From assembly GCA_946887075.1 (NCBI GenBank), contig CAMPKA010000015.1, forward strand, positions 1 through 64,000: a stretch of DNA of 64,000 bases. The letters run 5' to 3'. The translations under genes and the position numbers were made by a program. Shown in pieces: positions 1 through 64,000 of this stretch; position 1 is the first letter of the stretch; the number at the start of each line of letters is the position of its first letter. The notes under the pieces were generated by a model that saw nothing but the letters and a program-made list of their open reading frames with translations, was not told the DNA's origin and made no database searches. This DNA is from an uncultured Salinimicrobium sp. Lineage in GTDB: Bacteria > Bacteroidota > Bacteroidia > Flavobacteriales > Flavobacteriaceae.

Positions 1-528
1 TGGAGATTCCTTTTTGGCTTCAGGAGTTTCCTTTTTTGGTGCCGGAGTTTCCTTTGCTGCCTTTGGAGCTTCTTTAGCGGATCCGGTTTCCGGAGCCGGT
101 TCGGTCGATTTTTTCCGACCTGCACGCCTTGTAGATTTCTTCTTCTCGGGCTTGTTCACATTGTAGATCTCATTGAAATCCACGAGTTCGATCAGCGCCA
201 TATCCGCATTGTCCCCGAGCCGGTTTCCAAGCTTGATGATCCTGGTATATCCTCCAGGACGCTCCCCGACTTTGGGAGCAACTTCCCGGAAAAGTTCAGA
301 GATCGCTGCCTTATCCCGAAGTTTGCTAAACACAAGCCTCCTGTTGTGGGTAGTATCTTCCTTGGACTTTGTGATCACCGGTTCCACGAACTGCTTAAGG
401 GCCTTTGCCTTGGCTACTGTCGTATTGATCCTCTTATGTTCGATAAGGGAACAGGCCATGTTGGCCAGCATCGCTTTGCGGTGTGCCGTCTGCCTTCCCA
501 AATGGTTTATTTTCTTTCCGTGTCTCAT
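1..528 (-). CDS. rplQ: Large ribosomal subunit protein L17 (3' end cut by window)
   Basis: Protein of the 50S subunit near the peptide exit. The start ATG reads [12 protein letters not shown], the conserved L17 opening, and the body contains RPGGYTRI, typical of the family. The first ~120 residues match the usual L17 length. They are followed by an Ala/Lys/Glu/Pro-rich tail of at least 50 residues with no stop before the window edge. Such charged tails are known from other Bacteroidota L17 proteins. It is the last gene of the alpha-operon part, 66 nt behind rpoA. Confidence 0.97.
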
Positions 529-594
529 TGTATCAGATGTTAGGGGGAGATCTGCGCCTTGTACTTCAGATACTCAGTCTCACCCATCGGGTAT

Positions 595-1587
595 TTAGTC
601 TTTATCTAATTTATATTTCGAAAGGTCCATTCCAAAGTTCAGACCTTTGTTGTTGACAAGCTCTTCAAGTTCGGTAAGCGACTTCTTTCCGAAATTGCGG
701 AACTTCATCAGGTCGTTCTTGTTGTAGGACACGAGATCCCCTAATGTATCGACCTCAGCTGCCTTCAAGCAGTTCAACGCTCTTACAGAAAGATCCATAT
801 CGACCAGTTTGGTCTTGAGCAACTGTCGCATGTGTAGCGATTCCTCATCATAGGTCTCGGTTTGAGCGATCTCGTCAGCCTCAAGGGTAATCCTCTCATC
901 AGAGAACAGCATGAAATGGTGGATAAGCGTTTTGGCCGCTTCGGTCAATGCATCCTTAGGATGAATGGATCCGTCAGTAGTGATCTCGAACACCAGTTTT
1001 TCATAATCCGTTTTCTGTTCCACCCGATAGTTCTCAATGCTGTACTTCACATTCTTGATCGGGGTATAGATCGAGTCGGTATAGATCGTTCCTAAGGGGG
1101 CATTTGCCTTCTTGTTCTCCTCTGCCGGTACATAACCTCTTCCCTTCTCCACGGTCACCTCCATACTGAGATTGACCTTTTTGTCCATATTGCAGATGAC
1201 CAGGTCCGGATTGAGGATCTGAAATCCTGAGATGAACTTCTGAAAATGTCCAGCGGTCAATTGATCCTGACCTGACACAGAAATGGTAACGGCCTCATTG
1301 TCAATTTCATCGATCTGCCTCTTGAACCTGACCTGCTTGAGGTTGAGAATGATCTCGGTCACGTCTTCTACCACACCGGGTATCGTAGAGAACTCATGAT
1401 CGACATCTTCGATCCTGACCGAAGTGATCGCGAATCCCTCGAGGGAAGATAAGAGTACTCTCCTTAAAGCGTTACCAACGGTCAATCCGTAACCTGGTTC
1501 CAAAGGACGAAATTCAAATTTCCCTTCGAAATCAGTGGAATCGATCATTATAACTTTATCGGGCTTCTGAAAATTTAATATTGCCAT
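595..1587 (-). CDS. rpoA: DNA-directed RNA polymerase subunit alpha
   Basis: Assembly platform of RNA polymerase. The 330 residues comprise the N-terminal dimerisation domain (about 1-230, with the motif [14 protein letters not shown] near residue 38) and, after a linker, the C-terminal domain (about 255-315, with [10 protein letters not shown] and the helix-hairpin-helix stretch NFGKKSL) that contacts promoter DNA and activators. Length is normal for the family. It sits between rpsD (20 nt upstream) and rplQ, the standard alpha-operon order. Confidence 0.99.
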
Positions 1588-1607
1588 ATTACGACTTCTG
1601 TGAATGA

Positions 1608-2213
1608 TTACTTCGAATATAATTCGACGATGAATTGTTCATTGATGTTTTCGGGAATTTGCACCCGGCCCGGTACGGAAACAAAAGTTCCCTCCTTGGT
1701 CTCGCGATTAAAGGTGATCCACTCGTATACGCTGCTCGAATTCGAAAGGGACTCCTGGATAGCGGTAAGGGATTTGGATTTCTCCCTGACCCCTACGACA
1801 TCACCTGCCTTAACCTGGTAGGAAGGGATGTTCACGATTTCGCCGTTCACGGTGATATGTCTGTGAGAGACGAGCTGCCGCGCCCCTCTCCTGGAAGGGG
1901 ATATCCCCATCCGGTATACCACATTGTCCAGTCTGGACTCACACAATTGCAGCAATACCTCCCCGGTAATTCCCTGTGCCCTGGTGGCCTTTTCGAACAT
2001 ATTGCGGAACTGACGCTCCAGAATGCCATAGGTGTACTTGGCTTTCTGCTTTTCCATCAGCTGTACGGCATATTCAGATTTCTTTCCCCGGCGACGGTTG
2101 TTACCGTGCTGCCCCGGAGGGTAATTTCTCTTTTCGAAGGATTTGTCATCCCCGAAGATAGCTTCCCCGAATTTACGGGCGATTTTAGTCTTTGGACCAG
2201 TATATCTTGCCAT
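1608..2213 (-). CDS. rpsD: Small ribosomal subunit protein S4
   Basis: Primary 16S rRNA-binding protein and, in several bacteria, a translational repressor of its own operon. The 201-residue protein opens [16 protein letters not shown] and carries the S4 RNA-binding domain (about residues 95-155, with [12 protein letters not shown] and [13 protein letters not shown]). The N-terminal region has no Cys cluster, so this is the zinc-free form. It is preceded by an 84-nt gap holding a possible regulatory stem-loop, the largest spacing in the alpha-operon part. Confidence 0.99.
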
Positions 2214-2230
2214 TTAAATTGATTTTGAAA

Positions 2231-2280
2231 GAAAACGATCAGGAATTAAGGTCTCTTTCCTTCGCTGATCTCGCGTTTTC
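2231..2280 (-). promoter_or_regulatory. Candidate S4 leader stem-loop in front of rpsD
   Basis: In the rpsK-rpsD gap the mRNA can form a 12-bp stem in two 6-bp blocks. GAAAAC pairs with GTTTTC (2275-2280 with 2231-2236) and GATCAG pairs with CTGATC (2265-2270 with 2237-2242). A 4-nt bulge separates them on the 5' side and the loop is 22 nt. The stem ends 17 nt before the rpsD ATG, so it could affect initiation. S4 leaders are known in other phyla; a role here is inference. Confidence 0.45.
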
Positions 2281-2297
2281 CCTGTTATACTTATTGA

Positions 2298-2687
2298 TTA
2301 AACTCTTCGTCTTTTAGGAGGCCGACATCCGTTGTGCGGCAATGGGGTAACATCGATGATCTCGGTTACCTCGATTCCGGAATTGTGCAGGGAGCGGATT
2401 GCGGATTCCCTTCCGTTTCCAGGACCTTTCACATATACCTTCACCTTTCGGAGTCCCGCCTCATGAGCTACTTTTGACGCATCCTCAGCAGCGAGCTGAG
2501 CGGCATAAGGAGTGTTTTTCTTGGATCCCCTGAAGCCCATCTTTCCGGCAGAAGACCAGGAGATGACATCTCCTTTCTTGTTGGTAAGGGAGATGATGAT
2601 GTTATTGAAGGAAGCTGTTACGTGTGCCTCTCCAACAGACTCAATATTTACCTTACGCTTCTTTTGCGTTGCTTTTGCTTTTGCCAT
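2298..2687 (-). CDS. rpsK: Small ribosomal subunit protein S11
   Basis: 30S platform protein lining the mRNA exit path. The 129 residues contain the conserved [33 protein letters not shown] and the C-terminal [24 protein letters not shown] end, here [18 protein letters not shown]. Length is normal. It lies 8 nt behind rpsM and is presumably co-transcribed with it. Confidence 0.99.
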
Positions 2688-2695
2688 CCTATTTA

Positions 2696-3070
2696 TTATT
2701 TAGTCGCCTTCTTCTTGTTGGCAACTGTTTTTCGTCTTCCTTTTCTTGTTCTGGAGTTGTTCTTGGTCCGTTGCCCCCTAAGCGGAAGACCAGCCCTGTG
2801 CCGGATTCCCCGGTAACTCCCGATATCCATCAGTCGCTTGATGCTCAACTGGATCTCTGAACGCAACTCTCCTTCGATCTTGTAGGAACCGACGGCCTCC
2901 CGGATTCTTCCGATCTCGTCATCATTCCAGTCGGAGACCTTTTTCCCTTCTTCGACATCGGCCTCTTTAAGGATCTCCTGGGCCCGGCTCTTTCCGATCC
3001 CGAAAATATAGGTCAGAGCTATAACGCCTCGCTTTTGTTTTGGTATGTCAACACCTGCAATTCTAGCCAT
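2696..3070 (-). CDS. rpsM: Small ribosomal subunit protein S13
   Basis: 30S head protein contacting the 50S subunit and P-site tRNA. The 124 residues open [10 protein letters not shown] and include the helix-two-turn-helix region ([13 protein letters not shown]), the motif [18 protein letters not shown] and a basic C-terminal tail. It follows rpmJ by 2 nt; the tight spacing suggests translational coupling. Confidence 0.99.
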
Positions 3071-3072
3071 AA

Positions 3073-3189
3073 CTACCCTTGTCTTTGTTTAAATTTTGGA
3101 TTCTTCTTGTTAATCACGTACAATCTGCCTTTTCTACGCACAATCTTGCACTCGGCACTTCTTTTTTTAATTGATGCTCTAACCTTCAT
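3073..3189 (-). CDS. rpmJ: Large ribosomal subunit protein L36
   Basis: A 38-residue protein, [15 protein letters not shown] to NPKFKQRQG, found by reading the gap between infA and rpsM. It is a 50S protein near the peptidyl-transferase base. It keeps only one Cys (residue 14), so the usual Cys/His zinc site of L36 is lost and this is the zinc-independent form. The start lies 5 nt after the infA stop and the stop 2 nt before rpsM. Confidence 0.97.
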
Positions 3190-3194
3190 AGTTA

Positions 3195-3410
3195 TTAGTA
3201 TCTGTAAGTTATTCGAGCCTTAGATAGATCGTATGGGCTCATTTCTAGTTTAACTTTATCCCCGGGCAGAAGCTTGATGTAATGCATCCGCATCTTCCCT
3301 GAGATATGAGCAGTCACAACATGACCGTTTTCCAGTTCTACACGAAACATCGCGTTGGACAATGCCTCGATGATTGTTCCGTCCTGTTCTATTGCCGGTT
3401 GTTTCGCCAT
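3195..3410 (-). CDS. infA: Translation initiation factor IF-1
   Basis: Binds the ribosomal A site during initiation. The 71 residues form a single S1-type OB fold ([16 protein letters not shown], then [20 protein letters not shown] and [21 protein letters not shown]), the family's exact length. One nt separates it from the secY stop. Location between secY and rpmJ is standard. Confidence 0.99.
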
Positions 3411-3411
3411 A

Positions 3412-4749
3412 TTATGCTACTGCTTTTCTGTTTTTACCGGTTTTCATGAGTCCGTCATAGTGCCTGTTAAGCAAGTATGAATTCACCTGCTGCATGGTGT
3501 CGATCGCAACTCCCACCATAATCAGCAATGATGTACCGCCAAAGAACAGCGCCCATCCGGCCTGAACTCCCAGCAACGAAACGATGATCGCAGGAAACAC
3601 TGCAATCAAGGCCAGGAATATGGAACCCGGAAGGGTGATCTGAGACATGATCCTGTCAAGGAATTCCGCAGTCTCTGTTCCGGGACGTATCCCCGGGATG
3701 AAACCACCGCTCCTTTTCAGATCATCTGCCATTTTATTTGTAGGTACGGTAATCGCGGTGTAAAAGTACGTAAAAATAATAATTAACAGCGCGAAGACCA
3801 GGTTGTACCAGAATCCGAAGATATCGTTGAAAGCGGCAGTCACTCCCTGGGCAGTCTCCGATTCTGAAAGACCTGCCACCGCTGCCGGAATGAACATGAT
3901 CGCCTGAGCAAAAATGATCGGCATGACCCCGGAGGCGTTTAGCTTTAGGGGAATATACTGACGCGAACCAAAAACATTCTTTTCATACCCGCCTGAAGCG
4001 GTTCTCCTGGCGTATTGCACCGGAATCTGCCGTACGGCCATCACCAGCATAACGCTTGCCAGGATAATGGCAAACCAGATGACCAGTTCGATCAGAATCA
4101 TGATCACCCCGCCGTTGGACTCGAACACCCTGGAGGCGAACTCCTGGATGAAGGCCTGGGGCAGCGTAGCAATGATCCCTACCATGATCAACAGGGAAAT
4201 TCCGTTTCCGATCCCCTTGTCCGTGATCTTCTCTCCCAGCCACATCGCGAAGATCGTTCCCGTGGCAAGAATGATTACCGAGGAGGCCACGAAAGTCACT
4301 GTACTGTCTAGAAGGAATGCGCTCGGAGGGAGCGTTGCGAACAGGTTATAGATATAACCCGGTCCCTGGACCAGGGTAATGGCAATGGTCAGCCAGCGGG
4401 TAATCTGATTGATCCGTCTCCGGCCGCTCTCGCCTTCTTTCTGCAGTTTCTGCAGGTAAGGCACCGCTATCCCCATCAGCTGAACCACAATGGATGCAGA
4501 GATATAAGGCATAATCCCCAGTGCAAAAACTGAAGCATTGGAAAAAGCGCCTCCTGTAAAGGCATTGAGGAGCCCCAGAAGACCTCCGTCAGTCTGTGTG
4601 GAGAGGTTGGCGAGCTGGGAAGCATCGATTCCGGGAAGCACAACCTGCGCTCCGAACCGATAGACCAACAGCAATCCCAAGGTAACCAGGATCCTGTTCT
4701 TCAGCTCCTCAATCTTCCAGATATTCTTTAAAGTATTGACGAATTTCAT
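3412..4749 (-). CDS. secY: Protein translocase subunit SecY
   Basis: Channel-forming subunit of the SecYEG translocon in the inner membrane. The 445-residue protein has the expected ten hydrophobic segments, the N-terminal PGID and plug region, [14 protein letters not shown] in TM2, and the cytoplasmic loop with GFIPGIRPG near residue 350. It lies 9 nt behind rplO in the spc-operon part. Confidence 0.99.
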
Positions 4750-4758
4750 CCTTATCTA

Positions 4759-5217
4759 TTATAAAGTAACAGCTTCACCACCGGCCGCTTCAATAGCTTG
4801 CTTCGCTGAGGCAGTAAATTTATGAACAGATATTTTCAACTTTGCTTTTAATTCTCCCCTTCCCAATATCTTGACAAGTTCGTTTTTTCCGGCAAGTCCG
4901 TTTGCGACAAGAACATCCATGTCCACGGTGTCCTTGATCCGCCCGTCATCGACCAGTTTCTGGAGCGTATCCAGGTTGATTCCCTGGTATTCCTTTCTGT
5001 TGATGTTGGTAAACCCGAATTTTGGAACCCGTCTCTGAAGTGGCATCTGACCTCCTTCGAAACCGATCTTCCTGGAATATCCTGACCGCGACTTTGCCCC
5101 TTTATGACCACGGGTGGCAGTGCCGCCCTTTCCGGATCCTTCCCCACGGCCTACGCGCTTGCTGTTTCTCTGAACTGAACCTTTTGCAGGTTTTAAGTTA
5201 CTTAAATCCATTTGCAC
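4759..5217 (-). CDS. rplO: Large ribosomal subunit protein L15
   Basis: 50S assembly protein. The 152 residues have the Gly/Lys/Arg-rich N-terminal extension (RVGRGEGSGKGGTATRGHKG) typical of L15, followed by the globular domain with EGGQMPLQRRVPKFGF. Length and order (after rpmD by 3 nt) are standard. Confidence 0.99.
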   Translation of the reverse strand: MQMDLSNLKPAKGSVQRNSKRVGRGEGSGKGGTATRGHKGAKSRSGYSRKIGFEGGQMPLQRRVPKFGFTNINRKEYQGINLDTLQKLVDDGRIKDTVDMDVLVANGLAGKNELVKILGRGELKAKLKISVHKFTASAKQAIEAAGGEAVTL

Positions 5218-5220
5218 TTA

Positions 5221-5403
5221 TTATTTTGTCTCCTCAGTGGAAACCAGGTGTTTTACTTTGCTTACCATACCCAGGATGTTCGGTGAATTCTCATGTTCCA
5301 CTACCTGGCCGATCTTGCGAAGGCCCAGGGCTTCCAAAGTACGTTTTTGGTTCTGGGTACGTTTGATCGCACTTTTGACCTGAGTTACTTTTATTTTTCC
5401 CAT
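5221..5403 (-). CDS. rpmD: Large ribosomal subunit protein L30
   Basis: Small 50S protein of 60 residues (MGKIKVTQVKSAIKRTQNQK), matching the short bacterial L30 with a central LGLRKIGQ motif. It is 11 nt behind rpsE and 3 nt ahead of rplO. Confidence 0.98.
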   Translation of the reverse strand: MGKIKVTQVKSAIKRTQNQKRTLEALGLRKIGQVVEHENSPNILGMVSKVKHLVSTEETK

Positions 5404-5414
5404 TTCCCTGTGAA

Positions 5415-5939
5415 TTATCCTTTAAATACTTTTTCAAGTGAGATTCCTCTCTGCTTGGCCACAGTCTCGGCACTCCTCAGTTGCAGCAAAGCATCAAAAG
5501 TCGCCTTGACCACGTTGTGAGGGTTCGAGGAACCCTGGTTCTTTGAGAGGACATCATGCACTCCCACGGCCTCAAGGACGGAACGGATCGCACCACCTGC
5601 GATGACTCCCGTACCGGGAGCAGCCGGCAACAACATCACTCTGGCCCCTCCGTACTTACCTTTCTGTTCATGTGGAAGCGTCCCTTTATTAAGCGGGATA
5701 CGCACCAGGTTCTTCTTGGCATCCTCTACCGCCTTGGAAATGGCGTCAGCGACCTCCTTGGATTTTCCCAGCCCATGGCCCACAACACCGTTTTCATCCC
5801 CTACAACCACAATGGCGGAAAAACCGAATGCCCTTCCTCCTTTGGTGACCTTGGTGACACGTTGTACGCCGACTAGCCGGTCCTTTAATTCGAGACCGCC
5901 TGGTTTAACAAGTTCTACGTTTTTATAATCCTGATACAT
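5415..5939 (-). CDS. rpsE: Small ribosomal subunit protein S5
   Basis: 30S protein at the mRNA entry channel involved in decoding fidelity. The 174 residues hold a dsRNA-binding-like domain ([25 protein letters not shown]) and the C-terminal domain with [21 protein letters not shown]. Length is normal. It follows rplR by 5 nt. Confidence 0.99.
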
Positions 5940-5944
5940 ATCTT

Positions 5945-6301
5945 CTAGAATTTAAGACCACCTTCCCGGGCGCCTTCTGCTAATGATTTAACTCTTCCGT
6001 GGTAAAGGTATCCTCCTCTGTCAAAGGCGATGTTCTGAATACCTGCTTTAAGCGCTTTTTCAGCAATGGCTTTTCCAACCAGTGCGGCCTGTTCCTGCTT
6101 GTTGGCTTCCTTGGAAGCAACATCCTTATCTCTTGAAGAAGCGGCAACGATTGTCGTTCCATCCACGTCATTCACAATCTGAGCATAGATCTCCTTATTG
6201 CTTCGGAACACAGACAATCTTGGACGGGTACCTGTACCCATCACATCCTTACGGATCCTCTTCCTGATTTTAGTTCTTCTGTCTTGCTTTGATACTGCCA
6301 T
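5945..6301 (-). CDS. rplR: Large ribosomal subunit protein L18
   Basis: 5S rRNA-binding protein of the central protuberance. The 118 residues contain [20 protein letters not shown] and the end [25 protein letters not shown], typical of the family. It is 11 nt behind rplF. Confidence 0.99.
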
Positions 6302-6312
6302 GTCTAATCTTA

Positions 6313-6855
6313 TTAAGCTGATTTACCTGCTTTTCTTCTTAACTGCTCTCCTCTGAACTTGATTCCTTTTCCTTTGTAAGGTTCAGGTGCACGGAAAGAC
6401 CGGATTTTTGCAGCTACCTGGCCCACCAGCTGTTTGTCGAAGGAGGAAAGTTTGACAATCGGGTTCTTCCCCTTGTCAGAGACAGTCTCCACCTTAACTT
6501 CGGGTGGCAAATCTAGAACAATGTTATGAGAGTACCCAATGGCCAAATCGAGTTTCTGTCCCTGATTGGAGGCCCGATATCCGACTCCGACCAGTTCGAG
6601 TTCCTTGGTATATCCATTGGAGACCCCTTCGATCATATTGCTGATCAAAGCCCGGTAAAGACCGTGCTTTGCCTTTAGTTCCTTCTTATCCGAACTGCGC
6701 TCGAAAGTGATCACCTTATCCTCGATCTTCATTTCGATGTCCTTCACCTCCTGGGTCAGTTCTCCTAATTTTCCTTTTACGGTCACAATCCCGTCCTTGA
6801 GGTCTACTGTAACACCTTCAGGAATCGTGATTGGATTTTTACCTATTCTTGACAT
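6313..6855 (-). CDS. rplF: Large ribosomal subunit protein L6
   Basis: 50S protein near the factor-binding site. The 180 residues contain the two L6 repeats; it opens [15 protein letters not shown], and the second half has [19 protein letters not shown] and the signature [11 protein letters not shown]. Length is normal. It lies 19 nt behind rpsH. Confidence 0.99.
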
Positions 6856-6874
6856 TTCTTTGCGTCTTTAAATA

Positions 6875-7273
6875 TTAGTAAACGTAGCACAGTACTTCCC
6901 CTCCAACTTTCTCCTGCTGTGCCTGCTTGCCGGTCATCACTCCGTGAGAAGTGGAAACGATGGCAATTCCGAGACCGTTCAGGATTCGGGGCAGTTCATT
7001 GGCTCCGGCATATTTCCGAAGACCGGGTTTACTGATTCTCTGGATCTTCTTGATCACAGGCTCCTTGGTAAGCCTGTCATATTTCAGGGCGATTTTGATG
7101 GTTCCCTGAGCGGTGTTGTCCTCAAACTTATAGCTCAGGATATAACCCTGGTCAAATAGGATCTTGGTGATCTCCTTTTTGAGATTGGAAGCAGGGATCT
7201 CAACCACTCTATGGTGGGCAGCAACCGCGTTCCTAATTCTCGTCAAATAATCTGCAATAGGATCTGTATTCAT
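6875..7273 (-). CDS. rpsH: Small ribosomal subunit protein S8
   Basis: Primary 16S rRNA-binding protein; in E. coli also the spc-operon repressor. The 132 residues open MNTDPIADYLTRIRNA and include the C-terminal signature GIAIVSTSHGVMTGKQA. The 66-nt gap in front of it holds a possible stem-loop. Confidence 0.99.
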   Translation of the reverse strand: MNTDPIADYLTRIRNAVAAHHRVVEIPASNLKKEITKILFDQGYILSYKFEDNTAQGTIKIALKYDRLTKEPVIKKIQRISKPGLRKYAGANELPRILNGLGIAIVSTSHGVMTGKQAQQEKVGGEVLCYVY

Positions 7274-7287
7274 TTATATTGATTTGC

Positions 7288-7323
7288 GGAAGTGGTTTTC
7301 GAGCCTGATGGGCTGAACCTTCC
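7288..7323 (-). promoter_or_regulatory. Weak candidate stem-loop in the rpsN-rpsH gap
   Basis: The mRNA strand can pair GGAAG with CTTCC and GTT with AAC across a small bulge, with an inner hairpin AGCC/GGCT (7302-7305 with 7311-7314). It ends about 15 nt before the rpsH start. S8 autoregulates in enterobacteria through a site elsewhere in the operon. Whether this structure has a role is unknown. Confidence 0.25.
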
Positions 7324-7339
7324 TCCAGTTCATGTTTAT

Positions 7340-7609
7340 TTACCAGCTCGCCTTTTTCACCCCGGGGATCAGTCCCTGGTTGGCCATTTCTCTGAAGGTG
7401 ACCCGGGAGATCCCGAATTGCCTCATATAACCTCTTGGCCGACCGGTTAGCTTGCATCGGTTGTGAAGCCTTACAGGAGAAGCATTCTTAGGCAGTTTCT
7501 GAAGTGCCTCAAAATCACCGGCCTCTTTGAGGGCCTTGCGTTTTGCAGCATACTTCTCTACCAGCTTTTGTCTCTTGACCTCACGGGCTTTCATTGATTC
7601 TTTAGCCAT
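7340..7609 (-). CDS. rpsN: Small ribosomal subunit protein S14
   Basis: 30S head protein. The 89 residues are the long, zinc-free form of S14 (no CxxC pairs), with the conserved [19 protein letters not shown] and the end [11 protein letters not shown]. It lies 3 nt behind rplE. Confidence 0.99.
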
Positions 7610-7612
7610 CTT

Positions 7613-8164
7613 TTATTGCTTTTTAAAGGGTAATCCCAGTTCGGTTAACAATGATTTCGCTTCCTTGTCCGTATTGGCTGTGGTCACGAAAGTGATATCC
7701 ATTCCGTTGATCCTGTTCACCTTGTCAATGTCGATCTCAGGAAAAATGATCTGCTCGGTTACCCCCAGGTTATAATTTCCTCTTCCGTCAAACCCGGTCG
7801 CCCGGATCCCGTTGAAATCACGGACCCTGGGTAGCGCTGAAGTAATCAGGCGGTCCAGAAATTCATACATGCGCTCACCACGAAGGGTCACTTTCGCCCC
7901 TATAGGCATTCCCTTACGCAGTTTGAAAGAGGCAACGTCCTTTTTGGATATTGTCGCAACTGCCTTTTGTCCCGTGATCGCCGTGAGTTCATCCACCGCA
8001 TGATCGATCAGCTTCTTATCCGCTACGGCCGCTCCGACACCGCGGCTCACCACGATCTTTTGCAATTTCGGGACCTCCATCACATTTGAATAGCTGAATT
8101 CCTCTGTCAGGGCAGGAATCACTCGTTCCCTATACTCCTGTTTAAGTCTTGGTACGTATCCCAT
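7613..8164 (-). CDS. rplE: Large ribosomal subunit protein L5
   Basis: 5S rRNA-binding protein that touches P-site tRNA. The 183 residues contain [42 protein letters not shown] and the family motif [17 protein letters not shown]. Length is normal. It is 2 nt behind rplX. Confidence 0.99.
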
Positions 8165-8166
8165 AA

Positions 8167-8478
8167 CTAAATTACTTCATTGGATTTTTTGGAAACCCGC
8201 ACTTTCTTTCCGTCTTCGATCCTGTATCCCACCCTTGTGGCGTCCCCGTTCTTATCGATAAGGGACAGGTTTGAGATATGCACAGCAGCTTCCTTCTTCT
8301 TAATTCCGCCCTGTGGGTTGGCCGCGCTAGGCTTCTCATGTTTAGAGACCATATTGACCCCTTCCACAATGGCTTTATTCTTATCCAGGAGCACCTTTTG
8401 TACCGTTCCCTCCTGACCTTTATGGTCTCCGGCGGTCACGCGAACCTTGTCTCCTGTTTTTATCTTAAGCTTTCTCAT
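8167..8478 (-). CDS. rplX: Large ribosomal subunit protein L24
   Basis: 50S assembly initiator. The 103 residues have the KOW motif near the N terminus ([21 protein letters not shown]) and the loop [15 protein letters not shown]. Length is normal. It is 12 nt behind rplN. Confidence 0.99.
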
Positions 8479-8490
8479 TTTATTTCGTTA

Positions 8491-8859
8491 TTACAGCACT
8501 TCCGGTGCCAATGATACGATCTTCATGAACTGCTTATCGCGAAGTTCACGCGCCACGGGACCAAATACCCGTGTTCCCCTCATCTCCCCGGTCGGGTTGA
8601 GCAGAACGCAGGCGTTATCATCAAACCTGATATAGGATCCGTCTGGCCGGCGTACTTCCTTTTTGGTACGAACAACAACTGCCGTTGAGACTGCACCTTT
8701 TTTCACGTTTCCGTTTGGGGTAGCCTCTTTAACGCTGACAACGATCTTGTCCCCGACAGAAGCGTATCTCCTGTTTGTACCGCCCAATACGCGAATCACC
8801 AAAACCTCTTTAGCTCCCGTATTGTCCGCAACTCTTAATCTAGACTCTTGTTGTACCAT
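8491..8859 (-). CDS. rplN: Large ribosomal subunit protein L14
   Basis: 50S interface protein and binding site of the silencing factor RsfS. The 122 residues open [20 protein letters not shown] and contain [29 protein letters not shown], typical of the family. It is 2 nt behind rpsQ. Confidence 0.99.
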
Positions 8860-8861
8860 AA

Positions 8862-9119
8862 TTACTTCGCTCTTTCAATTATTTCTACTAGTCTCCAGCA
8901 CTTGGACTTACTGAGAGGTCGTGTTTCCATGATCCTTACCGTATCGCCGATATTGCAGTCATTGGTCTCGTCGTGTGCCACGTATTTTTTCGTCTTCAAA
9001 ACGAATTTCCCATACATGGGATGCTTGACCTTCTTAGTTTCAGAAACCACGATGGATTTCATCATCTTGTTGCTGGTCACAACACCTATACGTTCTTTTC
9101 TTAAGTTTCTTTTTTCCAT
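8862..9119 (-). CDS. rpsQ: Small ribosomal subunit protein S17
   Basis: Early-assembling 30S protein with an OB fold. The 85 residues contain [27 protein letters not shown] and [26 protein letters not shown]. It is 17 nt behind rpmC. Confidence 0.99.
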
Positions 9120-9136
9120 TTTCAGCAGAATAACAC

Positions 9137-9328
9137 TTATTGTTGTTCTCTTTTTGTTAACTCCGTAGCGAGTCGCGCTATAGATCGTCTTACAGTCCGA
9201 AGCTGTATTGGGTTCTCTAATGGCGACACAGCATGAGCCATCTTCAGGTCAGAATAATTCTTCCTTGTTCTGCCAAGTTCCTCCTGTAATTCTGCTACAG
9301 ACAATTCTTTGATTTCTGATTGTTTCAT
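9137..9328 (-). CDS. rpmC: Large ribosomal subunit protein L29
   Basis: Small alpha-helical 50S protein next to the tunnel exit. The 63 residues ([18 protein letters not shown]... [13 protein letters not shown]) match the family in length and sequence. It is 11 nt behind rplP. Confidence 0.98.
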
Positions 9329-9339
9329 AACGTCTCTAA

Positions 9340-9759
9340 TTATGCCTGATAATCTCGGGCCACGATGAACTTAGTTTTTACAGGGAGCTTTTGCGCCGCA
9401 AGACGAAGCGCCTCCTTGGCAACATCAAAAGGAACCCCTCCTATTTCAAAAAGGATCCTTCCGGGTTTCACCACTGCTGCCCAGTATTCCACGGCACCTT
9501 TCCCTTTACCCATCCGTACCTCAAGAGGTTTCTTGGTGATAGGCTTGTCCGGGAATATCTTGATCCAGAGAGATCCTTCCCGCTTCATGTAACGGGTAGC
9601 AGCAATACGCGCAGCTTCTATTTGTCTGGCAGTCACAAAATTGGAGTCAAGAGACTTGATCCCGAAGGTCCCGTTAGAAAGCCGGTGTCCCCTTTGGGAA
9701 ACGCCTTTCATCCGCCCCTTCTGCATCTTGCGATATTTTGTTCTTTTAGGCTGTAACAT
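9340..9759 (-). CDS. rplP: Large ribosomal subunit protein L16
   Basis: 50S protein at the A-site tRNA elbow. The 139 residues open [19 protein letters not shown] and contain [19 protein letters not shown], the classic L16 signature. It is 19 nt behind rpsC. Confidence 0.99.
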
Positions 9760-9778
9760 TTTCTTTTACTTTAAAAAA

Positions 9779-10501
9779 TTACTTTCTACGACGTGATTTT
9801 GGTGCACCACTTCGTCCGGCTCCGGTCTTCCCGCCCTGCTTTTTGGCCATGCCAACAAGGGGAGAAAGTTCTCTTTTACCATACACCTCGCCTTTCATGA
9901 TCCACACTTTCACGCCAAGCCTACCATAAGTAGTATGGGCTTCGACAAGTGCAAAATCAATGTCGGCTCTAAAAGTAGACAATGGAATCCTGCCATCTTT
10001 ATAGGATTCGGAACGGGCCATCTCAGCACCGTTCAACCGCCCGGAGATCTCAATTTTGATCCCTTCAGCGTTCATCCTCATTGCAGCCGCGATAGCCATT
10101 TTTATCGCCCTTCGGTAAGAGATCCGATTCTCTACCTGTCTGGCGACGCTGGAAGCGACTAAATGCGCATCCAGTTCTGGTCTTTTGATCTCAAAGATGT
10201 TGATCTGGACCTCCTTGTCTGTGATCTTCTTCAACTCCTCCTTAAGCTTGTCTACCTCCTGGCCACCTTTCCCGATGATAATTCCGGGACGGGCAGTGGT
10301 GATAGTAACGGTTACAAGCTTCAGAGTGCGCTCGATGATCACTCTTGATACACTCGCTTTAGACAAACGAGCATGGATATATTTTCTAACCTTATCGTCT
10401 TCGGCAAGCTTATCGCCATAGTCATTTCCACCATACCAGTTGGATTCCCATCCCCTGATGATCCCAAGACGATTCCCGATTGGATTTGTTTTCTGTCCCA
10501 T
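9779..10501 (-). CDS. rpsC: Small ribosomal subunit protein S3
   Basis: 30S head protein forming the mRNA entry helicase with S4 and S5. The 240 residues start [18 protein letters not shown], contain a KH domain ([19 protein letters not shown]) and the C-terminal domain with [24 protein letters not shown]. The basic C-terminal tail is usual. It is 8 nt behind rplV. Confidence 0.99.
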
Positions 10502-10509
10502 ACTCTTTG

Positions 10510-10917
10510 CTAGCTTTGTATATTATTGTTGTCTCCAAGCACGATAGTCACGTGGTTGGAACGTTTCCTGATTCTGTGCGCACGGCCCTGTGGTGCGGGA
10601 CGTAGCCTTTTGAGCATGCTTCCACCATCAACCCTGATCTCCCTGATGAACAGCTCAGCATCCTCGATGCTGGCATCCTCATTCTTGGCCTGCCAGTTCG
10701 CAATGGCTGAAAGCAACAGTTTCTCCAGGCTCTTGGAGGCATCCTTGGTACTGAACTTAAGAATATGAAGCGCTCTTTCCACCTTCTCACCCCTTACAAG
10801 ATCCGCCACAAGGCGCATTTTGCGGGGAGAAGTAGGGCAGTTATTCAGTTTGGCAAAAGCGACCTGCTTGTTAGCTTCTTTAGTCTGCTCTGCTCTTTCT
10901 CTTTTTCGAACTCCCAT
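10510..10917 (-). CDS. rplV: Large ribosomal subunit protein L22
   Basis: 50S protein whose beta-hairpin lines the exit tunnel. The 135 residues have the family core [20 protein letters not shown] and the hairpin end [24 protein letters not shown]. The N terminus is about 20 residues longer than E. coli L22. It is 8 nt behind rpsS. Confidence 0.99.
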
Positions 10918-10925
10918 AGCTTCAA

Positions 10926-11204
10926 TTATTTTTTACCTTTATTTTTAGCCCCGGCATGACCCCTGAAGGATCGTGTTGGAGAAAATTCACCTAGCTTATG
11001 ACCCACCATGTTCTCAGTGATATAAACAGGGACAAACTGACGTCCGTTATGTACGGCGATGGTTTGCCCGACGAAGTCCGGAGTGATCATGGAAGCCCTT
11101 GACCAGGTCTTGATGACCGCTTTCTTTCCTGACGCATTGTTCTGAGCCAGTTTCTGCTCCAGTTTATAGTGAACGTAAGGTCCTTTTTTTAATGAACGTG
11201 CCAT
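10926..11204 (-). CDS. rpsS: Small ribosomal subunit protein S19
   Basis: 30S head protein. The 92 residues open [19 protein letters not shown] and contain [24 protein letters not shown], the standard signature. It is 6 nt behind rplB. Confidence 0.99.
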
Positions 11205-11210
11205 ATCTGA

Positions 11211-12038
11211 TTATTTCTTTCTACGTTCTACAATATATTTATTACTTGACTTGGTCTTGGACCGGGTCCTGAATCCTTTAGCAGGTATTCCCTTCCTCGA
11301 TCTCGGGTGTCCTCCTGAAGCACGGCCTTCACCACCACCCATCGGGTGATCGACAGGGTTCATCACAACAGGTCGCGTCCTCGGCCTTCTACCGAGCCAT
11401 CTGCTCCTACCGGCTTTACCGGAAACGAGTAACTGATGGTCACTGTTAGACACTGCACCAATGGTGGCAATACAGCTGGAAAGTATTCTTCGGATCTCCC
11501 CGGAAGGCAACTTGATCGTAGCGTATTTTCCCTCTCTTGCAACCAGCTGTGCAAATGCCCCGGCACTACGTGCCATTACAGCACCCTGACCCGGTCTTAG
11601 CTCGATGCAGGAAATAATCGTACCCAGGGGAATGCTTGCCAGGGGCATCGCATTTCCGATCTCCGGAGCCGCAGATTCCGCACTGGAAACCACATTTTGT
11701 CCAACCTGGAGCCCGTTCTGAGCAATAATATATCGCTTCTCACCATCCTGATAATTGACCAGGGCGATAAAAGCGGTCCTGTTCGGATCGTATTCTATCG
11801 AGGCAACAGTTGCAGGAATCCCGTGCTTGTCCCTCTTGAAATCGATAATCCTGTAGCGTTTCTTGTGACCACCCCCTACATAGCGCATGGTCATTTTTCC
11901 TTGACTGTTTCTACCACCTGACCTTTTTTTCGGTGCCAAAAGGCTTTTCTCCGGCTTATCAGTAGTAATCGCGTCAAATCCGTTTACTACTCTAAATCGC
12001 TGACCAGGTGTGATCGGTTTTAATTTTCTTACTGACAT
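11211..12038 (-). CDS. rplB: Large ribosomal subunit protein L2
   Basis: 50S protein required for subunit joining and peptidyl-transferase assembly. The 275 residues contain the OB and SH3-like domains and the C-terminal signature [20 protein letters not shown]. The His in this loop near the peptidyl-transferase centre is present. It is 9 nt behind rplW. Confidence 0.99.
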
Positions 12039-12047
12039 CTGTTAATC

Positions 12048-12338
12048 TTAGAGATTACTATATAGATCAATAGTTTCACCTTCCGCCACCTGTACAAGCG
12101 CTTTCTTATAGGCGCTGGTTTTACCAGTGACAACACCCGTTTTGGTGTAACGGGTTTTTCTGTCCGGGCGAACATTCATCGTGCGAACCTTAACAACTGA
12201 AACATTATAAGCAGACTCAACAGCGTCCTTTATCTCAATCTTATTTGCCTTATTGTCAACCACAAAAGCGTACCTGTTGTTCAGCTCGCTATCTCCCGTG
12301 GCCTTTTCTGTAATAATCGGTTTTATCAAGATGCTCAT
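12048..12338 (-). CDS. rplW: Large ribosomal subunit protein L23
   Basis: 50S tunnel-exit protein that docks trigger factor and SRP. The 96 residues (MSILIKPIITEKATGDSE... NKIEIKDAVESAYNVSVVKVRTMN) match the family. It is 4 nt behind rplD. Confidence 0.99.
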   Translation of the reverse strand: MSILIKPIITEKATGDSELNNRYAFVVDNKANKIEIKDAVESAYNVSVVKVRTMNVRPDRKTRYTKTGVVTGKTSAYKKALVQVAEGETIDLYSNL

Positions 12339-12342
12339 AACC

Positions 12343-12972
12343 TTATTTGCTTAAGTCTGTTTCAATTCCTTCCAGAGACCCTTCCAAAAACACAATATTG
12401 TTTGCATTTAGGATCTTGTAAGTGCTTAATTCTGAAGCTGTTACAACCTCAGAGGTCCTTAAATTGCGTGACGACAAATATACGGTTTTATTTGAGTCAC
12501 CCAACACTATGAGGGATTTTTTGCCTCCAAGTCCCAGAGCGCTAAGAATTTCGATAAAACTCTTGGTCTTGGGGGTATCAAAAGAAAAATCCTCAACGAC
12601 CATTACGGCGTTCTCGCTGGCCTTGATCGACAAGGCTGATCTTCTGGCCAGACGCTTCAGGTTCTTGTTCAGTTTGAAGGAATAATTCCTCGGTCTCGGA
12701 CCGAATACCCTTCCTCCGCCTTTGAACACAGGAGACTTAATACTTCCCGCACGGGCTGTACCTGTTCCCTTCTGTTTTTTTATTTTCCTGGTGGAACCCG
12801 CAATCTCGGCACGCTCCTTGGCTTTGTGTGTCCCCTGACGCTGGTTGGCCAGGTATTGCTTCACATCCAGGTAAACTGCGTGGTTGTTGGGCTCTACGGC
12901 AAAAACAGCGTCAGAAAGTTTAGCCTTTCTCCCTGTCTCTTTTCCTTTTATATCTAAAACTGCTACTTCCAT
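12343..12972 (-). CDS. rplD: Large ribosomal subunit protein L4
   Basis: 50S protein lining the exit tunnel; in E. coli it represses its own (S10) operon by attenuation and translational control. The 209 residues include the extended tunnel loop [21 protein letters not shown] with [12 protein letters not shown]. Its ATG overlaps the rplC stop by 1 nt (TAATG), implying translational coupling. It is therefore under the control of the rplC leader structure. Confidence 0.99.
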
Positions 12973-13583
12973 TACTTCTGAATGATTACATAAGAGTTCT
13001 TATGACCCGGAACGGCACCTTTTACAACTAAAAGATTCTTGTCTGCGACCACTTTCAAAACCCTCAGGTTTTCGACTTTTACTTTTTCTCCACCCATTCT
13101 TCCGGCCATACGCATTCCTTTGAATACTCTCGCAGGATATGACGCTGCACCGATAGAACCTGGAGCTCTCAGACGGTTATGCTGTCCGTGTGTGGACTGT
13201 CCGACCCCACCAAATCCGTGGCGCTTAACAACCCCCTGGAATCCCTTTCCTTTGGAGATCCCGGAAACATCGACGAATTCGCCTTCCACAAAATGCTCAA
13301 CGGTGATCGTGTCACCTAATTTGTGCTCTCCTTCAAATCCCTTGAATTCAACGACTTTGCGCATAGGCGCAGCTCCGGCTTTTTTCGCATGCCCTGTGGC
13401 AGCTTTATTAGCGGTCTTTTTGTCATCGAAACCAAGTTGAAGAGCATCGTACCCGTCAACCTCACTGGTTCTGACTTGGGTAATCACGCATGGTCCCGCC
13501 TCGATAACGGTACACGGAATGTTCTTTCCGTTCTCGTCATAGATGCTGGTCATGCCAATCTTTTTTCCTATTAACCCAGACAT
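12972..13583 (-). CDS. rplC: Large ribosomal subunit protein L3
   Basis: 50S assembly protein reaching the peptidyl-transferase centre. The 203 residues start [20 protein letters not shown] and carry the signature [20 protein letters not shown], then [18 protein letters not shown]. Length is normal. It is separated from rpsJ by 143 nt, unusual in this otherwise tightly packed block; that gap holds a structured leader with an attenuator-like arrangement. Confidence 0.99.
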
Positions 13584-13617
13584 AATTATTTATTAGTTAT
13601 TTAATTGTTTCTGTTCT

Positions 13618-13664
13618 AAAAAATTCAGGATTGAAAAATACTTCCAATCCTGAATGTATTTTTC
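13618..13664 (-). promoter_or_regulatory. Candidate transcription attenuator in the rplC leader
   Basis: On the mRNA strand the order is segment 1 (13664-13656, GAAAAAUAC), segment 2 (13655-13645, AUUCAGGAUUG), GAA, segment 3 (13641-13633, GUAUUUUUC), segment 4 (13633-13623, CAAUCCUGAAU), then five U. Segments 2 and 4 form a perfect 11-bp stem followed by the U-run, an intrinsic-terminator shape. Segments 1 and 3 form a perfect 9-bp stem that excludes it. The stem with U-run ends 34 nt before the rplC ATG. Confidence 0.6.
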
Positions 13665-13718
13665 ACCGTCTTTCCCTCGCCATCAGCTCAGGACATGTCG
13701 GCCCGGGCACTCCGGACC
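13656..13718 (-). ncRNA. Structured 5' part of the rplC leader
   Basis: Behind rpsJ the mRNA forms a GC-rich hairpin: GGUCCGG (13718-13712) pairs with CCGGGCC (13706-13700) around a 5-nt loop. It is followed by an unpaired-looking stretch containing GAGGGAAAG (13678-13670) and GGUGAAAAA (13667-13659). The two short words resemble a conserved part of 23S rRNA domain I as remembered. This would suit a ribosomal-protein binding site; function is inferred. Confidence 0.4.
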
Positions 13719-13726
13719 CCGTTTTA

Positions 13727-14032
13727 TCACACCTTGATCTCCACCTCAACACCGCTGGGAAGTTCAAGCTTCATCAGGGCATCGATGGTCTTTGAAGACG
13801 AGCTGTAGATATCCAGCAGCCTCTTATAGGAGCTAAGCTGGAACTGCTCTCTCGACTTCTTATTCACGTGTGGTGACCGAAGCACAGTAAAGATCTTTTT
13901 ATGCGTTGGTAATGGAATGGGACCCGTTACCACAGCACCCGTACTTTTTACGGTTTTAACGATCTTTTCGGCAGATTTGTCTACCAGGTTATGATCGTAG
14001 GATTTTAATTTTATTCTGATTTTTTGACTCAT
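13727..14032 (-). CDS. rpsJ: Small ribosomal subunit protein S10
   Basis: 30S head protein and NusE transcription factor partner. The 101 residues start [25 protein letters not shown] and contain [28 protein letters not shown], the family signature. It is placed directly behind fusA (11 nt), so the str and S10 operons are merged here without tuf. Confidence 0.99.
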
Positions 14033-14043
14033 TTTCCTGATAA

Positions 14044-16152
14044 TTAATCGTTAGCTCCTTTTGCTGCTTTGATCACGTCTTCTGAAACATTGGATGGAGT
14101 TTCAGCATAGTGAGAGAATTCCATAGTTGAGGTTGCACGACCTGAAGAAAGTGTCCTCAGGGTGGTAACATAGCCGAACATCTCAGAAAGCGGAACCTCC
14201 GCCTTTATCACCTTGGCTCCGGAACGATCCGACATATTGTTGACCTGTCCTCTTCTACGGTTAAGGTCCCCCACTATATCTCCCATGTTCTCCTCAGGAG
14301 TAACCACTTCCACTTTCATGATCGGTTCAAGGATCACTGCTCCGGCTTTTTTGGCAGCCGCCTTGTACCCAAGTTTGGCAGCAAGCTCGAAAGAAAGCTG
14401 ATCCGAATCCACCGGATGGAAAGATCCGTCCAGCAGGTTGACCTTAAGGGTATCCATAGTGAACCCAGCAAGAGGTCCATTCTTCATCGCCTCTCTGAAG
14501 CCTTTCTCAACGGAAGGAATGAATTCCTTAGGAATACGCCCCCCTTTGATCTCGTCGACGAACTGAAGACCTGGTCCTTTGAAATCTTCATCGGCAGGTC
14601 CGAGTTTGAAGACGATGTCCGCGAACTTACCACGTCCACCGGTCTGTTTCTTATACACTTCCCGGTGATCAGTTGACCGGGTCACGGCCTCTTTGTATTC
14701 TACCTGTGGCTGACCCTGGTTCACTTCTACCTTGAACTCCCTCTTTAGACGGTCCACCAGGATTTCCAGGTGAAGTTCACCCATACCTGAAATGATCGTC
14801 TGTCCTGAGGCTTCATCGGTTTTGACCTGGAAGGTCGGATCCTCTTCGGCAAGTTTGGCAAGGGCCATCCCCATCTTATCTACATCGGCCTTGGTCTTGG
14901 GCTCTACGGAGATCCCGATTACAGGATCAGGGAATGACATGGATTCCAGCACGATCGGGTGCTTTTCCTCTGTCATGGTGTCCCCGGTTTTGATATCTTT
15001 AAATCCAACAGCTGCACCGATGTCTCCGGCTTCAATCCGGTCGATAGGCTGCTGTTTGTTTGCATGCATTTGATAAATCCTGGAAATACGTTCCTTTTTC
15101 CCGGACCGCGTATTCAGGATATAAGATCCTGCATCAAGGGTTCCGGAATATACCCTGAAGAAAGCCAGCCTTCCAACGAAGGGGTCAGTGGCGATCTTGA
15201 AGGCAAGGGCTGAAAACGGAGAATCCACAGAAGGTTTTCTGCTCTCTTCCTTGTCCGTGTCCGGATTGATCCCTTTAATCGCCTCGATATCAACAGGTGA
15301 AGGCAGGTAACGCATCACCGCGTCAAGCATGGCCTGCACGCCCTTATTCTTGAAAGAGGACCCGCACATCATCGGGATAATCGACATATCGATTGTCGCC
15401 GCTCTCAATGCCGCTATAATCTCATCCTCCGTGATGGAATTCTCATCCTCGAAGAATTTCTCCATCAGCGCCTCATCGTATTCTGCTACCGCCTCGACGA
15501 GTTCCGCCCTGTATTTGTTCACATCTTCTGTAAGTTCCTCCGGAATATCAATGGTCTCATAGGTCATCCCAAAATCCTCCTCGTTCCAGACGATGGCTTT
15601 TTTGGAAATCAGATCCACCACTCCTTTGAAATCGACTTCATCTCCGATAGGTACCTGAAGGGGAACAGGATTCCCACCGAGCATTTCCCTTACCTGGTTA
15701 CACACATTGAAAAAATCCGCTCCCTGACGGTCCATCTTGTTGACGAATCCGAGTCGGGGAACCTTATATTTATCAGCCTGTCTCCATACCGTTTCGGATT
15801 GAGGCTCTACCCCATCCACGGCGCTGAACAAGGCAACCATTCCGTCCAATACACGAAGGGAACGCTCTACCTCCACGGTGAAATCCACGTGTCCGGGAGT
15901 ATCGATAATGTTTACCGTATATTCCTGGTCCCGGTACATCCACTTGCAATGGGTAGCAGCAGAGGTGATCGTAATTCCACGCTCCTGCTCCTGCTCCATC
16001 CAGTCCATCGTGGCAGCACCATCGTGCACCTCTCCGATCTTGTGACTGATCCCGGTATAAAAAAGGATACGTTCAGTAGTAGTCGTTTTTCCGGCGTCAA
16101 TATGTGCCGCAATTCCTATATTCCTGGTAAATTTTAAATCTCTTTGTGCCAT
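14044..16152 (-). CDS. fusA: Elongation factor G
   Basis: GTPase driving ribosomal translocation and recycling. The 702 residues match canonical EF-G: G1 motif [15 protein letters not shown] near residue 17, DTPGHVDF (G3) near 85, NKMDR (G4) near 140, then domains II-V with [14 protein letters not shown] and the C-terminal [12 protein letters not shown]. It is 3 nt behind rpsG. This is the str-operon copy next to S12/S7. Confidence 0.99.
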
Positions 16153-16155
16153 TTC

Positions 16156-16632
16156 CTAGAATCTAAAGTGAGAGAATGCCTTGTTCGCCTCTGCCATTTT
16201 GTGGGTGTCCACTCTTTTCTTTACGGCTGCTCCTTCTTCCTTGGCGGCTGCCAGAATCTCTGCCGCGAGTCTCTGGGCCATGGATTTTTCATTTCGCTTC
16301 CTCGAATAGCTGATCAGCCACTTCATCGCAGTGGAGACCTTTCGGTCGGGCCGGATCTGCATCGGGATCTGGAAAGTTGCACCCCCTACCCTGCGGCTTC
16401 GCACTTCAACGTGAGGCATCACGTTGGAAAGCGCATCTTTCCACAGCTCAAGAGCGGTTTTCTCCTCATCCTGTTTCTTTTCTTCCACAATGGAGATGGC
16501 ATCATAGAAAACTTTAAAGGCTACCGACTTCTTTCCGTCCCACATCATCATATTGACAAACCGTGTTACGAGCTGGTCATTGAACTTCGGGTCCGGTAAA
16601 AGTGGCCTTTTTTTCGCCTGTCTTTTTCTCAT
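16156..16632 (-). CDS. rpsG: Small ribosomal subunit protein S7
   Basis: 30S head assembly initiator. The 158 residues start [22 protein letters not shown] and contain [21 protein letters not shown], the family signature. Length is normal. It is 44 nt behind rpsL and 3 nt ahead of fusA. Confidence 0.99.
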
Positions 16633-16676
16633 TTCTTCTTGTAATAAGTTAATTGATTCCTGTCCTGAAGGTCAGA

Positions 16677-17051
16677 TTACTTCTTTGGTCTTTTTGCACC
16701 ATACTTCGATCTGCGCTGGGTCCTTCCTTCGACACCTGCGGTGTCAAGGGCTCCTCGCACGATGTGGTACCTGACTCCCGGCAGGTCTTTAACTCGTCCG
16801 CCTCTGACCAATACTATCGAGTGCTCCTGGAGGTTGTGTCCTTCTCCCGGGATGTACGCGTTCACCTCTTTACCGTTGGTGAGCCTTACCCTGGCTACTT
16901 TTCTCATAGCAGAGTTCGGTTTCTTCGGAGTAGTGGTGTAAACACGCGTACAGACGCCACGGCGCTGAGGGCACGAATCCAGAGCAGCCGATTTACTCTT
17001 CTTGGTAATCGTGGCTCTTCCTTTTCGTACTAATTGTGAAATTGTTGGCAT
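16677..17051 (-). CDS. rpsL: Small ribosomal subunit protein S12
   Basis: 30S decoding-centre protein. The 124 residues start [12 protein letters not shown] and contain [16 protein letters not shown] and [17 protein letters not shown]. The lysines of these two motifs (E. coli K43 and K88), whose changes give streptomycin resistance, are wild type. It is the first gene of the ribosomal supercluster and follows a good promoter. Confidence 0.99.
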
Positions 17052-17105
17052 AATTTCTTTTACGCTAGTTATTGTTTTATAAAAGTCCTTTTTTCAAAAG
17101 GTCTG

Positions 17106-17136
17106 CAAAGGTAGAAATAAAAGCGAAGTATTCAAA
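17106..17136 (-). promoter_or_regulatory. Bacteroidota-type promoter of the ribosomal supercluster
   Basis: On the minus strand TTTG (17136-17133), a 19-nt spacer and TACCTTTG (17113-17106) match the Bacteroidota sigma-ABfr consensus TTTG-N(19)-TAnnTTTG exactly. Transcription should begin about 5-8 nt further on, giving a leader of roughly 50 nt before rpsL. Confidence 0.85.
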
Positions 17137-17451
17137 TCTTACTTCATTAATTTTCAGAACCCTTATTTGGCAAAAAAAACTAAATGAACAACCCCTTCTC
17201 TTTATTAACATAAAGGAACCTTAACAAGAAACTCCTGTCTTATATATTAAGGACAAAAAGTGTTCAAGTGGGATTTCATTCGGTCCCAGAACAGTTCCCA
17301 AAGCATCACAACACAACTGGCTGTAAAGTTAAAGCTTTGCTAAATTTCGCACTGAATGGATCTTTTCATTCCAGTTTTAGAAGAAAAAAGTTGGTGGGTT
17401 AACATTAAATTATCAAATTTGGCACTGGCTAATTCAAACAAATCATAAAAA
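17137..17451. other. Non-coding spacer upstream of the SusC gene
   Basis: About 315 nt between the rpsL promoter and the SusC start. It is AT-rich, has no convincing reading frame and no tRNA. No exact TAnnTTTG promoter was found for the SusC gene; the nearest hit is TAAATTTC at 17341, one mismatch, without a good TTTG element. The SusC promoter may therefore depend on an activator or alternative sigma factor. Confidence 0.5.
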
Positions 17452-20400
17452 ATGAAAACAAAGTTAAGCGGATTACTTACGCTGTTACTGGCGTTTGTTG
17501 TGCAGATAACCTTTGCACAAGAACTACAGACGGTCACCGGAACAGTGACTGATGCAAGTGGGATGCCCCTCCCCGGGGTGAACGTGCTCGTTAAGGGCAC
17601 TACAAGAGGGGTCATGACGGACTTCGACGGGAACTACTCGATCGAAGCCAGCAATGGAGAAGTGCTGGTATTCTCTTATGTGGGAATGGAAACCGTAGAG
17701 GTTGTATTCCAGAACTCTCCCATTATAGATGTCGTCCTTGAACCGGACGCCGCCCAGCTGGAAGAGGTGGTTATCACCGCCCTGGGAATCAGAAGGGAAG
17801 AGAAATCCCTTCCTTATGCTGCCCAGGTGGTGAACGCTGAGGAGCTGAATATTACTGAAGACACCAATATCAAATCTGCCCTGGCAGGTAAGGTAGCCGG
17901 TGTTGAAGTAAGCTCTCAGGCAGGATCAAAATTAGGTGAGGCTGGAAGCATCCGAATTCGGGGTGGTATTTCCTTGACCTCCGATGACGATCCTCTTTAT
18001 GTGATCGACGGAATTCCTACCACCAATCCAAATGCAATCGACATGAGTACGATTGCCTCCCTGAACGTCCTTAAAGGTCCGAACGCCACCGCTTTATATG
18101 GTCAACGGGCTTCCAATGGGGTGATCCAGATCACAACAAAGAAAGGTACAGAATCCGATCGCCTTGGCCTAACACTGACCAGTTCAGTGGCCTTCGACAA
18201 GATTGGCGACATGATGGATTATCAGAACCTTTACGGACAGGGATATTCGGGATCAGCTGAATTCGGAACTTTTGACTTCGAAGCCGGATACAATTTCGCG
18301 GTTTTTGGAATTTCAGGAGGCCCTTACCCGGACTATATGCAGGTTTTTGACGGCAAGCGTTACTTCGACTTGAACGTCTATGCCGATGAGAGCTGGGGAC
18401 CTAGATTCGATGGAGAACCCTATGTGCCATGGTATGCGATGTACCAGAACAGCCCTTATTTCGGGCAAACCGATACCTGGGAAGCACATCCGGACAACAT
18501 CCGAAACTTCTTTGATACGGGTACGACTTTCAAAAACATTGTGTCATTATCAGGAGGTGGTGAGAACTACAGCGCAAGATTATCTTATACGAACCTGAAG
18601 CAGACTGGGGTCATTCCTCATTCTGACCTTGATCGTGACTATATCTCTACGGCTTTTGATTTTGATCTTTCTGACAACTTCACTGTCGGACTTACCGCAA
18701 ATTACAGCGTAAGCGACGTAGCGGGGGACTTCGCGGATGATTACGGAAACCAGACCACCGGTTCCTTTAACTCCTGGTTCGCCCGAAACATCGACATGAG
18801 TAAACTCGAAGAGCTCCAGGGTCTAACCACAACTGAAGGTTATTTGGCCTCATGGAACAACTGGGGACTTGATGCCTGGGCTGCCGGAGAGGATATCGGT
18901 TTTCTGGATTTCAAAAAAGCGGCTTTCTGGTTCAACCCATATGACTGGTTGGCCCTTTATGAAAACACAGCCGAGACCACGACTCTACTTGGGGACGTAC
19001 ATGCTACCTATACCTTCCTTGATCACTTTGAAGCCACTTTTCAGGCATCCAGAAATGAACGAAAGTATAGGGACCACTGGGAAGTACCTTACCTGATTGA
19101 ATTTTCGGCAGCTCCGGGCTTGTACAACGAATGGGTCAACTCCTTCGGAAACCGGTATGAGACCAGCACTGAGGACAACTATCAGGCACGGCTTCGTTAC
19201 GAGCAGGATTTTGAAAACTTCGACCTCAGTGCATTCATTGGAGGAAACATCCGAAAAAATGCATATTCCATGTTCCAAAACGACATGTCTCAGTCCAATT
19301 CGGATAGTGGTGGTTTGATCCTTCCTGATGTTTTCACCTATGCAAACTCAAGGGAAGCGCTGACCGCTGACACCTACGAAAGCAGGAAGCAAGTAAACTC
19401 AATCTATGGTAACGCCACATTCGGTTATCGGGATATGCTTTATATCGATGGTTCAATCCGTAGGGACTGGAGTTCGGCACTTCCAGCCGACAATAACGGA
19501 TATACCTATCCTTCGGTTGGTGCTACGTTCATCTTTACAGAACTGTTAGGAAGCAATGACATTCTCTCCTTCGGAAAGATCCGTGGAGGTTGGGCCCAGG
19601 TTGGGGATGACGTGGATGCGCTTGCCCTTAACCCGGATTATCCTCTTGGAGGAGACCTTTTCGGAGACAGAATTCTTCAGTATACGAGAAGCACGATTAT
19701 CGATCCGGGGATTAAGCCTGCGATGAACACTTCGTATGAGTTCGGAGCAGATCTTAACTTCCTTAATAACAGGGTTGGTTTCCATGCCACCTATTACCAT
19801 GAGACACGGAAAGATGAGATCATTCCGATCACCATCTCTTCCGCAACCGGATTCACAAGCTTCCTTACCAATGCCGGAGAATCCGAGCGGGAAGGGGTTG
19901 AGCTTTCTTTGGATGCAGATATCATCAAAACCGAGGACTTTACCTGGAATCTTCTGGCCAACTGGGCAACCAACACTTCTACTATTTTGAGCCTACCTGG
20001 TGATCTAACCGCCATTGTCGGAGCAGGAGAAGGAACCCTTCAGAACCAGGATACCTGGGATTTCATAAATGTGGTCCACAGACTTGGAGAAGAATGGGGT
20101 CAGCTTCGTGGCACAGGATTTGTATATGATGACGAAGGAAACCGAGTAGTTCGTGCAGATGGCACCTATGCTTATCAGACTGACCAGTACCTGGGATCCA
20201 TCCTTCCTGATTTCACGGGAGGGTTAGTGAACACCTTTACCTATAAGAACCTTAGTCTTATGGCCTCCATCGACTTCCAGAAAGGCGGAAATTTCTTCTC
20301 CCTTTCTGAAATGTGGGGAGACTATTCAGGTCTGACAGCCAGAACAGCTGCAATCAATGACCGCGGGAACAATGTGCGTGATGCTGTGGATGACGGAGGA

Positions 20401-20754
20401 GGAGTACATGTTACCGGAGTGACTGCAGAGGGAGAGCCAGTGGATACTTATGTTCCTGCTATTACCTACTATGGTCAGTTCAATTCAAATGTTATCGCTG
20501 AGGAGTATGTCCATGATGCGAGTTACATCAAATTGAGAGATGTTGCCCTTACTTACACCTTGCCTGGAAGTTTGGTAAATGACTTCTTCTCATCTGCGAG
20601 CATAAGCCTGATCGGAAGGAACCTTCTGATGTTGGCTACCGCCGATGATAACATCCATGCATGGGATCCGTCAGAGCTCTCTCAGCCATGGGGTGAGGAT
20701 GCTCAGCTGCCAAGCATTAGAAGCTATGGTATGAACATTAGTTTAACGTTTTAA
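17452..20754 (+). CDS. SusC/RagA-family TonB-dependent outer-membrane receptor
   Basis: Energy-dependent import channel of the outer membrane, working with the SusD-like lipoprotein encoded next. The 1100 residues comprise a signal peptide (1-22, cut before QE), a carboxypeptidase-regulatory-like domain (about 25-100, TVTGTVTDASGMPLPGVNVLVKGT), a plug domain (about 115-225, with SIRIRGG and VIDGIPT) and a long beta-barrel ending in the expected aromatic residue (NISLTF). Length is typical. No glycan-degrading enzyme or regulator lies nearby, so the substrate cannot be named. Confidence 0.96.
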   Translation: MKTKLSGLLTLLLAFVVQITFAQELQTVTGTVTDASGMPLPGVNVLVKGTTRGVMTDFDGNYSIEASNGEVLVFSYVGMETVEVVFQNSPIIDVVLEPDAAQLEEVVITALGIRREEKSLPYAAQVVNAEELNITEDTNIKSALAGKVAGVEVSSQAGSKLGEAGSIRIRGGISLTSDDDPLYVIDGIPTTNPNAIDMSTIASLNVLKGPNATALYGQRASNGVIQITTKKGTESDRLGLTLTSSVAFDKIGDMMDYQNLYGQGYSGSAEFGTFDFEAGYNFAVFGISGGPYPDYMQVFDGKRYFDLNVYADESWGPRFDGEPYVPWYAMYQNSPYFGQTDTWEAHPDNIRNFFDTGTTFKNIVSLSGGGENYSARLSYTNLKQTGVIPHSDLDRDYISTAFDFDLSDNFTVGLTANYSVSDVAGDFADDYGNQTTGSFNSWFARNIDMSKLEELQGLTTTEGYLASWNNWGLDAWAAGEDIGFLDFKKAAFWFNPYDWLALYENTAETTTLLGDVHATYTFLDHFEATFQASRNERKYRDHWEVPYLIEFSAAPGLYNEWVNSFGNRYETSTEDNYQARLRYEQDFENFDLSAFIGGNIRKNAYSMFQNDMSQSNSDSGGLILPDVFTYANSREALTADTYESRKQVNSIYGNATFGYRDMLYIDGSIRRDWSSALPADNNGYTYPSVGATFIFTELLGSNDILSFGKIRGGWAQVGDDVDALALNPDYPLGGDLFGDRILQYTRSTIIDPGIKPAMNTSYEFGADLNFLNNRVGFHATYYHETRKDEIIPITISSATGFTSFLTNAGESEREGVELSLDADIIKTEDFTWNLLANWATNTSTILSLPGDLTAIVGAGEGTLQNQDTWDFINVVHRLGEEWGQLRGTGFVYDDEGNRVVRADGTYAYQTDQYLGSILPDFTGGLVNTFTYKNLSLMASIDFQKGGNFFSLSEMWGDYSGLTARTAAINDRGNNVRDAVDDGGGVHVTGVTAEGEPVDTYVPAITYYGQFNSNVIAEEYVHDASYIKLRDVALTYTLPGSLVNDFFSSASISLIGRNLLMLATADDNIHAWDPSELSQPWGEDAQLPSIRSYGMNISLTF

Positions 20755-20763
20755 ATAAAAAAA

Positions 20764-22272
20764 ATGAAAAAGTATAAAGCAATACTATTGGTGATGTTGA
20801 CCGTATTGTCGCTCGGCTCCTGTGAGACCGTCGACTTCGGCGACACCAATGAGAATGTCAACGGGCCCTTGGAACTGAACACCGGGGCACTTTTAACTGC
20901 CGCTCAGGTACGGTTCACGGCCGGAATTGGATTCCGGGACTGGTTGGCAAATCCGCACCATTATGTGCAGTACCAGGCCCAACCAGTTTATCCGGATCCA
21001 TCACGCTATGCGGAGACGCCCGTTGACTGGTCAGCGTATTACTCTCAGACCCTATCGAATTTACAAGCGATCATCGATATCTCTCAGAACGAAGAGGTGA
21101 CTTCCACTCCGGCGTATCAGGCCAATGGTTCTGTTGCGAACCAAGTAGCTGTGGCCAGAATTATGAAGGTTCTTATCTTCAGAAGGCTCACTGACACCTA
21201 TGGGGATATTCCATACTTCGAAGCTCTGAACCCAGAGATCCAGTCTCCAGCATATACGCCTCAGGCCGAGATCTATCAGGATTTTATCAAGGAGCTTAAG
21301 GAAGCCAGGGATCAGCTGAATCCTGCCCAAACCGGAGCCCAGGGAGATGTCATCTATAATGGCGATGTAGAGAAATGGCAAAAATTCGCCAACTCACTTC
21401 TGCTATCCATCACGCTTCAATTATCCGAGACAGAAATGGCTGATATGGCTGCAACTGAATTTGCTGCCGCCCTTGCCAATGAGCATGGGGTGATTGAAAC
21501 TGTGGAAGATGAGGCGTGGTATATGCCACAGAACGTGAGTTCTCTAAACAACCCATGGACCGCCTTTAGACCTGCCGATTATAACATGGCAGAGTTCTTC
21601 CAGGACGCACTTCAGGGGGATTCGGAGCATTACTCCAATGATGTTTTTGATGAACGATTGACAATTTACTCCACTGATCCGGAAGCCCAGGGTCTGGAAT
21701 ATGGATTGGAAGAAGGTGAGGCTGAAGGAAGTCCTGCAAGGATCTCTCTTTATATTACAGCTCCTACGGCTCCTTTCCCCATCCTGACATCAGCCTATAC
21801 CTACCTTAACAGGGCAGAAGCAGCTGAACTGGGATGGACTACTGAGGATTCTGCAGAGATGCTGACTCAGGGAATCGTTCAATCCTATAAATCGAAGACC
21901 CAAATGTTCGGTATGGGACCACATGTAGAGGAATCAGGTCTTGACCCCATCGACATCACTGGTGCGGCTGAGGAATTTGCAGCCTCAAGGCTCGCAGACG
22001 CAGCTGAGACTGGAATGCTCCAGGTCATCGGAGAAGAAAAATGGGCTGATCTGTTTCCACAAGGATTCCTGGCTTGGGCCGAGTGGAGAAGGACAGGATG
22101 GCCAATCTTGTTCCCTTCACCAAAACCGCTTAATGACGGGGGCATCCCGACAAGATACCTGTATCCTGTCAATGAGATCAACCTGAACAACGCGAATTAC
22201 CAATCAGGTGTTGCCAATCTGACTCCAGCCGCAGACAAGAATACATCTCTTGTTTGGTGGGATCAGGAATAA
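20764..22272 (+). CDS. SusD/RagB-like nutrient-binding lipoprotein
   Basis: Surface lipoprotein that forms the lid of the SusC-type channel and binds the nutrient. The 502 residues begin with a lipoprotein signal ending LGSC (Cys 20). The C-terminal WADLFPQGFLAWAEWRRTG and the end YPVNEINLNNANYQSGV resemble the SusD-like_2 branch of the family, often found without sugar-degrading genes. It lies 9 nt behind the SusC gene, in one transcript closed by the terminator at 22307. Peptide or another non-sugar substrate is possible but unproven. Confidence 0.94.
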   Translation: MKKYKAILLVMLTVLSLGSCETVDFGDTNENVNGPLELNTGALLTAAQVRFTAGIGFRDWLANPHHYVQYQAQPVYPDPSRYAETPVDWSAYYSQTLSNLQAIIDISQNEEVTSTPAYQANGSVANQVAVARIMKVLIFRRLTDTYGDIPYFEALNPEIQSPAYTPQAEIYQDFIKELKEARDQLNPAQTGAQGDVIYNGDVEKWQKFANSLLLSITLQLSETEMADMAATEFAAALANEHGVIETVEDEAWYMPQNVSSLNNPWTAFRPADYNMAEFFQDALQGDSEHYSNDVFDERLTIYSTDPEAQGLEYGLEEGEAEGSPARISLYITAPTAPFPILTSAYTYLNRAEAAELGWTTEDSAEMLTQGIVQSYKSKTQMFGMGPHVEESGLDPIDITGAAEEFAASRLADAAETGMLQVIGEEKWADLFPQGFLAWAEWRRTGWPILFPSPKPLNDGGIPTRYLYPVNEINLNNANYQSGVANLTPAADKNTSLVWWDQE

Positions 22273-22306
22273 TTAGTACTGAGCGAAAAACTCAGAACCA
22301 CTGAAG

Positions 22307-22337
22307 AAAAGCTGTCTCCTTTGAGGCAGCTTTTTTT
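22307..22337 (+). terminator. Intrinsic terminator after the SusCD pair
   Basis: A 12-bp stem, aaaagctgtctc (22307-22318) with gaggcagctttt (22323-22334) including one G-T pair, loop CTTT, followed by further T to 22337. It ends the SusC-SusD transcript 35 nt after the stop codon. Confidence 0.9.
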
Positions 22338-22396
22338 ATGGCCTCATGTGATCAGGCAAAAAGATACCTTTATCGTTTTTTGGGCAACGATTTCCG

Positions 22397-22404
22397 TAAT
22401 TTTG
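22397..22404 (+). promoter_or_regulatory. Promoter -7 element of rlmB
   Basis: TAATTTTG is an exact match to the Bacteroidota TAnnTTTG element. Its end is only 4 nt before the rlmB ATG, so the transcript would start at or next to the start codon. A well-spaced TTTG element is not present (TTTG occurs at a too-short spacing of 14 nt). Confidence 0.5.
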
Positions 22405-22408
22405 CAGC

Positions 22409-23152
22409 ATGGAAAAATCTGAAGACACCATATACGGCATAAGAGCAGTACTGGAAGCGATCAATACCGGAGAGAGCATCAATAAAGTATTTGTGCAGAA
22501 AGGTTTGACAGGGGCTCTCTCGCGAGAACTCCAGGATAGACTCAACAAAGGAGATTTCAACGTGTCCTATGTTCCGGTTGAGAAACTTGATCGATTGGTA
22601 CAGGGAAACCATCAGGGCATTGTTGCCAGGATTTCGCCGGTAAAGTTCGCGGATCTGGAAGAAACCGTAGAGCGGATTCTGGAAAGAACCTCCACTCCCC
22701 TTTTTCTCCTGCTCGACCAGGTCGATGACGTCCGTAATTTCGGGGCCATCATCAGGACAGCAGCATGTTCCGGGGTGGATGCGATCATCGTTCCGAAAAA
22801 GGGCGGGGCACCCGTAACAGCTGACACTATCAAAACCTCGGCGGGAGCTGTCTTCAACATTCCGCTGATCAGAACTGACCATATCAAAGACGCGATCTAT
22901 TACCTTCAGGGTTCCGGAATCAGGGTGATTGCGGCAACGGAAAAAACTGATCAGCTTCTTTATAGATCAGATTTGACCAAACCCCTGGGGCTGGTTCTTG
23001 GCAACGAAGGTAAAGGGATCTCTGATTCCGTCCTGAAGTTGGCGGATGAGAGGATCAAACTCCCCATGTTTGGCACTATCGGCTCCCTGAACGTTTCAGT
23101 AGCCTGTGGCGCGTTTCTTTATGAGGTGGTCAGACAACGTTTGCAGAAATAA
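22409..23152 (+). CDS. rlmB: 23S rRNA 2'-O-methyltransferase, TrmH family (RlmB type)
   Basis: SAM-dependent SPOUT enzyme that methylates ribose in rRNA (G2251 in E. coli for RlmB). The 247 residues have an N-terminal substrate-binding domain (IYGIRAVLEAINTGESINKVFVQKG) and the knotted catalytic domain with LDQVDDVRNFGAIIRTAACSGVDAI, LVLGNEGKGIS and the C-terminal IGSLNVSVACGAFLYEVVRQ. Those three motifs are diagnostic of TrmH-family enzymes. Exact target is inferred from the family. It ends 6 nt before the convergent rhomboid gene. Confidence 0.92.
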   Translation: MEKSEDTIYGIRAVLEAINTGESINKVFVQKGLTGALSRELQDRLNKGDFNVSYVPVEKLDRLVQGNHQGIVARISPVKFADLEETVERILERTSTPLFLLLDQVDDVRNFGAIIRTAACSGVDAIIVPKKGGAPVTADTIKTSAGAVFNIPLIRTDHIKDAIYYLQGSGIRVIAATEKTDQLLYRSDLTKPLGLVLGNEGKGISDSVLKLADERIKLPMFGTIGSLNVSVACGAFLYEVVRQRLQK

Positions 23153-23158
23153 GGTTTC

Positions 23159-23878
23159 CTAATCCTCTTTGTTCCGTTTGTAGTGATACACGATGTCGGG
23201 GTCCGTATTATCGGGATTCTCGATAAAATTTCCCTGCTCATCAAAATGTCGCATAAAGGGATCATCCTCCTCCCTGTAGCGCTCCTCCTCCCAACTGAAC
23301 TTCGGAGCCCTCGCAATCTTCTTCCTGTAGATCAAGGAGAAGGCGAAACCGGTAATCAAACCGGCCAAATGCCCTTCCCAGGAAATAGTCGGATCAATTG
23401 GAGTGACGTACCACCACATTCCGCCATACAGGAAAACCACGATAAGGGAAAGGGCCACCAGTCTGTAATAGCGGGAAAAGATTCCCTTGAAAAACAGGAA
23501 GGAAACCAGGACATAAATGATCCCGCTTGCTCCGATGTGATAGGCAGGTCTCCCAATACCCCAGGTAATCAGGCCCGAGAAAAGGATGCCCAGGAACAGG
23601 ATCTGCCAACTGATGCTCCTGTAGAAATAGAACAGAGACATCCCGAGAATGAACAGCGGAATAGAATTATTGAAAAGATGTTTGATATCGCTGTGAATGA
23701 AGGGCGAAAAAAGAATCCCCCGAAGCCCCTCCAAAGACATCGGATAGATTCCGTACTTGGTGAAATTCACCCCAAACCGGATTTCAATCCAGAAGACCAC
23801 CCAGATCATCAGTACAAACAGGATCGGGTAACCCAGCACTCCCGGGGTAAACACAAACGGTTCCTTTTGGTCTCTCAT
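23159..23878 (-). CDS. Rhomboid-family intramembrane serine protease
   Basis: Membrane protease cleaving transmembrane substrates. The start chosen is the Met of MRDQKEPFVFTPG; an upstream Met 36 codons earlier (23986) would add a non-conserved stretch. The roughly 239-residue protein has about six hydrophobic segments, HSDIKHLFNNS (His/Asn oxyanion region), the nucleophile motif GASG and the catalytic His in WEGHLAGLITG. The acidic C-terminal tail of about 50 residues is cytoplasmic by prediction. It is convergent with rlmB and divergent from rarA. Confidence 0.9.
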   Translation of the reverse strand: MRDQKEPFVFTPGVLGYPILFVLMIWVVFWIEIRFGVNFTKYGIYPMSLEGLRGILFSPFIHSDIKHLFNNSIPLFILGMSLFYFYRSISWQILFLGILFSGLITWGIGRPAYHIGASGIIYVLVSFLFFKGIFSRYYRLVALSLIVVFLYGGMWWYVTPIDPTISWEGHLAGLITGFAFSLIYRKKIARAPKFSWEEERYREEDDPFMRHFDEQGNFIENPDNTDPDIVYHYKRNKED

Positions 23879-24047
23879 CACAGGGATTCTGTCCTGGGCA
23901 TTGCAAAAAATCGGCCAAGAAAGAAAATTTCCTTCCGGGAGGCTTTCCGACCAAGAATTCCTTAAAAATAAGAAAATTGATGCCACTACGTCAGTATTTT
24001 AAACCGGCTCCTTTCCCGCTGTCAGCCAATATCTCTATTTTTACATC

Positions 24048-25325
24048 ATGAACGAACCACTCGCTGAACGATTGCGGCCCCAGAAACTCGAGGATTATCT
24101 CAGTCAGCAACACCTGGTAGGTCCTGAGGCACCACTTCGGAAACAAATCCAGAACGATTTTGTTCCCAGTATGATCTTTTGGGGTCCGCCGGGAGTTGGC
24201 AAGACTACATTAGCGCATATCATCGCCACAGCATCAAAACGCCCCTTCTACACGCTGAGCGCGGTCAACAGTGGCGTAAAGGAGGTACGTGATGTGATTG
24301 AACGGGCCCGGAAGAGCGAAGGACTGTTCACCACCCGGAATCCTGTCCTGTTCATCGATGAGATCCACAGATTTTCAAAATCACAGCAGGACTCCCTGTT
24401 AGGTGCAGTGGAAAAAGGTTGGATCACACTCATCGGGGCGACCACGGAAAATCCGAGTTTTGAGGTGATTCCGGCACTCCTCTCAAGATGCCAGGTATAT
24501 GTCCTGAATCCATTCTCAAGGGAAGACCTTCTCGCCCTTCTCGACAGGGCCATTCGGGAAGACGAGATCATCAACAGGAAAAAGATAGATCTTGCTGAGC
24601 CGGATGCCCTGCTTCGATTGAGCGGGGGGGATGCCCGGAAACTTCTCAACATGTTCGAGCTCCTGGTCACCTCGGAGGAAGGTACCCAGGTCAGGATCAC
24701 GGACGAAATGGTTCTGCAAAAGGTGCAGCAGAATACGGTACTTTACGATAAAACCGGAGAGCAGCATTATGATATCATCTCCGCCTTTATCAAATCGATC
24801 AGGGGAAGTGATCCCAATGCCGCAGTTTACTGGCTCGCCCGAATGATCGAGGGAGGTGAGGACGTCAAGTTTATCGCACGGCGACTCGTCATCCTGGCCA
24901 GCGAAGATATCGGGAATGCCAACCCTACTGCACTGATCATGGCCAATAACACTTTCCAGGCCGTTTCCGCCATAGGGCACCCGGAAGCCAGGATCATCCT
25001 CAGCCAATGTGCTATCTATTTAGCCACCTCCCCAAAATCGAACGCCTCCTACATGGCGATCAACAGAGCCCAGGAAATGGTGCGCAAAAAAGGGAATCTT
25101 CCTGTTCCGCTCGACATCCGGAATGCCCCGACAAAACTGATGAAAGACCTCGGTTACGGCGCGGAATATAAATATGCTCACGAACATGAAGGGAATTTTG
25201 CAGCCCAGGAATTTCTACCAGAAGAAATCTCCGGGACCACCTTCTTTGTGCCAGGGGAAAACCAGCGTGAGCAGGCCCAGCGGTCATTTCTCCAGGCGAG
25301 ATGGAAAGAGAAGTACCGTTATTAA
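24048..25325 (+). CDS. rarA: Replication-associated recombination protein A (AAA ATPase)
   Basis: Clamp-loader-like ATPase acting at stalled replication forks (RarA/MgsA, WRNIP1 family). The 425 residues hold Walker A GPPGVGKT (46-53), Walker B FIDEIHRF (about 103-110), sensor 1 GATTENPSF, the arginine-finger region LLSRCQVY and the C-terminal tetramerisation domain with ASEDIGNANP and APTKLMKDLGYG. Length is typical. Its last 4 nt overlap the end of the convergent gene at 25322. Confidence 0.96.
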   Translation: MNEPLAERLRPQKLEDYLSQQHLVGPEAPLRKQIQNDFVPSMIFWGPPGVGKTTLAHIIATASKRPFYTLSAVNSGVKEVRDVIERARKSEGLFTTRNPVLFIDEIHRFSKSQQDSLLGAVEKGWITLIGATTENPSFEVIPALLSRCQVYVLNPFSREDLLALLDRAIREDEIINRKKIDLAEPDALLRLSGGDARKLLNMFELLVTSEEGTQVRITDEMVLQKVQQNTVLYDKTGEQHYDIISAFIKSIRGSDPNAAVYWLARMIEGGEDVKFIARRLVILASEDIGNANPTALIMANNTFQAVSAIGHPEARIILSQCAIYLATSPKSNASYMAINRAQEMVRKKGNLPVPLDIRNAPTKLMKDLGYGAEYKYAHEHEGNFAAQEFLPEEISGTTFFVPGENQREQAQRSFLQARWKEKYRY

Positions 25326-26059
25326 AGCAACTCGAAAACGAGCGTTTTCAACTCCCCGGTTTTGGGGTCCGGAAATTCCACCACAAGGCCGCCCGTTGCA
25401 TTGAAGTAAGCCGTTCCCTGTCTGTCCTCTGATAAGAAGATATAGCTTTCTTTGTTCCCCGACTGCAGAAGCCTTGCGAATTTCTCTCCGGCTCCATCCT
25501 CCAGAATGTCAAATCCCGTTCCGGTTTTCTCCATTATAAAAATCTGCTCCCCCAGACGGTATCTGGGAAGCTCCTCCCTTCTGGCTTGGGTACCTTTATC
25601 CACATCAGGGGTGGGATTGGAGGCTACAGCCCCTGTCCCGCTGAGTATTTCCTCCCTTGCTGCGGCGACAGATTGAAAGGCTTCCCTCAGGGCTTCGTGA
25701 TAACCGGTTTTAAATTCCTTTTCCCTACTGGACCCGGTCTTGGAAGTGAAAACCACCCTGCCCTGACAGTCTTCCAGCGTGACGAAAAGTCGGGATCTGA
25801 AAAGTCCGGATTTGTTGTGGACATTTACTTTGAGGACATCACAGGCATCGATTCCCTGTGGCAGAGGTTCCTTGTAAAGACTGCGGAAGCCATGCTTTTC
25901 TAGGAGGAAATTGGTCAGGGCGTTCAACTGGTATTTATTATCCTCTCCGAGGAACTCATAGGTATCCGGCACCAGCAAAATCGGCTCCGGCTGTTCCTGA
26001 GATCGTGAAACAGCAGCGGACATTATCAAAAGCATCAATAAAATTTTCTTCATCACCAA
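25322..26059 (-). CDS. Exported protein of unknown function
   Basis: A 245-residue protein with a signal peptide (MVMKKILLMLLIMSAAVSRSQ; start at 26059 or two codons later). The mature part includes a segment about secreted-protein stress-like fluctuation of strands (LKVNVHNKSGLFRSRLFVTLEDC) and an Ala/Glu-rich helix (YHEALREAFQSVAAAREEIL). I recognise no named domain. It is the last gene of the minus-strand series that begins at mpl, 140 nt behind its neighbour, and runs into the 3' end of rarA. Confidence 0.75.
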   Translation of the reverse strand: MVMKKILLMLLIMSAAVSRSQEQPEPILLVPDTYEFLGEDNKYQLNALTNFLLEKHGFRSLYKEPLPQGIDACDVLKVNVHNKSGLFRSRLFVTLEDCQGRVVFTSKTGSSREKEFKTGYHEALREAFQSVAAAREEILSGTGAVASNPTPDVDKGTQARREELPRYRLGEQIFIMEKTGTGFDILEDGAGEKFARLLQSGNKESYIFLSEDRQGTAYFNATGGLVVEFPDPKTGELKTLVFELL

Positions 26060-26199
26060 CGAAATCTGCTGGCAAGAAACCTGCCAGCATTATAGTTCCA
26101 GGCAAGATAAGGATTAAATGACAAATCACCCGCAGCCGGTTCCAAAATGATCAGGCGGTTAAACACCACCGGGAAATTCCGCCGCTGCTGCACCACGCA

Positions 26200-26751
26200 T
26201 TAGTCCAAAGATATCGTGAAATCGTTAAGGTCATAATGAAGTATGGTGTGACCCACATTGAAACACGCACTTCTCCTGCCATGGTCCACCTGAATTTCAA
26301 GCTGGTTTCCAGAGAAGCCAATCCCCATCTCCTCAAGTCGGTAAAACCGGGGATCGTCTATCCGGAGACAATCCTTCAGCCGATCATCCGCCTTCTGCTC
26401 CCTGTATTCCTTTAAAAGGTCGCGGTTCACCCTGGCTTCCAATCCATCTGCATCATTTTTTAAAAGTTCCGCGCCCGATATACGAACCCATTCTTTCCCA
26501 CTGCGCTTAAAGAGTTCATAGGTGTACGAATACCTTCCTTTTCTATCAGCTCTTCCGGTCCGAATGCTCCTGTAATCCTTAAAATCGCAGATCCGAACAA
26601 GAATCGGATCATCCCATTCCGGCAATATCCTTTCGGTCTGAACACAGCTTACCTGGTTCTCTTCCCGGGAGGAACAAAGAAGCGGCCCCTCCTCAACCCG
26701 AAAAAAGGGAGACAGGAAAATCAGCAGCAGGTTCAGTAAAAATAATTTCAT
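26200..26751 (-). CDS. Small secreted protein of unknown function
   Basis: A 183-residue protein with a hydrophobic N-terminal signal (MKLFLLNLLLIFLSPFF). The mature part is charged and holds five Cys residues (for example LLCSS, SCVQ, RICDF, KDCLR, SACFN), which could form disulfides in the periplasm. No family is recognised. It lies 61 nt behind the beta-barrel gene and could belong to the same transcript. Confidence 0.65.
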   Translation of the reverse strand: MKLFLLNLLLIFLSPFFRVEEGPLLCSSREENQVSCVQTERILPEWDDPILVRICDFKDYRSIRTGRADRKGRYSYTYELFKRSGKEWVRISGAELLKNDADGLEARVNRDLLKEYREQKADDRLKDCLRIDDPRFYRLEEMGIGFSGNQLEIQVDHGRRSACFNVGHTILHYDLNDFTISLD

Positions 26752-26812
26752 GTATTCTCAGAGGTTTGGCGGGGTTCACCGTGCAAGAATTTCCCCTAAA
26801 GGTATCAAAAAT

Positions 26813-28219
26813 CTATTCCCGGTTGAAGATCATCTGCATTCCGAATTGAAGAGATGCGTTGTTGGCCCTGGCCAGGTTGACATAGTCCAGGAGGTTGTCC
26901 GCCGCAAGGTAGACGTTGAAATCATAGAGCCGGGCAGAGATCAGGAATCCGATATTCGAAAATGAAAAGGAATCGACGGTATAGGATATCTTGGTTCGAA
27001 AATTCTCTGAAAAGGTTTTGTCAAAGTAGATGGTCGTAGCGTAGTTCACCCCCCGCGGCCGTTTCATGGCGAAAACATGTGCCCCGAGATGGTTATAGTA
27101 TCTCCGCCTCCCCATCGGTTTATGGCAGTTGCAGGGTTCCGTGTTTTCATGAAAACCGAAGTCCACGGAAGCGTTTACCTTGACAGGTCTCCAGGTGATA
27201 TAGGAATTATGGAGCGTCTTGTCCTCTAAATTCCGGTCCAGGTGGTCCTCCCATTCATCCCAGTAATTGGGTTCTCTTTCTCCGGGCCCCGGAAAGATCA
27301 GTTCAATGCCGTCGGTGTAGTAATCGCCATAATACCGGTAACTCTCAACACTTTTGGTCTGATTGATAAAACCCATGTCGAGTATGCTACCGCTAATACG
27401 GTATTGCTCCTCGGGATACCAGGTGAATCCGGCATCGAAGCCGAGACCGAGGTTGCCTCCAAGGAATGCGCGTTTGCCCAATCGTCCCATGGTCCCTACT
27501 CCAGAGGGATTCTGGGCATCGAGCAGGTCCGCATAGCCTGAGGTGTTGATGAGCAGGTCGATGTTCCTGAGGTAATGCCGGTAAAGATTGGGCCCCTCAG
27601 GAGAGGGGACGGTTCGGAAGACCCCTCGGTTCTTAACACTGTGCGCGTTGAAAACACCGGAATAAAGTTTTGCCCTAAATCCGTAATTGAGGTTTTCGGA
27701 ATAGTAGTTCGTAAAGCCGACATGAAACACGTTTAGAACGTCCGCTGTGAAGGCCACGTCGGAGAACAGGAAAGACCGGCCGATGTAATCGTTGTTCCCC
27801 TCATAGGCAAGCAAAGCTGGGTCCTTAGGGAAATATGCGAAAGCGTCCAATTCCTGATAGATTCCGGCAGTATAGTACCTTCGCCTGTTGTCCCGCCACC
27901 CTATGGAAAGGATCTCCAGCTGCTGATTGATCACAAAGAAATCATTCCGCGTCATCTTGTGGAGCCGCTCCCTGATCCGGTCATTGATCGAACCGGGAGT
28001 ATCCTGAAAAATATCGTAAAGAGTCACCCCTGAGGAGCCTGCAGAAAGGTGGACCTGGGAAAGCAGGGGAAAACCGATGTGCATGTCGAAGGAAACCTCT
28101 GCGCCTGGATTGGACATAAGGCTTTGAGGCAGGTCATCAAATCCATACAGGAGCTGCTTGTTTTGTGCAACAGCCGTTACAGGAATTATCAGGATCAACA
28201 GCACCAATGTCCGCATCAT
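26813..28219 (-). CDS. Outer-membrane beta-barrel protein (DUF5723-like)
   Basis: A 468-residue protein with signal peptide (MMRTLVLLILIIPVTAVAQ, cut near residue 19). The rest shows alternating beta-strand patterns with aromatic girdles (GFTNYYSENLNYGFRAKLYSGVF, YNHLGAHVFAMKRP) and ends LQFGMQMIFNRE, like a PorV/DUF5723-type barrel. It overlaps the preceding lipoprotein gene by 4 nt (ATGA), so the two are translationally coupled and probably work together at the outer membrane. Function unknown. Confidence 0.8.
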   Translation of the reverse strand: MMRTLVLLILIIPVTAVAQNKQLLYGFDDLPQSLMSNPGAEVSFDMHIGFPLLSQVHLSAGSSGVTLYDIFQDTPGSINDRIRERLHKMTRNDFFVINQQLEILSIGWRDNRRRYYTAGIYQELDAFAYFPKDPALLAYEGNNDYIGRSFLFSDVAFTADVLNVFHVGFTNYYSENLNYGFRAKLYSGVFNAHSVKNRGVFRTVPSPEGPNLYRHYLRNIDLLINTSGYADLLDAQNPSGVGTMGRLGKRAFLGGNLGLGFDAGFTWYPEEQYRISGSILDMGFINQTKSVESYRYYGDYYTDGIELIFPGPGEREPNYWDEWEDHLDRNLEDKTLHNSYITWRPVKVNASVDFGFHENTEPCNCHKPMGRRRYYNHLGAHVFAMKRPRGVNYATTIYFDKTFSENFRTKISYTVDSFSFSNIGFLISARLYDFNVYLAADNLLDYVNLARANNASLQFGMQMIFNRE

Positions 28220-28758
28220 TGAAATTCAAACTTAAAAACGCCGCGGGATTCCAGCCGGAGTTCTCCTCCTTCCACGTCGAATGGTTCCTGCATCTCTATG
28301 ACCAGTCGCATCTGGATGGAATTCCGGACGGCCTGAATTCTGGAATCTCCTATGAATTCCGTGTAATTGATAATTTCCGGGGCTTCGGCCGATCCGGCTG
28401 GGACCGGGATCTGGAAACTGTACATGATCTCGTCAGAAGGCGACAGCAGCTGTACCGTCACAAGAAAAGAGCTGGTGAATGTGTTGAGGAACCTGAAGTG
28501 GAGGTCTGCCGAAACAAGGCTGGTCTGCACGTAATCATCATCGAGAAATTCCAGCCTCACATCGTCAGTCGCTCTGGGACGGCCAAATGCACCCGAGAAT
28601 TCCTGCGTTGATAGATTGAAGAATACCAGATCTACTGCCGCTTCAGTGGGAAGCACCACCTCCTCCACCTGGTCCATGTCGATATCCTTGACACAGGAGC
28701 TCATCAATAAAAGGAGCATCAAAAGACCGGAATTCTGCAGCGTTCTCGAAAAAGCCAT
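28216..28758 (-). CDS. Lipoprotein of unknown function coupled to the barrel gene
   Basis: A 180-residue protein with a lipoprotein signal ending LLLMSSC (Cys 22) and a beta-rich mature part (AVDLVFFNLSTQEF, DLHFRFLNTFTSSFLVTVQLLS). No named domain recognised. The stop overlaps the start of the downstream barrel gene by 4 nt. Lipoprotein-barrel pairs of this sort in Bacteroidota often form one complex; that is inference here. Confidence 0.8.
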   Translation of the reverse strand: MAFSRTLQNSGLLMLLLLMSSCVKDIDMDQVEEVVLPTEAAVDLVFFNLSTQEFSGAFGRPRATDDVRLEFLDDDYVQTSLVSADLHFRFLNTFTSSFLVTVQLLSPSDEIMYSFQIPVPAGSAEAPEIINYTEFIGDSRIQAVRNSIQMRLVIEMQEPFDVEGGELRLESRGVFKFEFQ

Positions 28759-28796
28759 GGCGTGCCGTTAGCTATCTAAACGAAGCTACAGCTTTT

Positions 28797-29492
28797 TTAT
28801 TTTTTAAGAAAATCCCACAATTGGCGCATCTGGGTTATCTGAGGGAAACCTTCATCGGCTATTTCTCCCTTGTAGTTCAGATAAACAGCCTGCATTCCCA
28901 CCTGCTTCGCCCCCTGTATATCCGCTTCAAAATCATCACCGACCATCAAGGAATAATCTTTGGAGGCCCCCGCCTTTTCCAGGGCCAGTTCAAAGATTCT
29001 TCGATGCGGTTTCTTGCATCCCGCCTCCTCCGAGGTCGTTACAGTGTCGAAGTAGGAACGGATTCCTGAAGCCCTTAGCTTCTCGTGCTGTACCTCCTCA
29101 AAACCATTGGTGATGATATGCAGCCTGTAATGGGGTAAAAGGTGTTCCAGGGTTTCCAGCACTCCCTCGTAAAGATGATTGTGACGCGGGAGGTATCGGA
29201 TGTACTCCTCTGCCAGGAGCTTGATCTTCTGTTCCGGAACGCAGTACCCGAGGTCCTCAAAAGTGTCCCTGAGTCTTCCCAGCCGGAGAGTCTCCTTGGT
29301 CACCTTATTCTCCCTGTAGCGCTTCCAGTAATTGAGGTTGAGCGGCATATAAACGCTGAGAAATTCCTGGAGCTCAAGCTGAACCCCGTGTAAATCAAAG
29401 ATTGCTGTAAAAGCGAGCTCGGAATTCCTGTCAAAATCCCAGAGGGTATGATCGAGATCAAAAAAGATATCCCTGAACTTAATCGACTTCAT
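28797..29492 (-). CDS. HAD-superfamily nucleotidase, YjjG type
   Basis: Cytosolic phosphatase that in relatives removes the phosphate from non-canonical pyrimidine nucleotides. The 231 residues have HAD motif I DLDHTLWDF (Asp 13, Asp 15 region), motif II ITNG, motif III with the Lys in EEAGCKKPHRRIF and motif IV GDDFEADIQGAKQVG. Length and the C1-type cap match the YjjG subfamily. Its start overlaps the end of the upstream gene by 14 nt. Confidence 0.88.
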   Translation of the reverse strand: MKSIKFRDIFFDLDHTLWDFDRNSELAFTAIFDLHGVQLELQEFLSVYMPLNLNYWKRYRENKVTKETLRLGRLRDTFEDLGYCVPEQKIKLLAEEYIRYLPRHNHLYEGVLETLEHLLPHYRLHIITNGFEEVQHEKLRASGIRSYFDTVTTSEEAGCKKPHRRIFELALEKAGASKDYSLMVGDDFEADIQGAKQVGMQAVYLNYKGEIADEGFPQITQMRQLWDFLKK

Positions 29493-30768
29493 GGAGGCTC
29501 TTTAAAATCCCAAGATTGCGCTTTGAATTGGCATATTCCGACAGGTCCTTATTCGTAAAAACATATACCATGGTTCCCTCCACAACCTTTACCTGGCGTT
29601 TGAGTTCCCGGACCTTATATTCCGCCTCAGTCTCCTTAAGATTATCCAGGGCTTTGGTACTGATACAGTAAGGATACAACAATAACGGAGTGGTGATCTC
29701 GAAATTGATGTCATAGAACAGGAACGGGGTGCAGGTTCCGGCCCTGAATCCCAGTGCATCCGGATATCCCATGGAATAATCAAACTGGAAATCCAGTTCC
29801 ACCATGTTCATATAGGCGTCGGGTAGCATCAGGTTGTATTTTTTGTTCAGCCCGCTTCTGACCGGTCTTTTCAGAATGGATTCCAACCGGGTTTTTTCAT
29901 CTTTGAGTATTTGCGCAGAGCGGATGGCATAATATCCGGGTTGGAGACCCACTTCTGCATAATCCGCCACTGATTTCATTAGGCTCTGGAATTCGAGCCT
30001 GTTATGGTTGGTATTCCGGTCATAGGTCGAGAAATCACTGACCTGAAACATAAACTTTATCGAAAGCCCGTGTTTCTTCAAAATCCGGATGAGCTTCCCA
30101 TAGATGTCATAAGGATCCCTCCTGAACCGGAACATCACCTGAAACCTGTGCAGCACATATTTTGGACGAAAGCTGAAGATGTCCTTCAGGAGCCCGAGCA
30201 GGATACGGAGTATCCCCTTTTTGCGATAGCAATAAGCTTCGGTTACAGAAACCACACTTGTAGCCGTGTATTTCCGCTCCGGAAAATCGAAATCCGTGAA
30301 ATGCCTCTTCAGCAGGTCCCTGAAACGCAGCGCCCAGATGTCTACCACGGGTACCTGAAGAAACCCATTATTCTGCGCCAGGCTCTCAGAAGCCCGAAAT
30401 CTTCCCTGTTCATCCTTGACGTGCGGCAGGTACTCTTCATATCTGCTGAGCAGAAAAAACGCAGCCGCGAAAATATCGCAGGGAAGCGCACTTTCTTCTG
30501 AGACGGGAAAAAAACACGGCACTCCGTTCCAGTCCTGGATCTTTATCTCGAGATCGCTCACCCCCTGCTCCAGGAGGAGGTCGACATTCTGAATGAACAG
30601 TTCGTTGGCCAGACTGGCCTTCCCATAGGATATCTTCATCCCTTCATGGGCGACAAAATCCTCGATTCGGGAGGTAAATCGCACTGAAATTCCAAGGACC
30701 TGGACACAAATGAATTTGAAACTGTAGGTAATTCTGGGGGTAACTTTCTGTGTGTAAACTAATAGCAT
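29479..30768 (-). CDS. Polysaccharide-deacetylase-like protein, diverged catalytic residues
   Basis: A 429-residue protein of a type common in Flavobacteriaceae, opening MLLVYTQKVTPRITYSFKFI, with a DUF7033-like N-terminal part followed by a NodB-like region. Recognisable family stretches are LLSRYEEYLPHVKDE, FRRDPYD and DYSMGYPDALGFRAGTCTPFLFYD. At the place of the NodB metal Asp motif it reads SVTEAYCYRKKG, and GLQPGYYA stands where GLHPSY-like sequence is common, so the usual metal ligands are not visible. It may be a non-catalytic relative. It lies 12 nt behind radC. Confidence 0.72.
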   Translation of the reverse strand: MLLVYTQKVTPRITYSFKFICVQVLGISVRFTSRIEDFVAHEGMKISYGKASLANELFIQNVDLLLEQGVSDLEIKIQDWNGVPCFFPVSEESALPCDIFAAAFFLLSRYEEYLPHVKDEQGRFRASESLAQNNGFLQVPVVDIWALRFRDLLKRHFTDFDFPERKYTATSVVSVTEAYCYRKKGILRILLGLLKDIFSFRPKYVLHRFQVMFRFRRDPYDIYGKLIRILKKHGLSIKFMFQVSDFSTYDRNTNHNRLEFQSLMKSVADYAEVGLQPGYYAIRSAQILKDEKTRLESILKRPVRSGLNKKYNLMLPDAYMNMVELDFQFDYSMGYPDALGFRAGTCTPFLFYDINFEITTPLLLYPYCISTKALDNLKETEAEYKVRELKRQVKVVEGTMVYVFTNKDLSEYANSKRNLGILKSLHEVD

Positions 30769-30780
30769 AAGCAGCTGGTT

Positions 30781-31479
30781 CTATAGGAGCCCTTCATCAG
30801 CGAAACTGAAAAATGATCTTTCGGTCACAATCACGTGATCGAGCACCTTGATGTCCAGGCTTTCCGCAGCGGTACAGAGCCGCTTTGTCAGGTTTCGATC
30901 GGCAACACTAGGATTGAGGTTCCCCGATGGATGGTTGTGGACCAGTATGATTGAAGTGGCACCCACGTATATCGCTTCCTTCATGGCAAGACGAATGTCG
31001 ACAAGTGTCCCGGTAATTCCCCCTTTGCTCAGGGAGTGCAGCTTGATCACCTTGTTCGAATTATTCAGGTACAGGATCCAGAACTCCTCATGTGGAAGTT
31101 CACCAACCCTTGGCTGCATGATCTCGAAGACGGAGGAACTGGAAGTGATCTTCTCCCGCTCCGGACTGTCCTCGCAGCGTCTTCTCCTCCCGAGTTCCAT
31201 CGCAGCCACAATGCTGATCGCCTTGGCTTCCCCGATTCCATTGTACCGTCGCAGCTGCTCCACGCTTAACTTTCCGAGTTGGTTAAGGCTCCTTTGTTCC
31301 GAAAGAATCCTTCTGCAAAGGTCCACTGCACTCTCCTTCCTGCTTCCGGAACCTATTAGTACCGCCAGAAGTTCCGCATCGCTAAGGGCTTCCTTCCCAT
31401 TCTGAAGCAATCTTTCCCTGGGTCGGTCTTTTTCGATCCAGGTCTTAATCGGAAAGGAAGTGCGTCCCCCTTCTGCCAT
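30781..31479 (-). CDS. radC: RadC-family JAB/MPN domain protein
   Basis: Long annotated as a DNA-repair protein though the role is unsettled. The 232 residues have an N-terminal helix-hairpin-helix region (LRRYNGIGEAKAISIVAAMELG) and the C-terminal JAB domain with the metal-binding motif HNHPSGNLNPSVAD (about 182-195). Length is typical. It is 51 nt behind mpl in the same direction. Confidence 0.94.
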   Translation of the reverse strand: MAEGGRTSFPIKTWIEKDRPRERLLQNGKEALSDAELLAVLIGSGSRKESAVDLCRRILSEQRSLNQLGKLSVEQLRRYNGIGEAKAISIVAAMELGRRRRCEDSPEREKITSSSSVFEIMQPRVGELPHEEFWILYLNNSNKVIKLHSLSKGGITGTLVDIRLAMKEAIYVGATSIILVHNHPSGNLNPSVADRNLTKRLCTAAESLDIKVLDHVIVTERSFFSFADEGLL

Positions 31480-31530
31480 AACCTTTTTCTTTAAAAATAC
31501 GAAAAAATCCCGGTGACCTGACGCAATTGT

Positions 31531-32889
31531 TTAACGATTGATCAGCTTCTTTACTTCTTCCATATCGAGTCCGCCATAGTTCCCGCTGCTCATTAGAAGC
31601 AGGACGCTGTTCCTGAGCTCCAGCCCTCCCAGGAACGCCCGGAAATCTGCGGGATCGGTAAAGATATGAAGATCTTCCCTCCCGAAGGCCCGAAAAACTT
31701 CCTCCCGTGTGATGGGGGGAAGTTTTTTCTGCGCTACGGTTTCCGGAGCAAAATAAACCGCAGCCACGTCTGCTTTTTCGAGGGCAAATGAATATTCTTT
31801 CAGGAATTCCCGGTTCAGACTACTGAAGGTATGAAGTTCGAGACAGGCAACAAGGCTCCTGTCGGGATATTGATTCTTTACAGCATTGGTCGTTGCGCTC
31901 ACCTTTGATGGACTGTGGGCGAAATCTTTATAGATGACAGCATCGCCGGTTTCCGCCAGCTTCTCCAGCCGTTTGGAAGCACCTGCAAAGGAGGCAATGG
32001 CCTCGTAAAAATCCGCTTCATCAACACCCATATGTTGACAGATCCATTTCGCTCCGGCAAGATTCTGCAGGTTGTGAGCACCGAATACCTGGATGGGCAT
32101 TTCCCCCTCCGGGGTCTGAAGCAGGGTTTGTCCGTTACTGATCTGGTGCGCTGCCGTCCGATAAGGATGACGTCGGATGGTGTTCTGGGTCTCCTCTGCG
32201 AGTTGCCTGACTATCGGATCCTCCTCATTATACACAAGTATACCTCCCTGAACTATAGAATCTATGAAAATCCGGAATTGCTCCACATAGGATTCAAAAG
32301 TGGGAAAGACATTCACATGGTCCCATGCGATACCGCTGATCAGGGCGATATTGGGTTTGTAGAGGTGAAATTTCGGTCTGCGGTCAACCGGGGAGGCCAG
32401 ATATTCGTCCCCTTCTAGAACGATGAAATCATTGTCTTCCGAAAGACTGACCATGGTCTCGAACCCCCTAAGTTGTGCTCCCACCATATAATCCACATCC
32501 CTTTGATGGTATTTCATCACATGAAGCACCATTGAAGTTATCGTGGTCTTTCCATGGGAGCCGCCGATGACCACTCTTGTCTTATCCCTGGACTGCTCGT
32601 ATAGGAATTGAGGATATGACCATACCCGAAGCCCCAGATCATTTGCCCTGAGAAGCTCAGGATTATCCGCTCGGGCATGCATTCCCAGAATCACCCCGTC
32701 CAGTTCTGGGTTAATCCGCTCGGGGTGCCACCCAAGTTCCTCCGGGAACAACCCCTTATTCCGTAGCCGGGAAGCGGAAGGCTCATAGATCATATCATCG
32801 CTTCCGCTAATCCTGTCTCCTCTTTCCTGTAATGCAATGGCCAGGTTGTGCATTGCGCTGCCGCCGATGGCTATGAAGTGTAACGTCAT
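31531..32889 (-). CDS. mpl: UDP-MurNAc:L-alanyl-gamma-D-glutamyl-meso-DAP ligase
   Basis: Peptidoglycan-recycling ligase joining the recovered tripeptide to UDP-MurNAc. The 452 residues have the Mur-ligase layout: N-terminal nucleotide-binding fold (IAIGGSAMHNLAIAL), the ATP-binding GGSHGKTTITS (109-119), the central-domain EGDEY and VNVFPTFESYV, and C-terminal KDFAHSPSKVSATTNAV. The Mpl reading rests on the IGGxAMxNLA start and on MurC-like but shorter domains. First gene of the minus-strand series. Confidence 0.9.
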   Translation of the reverse strand: MTLHFIAIGGSAMHNLAIALQERGDRISGSDDMIYEPSASRLRNKGLFPEELGWHPERINPELDGVILGMHARADNPELLRANDLGLRVWSYPQFLYEQSRDKTRVVIGGSHGKTTITSMVLHVMKYHQRDVDYMVGAQLRGFETMVSLSEDNDFIVLEGDEYLASPVDRRPKFHLYKPNIALISGIAWDHVNVFPTFESYVEQFRIFIDSIVQGGILVYNEEDPIVRQLAEETQNTIRRHPYRTAAHQISNGQTLLQTPEGEMPIQVFGAHNLQNLAGAKWICQHMGVDEADFYEAIASFAGASKRLEKLAETGDAVIYKDFAHSPSKVSATTNAVKNQYPDRSLVACLELHTFSSLNREFLKEYSFALEKADVAAVYFAPETVAQKKLPPITREEVFRAFGREDLHIFTDPADFRAFLGGLELRNSVLLLMSSGNYGGLDMEEVKKLINR

Positions 32890-33200
32890 ATAAAGTAATG
32901 TGAATTCAGCCCTAAAGATATTACTTTCCTCGGGGGATGAAGGCCTCCACGGTTGGGTTTCCCCCGGTCCGGTTTATCACTGTAGCAAAAGAAAAGCAGG
33001 AGGCTCTCCATTAATTCCCTGGGACCCAAAAAACTATATTGTCGTTTTAACTTTTTTTTTGTAATTTTTTTCCTTGAAACATTTTGTTATTGAAATTATT
33101 GTACATTTAGCGCACCCTACCCCGTTAAAATTGAGCCTTTCAGAGAGGCAATATTCCTGTACTTAACAGGAGTTTAAGCTTTTTTATCAAACTTAGCAGT
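32890..33200. other. Divergent intergenic region between mpl and the adhesin gene
   Basis: No gene or tRNA is visible in this 311-nt part. It becomes strongly AT-rich towards the adhesin, with poly-T runs at about 33049-33058. A possible mpl -7 element (TATCTTTA, one mismatch) lies on the minus strand at 32920-32913. A short inverted repeat cctgt/acagg sits near 33157-33171. Confidence 0.45.
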
Positions 33201-33208
33201 TATCTTTG
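33201..33208 (+). promoter_or_regulatory. Promoter -7 element of the adhesin operon
   Basis: TATCTTTG matches the Bacteroidota TAnnTTTG element exactly, 48 nt before the adhesin ATG. The upstream element at the right distance is a T-rich stretch (GCTTTTTT) rather than a full TTTG. A leader of about 40 nt is expected. Confidence 0.65.
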
Positions 33209-33256
33209 GAGCCTAAACAACAATGATTATTGATTTAAAATTTAACACTTGAGCCT

Positions 33257-36200
33257 ATGCGAATTTTTACTCTGGGTAAAAGAGGAATAAACATCTTCCT
33301 TTTTACCCTTATTCTATTAACAGGCAGTTCCCCGCTCTTGGCGCAGGAAAATTGCCCTATCGTAAGTGACCCTGAACAGGAATTCTGTTACTTATCGACC
33401 GTTGCTGACCTATCGGCGGATCCAAATGGAACCACGCTGCGTTGGTATCGGTCGCAGACCGCAACCAATCCGATTCCTCCAGAAGAATTGCTGCAGGATG
33501 GTATGGTATACTACGCCGGAACCGAATCCCAAAGCTGTACCTCATCCAGAAGTACCGTAACGGCTACCGTAGTAGATGCAGGACCTCCCACCTCCAATTT
33601 TGGTGTCACCTTTCAGCCCTGCGAATATTCTGAAGGCGATACCAGTACGGTGCAGGACCTTATCGATCTACTGCAAGGGAATGAGGTGCAGATTTACGCC
33701 GAAGAATACGACGCTGTCGCACTCGACCCCAATGAGACCCTGGTTGCAGGTGAGAACTATTTCGCTGGTCAGCGTTCCAGTGCTACCTGTGAAACATCCA
33801 GCAGACTCGCCATCAGATATGATCCTATAGTGGCCCTTGCTCCGGATGCGGAACCTGTGCAGACCTTCTGCCAGGGCGCTACCGTTGCCGATTTACAGGC
33901 TCAGGGAACTTCTGAAGATACCCAGGGATTCAGATGGTATAGCACTGCAACTTCCAATCCTCCGCTCGATCCAAGCACAACGCTGATCGATGGAGAGACA
34001 TACTACGCAACCCAGATCATCAACCGTACGAATTCTGCCCTGCCTCCTTGTGAGAGCATGGAAAGAGTCGAGGTAACCGTCGAGGTAAACCAGGGAGATG
34101 CGGGAGAACCTGCCACAGGAGTGCTCTGTGAGGCAGACGTCGACGAGATGTTTCCAAGTGTGGACGCCATCGAAGACTACCTGCTAAGCCTTCTTGACGA
34201 AGGCGTTAGTCAAACCGGTACTTTCAGTCCTACCGCCGAGCAGTTGGCCCAGCAGTATCAGAATGATACTGACGGAGTGGGAGATTTCACAACCACTTAT
34301 ACCCTGAGTGCAGAGGAGTGCGGAGGAAGCGTTCAGCTCACGATTTCTGTAATCGAAGAGGTCCCAGCTAACGCAGGGGACGACGTGACTCTGGAATTCA
34401 ACGTCACAGATGAAGCCCAGAACCTGTATACCTTCTTAACAGCAGAAGCCAACACGGAAGGTGTTTTCGAAGGCTACCCTGATGGGATGTTCGATCCGGC
34501 AGCTGAAGGACCAGGAACTTATCAGGTTACCTATACCGTCGACGGTACCAGTGCTACCTGTGTGAGCGGAAGCGATTCAGCCGTGTTCAACATCACAGTA
34601 ACAGACTGTGAAGCCAATGCAGGTGACGGGTTCTCAACCACCCTGTGTTCCTCAGAGGTCGAAAGCATGATGAATAATTCTGCAGAGGCTGCGGCCTTCC
34701 TCGATTCTCTTGTTCCGGATGACGTGGATCAGGATGGCACATTCGAGCCGACCTTAAATGAACTTTTTGCCCAGTGGCAGACAAATCCAATTGGAACTTT
34801 TACCACGACTTATACCGTCGGAGAAGGTGAGTGCACCGATTCAGCGGTCATTGAGATCACTGTGGTGGAAGGTACAGTAGGTAATGCAGGATCAGACAAC
34901 ACAAGAGCTATCTGTCTCTCCGTGGTAGACGAGACCTTCCCCAGCATCGATGAGATCCGAAAGTATCTCGAGGCCATGCTGAGCTCAGATGCAGATCGTG
35001 GAGGTACTTTTGATCCAACACCAGAAGAACTTGCAACTCAGTACCAGAATGCTGAAACCAAGACGGGAGAATACGCTACCACCTATACAGTAGGAGAAGG
35101 TCAGTGTACAGACACAGCTGAACTCACCGTTCTAATAACAGAAGATGTAGACGCGGGAACAGATGGTGCTGTAACCCTTCAGTCCGACGATGACCCGGTA
35201 AACCTCTTTGATTACCTGGGAGGATCCCCTGATGCAGGTGGAACCTGGACCCCTGGAGACGGGACTTTTGATCCAGCAACTGATCAGCCGGGAACTTTCA
35301 CCTACACTGTAGGGACAACCGGATGCCAGGATAGCGCAACAGTAGTCGTCACTGTGGAAAACACCGATCCTACTGACCCTACCGAATGTGCAGGTACCCC
35401 GGGTCTTGGAGTTATCTGTCTTGAAGATGTGGAGCCGACTTTTGACAGCTTCGATGCCATTGAAAACTATCTTCTTGGCCTGTTGGATGCCGGAGTTCCC
35501 AGAACCGGAACTTTCAGCCCGACAGCAGAGGAACTTGCTGATATATACAACTCAGACGAAGACGGTCTTGGTGATTTTTCAACCACTTATACCCTAGATA
35601 CTGATTCCTGTGAGGATTCAGTGGAGATCACAGTTCGTGTGGTGGAAACAGTCGATGCAGGAACTGACGGAAGCGTGACGCTTGATCCGGATGATGCCCC
35701 TGTAGATCTGTTCGACTACCTCGGAGGGAACCCTGATGCAGGGGGAACCTGGAGCCCGGGAGACGGAACTTTCGATCCTGCGACCGACCAGGAAGGAACT
35801 TTCACTTACACCGTTGGTAGCGAGAGCTGCCAGGACACTGCCACTGTAGTTGTCACTGTGGAAAACACCGATCCTACTGACCCTACCGAATGTGCAGGTA
35901 CCCCGGGTCTTGGAGTTATCTGTCTTGAAGATGTGGAGCCGACTTTTGACAGCTTCGATGCCATTGAAAACTATCTTCTTGGCCTGTTGGATGCCGGAGT
36001 TCCCAGAACCGGAACTTTCAGCCCGACAGCAGAGGAACTTGCTGATATATACAACTCAGACGAAGACGGTCTTGGTGATTTTTCAACCACTTATACCCTA
36101 GATACTGATTCCTGTGAGGATTCAGTGGAGATCACAGTTCGTGTGGTGGAAACAGTCGATGCAGGAACTGACGGAAGCGTGACGCTTGATCCGGATGATG

Positions 36201-38662
36201 CCCCTGTAGATCTGTTCGACTACCTCGGAGGGGACCCTGATGCAGGGGGAACCTGGAGTCCGGGAGACGGAACCTTCGATCCTGCGACCGACCAGGAAGG
36301 AACTTTCACTTACACTGTCGGTAGCGAGAGCTGCAAGGACACTGCCACTGTTGTGGTAACCGTTGAGGATGATAGTACGGAACCTGAGGTATGTAACGCA
36401 GGAGATGATATCAGTCTGACCCTTTGTACTGCGGAGGTCAACCGGTATATAGAAAATCCCGACGAAGCGGCCGCTTTCTTTAGCACCCTAATCGACGAGG
36501 AGGCCGATACCAACGGAACTTTTGATCCTTCGCTGGACGAACTGCTTGCTCAGTGGTCAGCTGATCCGGTTGGAACCTTCACCACGACCTACACGGTCAC
36601 CGGGGAGGAATGTGAGGACACTGCAACTATTGAGATCACTGTGCTGGAAGGAGATAATAATGCCGGAGGTGACAACGTGGGAGTCGTTTGTTCCACAGAA
36701 GTTGATGAAATGTTCCCAAGCGTAGACGAGATCAGAAAATATCTGCTATCTCTGTTAGACGCAGGAGTTTCCAGAACTGGAAGTTTCAGCCCAACTGCTT
36801 CACAGCTCGCAAACCAGTTTCAGAATGATGCTGACGGGCTTGGAGAATTCACCACCACCTATACAGTGGGTACATCCGGACCTTGTACGGATTCAGCGCT
36901 GATCACAGTAAATGTTGTGGCGCCAGAACCTGCAAATGCAGGGCCTGATATGACCATCACTTTGTGTACTACAGGAGAAGCGGTTGATCTTACGGATTTC
37001 CTTAGCGAAGAAGCTGATCTTGGAGGATCCTTTGAAGAACTCGAGAACAATATCTTCGACCCAGCTGAGGCGGGAGCCGGAAGTTTCGACTTCACCTATA
37101 GCGTGGATGCAACTACAAGTTGCGTAGAGGGAGAAGATTCAGCTGTATATACTGTCGTGGTTAGCGACGAGGTGAATGCAGGTGCGGATGCAAGCATTAC
37201 GCTCTGTAATTCTGACGTCGCTTCCCTGACCCCTAATGGTGTGAGAAACCTTTACCTTGATATGCTTGAGGAAGGGGTTGCAACAGATGGGGTATTTAAT
37301 CCTACGATCCAGGAGCTGATCGATCAATATAATCTGCAAAGCAACTTCGGGGACTTTACAACGGTTTACACCGTAGGTTCCGGAGAATGTACAGATGCTG
37401 TGGAGCTCACTGTTACCGTACTTGAGAACCCGGATGCCGGAACCAACGGCAGATTGGAACTTGAGGAAGGTGCAACAGAGACAGAAGACCTGTTTGCAGC
37501 CCTTGGAGGCACTCCTGATGAAGGTGGTGTCTGGACGGATGCTGACGGAAACGAGGTGGATGCGACTTTTGATCCAACTACCGAAGCCGAAGGTGTCTAC
37601 ACCTATACAGTCTCAAGTGAAAACGGTTGTTCTGACTCCGCCACTGTCACAGTGGTGATCGGAGAGCCGGTACCATGTCCCGAGATAACCGAACCAGAGC
37701 AGGAATTCTGCCTTGGTAGCGGAGCTACTGTAGCGGATCTTGCCCCAGCAGACGTACTTTGGTACGACTCTGCAGATGGGACTGAGCCGTTGGCAGAAGA
37801 CACTGAACTTGTGGATGGAGGGGTATATTTCGCCGGAGATCCTGAAGGACAGTGTATCGAAAGAAGTTCTGTAACAGTGACCATTTCTGAAGTTCCCGTG
37901 AGTCCTTCAGTAACTGACTTCACGGATTGCGTCATAACCGGCGCAACTGTGGCAGATCTTGATATCGTCGGAGACGACGGGGCGGTATTCACCGTGTACT
38001 CAGATGAGACCTTGGAAACAGTAGTCGCTGAGGATGAGGTTCTGGTTAGCGGCGTGTACTATGTGACTCAATCCACTGCAGGTGGATGTGAATCAGAGGC
38101 CGCGGAACTGACGGTCACCCTGGACGACACTGACGCTCCAACGTTTACGGACGGAGGAAATGTCTTCTGTGAATTTGACGATGCAACACTTGCGGACTTA
38201 GAGGAAAGCGTGGTAGGAGATGGTGAAATCACCTGGTATGCTACTGCTACCGGAACTGAGCCACTCAGTACGGCTGAGATGCTGGAAAATAATGTGACCT
38301 ACTATGCTGCGATCACTGGAGAATCCGGATGTGAAAGTTCTGAAAGGTTACCGGTAACGGTTACCCTGGAGGATTGTGAAGTAGTGATTCCAGAGGCTTT
38401 CTCACCAAACGGTGACGGTATCAACGACAGTTTCGTCATTGAGAACCTGGCTTCGGAATATCCGGATTTCAGACTGGAGATCTACAACCGATGGGGAGAG
38501 CCTGTTTATACAGGAAATGCCTCAACTCCGGAATGGAATGGGGTATCCACTGAAGGATCCTTTGGAAGCGGAGTAGTTCCTGCAGGAGTATATTTCTACA
38601 TTCTGTACTACAACGACGGACAAACAGCACCTACTCAAGGTAGATTGTACTTAAGCAGATAA
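33257..38662 (+). CDS. Giant repeat adhesin with T9SS type B sorting domain
   Basis: A 1801-residue secreted surface protein. It has a signal peptide (1-29, ending SSPLLAQ), then N-terminal modules of the form CP-x-PEQEFC-ATVADL-WY-YYA (about 34-290) that reappear near the C terminus (about 1475-1705). Between them stand two alternating module types: A, about 85 residues (FPSxxxIxxYLLxLLDxGV, TTTYTV, C-x-DS), eight copies; B, about 75 residues (DAGTDGxVTL, LFDYLGG, GTFDPATDQ), six copies. The end, from VIPEAFSPNGDGINDSF (about 1711), is the gliding-motility-associated sorting domain used by the type IX secretion system. It is Cys- and Asp-rich with few Lys, fitting extracellular Ca-binding-like folds. 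Probable adhesin of SprB style; ligand unknown. Confidence 0.93.
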   Translation: MRIFTLGKRGINIFLFTLILLTGSSPLLAQENCPIVSDPEQEFCYLSTVADLSADPNGTTLRWYRSQTATNPIPPEELLQDGMVYYAGTESQSCTSSRSTVTATVVDAGPPTSNFGVTFQPCEYSEGDTSTVQDLIDLLQGNEVQIYAEEYDAVALDPNETLVAGENYFAGQRSSATCETSSRLAIRYDPIVALAPDAEPVQTFCQGATVADLQAQGTSEDTQGFRWYSTATSNPPLDPSTTLIDGETYYATQIINRTNSALPPCESMERVEVTVEVNQGDAGEPATGVLCEADVDEMFPSVDAIEDYLLSLLDEGVSQTGTFSPTAEQLAQQYQNDTDGVGDFTTTYTLSAEECGGSVQLTISVIEEVPANAGDDVTLEFNVTDEAQNLYTFLTAEANTEGVFEGYPDGMFDPAAEGPGTYQVTYTVDGTSATCVSGSDSAVFNITVTDCEANAGDGFSTTLCSSEVESMMNNSAEAAAFLDSLVPDDVDQDGTFEPTLNELFAQWQTNPIGTFTTTYTVGEGECTDSAVIEITVVEGTVGNAGSDNTRAICLSVVDETFPSIDEIRKYLEAMLSSDADRGGTFDPTPEELATQYQNAETKTGEYATTYTVGEGQCTDTAELTVLITEDVDAGTDGAVTLQSDDDPVNLFDYLGGSPDAGGTWTPGDGTFDPATDQPGTFTYTVGTTGCQDSATVVVTVENTDPTDPTECAGTPGLGVICLEDVEPTFDSFDAIENYLLGLLDAGVPRTGTFSPTAEELADIYNSDEDGLGDFSTTYTLDTDSCEDSVEITVRVVETVDAGTDGSVTLDPDDAPVDLFDYLGGNPDAGGTWSPGDGTFDPATDQEGTFTYTVGSESCQDTATVVVTVENTDPTDPTECAGTPGLGVICLEDVEPTFDSFDAIENYLLGLLDAGVPRTGTFSPTAEELADIYNSDEDGLGDFSTTYTLDTDSCEDSVEITVRVVETVDAGTDGSVTLDPDDAPVDLFDYLGGDPDAGGTWSPGDGTFDPATDQEGTFTYTVGSESCKDTATVVVTVEDDSTEPEVCNAGDDISLTLCTAEVNRYIENPDEAAAFFSTLIDEEADTNGTFDPSLDELLAQWSADPVGTFTTTYTVTGEECEDTATIEITVLEGDNNAGGDNVGVVCSTEVDEMFPSVDEIRKYLLSLLDAGVSRTGSFSPTASQLANQFQNDADGLGEFTTTYTVGTSGPCTDSALITVNVVAPEPANAGPDMTITLCTTGEAVDLTDFLSEEADLGGSFEELENNIFDPAEAGAGSFDFTYSVDATTSCVEGEDSAVYTVVVSDEVNAGADASITLCNSDVASLTPNGVRNLYLDMLEEGVATDGVFNPTIQELIDQYNLQSNFGDFTTVYTVGSGECTDAVELTVTVLENPDAGTNGRLELEEGATETEDLFAALGGTPDEGGVWTDADGNEVDATFDPTTEAEGVYTYTVSSENGCSDSATVTVVIGEPVPCPEITEPEQEFCLGSGATVADLAPADVLWYDSADGTEPLAEDTELVDGGVYFAGDPEGQCIERSSVTVTISEVPVSPSVTDFTDCVITGATVADLDIVGDDGAVFTVYSDETLETVVAEDEVLVSGVYYVTQSTAGGCESEAAELTVTLDDTDAPTFTDGGNVFCEFDDATLADLEESVVGDGEITWYATATGTEPLSTAEMLENNVTYYAAITGESGCESSERLPVTVTLEDCEVVIPEAFSPNGDGINDSFVIENLASEYPDFRLEIYNRWGEPVYTGNASTPEWNGVSTEGSFGSGVVPAGVYFYILYYNDGQTAPTQGRLYLSR
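35348..35728 (+). repeat. Perfect direct repeat, copy 1 (381 bp)
   Basis: Identical base for base with 35852-36232 by direct comparison. It is the exact core of a 504-bp (168-residue) tandem unit made of the end of one B module, one complete A module and the start of the next B module. Confidence 0.97.
35852..36232 (+). repeat. Perfect direct repeat, copy 2 (381 bp)
   Basis: Second copy, offset exactly 504 bp. Beyond the exact core the copies differ only at scattered positions (for example GGGAAC versus GGGGAC at the right end), so the duplication is recent or kept uniform by gene conversion. Confidence 0.97.
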
Positions 38663-38682
38663 TTTTGAAACATTCAAGAAAT

Positions 38683-39624
38683 ATGAGAAATTCATTCATA
38701 ATAAAAATTTTCACCGTTGCCTGCATTGCCCTTTTTTCACTAAAGGGTAATGCGCAACAAGATCCGATGTACACCCAGTACATGTATAACATGAGCGTGA
38801 TCAATCCCGCTTATGCCATAGATGATCTTGGAATGCTGAAAGTCGGCGGCCTGTACCGTAATCAATGGGCAGGAATGGAAGGGGCTCCGGAAACAGCAAA
38901 TTTCTTTGCCCACACCGGATTTACCGAGCGTCTAGAAGCAGGGCTTTCCATCGTCCATGATGAGATAGGCGGCATTGTAAAGGAGAACAACCTTTACGCC
39001 GATGTGGCTTATGTGCTACCGGTTTCGGAAACTTCAAAATTGTCTTTTGGGGTAAAGGCCGGGGTCACTTTTTTCGATGCCGATCTGAGTCAGCTCAATA
39101 CGACAGAGGCTGGTGATCCTGCGATGCAGAACATCAGCGAGGTCTTCCCTAATTTCGGGGTTGGCGCCTACTGGTTCGGAGAGAACTATTACCTTGGACT
39201 TTCGGCACCGAACATCTTTACTGCCAAGCACCTCGAGAATGAGACCGGACTTGCGAGATTGGGAGAAGAGAACATCCACTACTTCCTTACGGGAGGATAT
39301 GTGTTCGAACTCAACCCGAACTTCAAACTGAAACCTGCCTTTATGGTAAGAGCAGTTGAAGGGGCTCCGCTTTCTGCGGATATCACCGCAAACGTCCTAC
39401 TCTACAACAGGTTCGAAGCCGGGGTGGCCTACCGTTTTGACGAGACCGTAAGTGGTCTTGTCAATTTCCGGGTGACCCCAGAACTCAGAATCGGTTATGC
39501 CTACGATTACACTACAGGAAATCTTGGTGATTTCAACGACGGCACCCATGAAATCATGGTGTTGTTCGATCTTGATCTTCTCGGCCTGTCCAAAGGTTAT
39601 AACGTTTCCCCAAGATTCTTCTAA
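38683..39624 (+). CDS. PorP/SprF-family type IX secretion membrane protein
   Basis: Outer-membrane protein of the family that helps secrete or anchor SprB-like adhesins. The ATG at 38683 is preferred over an in-frame TTG at 38665 because MRNSFIIKIFTVACIALFSLKGNAQQ is a clean signal peptide. The mature start QDPMYTQYMYNMSVINPAYA is the family signature. The body is beta-rich (GLYRNQWAGMEGAPET) and ends KGYNVSPRFF. It sits 20 nt behind the adhesin, so it is likely the dedicated partner of that protein. Confidence 0.94.
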   Translation: MRNSFIIKIFTVACIALFSLKGNAQQDPMYTQYMYNMSVINPAYAIDDLGMLKVGGLYRNQWAGMEGAPETANFFAHTGFTERLEAGLSIVHDEIGGIVKENNLYADVAYVLPVSETSKLSFGVKAGVTFFDADLSQLNTTEAGDPAMQNISEVFPNFGVGAYWFGENYYLGLSAPNIFTAKHLENETGLARLGEENIHYFLTGGYVFELNPNFKLKPAFMVRAVEGAPLSADITANVLLYNRFEAGVAYRFDETVSGLVNFRVTPELRIGYAYDYTTGNLGDFNDGTHEIMVLFDLDLLGLSKGYNVSPRFF

Positions 39625-39636
39625 AAACTCAGAAAT

Positions 39637-41274
39637 ATGAAAAAATACTATATCACATTTTTTACCGCACTAATCTGTTTCTCTGCAGTTCCCCAAAATG
39701 CAGAGATACGGAAGGCGAACCGATTATTCCTCCAGCGGGCCTATATGGAAGCCTCTGAGCAGTACCGCCTGGTGGCAGACAAGGATCAGGAGGTTCTCCA
39801 GAACCTTGGAGATTCTTACTTCTTTACCAACCGGATGGACAATGCGGAAGAAACCTACCGAACGCTCTTCCTCCGGTATGACAGCGAGAATATCGCGCCT
39901 GAATACGACCTGAGGATGGCCCACGCCCTTCGCGCTACAGGAAAACATGAGGAAGCCGATGAGTATCTGAGCCAGTATTTGGGAGAAGAAGTGGATTTCG
40001 AAGCATGGACCAAAAAGCTGGACACTACTGTGGCTTATGTCTACAACACCCAGCAGGTCATGCAGAATGCAGCGGCCTCTGATTTCGGGATCACCTTTAT
40101 GGACGACAGTACTGTTGTCTTTGCTTCGACCAGGAACTCCTCCAGGCCGATCTATAGGTGGAATGAAAAACCCTATCTTGATCTTTACACAGCTCAGATA
40201 GCGGATGACGGAACCCTGAGCGATATCGAGCTTTTTGAAGGAGAGATCAACACGGATACCCATGAAAGCTCTGCTGCCTTTACCGAAGATGGTAATGTCA
40301 TGTATTTTGACCGTACCAACTCCAGAAGGGTGAAGATCCCGGGATATGAGGTGCCTGTGGCAACCATCCGGATCTACCGAGCTGAGAAGGTAGACGGAGA
40401 ATGGACCAACATAGAGGCCCTACCCTTCACCAGCGACCAGTATTCCACCGAGCATCCTACCCTGAGCGCAGACGGCAGTACATTGTACTTTGCCAGCGAC
40501 ATGCCAGGGTCTGTTGGCTCCTTTGATATCTACCGTGTGGCGATCAATGAAGACGGTACATTTGGAGAACCGGAAAACCTAGGTTCCGGTGTGAATACTA
40601 AGGACAGGGAGCAATTTCCTTTCATTTCTGAAGACGGGGTACTTTACTTCGCATCGAACGGAAGGATGGGATTTGGGAATCTCGATATCTACAGCAGTGA
40701 AGAGGAGAACGGAAGCTTTGGAACCGCCAAGAACCTTGGGAACTCCATCAACAGCGAGTTCGACGATTTCGCTTATGTACTGAAAGATGGAGAAGAGGAA
40801 GGATATTTCGCATCAAACAGGCGAGGATCTGACAACCTTTATATCTTCTCAAGGGAGGAATACACCCCGCCGATTGTTCCGATAGAGGTTAGGGAGACCA
40901 ACCCTGAAACCGGAGCCCAGCAGCTAAGGGATGTAGGCAATATCTACTTTGAGTTTGATAAGTCTGAAATACTTCCTGAGGCAGAAGTGACCCTGAACAA
41001 AGTGGTTGCCATCATGAAAGAATATCCTGAACTCAAAATAGAAATCGGTTCCCATGCGGATGCAAGAGGGTCCGACAGCTATAACATGGATCTTTCAGAG
41101 CGGCGAGCTGCCTCTACCCTGGAGTACATCGTTTCCCAGGGAATCGATAGAAGCCGTCTGACCTCACAAGGTTATGGCGAATCCATGCCATTGAACGACT
41201 GTACAAAACCAAACATGTGTACAGAAGCGCAGTATGCGATCAACAGAAGAAGTGAATTCAAGATCATGAACTGA
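39637..41274 (+). CDS. OmpA-family protein with PD40 repeats
   Basis: Outer-membrane protein linked to peptidoglycan. The 545 residues have a signal peptide (about 1-20), a TPR-like stretch (25-110, EASEQYRLVADKDQEVLQNLGDSYFF), a PD40/beta-propeller region (about 145-400, with repeated LYFASD / VLYFASNGRMGFGNLDIY) and an OmpA C-terminal domain (about 435-545, IYFEFDKSEILPEAE, IGSHADARGS, NxxLSERRA). It follows the PorP/SprF gene by 12 nt; the trio adhesin-PorP-OmpA is common around T9SS cargoes. Confidence 0.94.
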   Translation: MKKYYITFFTALICFSAVPQNAEIRKANRLFLQRAYMEASEQYRLVADKDQEVLQNLGDSYFFTNRMDNAEETYRTLFLRYDSENIAPEYDLRMAHALRATGKHEEADEYLSQYLGEEVDFEAWTKKLDTTVAYVYNTQQVMQNAAASDFGITFMDDSTVVFASTRNSSRPIYRWNEKPYLDLYTAQIADDGTLSDIELFEGEINTDTHESSAAFTEDGNVMYFDRTNSRRVKIPGYEVPVATIRIYRAEKVDGEWTNIEALPFTSDQYSTEHPTLSADGSTLYFASDMPGSVGSFDIYRVAINEDGTFGEPENLGSGVNTKDREQFPFISEDGVLYFASNGRMGFGNLDIYSSEEENGSFGTAKNLGNSINSEFDDFAYVLKDGEEEGYFASNRRGSDNLYIFSREEYTPPIVPIEVRETNPETGAQQLRDVGNIYFEFDKSEILPEAEVTLNKVVAIMKEYPELKIEIGSHADARGSDSYNMDLSERRAASTLEYIVSQGIDRSRLTSQGYGESMPLNDCTKPNMCTEAQYAINRRSEFKIMN

Positions 41275-41298
41275 TCTGACGCAGACTGACCAACCAAT

Positions 41299-41325
41299 AA
41301 AGGCCCCTTCAACGGGGCCTTTTTT
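41299..41325 (+). terminator. Intrinsic terminator after the adhesin operon
   Basis: A 9-bp stem, aaaggcccc (41299-41307) with ggggccttt (41314-41322), loop ttcaac, then T to 41325. It is 24 nt behind the OmpA stop. On the minus strand the stem is followed only by TTTATT, so it may also weakly end the convergent DUF4136 transcript. Confidence 0.92.
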
Positions 41326-41495
41326 GTTGTATAGATGGAGACTGGCCTCGGCTTGGATGGTCCTGGAGAAGCCTTATAGGTCCCAAAGGTATGGCCACTA
41401 TATTCAAGTGAACGCCAATGTGAGGCACTGTCGACGCCATCCTGGCCGTTACATTCCAAAAGCAATCGGGCTTATGGCCAGGGCAACTACTACGG

Positions 41496-42017
41496 TCATC
41501 GCTTTGGCGGATAGGCTTTAAAGGCTTTTTCCACCATTTCATGGAGTCTTTTTCTTCTTTGTTCGGGGGACGCATCAAGATCAAAAGGGGCTTCTACCAC
41601 CGCCTGCCAGACAAGAGACTCATTGGTAGCATCAATAAGATCGAAGGTAAGGCGGAGCACCGTGGTCATTCCCCCGACAGGAATGCCCCCGCTCACCCCA
41701 ACTCCAACGTTGCCCCCTCCACCGCCGATTCCGATGCCAAGGCGGCTGTCGCTCCGCTCCCTGAACGCTTCAGAATACACATTGAGCAGCAGACCGGCAT
41801 CTTCAGACAACCGTAGCTCCTCACCGGCCACCACGTTTTCAATGGCAGCCAGCAGACGTGCTTCATCCAGCTGGTTCAGACCGGTGGCCATATCCTCATA
41901 CAGGCGTAGGCTCTCGTATTTTTCAAAATTAACCTGCTGGTCGTAGTCGACCATTACCCTGGGGGTATTACAGGAATAAAAGAAGAGAATCAGAAGAAAA
42001 CAGCCTGTAATTCGCAT
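41496..42017 (-). CDS. DUF4136-like lipoprotein
   Basis: A 173-residue protein with a lipoprotein signal ending LFFYSC (Cys 16). The order of features, N-terminal VMVDYDQQVNFEKYESLRLYEDM, a Gly-rich loop (IGIGGGGGNVGVGVSGGIPVGG) and DLIDATNESLVWQAVVEA, is that of DUF4136 lipoproteins. Function unknown; envelope location is predicted. It is 61 nt behind obgE. Confidence 0.85.
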   Translation of the reverse strand: MRITGCFLLILFFYSCNTPRVMVDYDQQVNFEKYESLRLYEDMATGLNQLDEARLLAAIENVVAGEELRLSEDAGLLLNVYSEAFRERSDSRLGIGIGGGGGNVGVGVSGGIPVGGMTTVLRLTFDLIDATNESLVWQAVVEAPFDLDASPEQRRKRLHEMVEKAFKAYPPKR

Positions 42018-42078
42018 AAGAAGATGTTTTCCTCTAAATTAAAGAAAACTCCCCTGGGCATCAACAGATTAACAACAA

Positions 42079-43086
42079 TTAACCCAGATCCTCATTGAGC
42101 ATTTTCCAGAGACGATCCTTGAGTTCCGCCAGGCCTTCCCCGGCGACAGAAGAGATGAAAAGAAAAGGCTGGTCCAGTGTGGACTCCAGTTCCTCTCGCA
42201 ATTCCGCCTTTAGCTCCTGATCAAGCATATCCGATTTAGAAATCGCGATAAGCCGTTTTTTATCTAGCATTTCGGGATTGTACCTCCGGAGTTCATCCAC
42301 CAGAATATCATACTGCTGGCCGATATCGGGCGCGTCAGCCGGAATCAGGAAAAGCAGGGTGGAATTTCTTTCGATATGACGAAGGAACCGGTGCCCAATA
42401 CCCCGGCCTTCAGCTGCACCCTCGATAATACCCGGAATATCTGCAACAACAAAACTCTTGTAGTCCCGATATTGTACGATTCCAAGATTGGGTTTCAGGG
42501 TGGTAAACTCATAATCTGCGATCTTGGGTTTTGCAGCGGTAATGACCGAGAGCAGGGTCGATTTTCCGGCATTCGGAAAACCTACGAGCCCGACATCCGC
42601 CAGGATCTTCAGTTCGAGAGTGATGTCCTTCTCCTCGCCCGGAATGCCTGGCTGAGCATATCTCGGGGTCTGGTTGGTGGCGGATTTAAAATGCCAGTTG
42701 CCCAATCCTCCCTTTCCGCCTTCTGCAATGATCTTTTCCTGCTGATCCTCCGTGATCTCAAAGAGGATCTCTTCTGTCTCCGTCTCCCGGATCACCGTCC
42801 CCAGCGGCACCTCTATATATACATCAGATCCGTCAGCGCCTGTGCTGCGCTGCTTGCCGCCATGTTCCCCATGGCCGGCTTTAATATGTCTTTTGAATTT
42901 AAGATGGAACAGCGTCCAGAGGTTTTTGTTTCCTCTGAGGATGACATGTCCTCCCCGGCCTCCGTCACCACCGTCAGGTCCCCCTTTGGCGATGTACTTC
43001 TCCCGGTGGAGGTGGGCAGAACCTTTTCCCCCGTTGCCCGAAGCAAGGTGGATCTTCACATAGTCTACAAAGTTCCCTTCCGTCAT
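42079..43086 (-). CDS. obgE: GTPase Obg/CgtA
   Basis: Ribosome-associated GTPase acting in 50S maturation and stress response. The 335 residues hold the Gly-rich Obg fold (1-158, [27 protein letters not shown]), then the G domain with [34 protein letters not shown] and ISKSD. The variable C-terminal domain of some Obg proteins is missing, as is usual in this phylum. It is 11 nt behind the hpt-adk fusion gene. Confidence 0.97.
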
Positions 43087-43097
43087 TTGCCTGAATA

Positions 43098-44222
43098 CTA
43101 GTTCTGCGGCCCTTCGACCAGTTTGTCGATCACCTCCTTAAGTCTCTCTGTGATCTGAGAAATGCTTCCCACTCCGTCGATCCCGTAATATTTGTTCTCC
43201 TTGAGGTAGAACTGCTTCAAAATGGCAGTCTCCTCGTAATAGACCTTGATCCTGCGTCGGATTACTTCCTCATTGGCATCATCCGGCCTTCCGGAGGTTT
43301 TCCCACGCTCAAGAAGCCTTTGTACGAGCACCTCATCCTCCACCTCCAGGGCTATCATCGCGCTGACTTCAGTTCCATTTTCGTTCAGGAAGCCTTCCAA
43401 GGCTTCAGCTTGGGCCACGGTACGGGGAAAACCATCGAAGATAAAACCTTTACCGTCGAAGTCCTGTCTGACCTCGGCCTTAAGCATGTCTATCGTAACC
43501 TGATCTGGAACCAGCTGTCCCTTGTCCATGTAGGATTTTGCCAGTTTACCCAGTTCCGTCTCGTTTTTGATGTTATACCGGAATACATCTCCAGTGGAGA
43601 TGTGTTTCAACTGGTAATATTCCTTTAGGATGGAAGCCTGTGTTCCCTTTCCTGCACCCGGAGGTCCAAAGAGCACGATGTTCGTCATTCTGCTTTCTTT
43701 AAGTTTATATACCTCGGTCAGATTTCTGCCCAACCCATTATAATCAAGTCCGAATCCCACAATAAAGTCATTCGGGATTTCCATTCCGACATAGTCGATG
43801 GCCAGGGATTTCCTATAGGCCTGGGGTTTATAGAATAGGCTGGCGATCCGGTAGTTCTTAACGCCCTCCTTTCTGAGAATGCTGTCAATACGTACCAGGG
43901 TGTTGCCCGTATCCACGATATCCTCGATCACAACGACTTCCCGCCCTTCCAGAGACTGGTTCAAACCAACGAGTTCCTCAACAGATCCAGTGGCCGAGGT
44001 ACCTTGATAAGAGCTGAGTTTGACAAAGCTCACTTCACAATTCCCCCTGAAGCGTTTCACCAGCTCAGCTGCAAAAAGGAAAGCCCCGTTCAAGACCCCG
44101 AGGAAAACCGGGGTTCTGCCTTCGTAATCCCGATTCAGGCGCTCCGCCACCGATTCTATCGCTTCCGTGATCTGGGATTCCGATATAAAAGGGGTGAATT
44201 TCAGGTCGTGTAGTTGTACCAA
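43098..44222 (-). CDS. adk: Fused hypoxanthine phosphoribosyltransferase and adenylate kinase
   Basis: A 374-residue purine-salvage fusion. Residues 1-178 form a phosphoribosyltransferase ([20 protein letters not shown] loop [14 protein letters not shown] near 96-109, GFGLDYNG), and residues 179-374 a complete adenylate kinase (P-loop [23 protein letters not shown], short lid [10 protein letters not shown] without zinc Cys). The kinase has an internal Met at 43688 that could serve as separate start. The product pair would turn hypoxanthine/guanine into nucleotides and balance AMP/ADP/ATP. It has its own promoter. Confidence 0.95.
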
Positions 44223-44242
44223 AGTAGAAATATTTTGGGAAG

Positions 44243-44250
44243 CAAAGATA
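44243..44250 (-). promoter_or_regulatory. Promoter -7 element of the hpt-adk/obgE operon
   Basis: On the minus strand TATCTTTG matches TAnnTTTG exactly, 20 nt before the ATG at 44222. A TTTC (44272-44269) stands 18 nt further upstream in place of TTTG. Confidence 0.7.
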
Positions 44251-44325
44251 CATATTCCAATCTACTCCGAAAGGCGGGGATGCGCATTTGTGCGCCAATG
44301 TTGCGGCATTTCAGAATTTTAAAAT

Positions 44326-44333
44326 TAATTTTG
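44326..44333 (+). promoter_or_regulatory. Promoter -7 element of purKE
   Basis: TAATTTTG matches TAnnTTTG exactly, 13 nt before the purK ATG, giving a very short leader. The upstream TTTG element is only partial (TTG at a spacing of about 22 nt). It lies back to back with the hpt-adk promoter. Confidence 0.6.
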
Positions 44334-44346
44334 TCAAAACCTTCGT

Positions 44347-45528
44347 ATGACGAGTTACTTTTCTTCCAGTTTTACCCTGGGCATCCTCGGAGGAGGACAA
44401 CTCGGTAAAATGCTGCTCCAGGAAACCCGTAAATATGATATCCAGACCCAGGTCCTCGACCCTGATCCCGAAGCCCCTGCCCGATTGGGCTGTAACCGCT
44501 TTGAGGTAGGATCTCTGGTGGATTATGAGACTGTGTTGAATTTCGGAAGGCAGGTGGACCTCCTCACTTTGGAGATCGAGAATGTCAATGTCCAGGCTCT
44601 GGAACAGCTCGAAAGGGAAGGTAAGAGGGTTTACCCCTCCTCCCAGACCCTAAAAAGAATCAGAAGCAAGTCCGTACAGAAGGCGTTTTTCGAACAACAA
44701 AACATCCCGACCTCTCCATTCAGGACCTATCCTTCTAAAGTGGAATTCCTTAAAGCTTTGGGGAGAGAAGAACAGCTGCCTGTGGTTTGGAAAAGTGCAG
44801 TTGGAGGTTATGACGGAAAAGGAGTCGAAGTGATCCGGAACCGGGAGGAGGGCGAGAGGGTTTCTGACGGGGAATGCATAGCAGAGGAGTTGGTTTCCTT
44901 TCAACGGGAACTCGCCGTAATGGTGGCAAGAAGTTCCTCCGGAGAAATCGCCACCTATCCTGTGGTGGAAATGGAGTTCCATCCCCAGGCGAATCAGGTA
45001 GAATATGTGCTTTGTCCCGCCCGAATCGGAGCCGAGGTTGCGCAAATGGCAAAAGAGGTTGCTATCCGGGTATCGAGAGCCTTTGAACATGTCGGTCTGC
45101 TGGCCGTGGAGATGTTCTGGACAGCGGATAACAGGATTCTGGTCAACGAGGTCGCCCCAAGACCCCATAACAGCGGTCATTATTCCATCGAAGCTGCCTT
45201 TACGAACCAGTTTGAGCAACACCTCAGGGCCATCCTCGGCCTCCCTCTGGGAAACACCAGCAACAAAGCGGGAGGGGTAATGGTCAATCTGGTAGGAGAA
45301 GAAGGTGCCTCTGGAGAAGTCGTCTATGAAAACATGGAGAAGATCCTGAAGCTGAAAGGGGTCACTCCTCATATCTATGGCAAAAGGCTGACGCGACCTT
45401 TCCGAAAAATGGGCCATGTTACCATTGTAAATGAAGACTTGAACGAAGCCCGAAGAATTGCGGAGGAGGTCAAAAAGACCATAAGGGTCAAAGCGGCTGT
45501 ATCAAAGCATAAATCAAAAGAACAATGA
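44347..45528 (+). CDS. purK: 5-(carboxyamino)imidazole ribonucleotide synthase
   Basis: ATP-dependent carboxylation of AIR in purine synthesis. The 393-residue ATP-grasp protein has TLGILGGGQLGKMLLQ, VVWKSAVGGYDGKGVEVI and VNEVAPRPHNSGHYSIEAAFTNQFEQHLRAI, all diagnostic. Length is typical. Its stop overlaps the purE start by 4 nt (ATGA), indicating translational coupling with the next enzyme of the pathway. Confidence 0.97.
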   Translation: MTSYFSSSFTLGILGGGQLGKMLLQETRKYDIQTQVLDPDPEAPARLGCNRFEVGSLVDYETVLNFGRQVDLLTLEIENVNVQALEQLEREGKRVYPSSQTLKRIRSKSVQKAFFEQQNIPTSPFRTYPSKVEFLKALGREEQLPVVWKSAVGGYDGKGVEVIRNREEGERVSDGECIAEELVSFQRELAVMVARSSSGEIATYPVVEMEFHPQANQVEYVLCPARIGAEVAQMAKEVAIRVSRAFEHVGLLAVEMFWTADNRILVNEVAPRPHNSGHYSIEAAFTNQFEQHLRAILGLPLGNTSNKAGGVMVNLVGEEGASGEVVYENMEKILKLKGVTPHIYGKRLTRPFRKMGHVTIVNEDLNEARRIAEEVKKTIRVKAAVSKHKSKEQ

Positions 45529-46010
45529 GCAAGATAGGCGTAATTATGGGCAGTATCAGTGATATGCCCGTCATGCAGGAAGCGATTGACTTCCTAGAAT
45601 CGATAGGATTGGAAGTCGAGGTGGACATTGTTTCGGCCCACCGGACCCCGGAAAAACTCTTTGAATATGGAAAACATGCCCATTCCCGGGGAATATCAGT
45701 GATCATTGCAGGAGCAGGAGGGGCAGCCCATCTTCCGGGCATGATTGCCTCCCTCTCCCCGCTTCCCGTGATCGGGGTCCCGGTAAAGTCGCGGAATTCC
45801 ATTGACGGGTGGGACTCCGTGCTTTCCATCCTTCAAATGCCTTCTGGAGTGCCCGTGGCCACGGTTGCCCTTGACGGAGCTAAAAATGCGGGTATCCTTG
45901 CTGCCCAGATCCTGGGAAGTGCAGATCCGCAGATCAGGGAGAAGCTCATAGCTTACAAGGAATCGCTTAAGGAAAAAGTCTCGGAAGCGGCTGCCTCCTT
46001 AAAAAAGTGA
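45525..46010 (+). CDS. purE: N5-carboxyaminoimidazole ribonucleotide mutase
   Basis: Converts the purK product N5-CAIR to CAIR. The 161 residues have the class I PurE motifs GVIMGSISDMPVMQEA, VVSAHRTPEKLF-like VSAHRTPEKLFEYG, IAGAGGAAHLPGMIAS and LSILQMPSGVPVATVA. A hairpin directly at its stop codon may slow or end transcription. Confidence 0.97.
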   Translation: MSKIGVIMGSISDMPVMQEAIDFLESIGLEVEVDIVSAHRTPEKLFEYGKHAHSRGISVIIAGAGGAAHLPGMIASLSPLPVIGVPVKSRNSIDGWDSVLSILQMPSGVPVATVALDGAKNAGILAAQILGSADPQIREKLIAYKESLKEKVSEAAASLKK

Positions 46011-46032
46011 AGCCACGCTTTCACGTGGCTTC
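46009..46032 (+). terminator. Hairpin at the end of purE, weak terminator
   Basis: A perfect 9-bp stem, gaagccacg (46009-46017) with cgtggcttc (46024-46032), loop ctttca. No T-run follows on the plus strand; a run of six T would follow on the minus strand, where no gene ends. It could protect the mRNA 3' end or serve as a Rho-aided stop. Confidence 0.5.
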
Positions 46033-46227
46033 CTAAGTAGCATTTCGTTGTTTCAATCGTACTTATTAACCATTCTAAATATTAATCAAAAACCTAAAAG
46101 CTACTTGAATCAATGCTTTATGTTCTGTTACCAAGATGTGAAGAAAGCAAATTTTGAGAAAACTTGCTAATATTTTCTAAACTTTTTGGTAAAAAACAAG
46201 GTTTTAGTCTATTAATCCCACGTCAAA

Positions 46228-48261
46228 ATGATACACACCAATCCGCTTCTGGACAAATTCGATACCGCACCCTTCGATCGCATCAAAACAAGCCACTTCA
46301 GACCGGCCATTGAGGAGGCGATCCGGACCACCCGTATGCAGATTGAAAGAATTACGGACTCACCCGTCGCCCCATCCTTTAAGAATACGATTGAAGCCCT
46401 GGAATTTTCAGGGCTTGAACTCGAGCGCATTACCAGTATATTTTTCAACCTGAACTCCGCTGAGACCAATGATGAGCTGCAGAAACTTGCCCAGGAGATC
46501 TCGCCTGAACTCACAGACCTCAGGAGCGACATCATTCAGGATCCCGTCCTTTTTGCACGGGTAAAGCAGGTTTATGAAAAGCGGGGCGAGCTCTCCCTTT
46601 CAGTGGAACAGGCTACCCTTCTTGATAAAAAATTCCGGATGTTCACCCGCAATGGGGCGAACCTGTCCGAAGAAAAGAAACAGGAGTTGAGGGAGATCGA
46701 TAAAGAACTGGCAAGGCTGAGTCTGGATTTCGGGGAAAAGGTCCTGGCGGAAACCAATGCCTATGAACTTCACCTGACCGAGGAGCAGGACCTGCAAGGA
46801 TTGCCTTCCCATAGCATCGAGGCAGCAAGATCCCTGGCAAGAAAGAAAGGCAGGGAAGGCTGGATTTTCACGCTCCACATGCCCAGTTACCTGCCATTCA
46901 TGAAGTATGCTTCCCAGAGACACCTGAGAAAAAAACTCGCCCTGGCCTACGGCTCCAGGTGCTTCCACAGCGATAAAAACGACAATCAGGAAAACGTCCT
47001 GAAGATCGCAACACTGAGATATCGGAAAGCAAACCTCCTCGGATACAGCACCTGGGCGGACTTTAAACTTGAGGAGCGAATGGCAGAGACCCCTCAGAAA
47101 GTTGAGGAATTTCTGGAGGAGTTACTGAGAAAGGCCAGGCCTGCGGCAGAGCGGGAATTTGCACAGCTCGAAGTGTTTGCCAAGGAAACCGATGGCATCG
47201 ATCGACTTGAGAAATGGGATGCAGCTTATTACGGCGAAAAGCTCAGGCAGCAGTTGTTCGATATTGATGATGAGCAGCTCAAACCTTATTTCGAGCTTGA
47301 TCAGGTTCTGGAAGGGGTGTTTTCAGTAGCCGGCAAACTTTACGGGCTCAAATTCGAAGCGCTCAAGGATGTTCCTGTGTACCACCGGGATGTACGGACC
47401 TATGGCGTAAAAGATGAGCATGACAGGGAAATCGCCCTTCTCTATACCGACTTTCATCCGCGGGAAGGCAAGCGCGGAGGGGCCTGGATGACCTCGTTCA
47501 AATCACAGTACCGTCTGAACGACACAGACGAACGCCCCCATGTTTCCATTGTGTGTAATTTCACACCCCCGACAGAGAATGAACCTTCGCTTCTGAGTTT
47601 CGAGGAGGTGACTACGCTGTTCCACGAATTTGGGCACGCCCTACATGGAATGCTGGCCGACACCACCTACCCTAGTCTCTCAGGAACCGGGGTTTATTGG
47701 GATTTCGTAGAGCTGCCGAGTCAGGTACTGGAGAACTGGTGTTATGAAGATGAGGCCCTGGAGCTCTTTGCCCGTCATTTCAGGACCGGGGAACGTATTC
47801 CGGGAGACTTTGTCCAAAAACTAAAGGCTTCGGCCACTTTCCTGGAAGGAATGGCCACCTTGAGGCAGCTGAGTTTCGGATTGCTGGATATGGGCTGGCA
47901 CGGAACAGACCCAACCGGGGTGACTGATGTTAAGGAACATGAGGATAAAGCATTCGAGCCGACGAGGTTATACCCAGAGGTGAAGGATACCTGTATGAGC
48001 ACCAGTTTTTCCCATATTTTCCAGGGAGGTTATGCTGCAGGCTATTATTCCTATAAATGGGCGGAAGTTCTGGATGCCGATGCCTTTGAGATGTTTCAGG
48101 AGAACGGAATCTTTAACAGAGAGGTTGCCCGGAAATTTCAGGAGACGGTTTTATCAAAAGGAGGCACAGAGCATCCGCTGACCCTTTACAGGAGGTTCCG
48201 GGGCAAGGATGCCACCACGGATGCCTTATTGCGCAGGGCAGGGCTTCTACAGTCGGAGTAA
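46228..48261 (+). CDS. M3-family metallopeptidase (oligopeptidase A / Dcp-like)
   Basis: Zinc peptidase degrading short peptides. The 677 residues lack a signal peptide, so a cytoplasmic site is likely. The zinc motif HEFGHALHG lies at about 465-473, preceded by SFEEVTTLF, and GGYAAGYYSYKWAEVLDADAF near 590-610 supplies the substrate-binding Tyr residues. Length matches the family; choice between Dcp and oligopeptidase A cannot be made by eye. The 217-nt gap before it holds no gene and no clear promoter. Confidence 0.94.
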   Translation: MIHTNPLLDKFDTAPFDRIKTSHFRPAIEEAIRTTRMQIERITDSPVAPSFKNTIEALEFSGLELERITSIFFNLNSAETNDELQKLAQEISPELTDLRSDIIQDPVLFARVKQVYEKRGELSLSVEQATLLDKKFRMFTRNGANLSEEKKQELREIDKELARLSLDFGEKVLAETNAYELHLTEEQDLQGLPSHSIEAARSLARKKGREGWIFTLHMPSYLPFMKYASQRHLRKKLALAYGSRCFHSDKNDNQENVLKIATLRYRKANLLGYSTWADFKLEERMAETPQKVEEFLEELLRKARPAAEREFAQLEVFAKETDGIDRLEKWDAAYYGEKLRQQLFDIDDEQLKPYFELDQVLEGVFSVAGKLYGLKFEALKDVPVYHRDVRTYGVKDEHDREIALLYTDFHPREGKRGGAWMTSFKSQYRLNDTDERPHVSIVCNFTPPTENEPSLLSFEEVTTLFHEFGHALHGMLADTTYPSLSGTGVYWDFVELPSQVLENWCYEDEALELFARHFRTGERIPGDFVQKLKASATFLEGMATLRQLSFGLLDMGWHGTDPTGVTDVKEHEDKAFEPTRLYPEVKDTCMSTSFSHIFQGGYAAGYYSYKWAEVLDADAFEMFQENGIFNREVARKFQETVLSKGGTEHPLTLYRRFRGKDATTDALLRRAGLLQSE

Positions 48262-48273
48262 GGAACTTTTTGC

Positions 48274-48281
48274 TATTTTTG
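48274..48281 (+). promoter_or_regulatory. Promoter -7 element of the ECF sigma operon
   Basis: TATTTTTG matches TAnnTTTG exactly, 22 nt before the sigma gene start and 13 nt behind the peptidase stop. No TTTG element at the expected spacing. Confidence 0.5.
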
Positions 48282-48303
48282 AGTATGACCAAGCCTGAGA
48301 AAG

Positions 48304-48861
48304 ATGACAGCTCCTTCCCTTGATCCTGAGCACTGGGTGGACCGGTATGCCGATTACCTGTTCAACTATACGATCACCAGGGTCAACGACCGGGAAACAG
48401 CTAATGACATCATCTCAGAAACATTTCTGGCGGGCCTGCGCTCTATGAAGAACTATAAAGGCGAAGCCAGTGAAAGAACCTGGCTCATTGCCATCCTGAA
48501 ACGGAAGATCATCGACCATTACCGCAGGTCGAATTCTGCCAAGGGAAGGGCTGAGGTAGCAATGGATCTTCCAGGTGATTCCGAAGAAGGAGACTGGCTC
48601 GAAGAAAGGGTGGCGGATATTTCCACCGCCAATGCTGAGGACAGACTGGAAAACGAGGAGCTTGGGTTCGCCATTCTGGAATGCCTCGAACAGCTCAATG
48701 AGAAGCAGGCTGCCATATTTAAAAAGAAAACGATCGAAGGCCTGGATACGGAAACGATTTGTAATGAATTCGGAATTACTGCGTCTAATCTCTGGGTGAT
48801 CATCCATCGGGCCAGGACGGCTTTGGCCGAATGCCTTGAAAAAAACTGGTTTCAATCATGA
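48304..48861 (+). CDS. ECF-type RNA polymerase sigma factor
   Basis: A 185-residue sigma-70 family member. Region 2 is at about 10-75 (DYLFNYTITRVNDRETANDIISETFLAGLRSMKNYKGEASERTWLIAILKRKIIDHYRR) and region 4 at about 125-180 (LECLEQLNEKQAAIFKKKTIEGLDTETICNEFGITASNLWVIIHRARTALAECLE). No region 1 or 3, as expected for ECF factors. The next gene, overlapping by 4 nt, looks like its zinc-type anti-sigma factor. The regulon is unknown; Trp in the region 4 recognition helix area (NLWVIIHRAR) is typical of a subgroup seen in Bacteroidota. Confidence 0.92.
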   Translation: MTAPSLDPEHWVDRYADYLFNYTITRVNDRETANDIISETFLAGLRSMKNYKGEASERTWLIAILKRKIIDHYRRSNSAKGRAEVAMDLPGDSEEGDWLEERVADISTANAEDRLENEELGFAILECLEQLNEKQAAIFKKKTIEGLDTETICNEFGITASNLWVIIHRARTALAECLEKNWFQS

Positions 48862-49172
48862 ATCTCAAGATCCTGCGAAGTATGAGTTGCGAAGAAGCCG
48901 CTGAGATCAGCACACGGAACGAATATCGGGAGAGCACCTGGCAAGAAAAACTTCAGCTCAGACTACATCTTTTTTTCTGCCGGGCATGTCATAAATATCA
49001 CGACGATAACCGTAAGCTCAGCCATTTGCTCCGACGCGCCCGCCTCTCGTTTTGTTCCGAAAGGGAAAAGGAAATCCTGCGCCAGAAGATTGCGAACGGC
49101 TACCATGAACGAAGGCAATACAGAGACAGAAACCAGAGCAGCGGTATGGATTCCACCCAAAACGACGCATAA
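48858..49172 (+). CDS. Probable zinc-type anti-sigma factor
   Basis: A 104-residue soluble basic protein overlapping the sigma gene by 4 nt. It contains SCEEAAEIS near residue 11 and HLFFCRAC (H-x3-C-x2-C, about 37-44), the core of the zinc-binding anti-sigma motif; the rest is helical and charged. No transmembrane segment, so it would be a cytoplasmic regulator, perhaps redox-sensing. The last 73 bp overlap the 3' end of the gene on the other strand. Confidence 0.75.
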   Translation: MNLKILRSMSCEEAAEISTRNEYRESTWQEKLQLRLHLFFCRACHKYHDDNRKLSHLLRRARLSFCSEREKEILRQKIANGYHERRQYRDRNQSSGMDSTQNDA

Positions 49173-49909
49173 TATCTCGACTGTTTTACCCGGGAGGCAA
49201 GTGTTCCTGTTGCCGTGACCGCAACTACAACCGCCACGGCCACAAGGGAAGCTAAGGAAGTGGAATGCTTCATAAGCTCCAGAATCAAAACGAGCAGCAG
49301 CAGCATTAAACCGACCATCCTGGTTCTGGAAACCCCGATTACCTGGGGCAGCGTCCTGAGGCCTTCCTCATCATACCTCATATCCCGGATCTCGAAGGGC
49401 AGGATGAGGGCAAGGACAAAAAAAAATTTCTGAAGCGATTCCAGCAGAACAGCCAGAGCTGGTATCGGATGAAGAAGGGCGGGGAAAACTCCAGTTACAA
49501 TCGCCCATACCAGGGCGATTACCAAAATCTTCAGCCCTGGGATTCTTCTGAGATTCCGGTCCCCGTGAAAAACAGGAATGGCGTATAATAAGGTCATCAA
49601 AGCCATGAATGCGGACCATATCAGCACTTCCCGGGGAATAAAAAACAGGATGACGAACAGCAAAATCAAACTGACAAATGAAAAGATCTGGATTTGTCTA
49701 AGGCTACTAGTCAGGCTGCGGTGATGGAGTCCGGCAACAGCAGCATACTTTACAAAATTGTAACCGGTCACGGTTCCGAGAAAAATAAAAATCAGGAGGA
49801 GGGGATCCGGCCTCAGTCCGTAATGCAGGGTGGAAACCAGGCTGAGTGCAGCTACCGAAATCGCCACATGAATACTGCTGTTAATATAGAAATCGAAGAG
49901 CCATTTCAT
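49100..49909 (-). CDS. UbiA-like integral membrane protein
   Basis: A 269-residue protein with about eight hydrophobic segments. It has DMRYDEEGLRTLPQVIG (about 180-196), resembling the second Asp-rich motif of UbiA prenyltransferases, and GYNFVKYA near residue 49 where the first N/D-x3-D motif would lie but the second Asp is absent. It may be a diverged UbiA-family enzyme or a non-catalytic relative. Its 3' end overlaps the anti-sigma gene tail-to-tail by 73 bp. Confidence 0.7.
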   Translation of the reverse strand: MKWLFDFYINSSIHVAISVAALSLVSTLHYGLRPDPLLLIFIFLGTVTGYNFVKYAAVAGLHHRSLTSSLRQIQIFSFVSLILLFVILFFIPREVLIWSAFMALMTLLYAIPVFHGDRNLRRIPGLKILVIALVWAIVTGVFPALLHPIPALAVLLESLQKFFFVLALILPFEIRDMRYDEEGLRTLPQVIGVSRTRMVGLMLLLLVLILELMKHSTSLASLVAVAVVVAVTATGTLASRVKQSRYYASFWVESIPLLWFLSLYCLRSW

Positions 49910-50041
49910 GGTTTGGAATCAGGAATTATCAAGCTCACCGGTCACTTTTTTATGCGATGAAATATCGGCCAATTCTTCCCGGGGAATTCCCTGAAAATTA
50001 GTCCCGAATTCCTTAATTTCGCGTTTTCAAAATCTTAATTG

Positions 50042-52891
50042 ATGAACACATTTTCTTTTGCTTCAAGACATATCGGTCCCCGTAAGGATGATCTCCAGGA
50101 AATGCTAGAAACGATAGGGGTTGATTCCCTCGATCAGCTGATCTATGAAACGCTACCTGATGATATCCGGCTTAACAGGGAGCTCGAGCTACCCCAGGCA
50201 ATGAGCGAACACCAATATCTCTCCCATATGACTGCCCTTGCAGCCAAAAATAAGGTTTTTAAAACTTTCATCGGGCTTGGATACCATCAATGCATCACTC
50301 CGGCAGTTATTCAACGTAATATTCTTGAGAACCCGGGCTGGTATACCGCCTATACGCCATATCAGGCCGAAATCGCCCAGGGAAGACTGGAGGCCCTCCT
50401 GAATTTCCAGACTGTCATCGCAGATCTGACGGGGATGGAATTAGCCAATGCTTCCCTCCTGGATGAATCCACTGCGGCAGCTGAGGCGATGTCCCTGCTT
50501 TACGAAGTCCGGGACCGGGATCAAAAGAAGAACGGGGTCAATAAATGCTTTATCTCCTCAGAAACACTTCCCCAAACCATTGATGTTCTTAAGACCCGGG
50601 CGGTACCTCTTGGCATAGAGCTCGTGATCGGAAATCATGAAGAATTCGATTTCTCCTCTGACTATTTCGGTGTATTCCTGCAGTACCCTGGAAAGTTCGG
50701 GCAGGTATATGATTATAGCGACTTCACTGGCCGGGCCCGAGAAGCTGGAATTAAAGTCGCGTTTGCCGCGGATCTGCTGAGCCTTGTACGCCTTCGCGCT
50801 CCGGGGGAATTCGGGGCAGACGTGGTGGTAGGGACTTCCCAGCGATTTGGAATACCCCTTGGCTACGGCGGGCCTCATGCAGCTTTTTTCGCCACCAGAG
50901 AGGAATATAAACGGAGCATCCCCGGTAGAATCATCGGCGTTACCCGGGATACCGACGGTAACGTAGCCTTAAGAATGGCCCTGCAGACCAGGGAGCAGCA
51001 TATCAAGAGGGACAAAGCGACATCCAACATCTGTACCGCCCAGGTCCTTTTAGCCGTTATGGCGGGAATGTATGCGGTCTATCATGGGCCCAAAGGCTTA
51101 TCCTTTATCGCTGATCGGGTGCATCGCACTGCTGTAAGCATAGTTGAAAAACTGGAGGAACTGGGATTCCGCCAGTTGAATGGGGCCTTCTTCGATACGC
51201 TCCATTTTAAGGCAGATTCCAATAAGATCCGAGAAATCGCTGAACGCCAGGAAGTCAATTTTCATTACCCTTCTGGGGATGAGGTCGTTGTTGCGGTGAA
51301 TGAAGCGACCACCCCTGAGGATGTCAGCCTGATCGCGGCTATTTTCGCAGAAGCAGCGGGCCGGGATAGTCATCCTTCGACGGAACTTTCCAAGGCAAGC
51401 AGGATTCCTGATGCCCTGGAGCGAAAAACCAGCTTTCTGACCAACGAAGTGTTCAACTCCTATCATTCAGAGACAGAGCTGATGCGCTACATCAAGAAGC
51501 TCGAACGGAAAGATCTTTCCCTGACCCATTCGATGATATCCCTTGGCTCCTGTACAATGAAGCTCAACGCTGCTGCAGAAATGCTGCCGATCACCTATCC
51601 ACAATGGGCGAACATCCATCCTTTTGCACCGGTTTCCCAGGCCGAAGGCTATCAGATAGTACTGAAAAGGCTGGAAGAGCACCTGACGGAGATAACCGGC
51701 TTCGCAGCAACTTCCCTGCAGCCCAATTCCGGTGCCCAGGGAGAATATGCGGGTCTCATGGTCATTCGTGCCTACCATGAGTCCCGTGGGGATTCTCACC
51801 GGAACATCTGCCTTATCCCCTCCTCTGCTCATGGTACAAATCCCGCTTCGGCGGTCATGGCCGGAATGAAGGTAATTGTTACCAAATCTACAGCAGGAGG
51901 AAACATCGATGTCGATGACCTACGGGAAAAGGCGATCAAGCATCGGGATCACCTTGCGGCTCTTATGGTCACCTATCCATCGACCCACGGGGTGTTTGAA
52001 TCCTCCATTCGCGAGATCATAGGGATTATCCATGAAAACGGGGGACAGGTCTATATGGACGGAGCCAACATGAATGCCCAGGTCGGACTGACCAATCCGG
52101 GTATCATCGGTGCAGATGTGTGCCATTTGAACCTTCACAAGACCTTTGCAATACCTCACGGAGGAGGTGGCCCCGGAGTGGGGCCGATTTGTGTGGCCTC
52201 TCAGCTGGCGCCATTCCTCCCCGGGAACCCGGTCATTGAAACCGGGGGAGACCAGGGAATTGGAGCCATATCCTCAGCTCCCTGGGGATCTGCATTGGTA
52301 TGTCTCATTTCATACGGCTATATCCGAATGCTGGGGGCCGAGGGATTGCGAAGGGCTACCGAATATGCCATCCTCAACGCAAATTACATCAAGGCACGGG
52401 TCGGGGAGCATTACAAGACCTTATACAGCGGAGAACGTGGAAGGGCTGCTCACGAAATGATCATGGATTGTCGGCCGTTTAAAGCCAAAGGAATAGAGGT
52501 TACCGATATTGCCAAACGACTTATTGACTACGGTTTCCACGCTCCGACAGTATCATTTCCGGTAGCCGGAACGCTTATGATCGAACCTACCGAGAGCGAA
52601 AGCAAGGCAGAACTGGATCGGTTCTGCGATGCCCTGATTTCAATTCGACAGGAAATCGACCAGGCAAGCGCGGGGGACCCGGACAATGTGCTGAAAAATG
52701 CACCACATACCCTTGCCATGCTTACCAGCGATAATTGGGAATTCCCATATAGCAGAAAAAAGGCGGCCTACCCGCTGGACTACCTTCAAGACAACAAATT
52801 CTGGCCTTCCATTCGCCGTGTTGATGAGGCCTTTGGGGACCGGAACCTCATCTGCACCTGCGCACCGCTTGAGGCTTATATGGAGGAATAA
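50042..52891 (+). CDS. gcvP: Glycine dehydrogenase (decarboxylating), P protein
   Basis: PLP enzyme of the glycine cleavage system. The ATG at 50042 ([14 protein letters not shown]) is chosen; a TTG just before it would add one residue. The 949 residues are the fused alpha/beta-type P protein: N-terminal half with [36 protein letters not shown], and C-terminal half with the PLP lysine in [16 protein letters not shown] (about residue 699). Length is standard. No gcvT or gcvH is adjacent. Confidence 0.98.
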
Positions 52892-52897
52892 ATAAGT

Positions 52898-52918
52898 GGA
52901 CCGGGATCAGCCCGGTCC
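52898..52918 (+). terminator. Hairpin terminator after gcvP
   Basis: A perfect 8-bp GC-rich stem, ggaccggg (52898-52905) with cccggtcc (52911-52918), loop atcag, 6 nt after the stop codon. The following sequence ttctgcatt has only a poor T-run, so termination may be partial. Confidence 0.65.
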
Positions 52919-53028
52919 TTCTGCATTAGGTCAGATGATACCGGTAACCAGTCTTATCCAGGTTCCAGGGGGGGACAAAAATTTAGGTATTATTTCACAT
53001 TTTGCTCCCCAGTCATTTCAACATTTAG

Positions 53029-53036
53029 TAATTTTG
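53029..53036 (+). promoter_or_regulatory. Promoter -7 element of the KAS III-methyltransferase-glycosyltransferase unit
   Basis: TAATTTTG matches TAnnTTTG exactly, 27 nt before the KAS III ATG. A TTTG lies at 53001-53004, a spacing of 24 nt, longer than the usual 19. Confidence 0.6.
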
Positions 53037-53063
53037 GTAATACACCCCCCAAAGGCATTGAAA

Positions 53064-54122
53064 ATGAGCATTAAGATCACAGGTGTGGGAAGTTATATCC
53101 CCAGTAGGATCGAAAAGAATTCGGATTTTGGCCGACATGAGTTCCGGTATGAAGACGGATCCACATTCAGCCAGTCCAACTCCGTTATTATCGAAAAATT
53201 CAAGGCGATCACAGGGATTGCGGAGAGACGGTATATCCAAAAGGAACTCAATAATTCGGATATCGGATACCTGGCAGCAATTTTAGCTGTGGAGGACGCG
53301 AAAATAGACCCTGAAGAATTGGATTATATCATTGTCGCCCACAACTATGGAGATGTGCTGCACGGGGATTCTCAAAGCGATACGGTACCCAGCCTGGCCA
53401 CGAGGATCAAGCACAAAATGCGGATCAAAAACTCACGATGTGTGGCTTATGACATTCTTTTCGGATGTCCCGGTTGGGTTGAGGCAATGATTCAGGCTAC
53501 CGCCTTTATCAGGAGCGGAATGGCACGGAAATGTCTCGTTATTGGATCAGAAACGCTCTCAAGAGTAGTGGACCAACATGACAGGGATTCCATGATCTAT
53601 TCGGATGGAGCCGGGGCTGCCATTGTCGAAGCTTCAGAAGAACCGGGGGGTATTCTCGCACATGAAAGCGCCACGCATTCCTTTGAAGAAGCTAATTTCA
53701 TATACTTTGGAAGGTCGAACAACAGAGATCTGGACGATCCCCGCCGTTATATTAAAATGCATGGTCGCAAAATATACGAATTTGCCCTGAACCATGTTCC
53801 TGATGCCATGAAGAGCTGCCTGGATAAGAGCGGGAAAGGAATCGGAGAGGTCAGGAAGATCCTGATCCATCAGGCGAATGAGAAGATGGATGAGGCGATC
53901 ATCAAGCGCTTTTATAAGCTGTATGGCCTGTCGGTTCCCCCTGGAATCATGCCGATGAGCATAGACAAACTGGGAAACAGTAGTGTGGCTACAGTACCCA
54001 CTCTGCTCGATTTGATCCTGAAAGGGAAGATGCCCGGGCACGAACTTAAAACCGGTGATGTGGTTATATTCGCAAGTGTAGGCGCAGGGATGAACATCAA
54101 CGCGATTGTTTACCAGTTCTAG
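53064..54122 (+). CDS. 3-oxoacyl-ACP synthase III (FabH-like) family protein
   Basis: Thiolase-fold enzyme that condenses an acyl thioester with malonyl-ACP. The start MSIKITGVGSYIPSRIEKN is chosen because an upstream in-frame start at 52896 would lie in the gcvP terminator and adds non-conserved sequence. The 352 residues have the catalytic triad Cys135 (LFGCPGW), His269 (LIHQAN) and Asn305 (KLGNSSV), so it should be active. It is longer than primary FabH and has the insertion GDSQSDTVPSLATRIKHKMR. The next gene starts directly at its stop (TAGATG). Probably secondary lipid or pigment-type acyl synthesis rather than bulk fatty acids. Confidence 0.88.
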   Translation: MSIKITGVGSYIPSRIEKNSDFGRHEFRYEDGSTFSQSNSVIIEKFKAITGIAERRYIQKELNNSDIGYLAAILAVEDAKIDPEELDYIIVAHNYGDVLHGDSQSDTVPSLATRIKHKMRIKNSRCVAYDILFGCPGWVEAMIQATAFIRSGMARKCLVIGSETLSRVVDQHDRDSMIYSDGAGAAIVEASEEPGGILAHESATHSFEEANFIYFGRSNNRDLDDPRRYIKMHGRKIYEFALNHVPDAMKSCLDKSGKGIGEVRKILIHQANEKMDEAIIKRFYKLYGLSVPPGIMPMSIDKLGNSSVATVPTLLDLILKGKMPGHELKTGDVVIFASVGAGMNINAIVYQF

Positions 54123-54644
54123 ATGTACGAAAATTCCTTTCCGAATAAGCGATATGCCGAAACGATAAAATTTCTGAAGAGGAATATTCCTCCTCCTGCA
54201 CATCTCCTGGACCTCGGGGTCAGAAATCCCTTTTCAGAAATTATGGAGCAGCATGGGTACCAGGTATCGAATACGCAGGGAGAAGATCTCGATATCGATT
54301 TCAGGAATGTCCATGATTCCCCGGCTGAAGTGGTCACTGCCCTGGAGATTTTTGAGCATCTGCTTGCCCCTTTCAACATCCTCAGGGAAATAAAGGCGGA
54401 AAAGCTCATCGCCAGCGTTCCCTTGCGCCTCTGGTTTTCGCCCGCCTATCGCAGCCCAACGGACATACGGGATCGACACTTCCATGAATTTGAGCCCTGG
54501 CAGTTCGACTGGCTTTTGGAGCGTACAGGTTGGAAAATCAGGGACAGTCATAAATGGACAAATCCCGTTGCGAAAATCGGTTTTCGGCCGCTGCTTCGGG
54601 CCTTCACTCCAAGATATTACATTGTGTATGCCGAGCGGAAATAG
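54123..54644 (+). CDS. SAM-dependent methyltransferase-like protein
   Basis: A 173-residue protein of the class I methyltransferase fold: motif I region HLLDLGVRNPFSEIMEQHGY (degenerate Gly pattern), then ALEIFEHLLAPFNILREI and HEFEPWQFDWLLERTGW, as in methyltransferase type 11/23 proteins. It is short for the class. It starts at the KAS III stop with no gap and overlaps the glycosyltransferase by 17 nt, so all three are translationally coupled. Substrate unknown. Confidence 0.78.
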   Translation: MYENSFPNKRYAETIKFLKRNIPPPAHLLDLGVRNPFSEIMEQHGYQVSNTQGEDLDIDFRNVHDSPAEVVTALEIFEHLLAPFNILREIKAEKLIASVPLRLWFSPAYRSPTDIRDRHFHEFEPWQFDWLLERTGWKIRDSHKWTNPVAKIGFRPLLRAFTPRYYIVYAERK

Positions 54645-55503
54645 CCCAGCTGCCCCGAAAATTGCAGTCATTATCCCTGCTCATGACGAACAGGCTTTTC
54701 TAGGCCGGTGTCTGGAATCCCTTACCCAGCAGACCCTCAAGCCGCAGAAACTGCTCATAGTGGATGATAATTCCTCCGATCTCACAACGTCCATTGCGCA
54801 ACATTTTGCTGCCGAACATTCCTATATCAGTCTTCTCAGAGTGCGGTCCCATGAGCATCATCTCCCGGGGAGCAAAGTGGTATCGGCCTTTCTTAAAGGT
54901 CTGGAAAGCCTTGATGAAGACTGGGATATTTTGTGCAAGTTCGACGCAGATCTCCTTTTCCCTCCGGATTACCTGCAGCAGATAGCTGTGCATTTCCAGT
55001 CCGATCCGACAGTGGGGATGGCCGGGGGCTTCTGTTATATCCGTCAGGGCGATCAATGGAAACTCGAATCCCTGACCGGACCGGACCATATCCGGGGTGC
55101 CCTGAAGGCTTATCGGAAGCAATGCTACAGGGATATAGGGGGGCTGCGGCCTTCCATGGGCTGGGATACCGTGGATGAACTGCTCGCGCAGTACAGAGGA
55201 TGGAAGGTTCACACTGATCCTGCTCTCCAGGTAAAGCACCTGAGACCAACAGGAGAGACCTACGGCAGAGCTTCGAAACTGAAGCAGGGAGAAGCATTCT
55301 ATAAGATGAGATACGGATTGCTGATCACCCTGATCGCCTCCCTGAAGCTAGCCTGGAAAAAGGGAAAGCCGGGTCTGATCTTCGATTACTTCAGAGGTTA
55401 CCTGGGAGCACGTGCGGCCAGGATGCCGTTTATTGTAAATGAAGCCGAAGGAGCCTTCATCCGGAAACTCCGGTATAAAAAAATGCTCGGAAAACTCTTC
55501 TGA
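54628..55503 (+). CDS. Family 2 glycosyltransferase
   Basis: A 291-residue GT-A fold protein. The start MPSGNSPAAPKIAVIIPAHDEQ is chosen because the fold begins right behind it; an earlier in-frame ATG would lie deep within the methyltransferase gene. It has AVIIPAHDEQAFLGRCLESL, LIVDDNSSD, the metal-binding FDADLLFPPDY (DxD about residue 108) and GWDTVDELLAQYRGW with the catalytic acidic residue. A C-terminal membrane-associated helix is possible. It overlaps the methyltransferase by 17 nt. Confidence 0.88.
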   Translation: MPSGNSPAAPKIAVIIPAHDEQAFLGRCLESLTQQTLKPQKLLIVDDNSSDLTTSIAQHFAAEHSYISLLRVRSHEHHLPGSKVVSAFLKGLESLDEDWDILCKFDADLLFPPDYLQQIAVHFQSDPTVGMAGGFCYIRQGDQWKLESLTGPDHIRGALKAYRKQCYRDIGGLRPSMGWDTVDELLAQYRGWKVHTDPALQVKHLRPTGETYGRASKLKQGEAFYKMRYGLLITLIASLKLAWKKGKPGLIFDYFRGYLGARAARMPFIVNEAEGAFIRKLRYKKMLGKLF

Positions 55504-55505
55504 CG

Positions 55506-57167
55506 CTATTCCAGAGCAATCAACAGGGGTTCACCGGTTGCGCCACTGGGAAATGGAATCCCGAGTAGTGCCGCGATGGTAGGCGCTATGTCCACGATCT
55601 CAGACCGTTTCAGACTGTTCCCGCTTTTAATTCCCTTACCAAAAAAGATCAGGGGCGCATGGGTGTCGTAATTATTACCAGACCCATGGGTGGAACCGGT
55701 CGGAGAGTAGGAAATTACCCCAGGTTCCAGGACAAGGACCACATCCCCACTTCTTTTCTGATGAAACCCATTGTCCACCGCCGAAGCCATCTGTTCTGAA
55801 TAGCTGGTTCCCATCAGGTCGTCCCTTTTGAAAGCCTTGTTGATCCTGTCGTACTGCAAGGCGAAATGGACGATCAGATCCTGTAGCTGTTCTCTGTCAA
55901 GAGATGCCTTTTCTACCCGCTCATAGCTGAGGAATACCTGATCGTTCGAAATGTTCTCGACGAGGTCCGAGTGACCGGTTTTGCTCTGAAGGAATGCATC
56001 CAGCTGGTCGGAGAAGGCACCGTAGTCGAAATATCCCGCCGGGATTCTTCTGGACTGCAGATAGGCGGGTACCTGTACGGCTCCGTGATCGGCAGTTAGG
56101 AAAAGCGTATAATTCCCCTGACCCACCTTTTCGTCAAGAGCATTAAGCAATCTCGCCAGTTCAGCATCAAGCCGCAGATAGGTGTCCTGCACCTCTTTGG
56201 AATTCACCCCGAAATTATGGCCGACGTAGTCAGTCGAGGAATAGCTCACGGTAAAAAAGTCGGTGATCTCATCCTGGCCCAGTGCTTCTCCCTCCAGCGC
56301 GGCAAGGGCAAAATCTGTTGTGAGGGAATTTCCAAAAGGGGTGGCCTTAATGATATCATAGCCCCCGTTCTTGTCGCTCAGCGCCTTAAGGTCATAAGGA
56401 AACTCAGCCGTCTCCTTTCCATTAAATCCCCCTTCAAAATCATTGAGGTCACTTCCGCTTTCGACATAAGAATTCAAAGGCTCCGTGGGTTCCCAAACCC
56501 GGAGATACTGGTCCGCTTTTCTCGAAGCATTAAAGTTTTTCACCCACTGCGGGAGCTCCTCCATGTAAAACGAACTCGTGATCCATTTTCCCTCATCTCG
56601 CCCATGAAACCAATATGCTGCATTGGCCGTATGCCCAGCTGGAAGGATAGCCCCGCGATCCTTTAGGGCTACTCCTATGGTTTTCCCCCTCATCTGCGTG
56701 TGCAGGCGGTTTTCGTCTGAAACCGTTGTGGTGATCATCCGGTGGGGTGACATCTGGCCCGCATCGGAATCTGTACCGACCGACTTCACTGAATTGTCTT
56801 CAACACAGTATACCATAGTCCCCGCGAATTTATCATACCAGTTGTTGGAAATGATCCCATGCGTCTGAGGAGTCGATCCGGTGTAGACGGAAGCGTGCCC
56901 CGGGCCTGTGTAGGTTGGGATATAATTAAAGTGATTATTTCTAAAATTGAATCCTTCCCTAACCAGACGTTTGAACCCTTCCTCTCCAAAACGATCCCAG
57001 AACCTGGTGAGATAATCGTACCGCATCTGATCGACCACCACCCCGACCACAAGTGCAGGTGTGGCCCGGAGATCCTTTTCGGGGTCGAATTTCTTAGTAT
57101 GCGCTTCCTGGGCAGAAGCCGAAATGGTTGTAAAAGAAAAAAACAGGAGGAAAAGCAAGCTACGCAT
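55506..57167 (-). CDS. PafA-like alkaline phosphatase family protein
   Basis: Exported phosphatase or phosphodiesterase of the alkaline phosphatase superfamily. The start MRSLLFLLFFSFTTISASAQ (57167) gives a clean signal peptide; a Met 9 codons earlier is possible. The 553 residues contain the first metal Asp in VVDQMRYDY, the nucleophile Thr in PTYTGPGHASVYTG (Thr-type as in PafA), TADHGAVQVP and THGSGNNYDTHAPLIFFGKG with the metal His/Asp residues. Likely periplasmic phosphate scavenging. Convergent with the glycosyltransferase (2 nt gap). Confidence 0.93.
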   Translation of the reverse strand: MRSLLFLLFFSFTTISASAQEAHTKKFDPEKDLRATPALVVGVVVDQMRYDYLTRFWDRFGEEGFKRLVREGFNFRNNHFNYIPTYTGPGHASVYTGSTPQTHGIISNNWYDKFAGTMVYCVEDNSVKSVGTDSDAGQMSPHRMITTTVSDENRLHTQMRGKTIGVALKDRGAILPAGHTANAAYWFHGRDEGKWITSSFYMEELPQWVKNFNASRKADQYLRVWEPTEPLNSYVESGSDLNDFEGGFNGKETAEFPYDLKALSDKNGGYDIIKATPFGNSLTTDFALAALEGEALGQDEITDFFTVSYSSTDYVGHNFGVNSKEVQDTYLRLDAELARLLNALDEKVGQGNYTLFLTADHGAVQVPAYLQSRRIPAGYFDYGAFSDQLDAFLQSKTGHSDLVENISNDQVFLSYERVEKASLDREQLQDLIVHFALQYDRINKAFKRDDLMGTSYSEQMASAVDNGFHQKRSGDVVLVLEPGVISYSPTGSTHGSGNNYDTHAPLIFFGKGIKSGNSLKRSEIVDIAPTIAALLGIPFPSGATGEPLLIALE

Positions 57168-57281
57168 CTGAAGGATTTTTATATGAAAACCCAAAAATAC
57201 AAATAATTGTAGGTTTTAAAGATTAAGTTAAGCCCCAATCCTATGCTTTAAAAAATTAGTATTTTAGCCCAAATTTCTGCA

Positions 57282-58019
57282 ATGGCGTACCTGCAATCTA
57301 TCGGCGAATATTTCTTGATGATGAAAGGGGTATTCGGCCGAATGACCAAGAGGTCGGTACTGATCAATCTGATCTTCAAGGAAATCGACGATCTGATAAT
57401 CGGTTCCCTCGGTATCGTCTCCTTTATCTCCTTCTTTATTGGAGGTGTTGTAGCGATCCAGACCGCACTCAACCTGAACAACCCGCTAATCCCCAGAACC
57501 CTGATCGCATTTGCTGCACGGCAATCCGTGATCCTGGAGTTTGCTCCGACCTTTATATCGATAATTATGGCTGGGAAGGTAGGTTCCTATATCACCTCCA
57601 GTATCGGAAGTATGCGGGTTACCCAACAAATCGATGCCCTCGAGGTTATGGGAATAAATTCGCTCAACTACCTCGTCTTTCCAAAGATCATAGCGATGCT
57701 CACCTATCCTTTTGTCATTGCGATCTCCATGTTTCTTGGGATTCTGGGAGCTTATTTTGCCGGGGTTTTCGGTGGATTTGTATCCTCCCAGGATTTCATT
57801 ACGGGACTGCAGGACGAATTCATCCCCTTCCACCTCGTATACGCATTTATCAAGACCTTTCTCTTCGCCCTGCTCCTGGCCACCATTCCCTCATATCATG
57901 GCTACTACATGAAGGGAGGGGCCCTTGAAGTCGGGCAGGCAAGCACCACCTCCTTCGTGTGGACCAGTGTGGCCATCATCGTCGTGAACTATATCGTAAC
58001 CCAACTACTGCTGAGCTGA
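57282..58019 (+). CDS. MlaE-family ABC transporter permease
   Basis: Inner-membrane permease of a phospholipid/Mce-type lipid transporter. The 245 residues have five or six hydrophobic segments and the MlaE signatures FIGGVVAIQTALNL, AGKVGSYITSSIGSMRVTQQIDALEVMGINSLNYLVFPK. Its stop overlaps the ATPase start by 1 nt (TGATG). No MlaD-like substrate-binding gene follows in this window. Confidence 0.93.
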   Translation: MAYLQSIGEYFLMMKGVFGRMTKRSVLINLIFKEIDDLIIGSLGIVSFISFFIGGVVAIQTALNLNNPLIPRTLIAFAARQSVILEFAPTFISIIMAGKVGSYITSSIGSMRVTQQIDALEVMGINSLNYLVFPKIIAMLTYPFVIAISMFLGILGAYFAGVFGGFVSSQDFITGLQDEFIPFHLVYAFIKTFLFALLLATIPSYHGYYMKGGALEVGQASTTSFVWTSVAIIVVNYIVTQLLLS

Positions 58020-58786
58020 TGATAGAAGTAAAGAACATCAAGAAAGCCTTTAACGGGGAAGAGATCCTGAAGGGAATCACCACGACTTTTCCCAAGGGGC
58101 AAACGAATCTGATCATAGGACAGTCGGGAGCCGGTAAAACCGTTTTCCTGAAGTGTCTGCTGGGCCTCTTTCGGCCGGATTCCGGAAAAATCATATTTGA
58201 TGGGGCTCCTTACTCCTCCTTTGATGAGGAACAACAACGCGAACTCAGGCAGCAGATCGGAATGGTCTTTCAGGGGGGAGCCCTTTTCGATTCCATGACT
58301 GTGGAGGAGAACGTGATGTTTCCCCTGCGAATGTTCACCAGGCAACGGAGGTCGGTCATGTTGAAACGTGTGAGAGAGGTCCTTGACAGGGTGAACCTGG
58401 CAGAGGCACAGCACGGGAAATTTCCTGTAGAGATCAGCGGGGGTATGCAAAAGCGGGTTTCGATCGCACGAGCCATTGTCAACCAGCCGAAGTACCTATT
58501 CTGCGACGAGCCGAATTCGGGGCTGGACCCTCAGACCGCCACCGTCATCGACAACCTTATCCTTGAGATCACCAGGGAATCTGACATCACCACAGTTATC
58601 AATACGCATGACATGAACTCAGTCCTGGAAATCGGAGAAAAGATCATTTTTCTGCAAAATGGGAGACTGGAGTGGGAAGGCGATAAAGATGTCATCTTTA
58701 AAACAGAAAATGAAGCTGTGACAGAATTTGTCTATTCTTCAGATCTCTTCAGAAAAGTAAGGAAGGCGCAGCTACAGGGTCTTTAA
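58019..58786 (+). CDS. MlaF-family ABC transporter ATP-binding protein
   Basis: ATPase of the MlaE partner. The ATG at 58019 (MIEVKNIKKAFNGEEI) is chosen over an earlier start inside the permease gene because the ABC fold starts there. The 255 residues have Walker A GQSGAGKT (34-41), signature ISGGMQKRVSIARA (about 139-152), Walker B LFCDEP and the H-loop NTHDMNSV. Together with the permease it would drive lipid movement between membranes. It is convergent with the mannose gene (4 nt gap). Confidence 0.95.
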   Translation: MIEVKNIKKAFNGEEILKGITTTFPKGQTNLIIGQSGAGKTVFLKCLLGLFRPDSGKIIFDGAPYSSFDEEQQRELRQQIGMVFQGGALFDSMTVEENVMFPLRMFTRQRRSVMLKRVREVLDRVNLAEAQHGKFPVEISGGMQKRVSIARAIVNQPKYLFCDEPNSGLDPQTATVIDNLILEITRESDITTVINTHDMNSVLEIGEKIIFLQNGRLEWEGDKDVIFKTENEAVTEFVYSSDLFRKVRKAQLQGL

Positions 58787-58790
58787 TGGC

Positions 58791-59873
58791 CTAACCCAGA
58801 TCCTCCCCGAATTTTTCCTGTACCCTGGCCCGGATGGACTTGATTTCCTGCTCCTTTTCCTTCGGGACGATCAACAGGACCTCCTTCTCATCGACAACAA
58901 TGTAATCCCGTAGCCCTTCCAGGACCACCACCTTGTCGGAAGTGGAGGTAACGATATTGCCACGGGAATCTTCGGCGAGGAGGCGCACGCCGACAGCAGC
59001 ATTCTGTTGCTCATCCTTCTCGGATTCGCTATATAGGCTTCCCCAGGTTCCCAGGTCATTCCAGTCAAAGGAAGCCGGTATGACAAAGACCGTATCCTTT
59101 TCCCGTTCCAAGATTCCATAATCAATTGAGATGTTCTCTGCCAATGGGTATCTTTCATGGAGAAACTTCCGCTCTCCAGAGGTGTTCAGGAGTTCCTGAT
59201 CCCGAACAAACAGCTCATACATCTCCGGTAGATTCTTTTGGAAGGCCCGGAGAATGAACCGGAGATTCCAGATGAAAATACCGGCATTCCAGAGATAGTT
59301 GCCTTCCCGGAGAAAATTTCTGGCAGTTTCATAGTTCGGCTTCTCTGTAAATTTTGCCACCGGTTTCAGGACACCGTGATGGCTGCGATCAAACTCGATA
59401 TAACCGTATCCGGTATTGGGGAAGGTAGGTTCAATGCCCAGGGTGACGATCCTGTCGTTTTCACGGCAGAGATCAAAGGCCGGTTCAAGATCCGTGAGAA
59501 AGGCGGTTTCATCTTCAATCCAGTGATCGCTGGGGGCCATGATCATTACAGCCGCCGAATTGCGCTTCCGAATTTTTAAAGCCGCAAGCAACACGGCCGG
59601 GGCGGTGTTTCTCATGACAGGTTCCAGAACGACCTGCTCCTCTTTGACCTCCGGAAGCTGTTCCTTTACCAGCTCCTGATAGGTTTCATTGGTAAGGATA
59701 TAGATGTTTTCTGAGGGGACCAGTTTCCCCAATCTTTTAAAGGTCGTCTGAAGCAGGCTCTCCCCTTTCCCAAGGAGATCTCGGAATTGTTTGGGTCGGG
59801 CCGCCGTGCTTACGGGCCAGAAGCGGGATCCTATTCCTCCTGCCATGATGAGGGCAAAATTGTTCTGGTTCAT
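58791..59873 (-). CDS. Mannose-1-phosphate guanylyltransferase
   Basis: Makes GDP-mannose for surface glycans. The 360 residues have the nucleotidyltransferase signature IMAGGIGSRFWPVSTAARPKQF at the start, IMAPSDHWIEDE, YGYIEFDR and FTEKPNYETARNFLREGNYLWNAGIFIW. The C-terminal isomerase (cupin) domain of the long bifunctional form is absent. It is the last gene of the minus-strand series from 62175 and lies 11 nt behind the SprT-like gene. Confidence 0.95.
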   Translation of the reverse strand: MNQNNFALIMAGGIGSRFWPVSTAARPKQFRDLLGKGESLLQTTFKRLGKLVPSENIYILTNETYQELVKEQLPEVKEEQVVLEPVMRNTAPAVLLAALKIRKRNSAAVMIMAPSDHWIEDETAFLTDLEPAFDLCRENDRIVTLGIEPTFPNTGYGYIEFDRSHHGVLKPVAKFTEKPNYETARNFLREGNYLWNAGIFIWNLRFILRAFQKNLPEMYELFVRDQELLNTSGERKFLHERYPLAENISIDYGILEREKDTVFVIPASFDWNDLGTWGSLYSESEKDEQQNAAVGVRLLAEDSRGNIVTSTSDKVVVLEGLRDYIVVDEKEVLLIVPKEKEQEIKSIRARVQEKFGEDLG

Positions 59874-59884
59874 TTAGGTCCTTT

Positions 59885-60490
59885 TTAAGTCGCTGCTCTC
59901 AATAGTTCCACTTCTGCATTGGGCTGAAACAGGTATATCTTTCCGGTTTCAACCTCCACGCATTCATACCGCTTTACACGCCGTTGCCCCTTTCGGAAAA
60001 TACGTCCGTTATAGATCCGGAAGATACTTCCGTAGGGCACCTCAAAAACATAATTCCGGTCGTTCTCCGGATCGAAGGATTTTAAAGCCACAGAGAGCTG
60101 CGCATCCGTATCGCTGCTCGCTCTCGGATTCCTGAAGTGGGATGCGATCAGAGGCAGAAGTTGCGAGGGAAATATTTCCGGACGAATAAAGGGAAGCATG
60201 ATCTTCTGGAAGGTGAATTTCCATTCCCTGCCATGCGGTGCAATAGACCTTCCAAAATGCTCAAATGCTAGCAGGTGGGCGATCTCGTGTATCAGGGTGA
60301 TCAGGAAGCGGTATTTGTTCAAATTCGCATTCACGGTGATTCGGTGACCGCCATCGGAAAGTCGGCGGTAGTCCCCATGCCTCGTTTTCCTTTCGTTCAC
60401 GATTTTGAGATGTACCCCGTGGGCCTCAATGAGATCGAAAACCGGATCAACAGCATGAGAAGGCAAATATTTGGCTAGGACATGCTTCAT
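59885..60490 (-). CDS. SprT-like zinc metallopeptidase-like protein
   Basis: A 201-residue protein with an SprT-type domain: HEIAHLLAFEHFG (zinc ligands His68, His72, probably His78; Glu69 catalytic) followed by HGREWKFTFQKIM. SprT/Spartan relatives act on DNA-protein crosslinks in eukaryotes; the bacterial role is poorly known. No Cys cluster for the C-terminal zinc ribbon is present; a C-terminal beta-rich segment (YGSIFRIYNGRIFRKGQRRVKRYECVEV) follows. It lies 3 nt behind the SDR gene. Confidence 0.88.
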   Translation of the reverse strand: MKHVLAKYLPSHAVDPVFDLIEAHGVHLKIVNERKTRHGDYRRLSDGGHRITVNANLNKYRFLITLIHEIAHLLAFEHFGRSIAPHGREWKFTFQKIMLPFIRPEIFPSQLLPLIASHFRNPRASSDTDAQLSVALKSFDPENDRNYVFEVPYGSIFRIYNGRIFRKGQRRVKRYECVEVETGKIYLFQPNAEVELLRAAT

Positions 60491-60493
60491 CCG

Positions 60494-61177
60494 TCAGGGG
60501 GTACTGCTTGAGACTTGAAGAAATTTACCGTTGAACAACCTGTTTCCCTCAAGGGCGAACTGGACAATATAACGCGCCATTTCCTCCGGCTGCAGGGGAG
60601 CCTGATATCCCGGAAAAGCCTCCCGGAGCATCTCCGTCTGCACCGCCCCGAGCGCAAGTGCATTAAAAGAAGGGCCTGATTCCTTGTATTCCTCCGCCAG
60701 CAGCTCCGTCAGGGTAATGACCGCTCCCTTGCTTGAGCTGTAGGCGGAGAGACCGGGGAATTTGATGCTTCCCTGGACTCCCCCCATACTGCTGATCATC
60801 ACGACATGGCCGCTTTTTTCCATGAAGGGCAGCACCGTCCTGGTAAGGCCTGCAAGGCCAAAAACATTGATCTCATATACACGTTTGAATTCTTCGGTGC
60901 TGATCTCCGCAAAGGGCTTGTTTACAATTGCCCCGGCATTGTGGATTAGAATATCGACTTTCCCCCAACGGTTCTTTACAAACTCCGAAACCCGCTCCAG
61001 GTCATCAACGGAGGTGATATCGAAACTCAGGCTGTGTACCTTCTCCATCTCCAGGTTCCGTACAGGCGAGGCATTGCGCGAAAGCGCGAGTACCTCGTGT
61101 CCCTGGTCAACCAGAATCTTTACGGTCTCCAACCCGATGCCCCGGCTTGTTCCGGTAATAAGGATCTTCTTGCTCAT
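60494..61177 (-). CDS. Short-chain dehydrogenase/reductase
   Basis: NAD(P)-dependent oxidoreductase. The 227 residues have the cofactor motif TGTSRGIGLE (8-17), NAG (about 84), catalytic Ser in MISSMGGV and YSSSKGAV (Tyr/Lys about 145-149). Length is at the short end of classical SDRs. Substrate cannot be predicted. Its start overlaps the peptidase stop by 4 nt. Confidence 0.93.
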   Translation of the reverse strand: MSKKILITGTSRGIGLETVKILVDQGHEVLALSRNASPVRNLEMEKVHSLSFDITSVDDLERVSEFVKNRWGKVDILIHNAGAIVNKPFAEISTEEFKRVYEINVFGLAGLTRTVLPFMEKSGHVVMISSMGGVQGSIKFPGLSAYSSSKGAVITLTELLAEEYKESGPSFNALALGAVQTEMLREAFPGYQAPLQPEEMARYIVQFALEGNRLFNGKFLQVSSSTP

Positions 61178-62175
61178 CGCAACACTATTTCAGGGTTTTC
61201 TGAATTGGCCATGGCGATCACTCCTGGGAGCAGTGCCTCAATCACCCGCTCCATATGGGTGACATCTATGTTTTCAAATTCATCATCCACATGATGATAA
61301 TAGGAATAGTTGGTAAAATCAAAACTCGAAACGGTGTGTGCCGGGACCTGGAATTCTTCGAAGAACGGATAATTATCGCTCCTTCTGAAAAGATTATACT
61401 CCTCGGCCTGAGGAAGAAATCCAACTACCTGCTCCTCCGAATAGCTATTAAATTTCTCGGCGAGGTTGGACCGGTCATAGCCAGTGAGGTACACCTGGTA
61501 ATCCTTGTCTCGCATCGGTGCCCCGATCATCTCGATATTGAACATCAAATATAGTTCCTGACCGTTTTCCCCAAAGGATCGGGCCAAGTCCTTCGCAAGT
61601 TCTGTTGAACCGACCAATCCCATCTCTTCAGCTGAAAACAATGCCAAGATCACGCTTCTTCTGAGGTCCCTTGTGGAAAGGAATTTCGCGATTTCCAGGA
61701 CCGCAGTAGTCCCGCTCGCATTGTCATTTGCCCCGTTGGCAATCCCATCTCCGCCGACCTCCTCCCCGGTTCCAATATGGTCATAATGTGCCCCGATAAG
61801 GATCACCTCATCCTTTAGCTCAGGATCCGTTCCCTCCAGATAACCCACGACGTTATGGCCGGTCAGTCCCTTTACCTCAAAACTGTGCCGGTAGGTATCG
61901 AAATAGGGACGGATACCCGCACGTTCCAATTCAGCTATGATATAAGCTGCAGCACGTTCAATATTTTCCGATCCCGTCGGTCTACCCGCCAGGGCATCAG
62001 AAGATAGGAACTCCATCGTCCTGGCGATGTCTTTTTTCTCGACTTCCTGGAGGATCTCCTTCCTCAGATCAGGCTGGAGTACGGCCTTTTTACCATTGAT
62101 GTGGCTAGCCCCACCACAGCCGATCAGGATCATCTCCATCAACAACAGAAGCAGATTGGGATAATATCTTGCCAT
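61174..62175 (-). CDS. M28-family zinc peptidase, predicted lipoprotein
   Basis: Periplasmic or outer-membrane aminopeptidase-like enzyme. The 333 residues begin with a lipoprotein signal ending MILIGC (Cys 20). Zinc ligands are visible in ILIGAHYDHIG (His), NGANDNASG (bridging Asp), FSAEEMGLVGS (Glu-Glu) and a late YSYYHHVDDEFENID His. Length fits compact M28 enzymes. First gene of a four-gene minus-strand series; its start is 11 nt past the aceF terminator. Confidence 0.93.
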   Translation of the reverse strand: MARYYPNLLLLLMEMILIGCGGASHINGKKAVLQPDLRKEILQEVEKKDIARTMEFLSSDALAGRPTGSENIERAAAYIIAELERAGIRPYFDTYRHSFEVKGLTGHNVVGYLEGTDPELKDEVILIGAHYDHIGTGEEVGGDGIANGANDNASGTTAVLEIAKFLSTRDLRRSVILALFSAEEMGLVGSTELAKDLARSFGENGQELYLMFNIEMIGAPMRDKDYQVYLTGYDRSNLAEKFNSYSEEQVVGFLPQAEEYNLFRRSDNYPFFEEFQVPAHTVSSFDFTNYSYYHHVDDEFENIDVTHMERVIEALLPGVIAMANSENPEIVLR

Positions 62176-62186
62176 GAGCCGAAGAT

Positions 62187-62214
62187 AAAAAAAATCCCAC
62201 GAGTGTGGGATCTT
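62187..62214 (-). terminator. Intrinsic terminator after the pyruvate dehydrogenase genes
   Basis: On the minus strand AAGATCCCAC (62214-62205) pairs with GTGGGATTTT (62200-62191) around loop ACTC with one G-U pair, followed by T to 62187. It is 22 nt behind the E2 stop. Confidence 0.9.
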
Positions 62215-62235
62215 CTTAACCGATAAAGATGTAGC

Positions 62236-63864
62236 CTATGAAAGCATCGTCACCGGATTTTCAATATAGGTTCTTAGGGTCTGGAGAAATGCTGCTCCAG
62301 TTGCCCCATCCACCGTTCTGTGGTCACAGGCAAGGGTCAGTTTCATCGTGTTACCTACCACTATTTCTCCTCCACGTACTACAGGCTTTTCTACAATAGC
62401 CCCAACCGAAAGTATAGCTGAGTTCGGCTGATTGATGATACTCGTGAATTCGCTGATCCCAAACATTCCCAAATTGGAAACCGTAAAGGTACTTCCCTCC
62501 ATTTCCTGGGGCTGAAGCTTTTTGTTTCTGGCCTTCCCAGCCAGGTCCTTCACTTGGGCCCCTATCTGGGTCAGGCTCATCTGGTCCGCGAACCGCAGTA
62601 CAGGGACAACCAGCCCTTCCTCCACTGCCACAGCCACCCCGAGATGGATATGCTTTGCAGTCCTGGTAGTATCCCCCAACCACTGGGAATTCACCTGTGG
62701 GTGTTTTCTTAGAGCCATGGCACTCGCCTTGATGACCAGATCATTAAAGGAAACCTTCACATCTGGAATATCGTTGATCTTTTTCCTGGCCTCCATTGCG
62801 GTAGACATGTCTACCTCTATCGTCAAATAATAATGTGGAGCATTGAATTTGGATTCTGCAAGGCGTTTTGCGATGGTTTTCCGCATCTGGGAATTCTTGG
62901 CCTCAGCAAATTCTTCTTCCCCGGCCGGAACATAAGGCTGTACAGTGGGTGCTTTTGAAGCTCCTGACTCCGGCCTCCCTTCTGCTGCGGGTTTTGCGGA
63001 AGGTTCGAAATTTTCAATGTCTTTTTTCACGATCCGGTTGTTCTCTCCGGAGCCCTTCACTTCAGAAAGATCAATCCCGAGATCTTCAGCCATCTTTTTT
63101 GCCAAAGGAGAGGCAAAGATTCGCCCGCCATCCTGGCTTTTAACCGGAACTTCCTGTTTGTCCTTCTCCTCCTTTTGCACTTCCTTTTTCTCCGTTTTGG
63201 CTTTTTTGGCCGGGGCTGATCCGGAACCGATCCCAGAGACGTCTGTCCCCTCTGGTCCAATAATGGCGAGAAGGCTGTCCACGGGTGCGGACTCCCCTTC
63301 CGGGATTCCGATCTTGAGCAGTGTCCCAGAGTAAAAGGACTCGAATTCCATCGTTGCCTTGTCGGTCTCTATCTCTGCCAAAATATCCCCTTCCTCGACT
63401 TTGTCTCCTTCTTTTTTGAGCCAGGAGGCTACAGTTCCCTCCTCCATCGTATCGCTCAGTCTTGGCATATTGATGATCTCAACGCCTTCGGGAATTTCAC
63501 CGGATCCCTCTGTTGAATCCCCGGTAGACTTCGCTTCCCCTGAAGCATCCTCAGATTCTTTTTCCTGTGTTTGATCAGGAGCGTCCGGGGCCTGTTTTTC
63601 GTCGAGTAGTCCGGAGATGTCCTCCCCTTCCTTGCCAACTATTGCCAACAAGGCGTCAACCGGTGCCGTTTCTCCCTCGGCCACTCCGATATGAAGCAAA
63701 GTCCCTTCATAGAAAGACTCGAACTCCATGGTGGCTTTATCGGTCTCGATTTCCGCAAGGATATCTCCCTCTTCTATCTTGTCGCCTTTTTGCTTAAGCC
63801 ATTTGGATACCACTCCTTCTTCCATGGTATCGCTCAGGCGCGGCATTTTGATCACTTCTGCCAT
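62236..63864 (-). CDS. Pyruvate dehydrogenase complex E2, dihydrolipoamide acetyltransferase
   Basis: Core of the complex feeding acetyl-CoA into the TCA cycle. The 542 residues have two lipoyl domains (about 1-80 and 132-210, each with the lipoylated Lys in ETDKATME), Ala/Pro/Glu-rich linkers, a peripheral subunit-binding domain (about 248-285, FASPLAKKMAEDLGIDL) and the catalytic domain (about 315-542) with the active His in DHRTVDGA (about residue 513). The E1 alpha gene ends 2 nt upstream, so both share a transcript. Confidence 0.96.
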   Translation of the reverse strand: MAEVIKMPRLSDTMEEGVVSKWLKQKGDKIEEGDILAEIETDKATMEFESFYEGTLLHIGVAEGETAPVDALLAIVGKEGEDISGLLDEKQAPDAPDQTQEKESEDASGEAKSTGDSTEGSGEIPEGVEIINMPRLSDTMEEGTVASWLKKEGDKVEEGDILAEIETDKATMEFESFYSGTLLKIGIPEGESAPVDSLLAIIGPEGTDVSGIGSGSAPAKKAKTEKKEVQKEEKDKQEVPVKSQDGGRIFASPLAKKMAEDLGIDLSEVKGSGENNRIVKKDIENFEPSAKPAAEGRPESGASKAPTVQPYVPAGEEEFAEAKNSQMRKTIAKRLAESKFNAPHYYLTIEVDMSTAMEARKKINDIPDVKVSFNDLVIKASAMALRKHPQVNSQWLGDTTRTAKHIHLGVAVAVEEGLVVPVLRFADQMSLTQIGAQVKDLAGKARNKKLQPQEMEGSTFTVSNLGMFGISEFTSIINQPNSAILSVGAIVEKPVVRGGEIVVGNTMKLTLACDHRTVDGATGAAFLQTLRTYIENPVTMLS

Positions 63865-63866
63865 AA

Positions 63867-64000
63867 TCAGTCTAATTTATGAGGTAAAAAAGGATAATCT
63901 TCCTGCTCATATACCACATCATACATGGTCTGAACTTCCGGGAAATCTGATTCCTCTGCAAATTTCTCACATTCCGCAACACGTTCCTTGACCTTTTTAT
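63867..64000 (-). CDS. pdhA: Pyruvate dehydrogenase E1 component, alpha subunit (C-terminal end)
   Basis: Only the last 44 codons lie in the window; the gene continues beyond the right edge. The visible end reads EESDFPEVQTMYDVVYEQED then YPFLPHKLD and a TGA stop at 63867-63869, matching the C terminus of bacteroidotal PdhA. Its position 2 nt ahead of the E2 gene supports the call. Confidence 0.9.
   Translation of the reverse strand, partial: KKVKERVAECEKFAEESDFPEVQTMYDVVYEQEDYPFLPHKLD

Follow-up and report, generated by a model that had tools for sequence, protein, structure and literature searches.

A conserved RNA element between rpsJ and rplC as a candidate attenuator leader of the rplC (S10-spc) operon in Flavobacteriaceae

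The analysis of 64,000 nucleotides of DNA from an uncultured Salinimicrobium sp. (contig CAMPKA010000015.1, positions 1 to 64,000; this whole stretch is called the window) revealed a conserved RNA in the gap between rpsJ and rplC. It spans positions 13718-13618 of the minus strand and comprises a hairpin P0, a domain P1, four segments that can pair as 1:3 or as 2:4, and a U-run. We consider it probable that this element is a cis-acting attenuator leader of the rplC (S10-spc) operon in Flavobacteriaceae, which works through a terminator and an antiterminator and has a protein of the operon as its likely ligand. As judged by sequence comparison, the element itself, P1, the 2:4 helix, the position, the single strong match per genome and the U-run are established. 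The genes and parts referred to below are as follows.

13727..14032, minus strand: rpsJ (S10), the directly upstream gene, an ORF of 101 aa
13700..13718, minus strand: P0 hairpin GGUCCGG/CCGGGCC, from the fold of the gap; it ends 1 nt before the conserved core
13665..13698, minus strand: P1 domain, ACAUGUCC - hairpin - GGGAAAGACGG, from alignments, pair counts and a P1-only model
13664-13656, minus strand: segment 1, GAAAAATAC, 5′ arm of the proposed antiterminator 1:3, from direct sequence and pairing against swapped controls
13655-13645, minus strand: segment 2, ATTCAGGATTG, 5′ arm of terminator 2:4, from direct sequence and covariation
13641-13633, minus strand: segment 3, GTATTTTTC, 3′ arm of 1:3, from direct sequence and pairing against swapped controls
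13633-13623, minus strand: segment 4, CAATCCTGAAT, 3′ arm of terminator 2:4, from direct sequence and covariation
13622-13618, minus strand: U-run TTTTT directly after 2:4, from direct sequence and T-run counts in relatives
12972..13583, minus strand: rplC (L3), the first downstream gene, an ORF of 203 aa

The 101-aa ORF, which we take to be rpsJ (S10), closes the series rpsL-rpsG-fusA-rpsJ; the genes after rplC are presumably rplD, rplW, rplB and on. The L3 protein of the window is 96% identical to that of Salinimicrobium catena. The preliminary description had called the rpsJ-rplC gap unusually long, and it indeed measures 143 nt (13584-13726) as against spacings of 44, 3 and 11 nt between rpsL, rpsG, fusA and rpsJ. 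Two large plus-strand ORFs (window 17452-20754 and 20764-22272) are divergent from rpsL and presumably resemble a SusC/SusD-type pair. The same gene block contains a match to the S4-Flavobacteria leader RF03141 (window 2237-2270, minus strand; 41 bits, cut-off 35.2), so that the genome apparently uses at least one other ribosomal leader there.

Read directly on the minus strand, the gap contains two perfect inverted repeats (9 and 11 bp) whose arms interleave in the order 1-2-3-4, with segments 1 and 2 touching and segments 3 and 4 sharing one base, exactly as had been described from the window alone. The hairpins noted at that time are real, but they are the 3′ half of an element approximately twice as long. 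The upstream half that had been overlooked, P0 (13718-13700) together with P1 (13698-13665), holds the most strongly conserved sequence. The hairpin region folds with a z of -3.69, one of 200 shuffles being equally good, and the whole gap with a z of -3.70, for which none of 200 dinucleotide shuffles was as good. A generic terminator scan placed 13655-13623 among 21 sites where shuffles yield 18.1, and such a scan alone therefore proves nothing. A search of Rfam 15 found no family above its gathering cut-off in the rpsJ-rplC gap; the sub-threshold matches there (E of 1 or more) involved one model of a mycobacterial sRNA and otherwise models of eukaryotic small RNAs.

The rpsJ-rplC gaps of the best 80 named rplC loci were inspected for relatives of the element; for six loci with no S10 match (two Sphingobacterium, three Pedobacter and one Cytophagales MAG) the 500 nt upstream of rplC were used instead. 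A common element was present in 41 of those best 80 loci. The 39 without it include all named Flavobacterium loci, Nonlabens, Avrilella, several Flavobacteriaceae MAGs and all named loci outside Flavobacteriaceae. By eye, the gaps of two Flavobacterium loci (L029, L041) carry a different long hairpin of the TCAGG..CCTGA type, and other Flavobacterium rpsJ-rplC gaps show a TAnnTTTG promoter-like site.

A covariance model with P1 and 2:4 (R1) was built on the 41 named copies and the window (42 rows, alignment A1), with L011 left out as a false match in the first regex alignment. R1 scores the window, itself one of its 42 rows, at 83.3 bits (E 3.5e-19). Among 15 genomes of named loci, 12 gave one strong match (67-89 bits) with everything else at 31 bits or less, and the three Flavobacterium-type genomes gave only weak matches (31 bits or less). 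A model of P1 only (E <= 0.1) likewise found one match in each of the 12 element-bearing genomes and none in the three without the element. In a sample of 397 genomes of Salinimicrobium's family, taken as Flavobacteriaceae by inference from the named loci, 312 match R1 at E <= 1e-5, with one match each, and 85 have no match at that threshold. The order sample of 296 genomes yielded 24 at E <= 1e-9 and 32 at E <= 0.001, the remaining eight scoring at most 35 bits; all of the 24 strong genomes except G601 and G648 had already occurred in the family sample (22 genomes), and one of the weak matches (G617) has neither rplC nor rpsJ nearby. In the class sample 5 of 295 genomes match at E <= 1e-5. 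Four of these are again in the family sample; the fifth, G767, is a chance match, which by eye follows a polynucleotide phosphorylase-like gene and lies where neither rplC nor rpsJ was found. The small number of strong matches in the order and class samples indicates that the element is essentially a trait of Flavobacteriaceae.

Genomic context was analyzed in 140 matched loci (L096-L235) out of the 314 genomes with strong family- or order-sample matches. The element is followed by rplC in all 140 and preceded by rpsJ in 139, and the rpsJ-rplC gap has a median of 164 nt (122-590). At the sole locus with no rpsJ found upstream (L217), the element lies behind a TAAATTTGC promoter-like site and ahead of rplC; its retention there, with rpsJ absent from the stretch examined, indicates that the element goes with rplC. 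For more detailed analysis 180 copies were collected, representing 159 distinct sequences: the 41 named copies and 139 of the 140 matched loci, since L165 escaped the regex and was found by the model. The repeat or weak matches L081-L095 were left out, and the L208 row begins at an upstream ATGTC. Over the 180 copies the median distance is 32 nt from the rpsJ stop to the element and 121 nt (91-304) from the conserved AUGUC to the rplC start.

A compact, near-invariant core beside a terminator is riboswitch-like anatomy, and it could be argued that the RNA is a metabolite- or tRNA-sensing switch and not a ribosomal-protein leader. This is very unlikely, given that strong matches were found only before rplC, one per genome, and that no Rfam riboswitch was matched. 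By regex, 139 of the 140 matched loci have an AUG at the conserved AUGUCC, which could also be explained by a leader peptide that starts there and controls the terminator. However, the peptides that would start at AUGUCC have 2 to 49 residues and unrelated sequences, 52 of 159 being Met-Ser only, and L165 has UUUGUCC at this position. With such variation in both length and sequence the leader peptide was rejected; we regard it as scarcely credible.

TAnnTTTG is a promoter motif of Bacteroidota. Of the 180 copies, 19 have it in the stretch from rpsJ to the element, and eight of these sites end 33-37 nt before AUGUC, a spacing that is as expected of a 5′ leader; a few of the 19 appear to be fortuitous. 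Where at least 150 nt are available upstream, 12 of 15 copies carry the motif as against 4.3 expected in shuffles. In 123 of the 180 copies the stretch before the element is shorter than 60 nt and has no TAnnTTTG site, and in such copies the element would act as an attenuator inside the transcription unit.

Both P1 arms, ACAUGUCC and GGAAARACGG, are near-invariant in relatives, and the hairpin tip is variable. Because the regex demanded ATGTC and a GAAAAACG-like arm, the conservation of the arms in the 180 copies is partly a result of selection; a set of 100 model matches (A2, 99 distinct) is less affected by this and, being fitted to the model, leans towards it. An internal loop of the GA/AA type was recognized by a crude rule in 110 of the 159 distinct copies, the others being more fully paired or bulged. 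The preliminary description had called for compensatory changes in the stems of relatives. For P1 and 2:4 taken together, 94.2% of cells in A1 are paired and double changes occur in 11 of 16 pairs, a result as high as which was obtained in none of 500 shuffles. In the 99 distinct rows of A2 the corresponding values are 95.8% and 13 of 16 pairs; one of 500 shuffles reaches the double-change count and none the covariation score, and slid controls are paired in 27-62% of cells (54-62% for a slide of one column). The terminator helix 2:4 itself is altered on both sides in nine of its 10 pairs. P1 and 2:4 covary strongly. In the window the P1 5′ arm can also pair with segment 2; this alternative was rejected, as by eye the pairing is lost in species with CCGGA in the arm.

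The P0 hairpin behaves differently from the P1 arms in that, by comparison of the copies, its position is conserved and its sequence is free. For the 145 of 159 rows with at least 22 nt upstream, the mean z of the upstream segment is -2.44, with 61% below -2. In 114 of 156 copies the best upstream hairpin is separated from the core by 0-4 nt, as against 23% in shuffles; the stems of these 156 comprise 152 distinct sequences, and three copies have no such hairpin. Where rpsJ ends 9-11 nt upstream (L105, L021 and others), the rpsJ stop codon falls, by eye, within the predicted P0 in 10 of 12 cases, and ribosomes ending rpsJ could therefore disturb this hairpin.

The 2:4 helix has a median of 11 bp. 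The five U directly after it, reported previously for the window (TTTTT, 13622-13618), are matched by a T-run in relatives: at least 5 T in the 8-nt window after the 2:4 core in 157 of 159 distinct copies and at least 6 T in 130, whereas background downstream windows reach these values in 10% and 2.8% of cases, respectively, although the core finder gave weight to T after the stem and so favours this count. A stable 2:4 hairpin with an adjoining U-run, that is the anatomy of an intrinsic terminator, is thus present in 157 of 159 copies, and two have a poor U-run. Two divergent copies (L182, L187) have an enlarged 2:4 loop, and L187 is almost without a U-run.

Predicted folds of the growing window transcript pass through P1, then 1:3 at 60-72 nt, and then 2:4 from 75 nt. 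Over the 159 copies, the bare 1:3 helix is weak, with a median energy of -1.4 kcal/mol as against -15.5 kcal/mol for the 2:4 region. With 2:4 winning at equilibrium, termination would probably be the default unless kinetics, stacking or a factor keeps 1:3 in place. The earlier proposal of a switch between mutually exclusive hairpins agrees with the geometry given below; what speaks against a simple switch is the dominance of the terminator fold at equilibrium, so that 1:3 would probably need kinetics or a bound factor.

A helix of at least 5 bp can be formed between segments 1 and 3 in all 159 distinct copies, but partners swapped between species reach this length in 147 of 159 on average, and the mere presence of the helix is therefore weak evidence. 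Helices of at least 7 bp are more telling: 137 of 159 native copies have one, as against a mean of 82 and a maximum of 96 in 100 swaps, and 20 with the 3′ side shuffled. These lists take the best helix of each sequence and lean towards pairing, for which the swaps and a strand-by-strand table serve as controls. The native 1:3 duplex has a mean energy of -3.43 kcal/mol as against -2.24 +- 0.11 in 100 between-species swaps (the best being -2.50) and -1.13 kcal/mol with the segment 3 region shuffled. Thus segments 1 and 3, for which compensatory changes had also been sought, vary together to a greater extent than partners exchanged between species. When the two strands were located independently, position X was T-A in 97, T-G in 14, C-G in 11, G-C in 9 and unpaired in 14 of 145 rows, and position Y was paired in 125 and unpaired in 20 of 145. 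By eye, L165, in which UUUGUCC replaces AUGUCC, forms its 1:3 pairing as AACAC/GUGUU.

Contrasts on the rplC tree were calculated for the 145 of 159 rows in which both motifs were found strand by strand. Mean counts of pairing-preserving and opposite changes in five sets were 1.8:0.3, 1.6:0, 1.8:0, 3.3:0 and 5.0:0, with an unchanged partner in 3.9, 2.3, 0.2, 5.7 and 2.0 contrasts. No set by itself attains p 0.05 (the lowest median is 0.0625), and branches are shared among the five. From these comparisons the 1:3 pairing is probably real, although less firmly supported than 2:4.

The same data bear on the possibility that the RNA is a fixed, unregulated partial terminator, which sets the ratio of str- to S10-operon transcripts and in which the A-tract of segment 1 is a common pre-terminator A-tract that pairs with the U-run. 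Helix 2:4 with its U-run suffices for a terminator, the minimum-energy fold of the whole gap does pair this A-tract with the U-run, and A-rich and T-rich tracts alone often gave 1:3-like helices in the swaps. However, a fixed terminator leaves the near-invariant P1 arms and the conserved P0 unexplained, and the non-A letters of segment 1 track segment 3, as the counts for TA, TG, CG and GC at position X demonstrate. We therefore consider this explanation unlikely and retain the regulated attenuator with alternative pairings.

A different question is whether 1:3 and 2:4 exclude each other or coexist as a pseudoknot that serves as a protein-binding site, with control mainly by translation or RNA stability. 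If only the 5-bp core of 2:4 is counted, a linker of 3-7 nt joins segments 1 and 2 in 130 of 159 copies and segments 2 and 3 in 135, which would accommodate such a fold. The linker between segments 3 and 4, however, is 0-3 nt in 154 of 159 copies, the 1:3 stem measuring 7-8 bp in 114 of them all, and a linker of this length is too short to cross a 7-8 bp stem in a classical H-type pseudoknot. In addition, most of the 41 named copies have a contiguous 2:4 helix that extends into segment 3, and control of translation is difficult to reconcile with the distance from AUGUC to the rplC start given above. A classical pseudoknot is thus disfavoured and we regard coexistence of the two helices as quite improbable. 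The geometry agrees with the preliminary description, which preferred alternative helices.

Among known leaders, that of L20 in Bacillus subtilis is a terminator/antiterminator leader of a ribosomal protein and shares the logic proposed here, in that protein binding would favour the terminator over the antiterminator; it belongs to another protein and another phylum. Control of the S10 operon is best known from E. coli, where, as in its close relatives, the leader lies before rpsJ; the present element, compared with it by description and by the Rfam search, lies after rpsJ and before rplC. Passages on the E. coli operon in PMC10931766 describe L4-controlled attenuation in its 5′UTR, which likewise takes place at an intrinsic terminator and concerns the same regulated proteins, and state that the L4 site is not widely conserved. 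An L4 leader candidate of Archaeoglobi also precedes rplC-rplD-rplW-rplB, but it is archaeal and is rated borderline by Eckert and Weinberg 2020 (PMC7247131). The leaders newly listed in Table 1 of that paper include those of S4, S15 and S16 (Flavobacteria) and of L13 (Bacteroidia), which share with our element the same or a related lineage and the kind of regulation but belong to other genes; no bacterial rplC leader appears in that table. The S4 leader RF03141, whose model has 33 positions, is the one present in the window at 2237-2270. Among the open papers listed, no title or beginning of an abstract describes an rplC leader in Bacteroidota; an earlier unlabelled prediction may exist.

The element has two traits of ribosomal leaders, a constant position upstream of ribosomal-protein genes and covariation of P1 and 2:4. 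Resemblance to rRNA, which is frequent in such leaders and not required, was not found for P1. A 23S stretch, CATGTCCGAGAGGGAAAGAACC, resembled the P1 arms and was rejected as a case of mimicry, as its crude ungapped score is no better than that of Markov-shuffled 23S; the P1-only model, run on two 16S-containing loci and one 23S/5S locus, found no rRNA-like site, the best E being 0.45.

Overall, comparison among relatives supports the attenuator idea put forward from the window alone as regards terminator and position, and less firmly as regards the antiterminator. We propose that, as RNA polymerase leaves rpsJ or, in some genera, starts from a nearby upstream promoter, P0 and P1 would fold, followed transiently by 1:3, the putative antiterminator. 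Upon emergence of segment 4, 2:4 could displace 1:3 and would halt transcription at the U-run before rplC, which is how we infer termination to occur in the cell. A factor may read the ACAUGUCC/GGAAARACGG core between P0, P1 and segment 1. This would most likely be one of the operon's ribosomal proteins in its free form; L4 is a candidate ligand favoured by the E. coli precedent and L3 one favoured by proximity to the element. Under an excess of ribosomal protein the bound factor would tip the balance towards the terminator, the presumed direction of control.

It is conceivable, and we suggest it tentatively, that the element represents an undescribed, Flavobacteriaceae-only class of leader, in which a three-helix core with the sequence-free hairpin P0 reads a protein that is not known as an autoregulator (e.g. 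L3), flips antiterminator and terminator, and uncouples the rplC-led operon from the str genes within one supercluster. As a probable attenuator, the element would provide a candidate for S10-operon control in one family of Bacteroidota, with a core of about 80 nt that is found in approximately four fifths of the sampled genomes (312/397) and with both alternative folds visible in the alignment.
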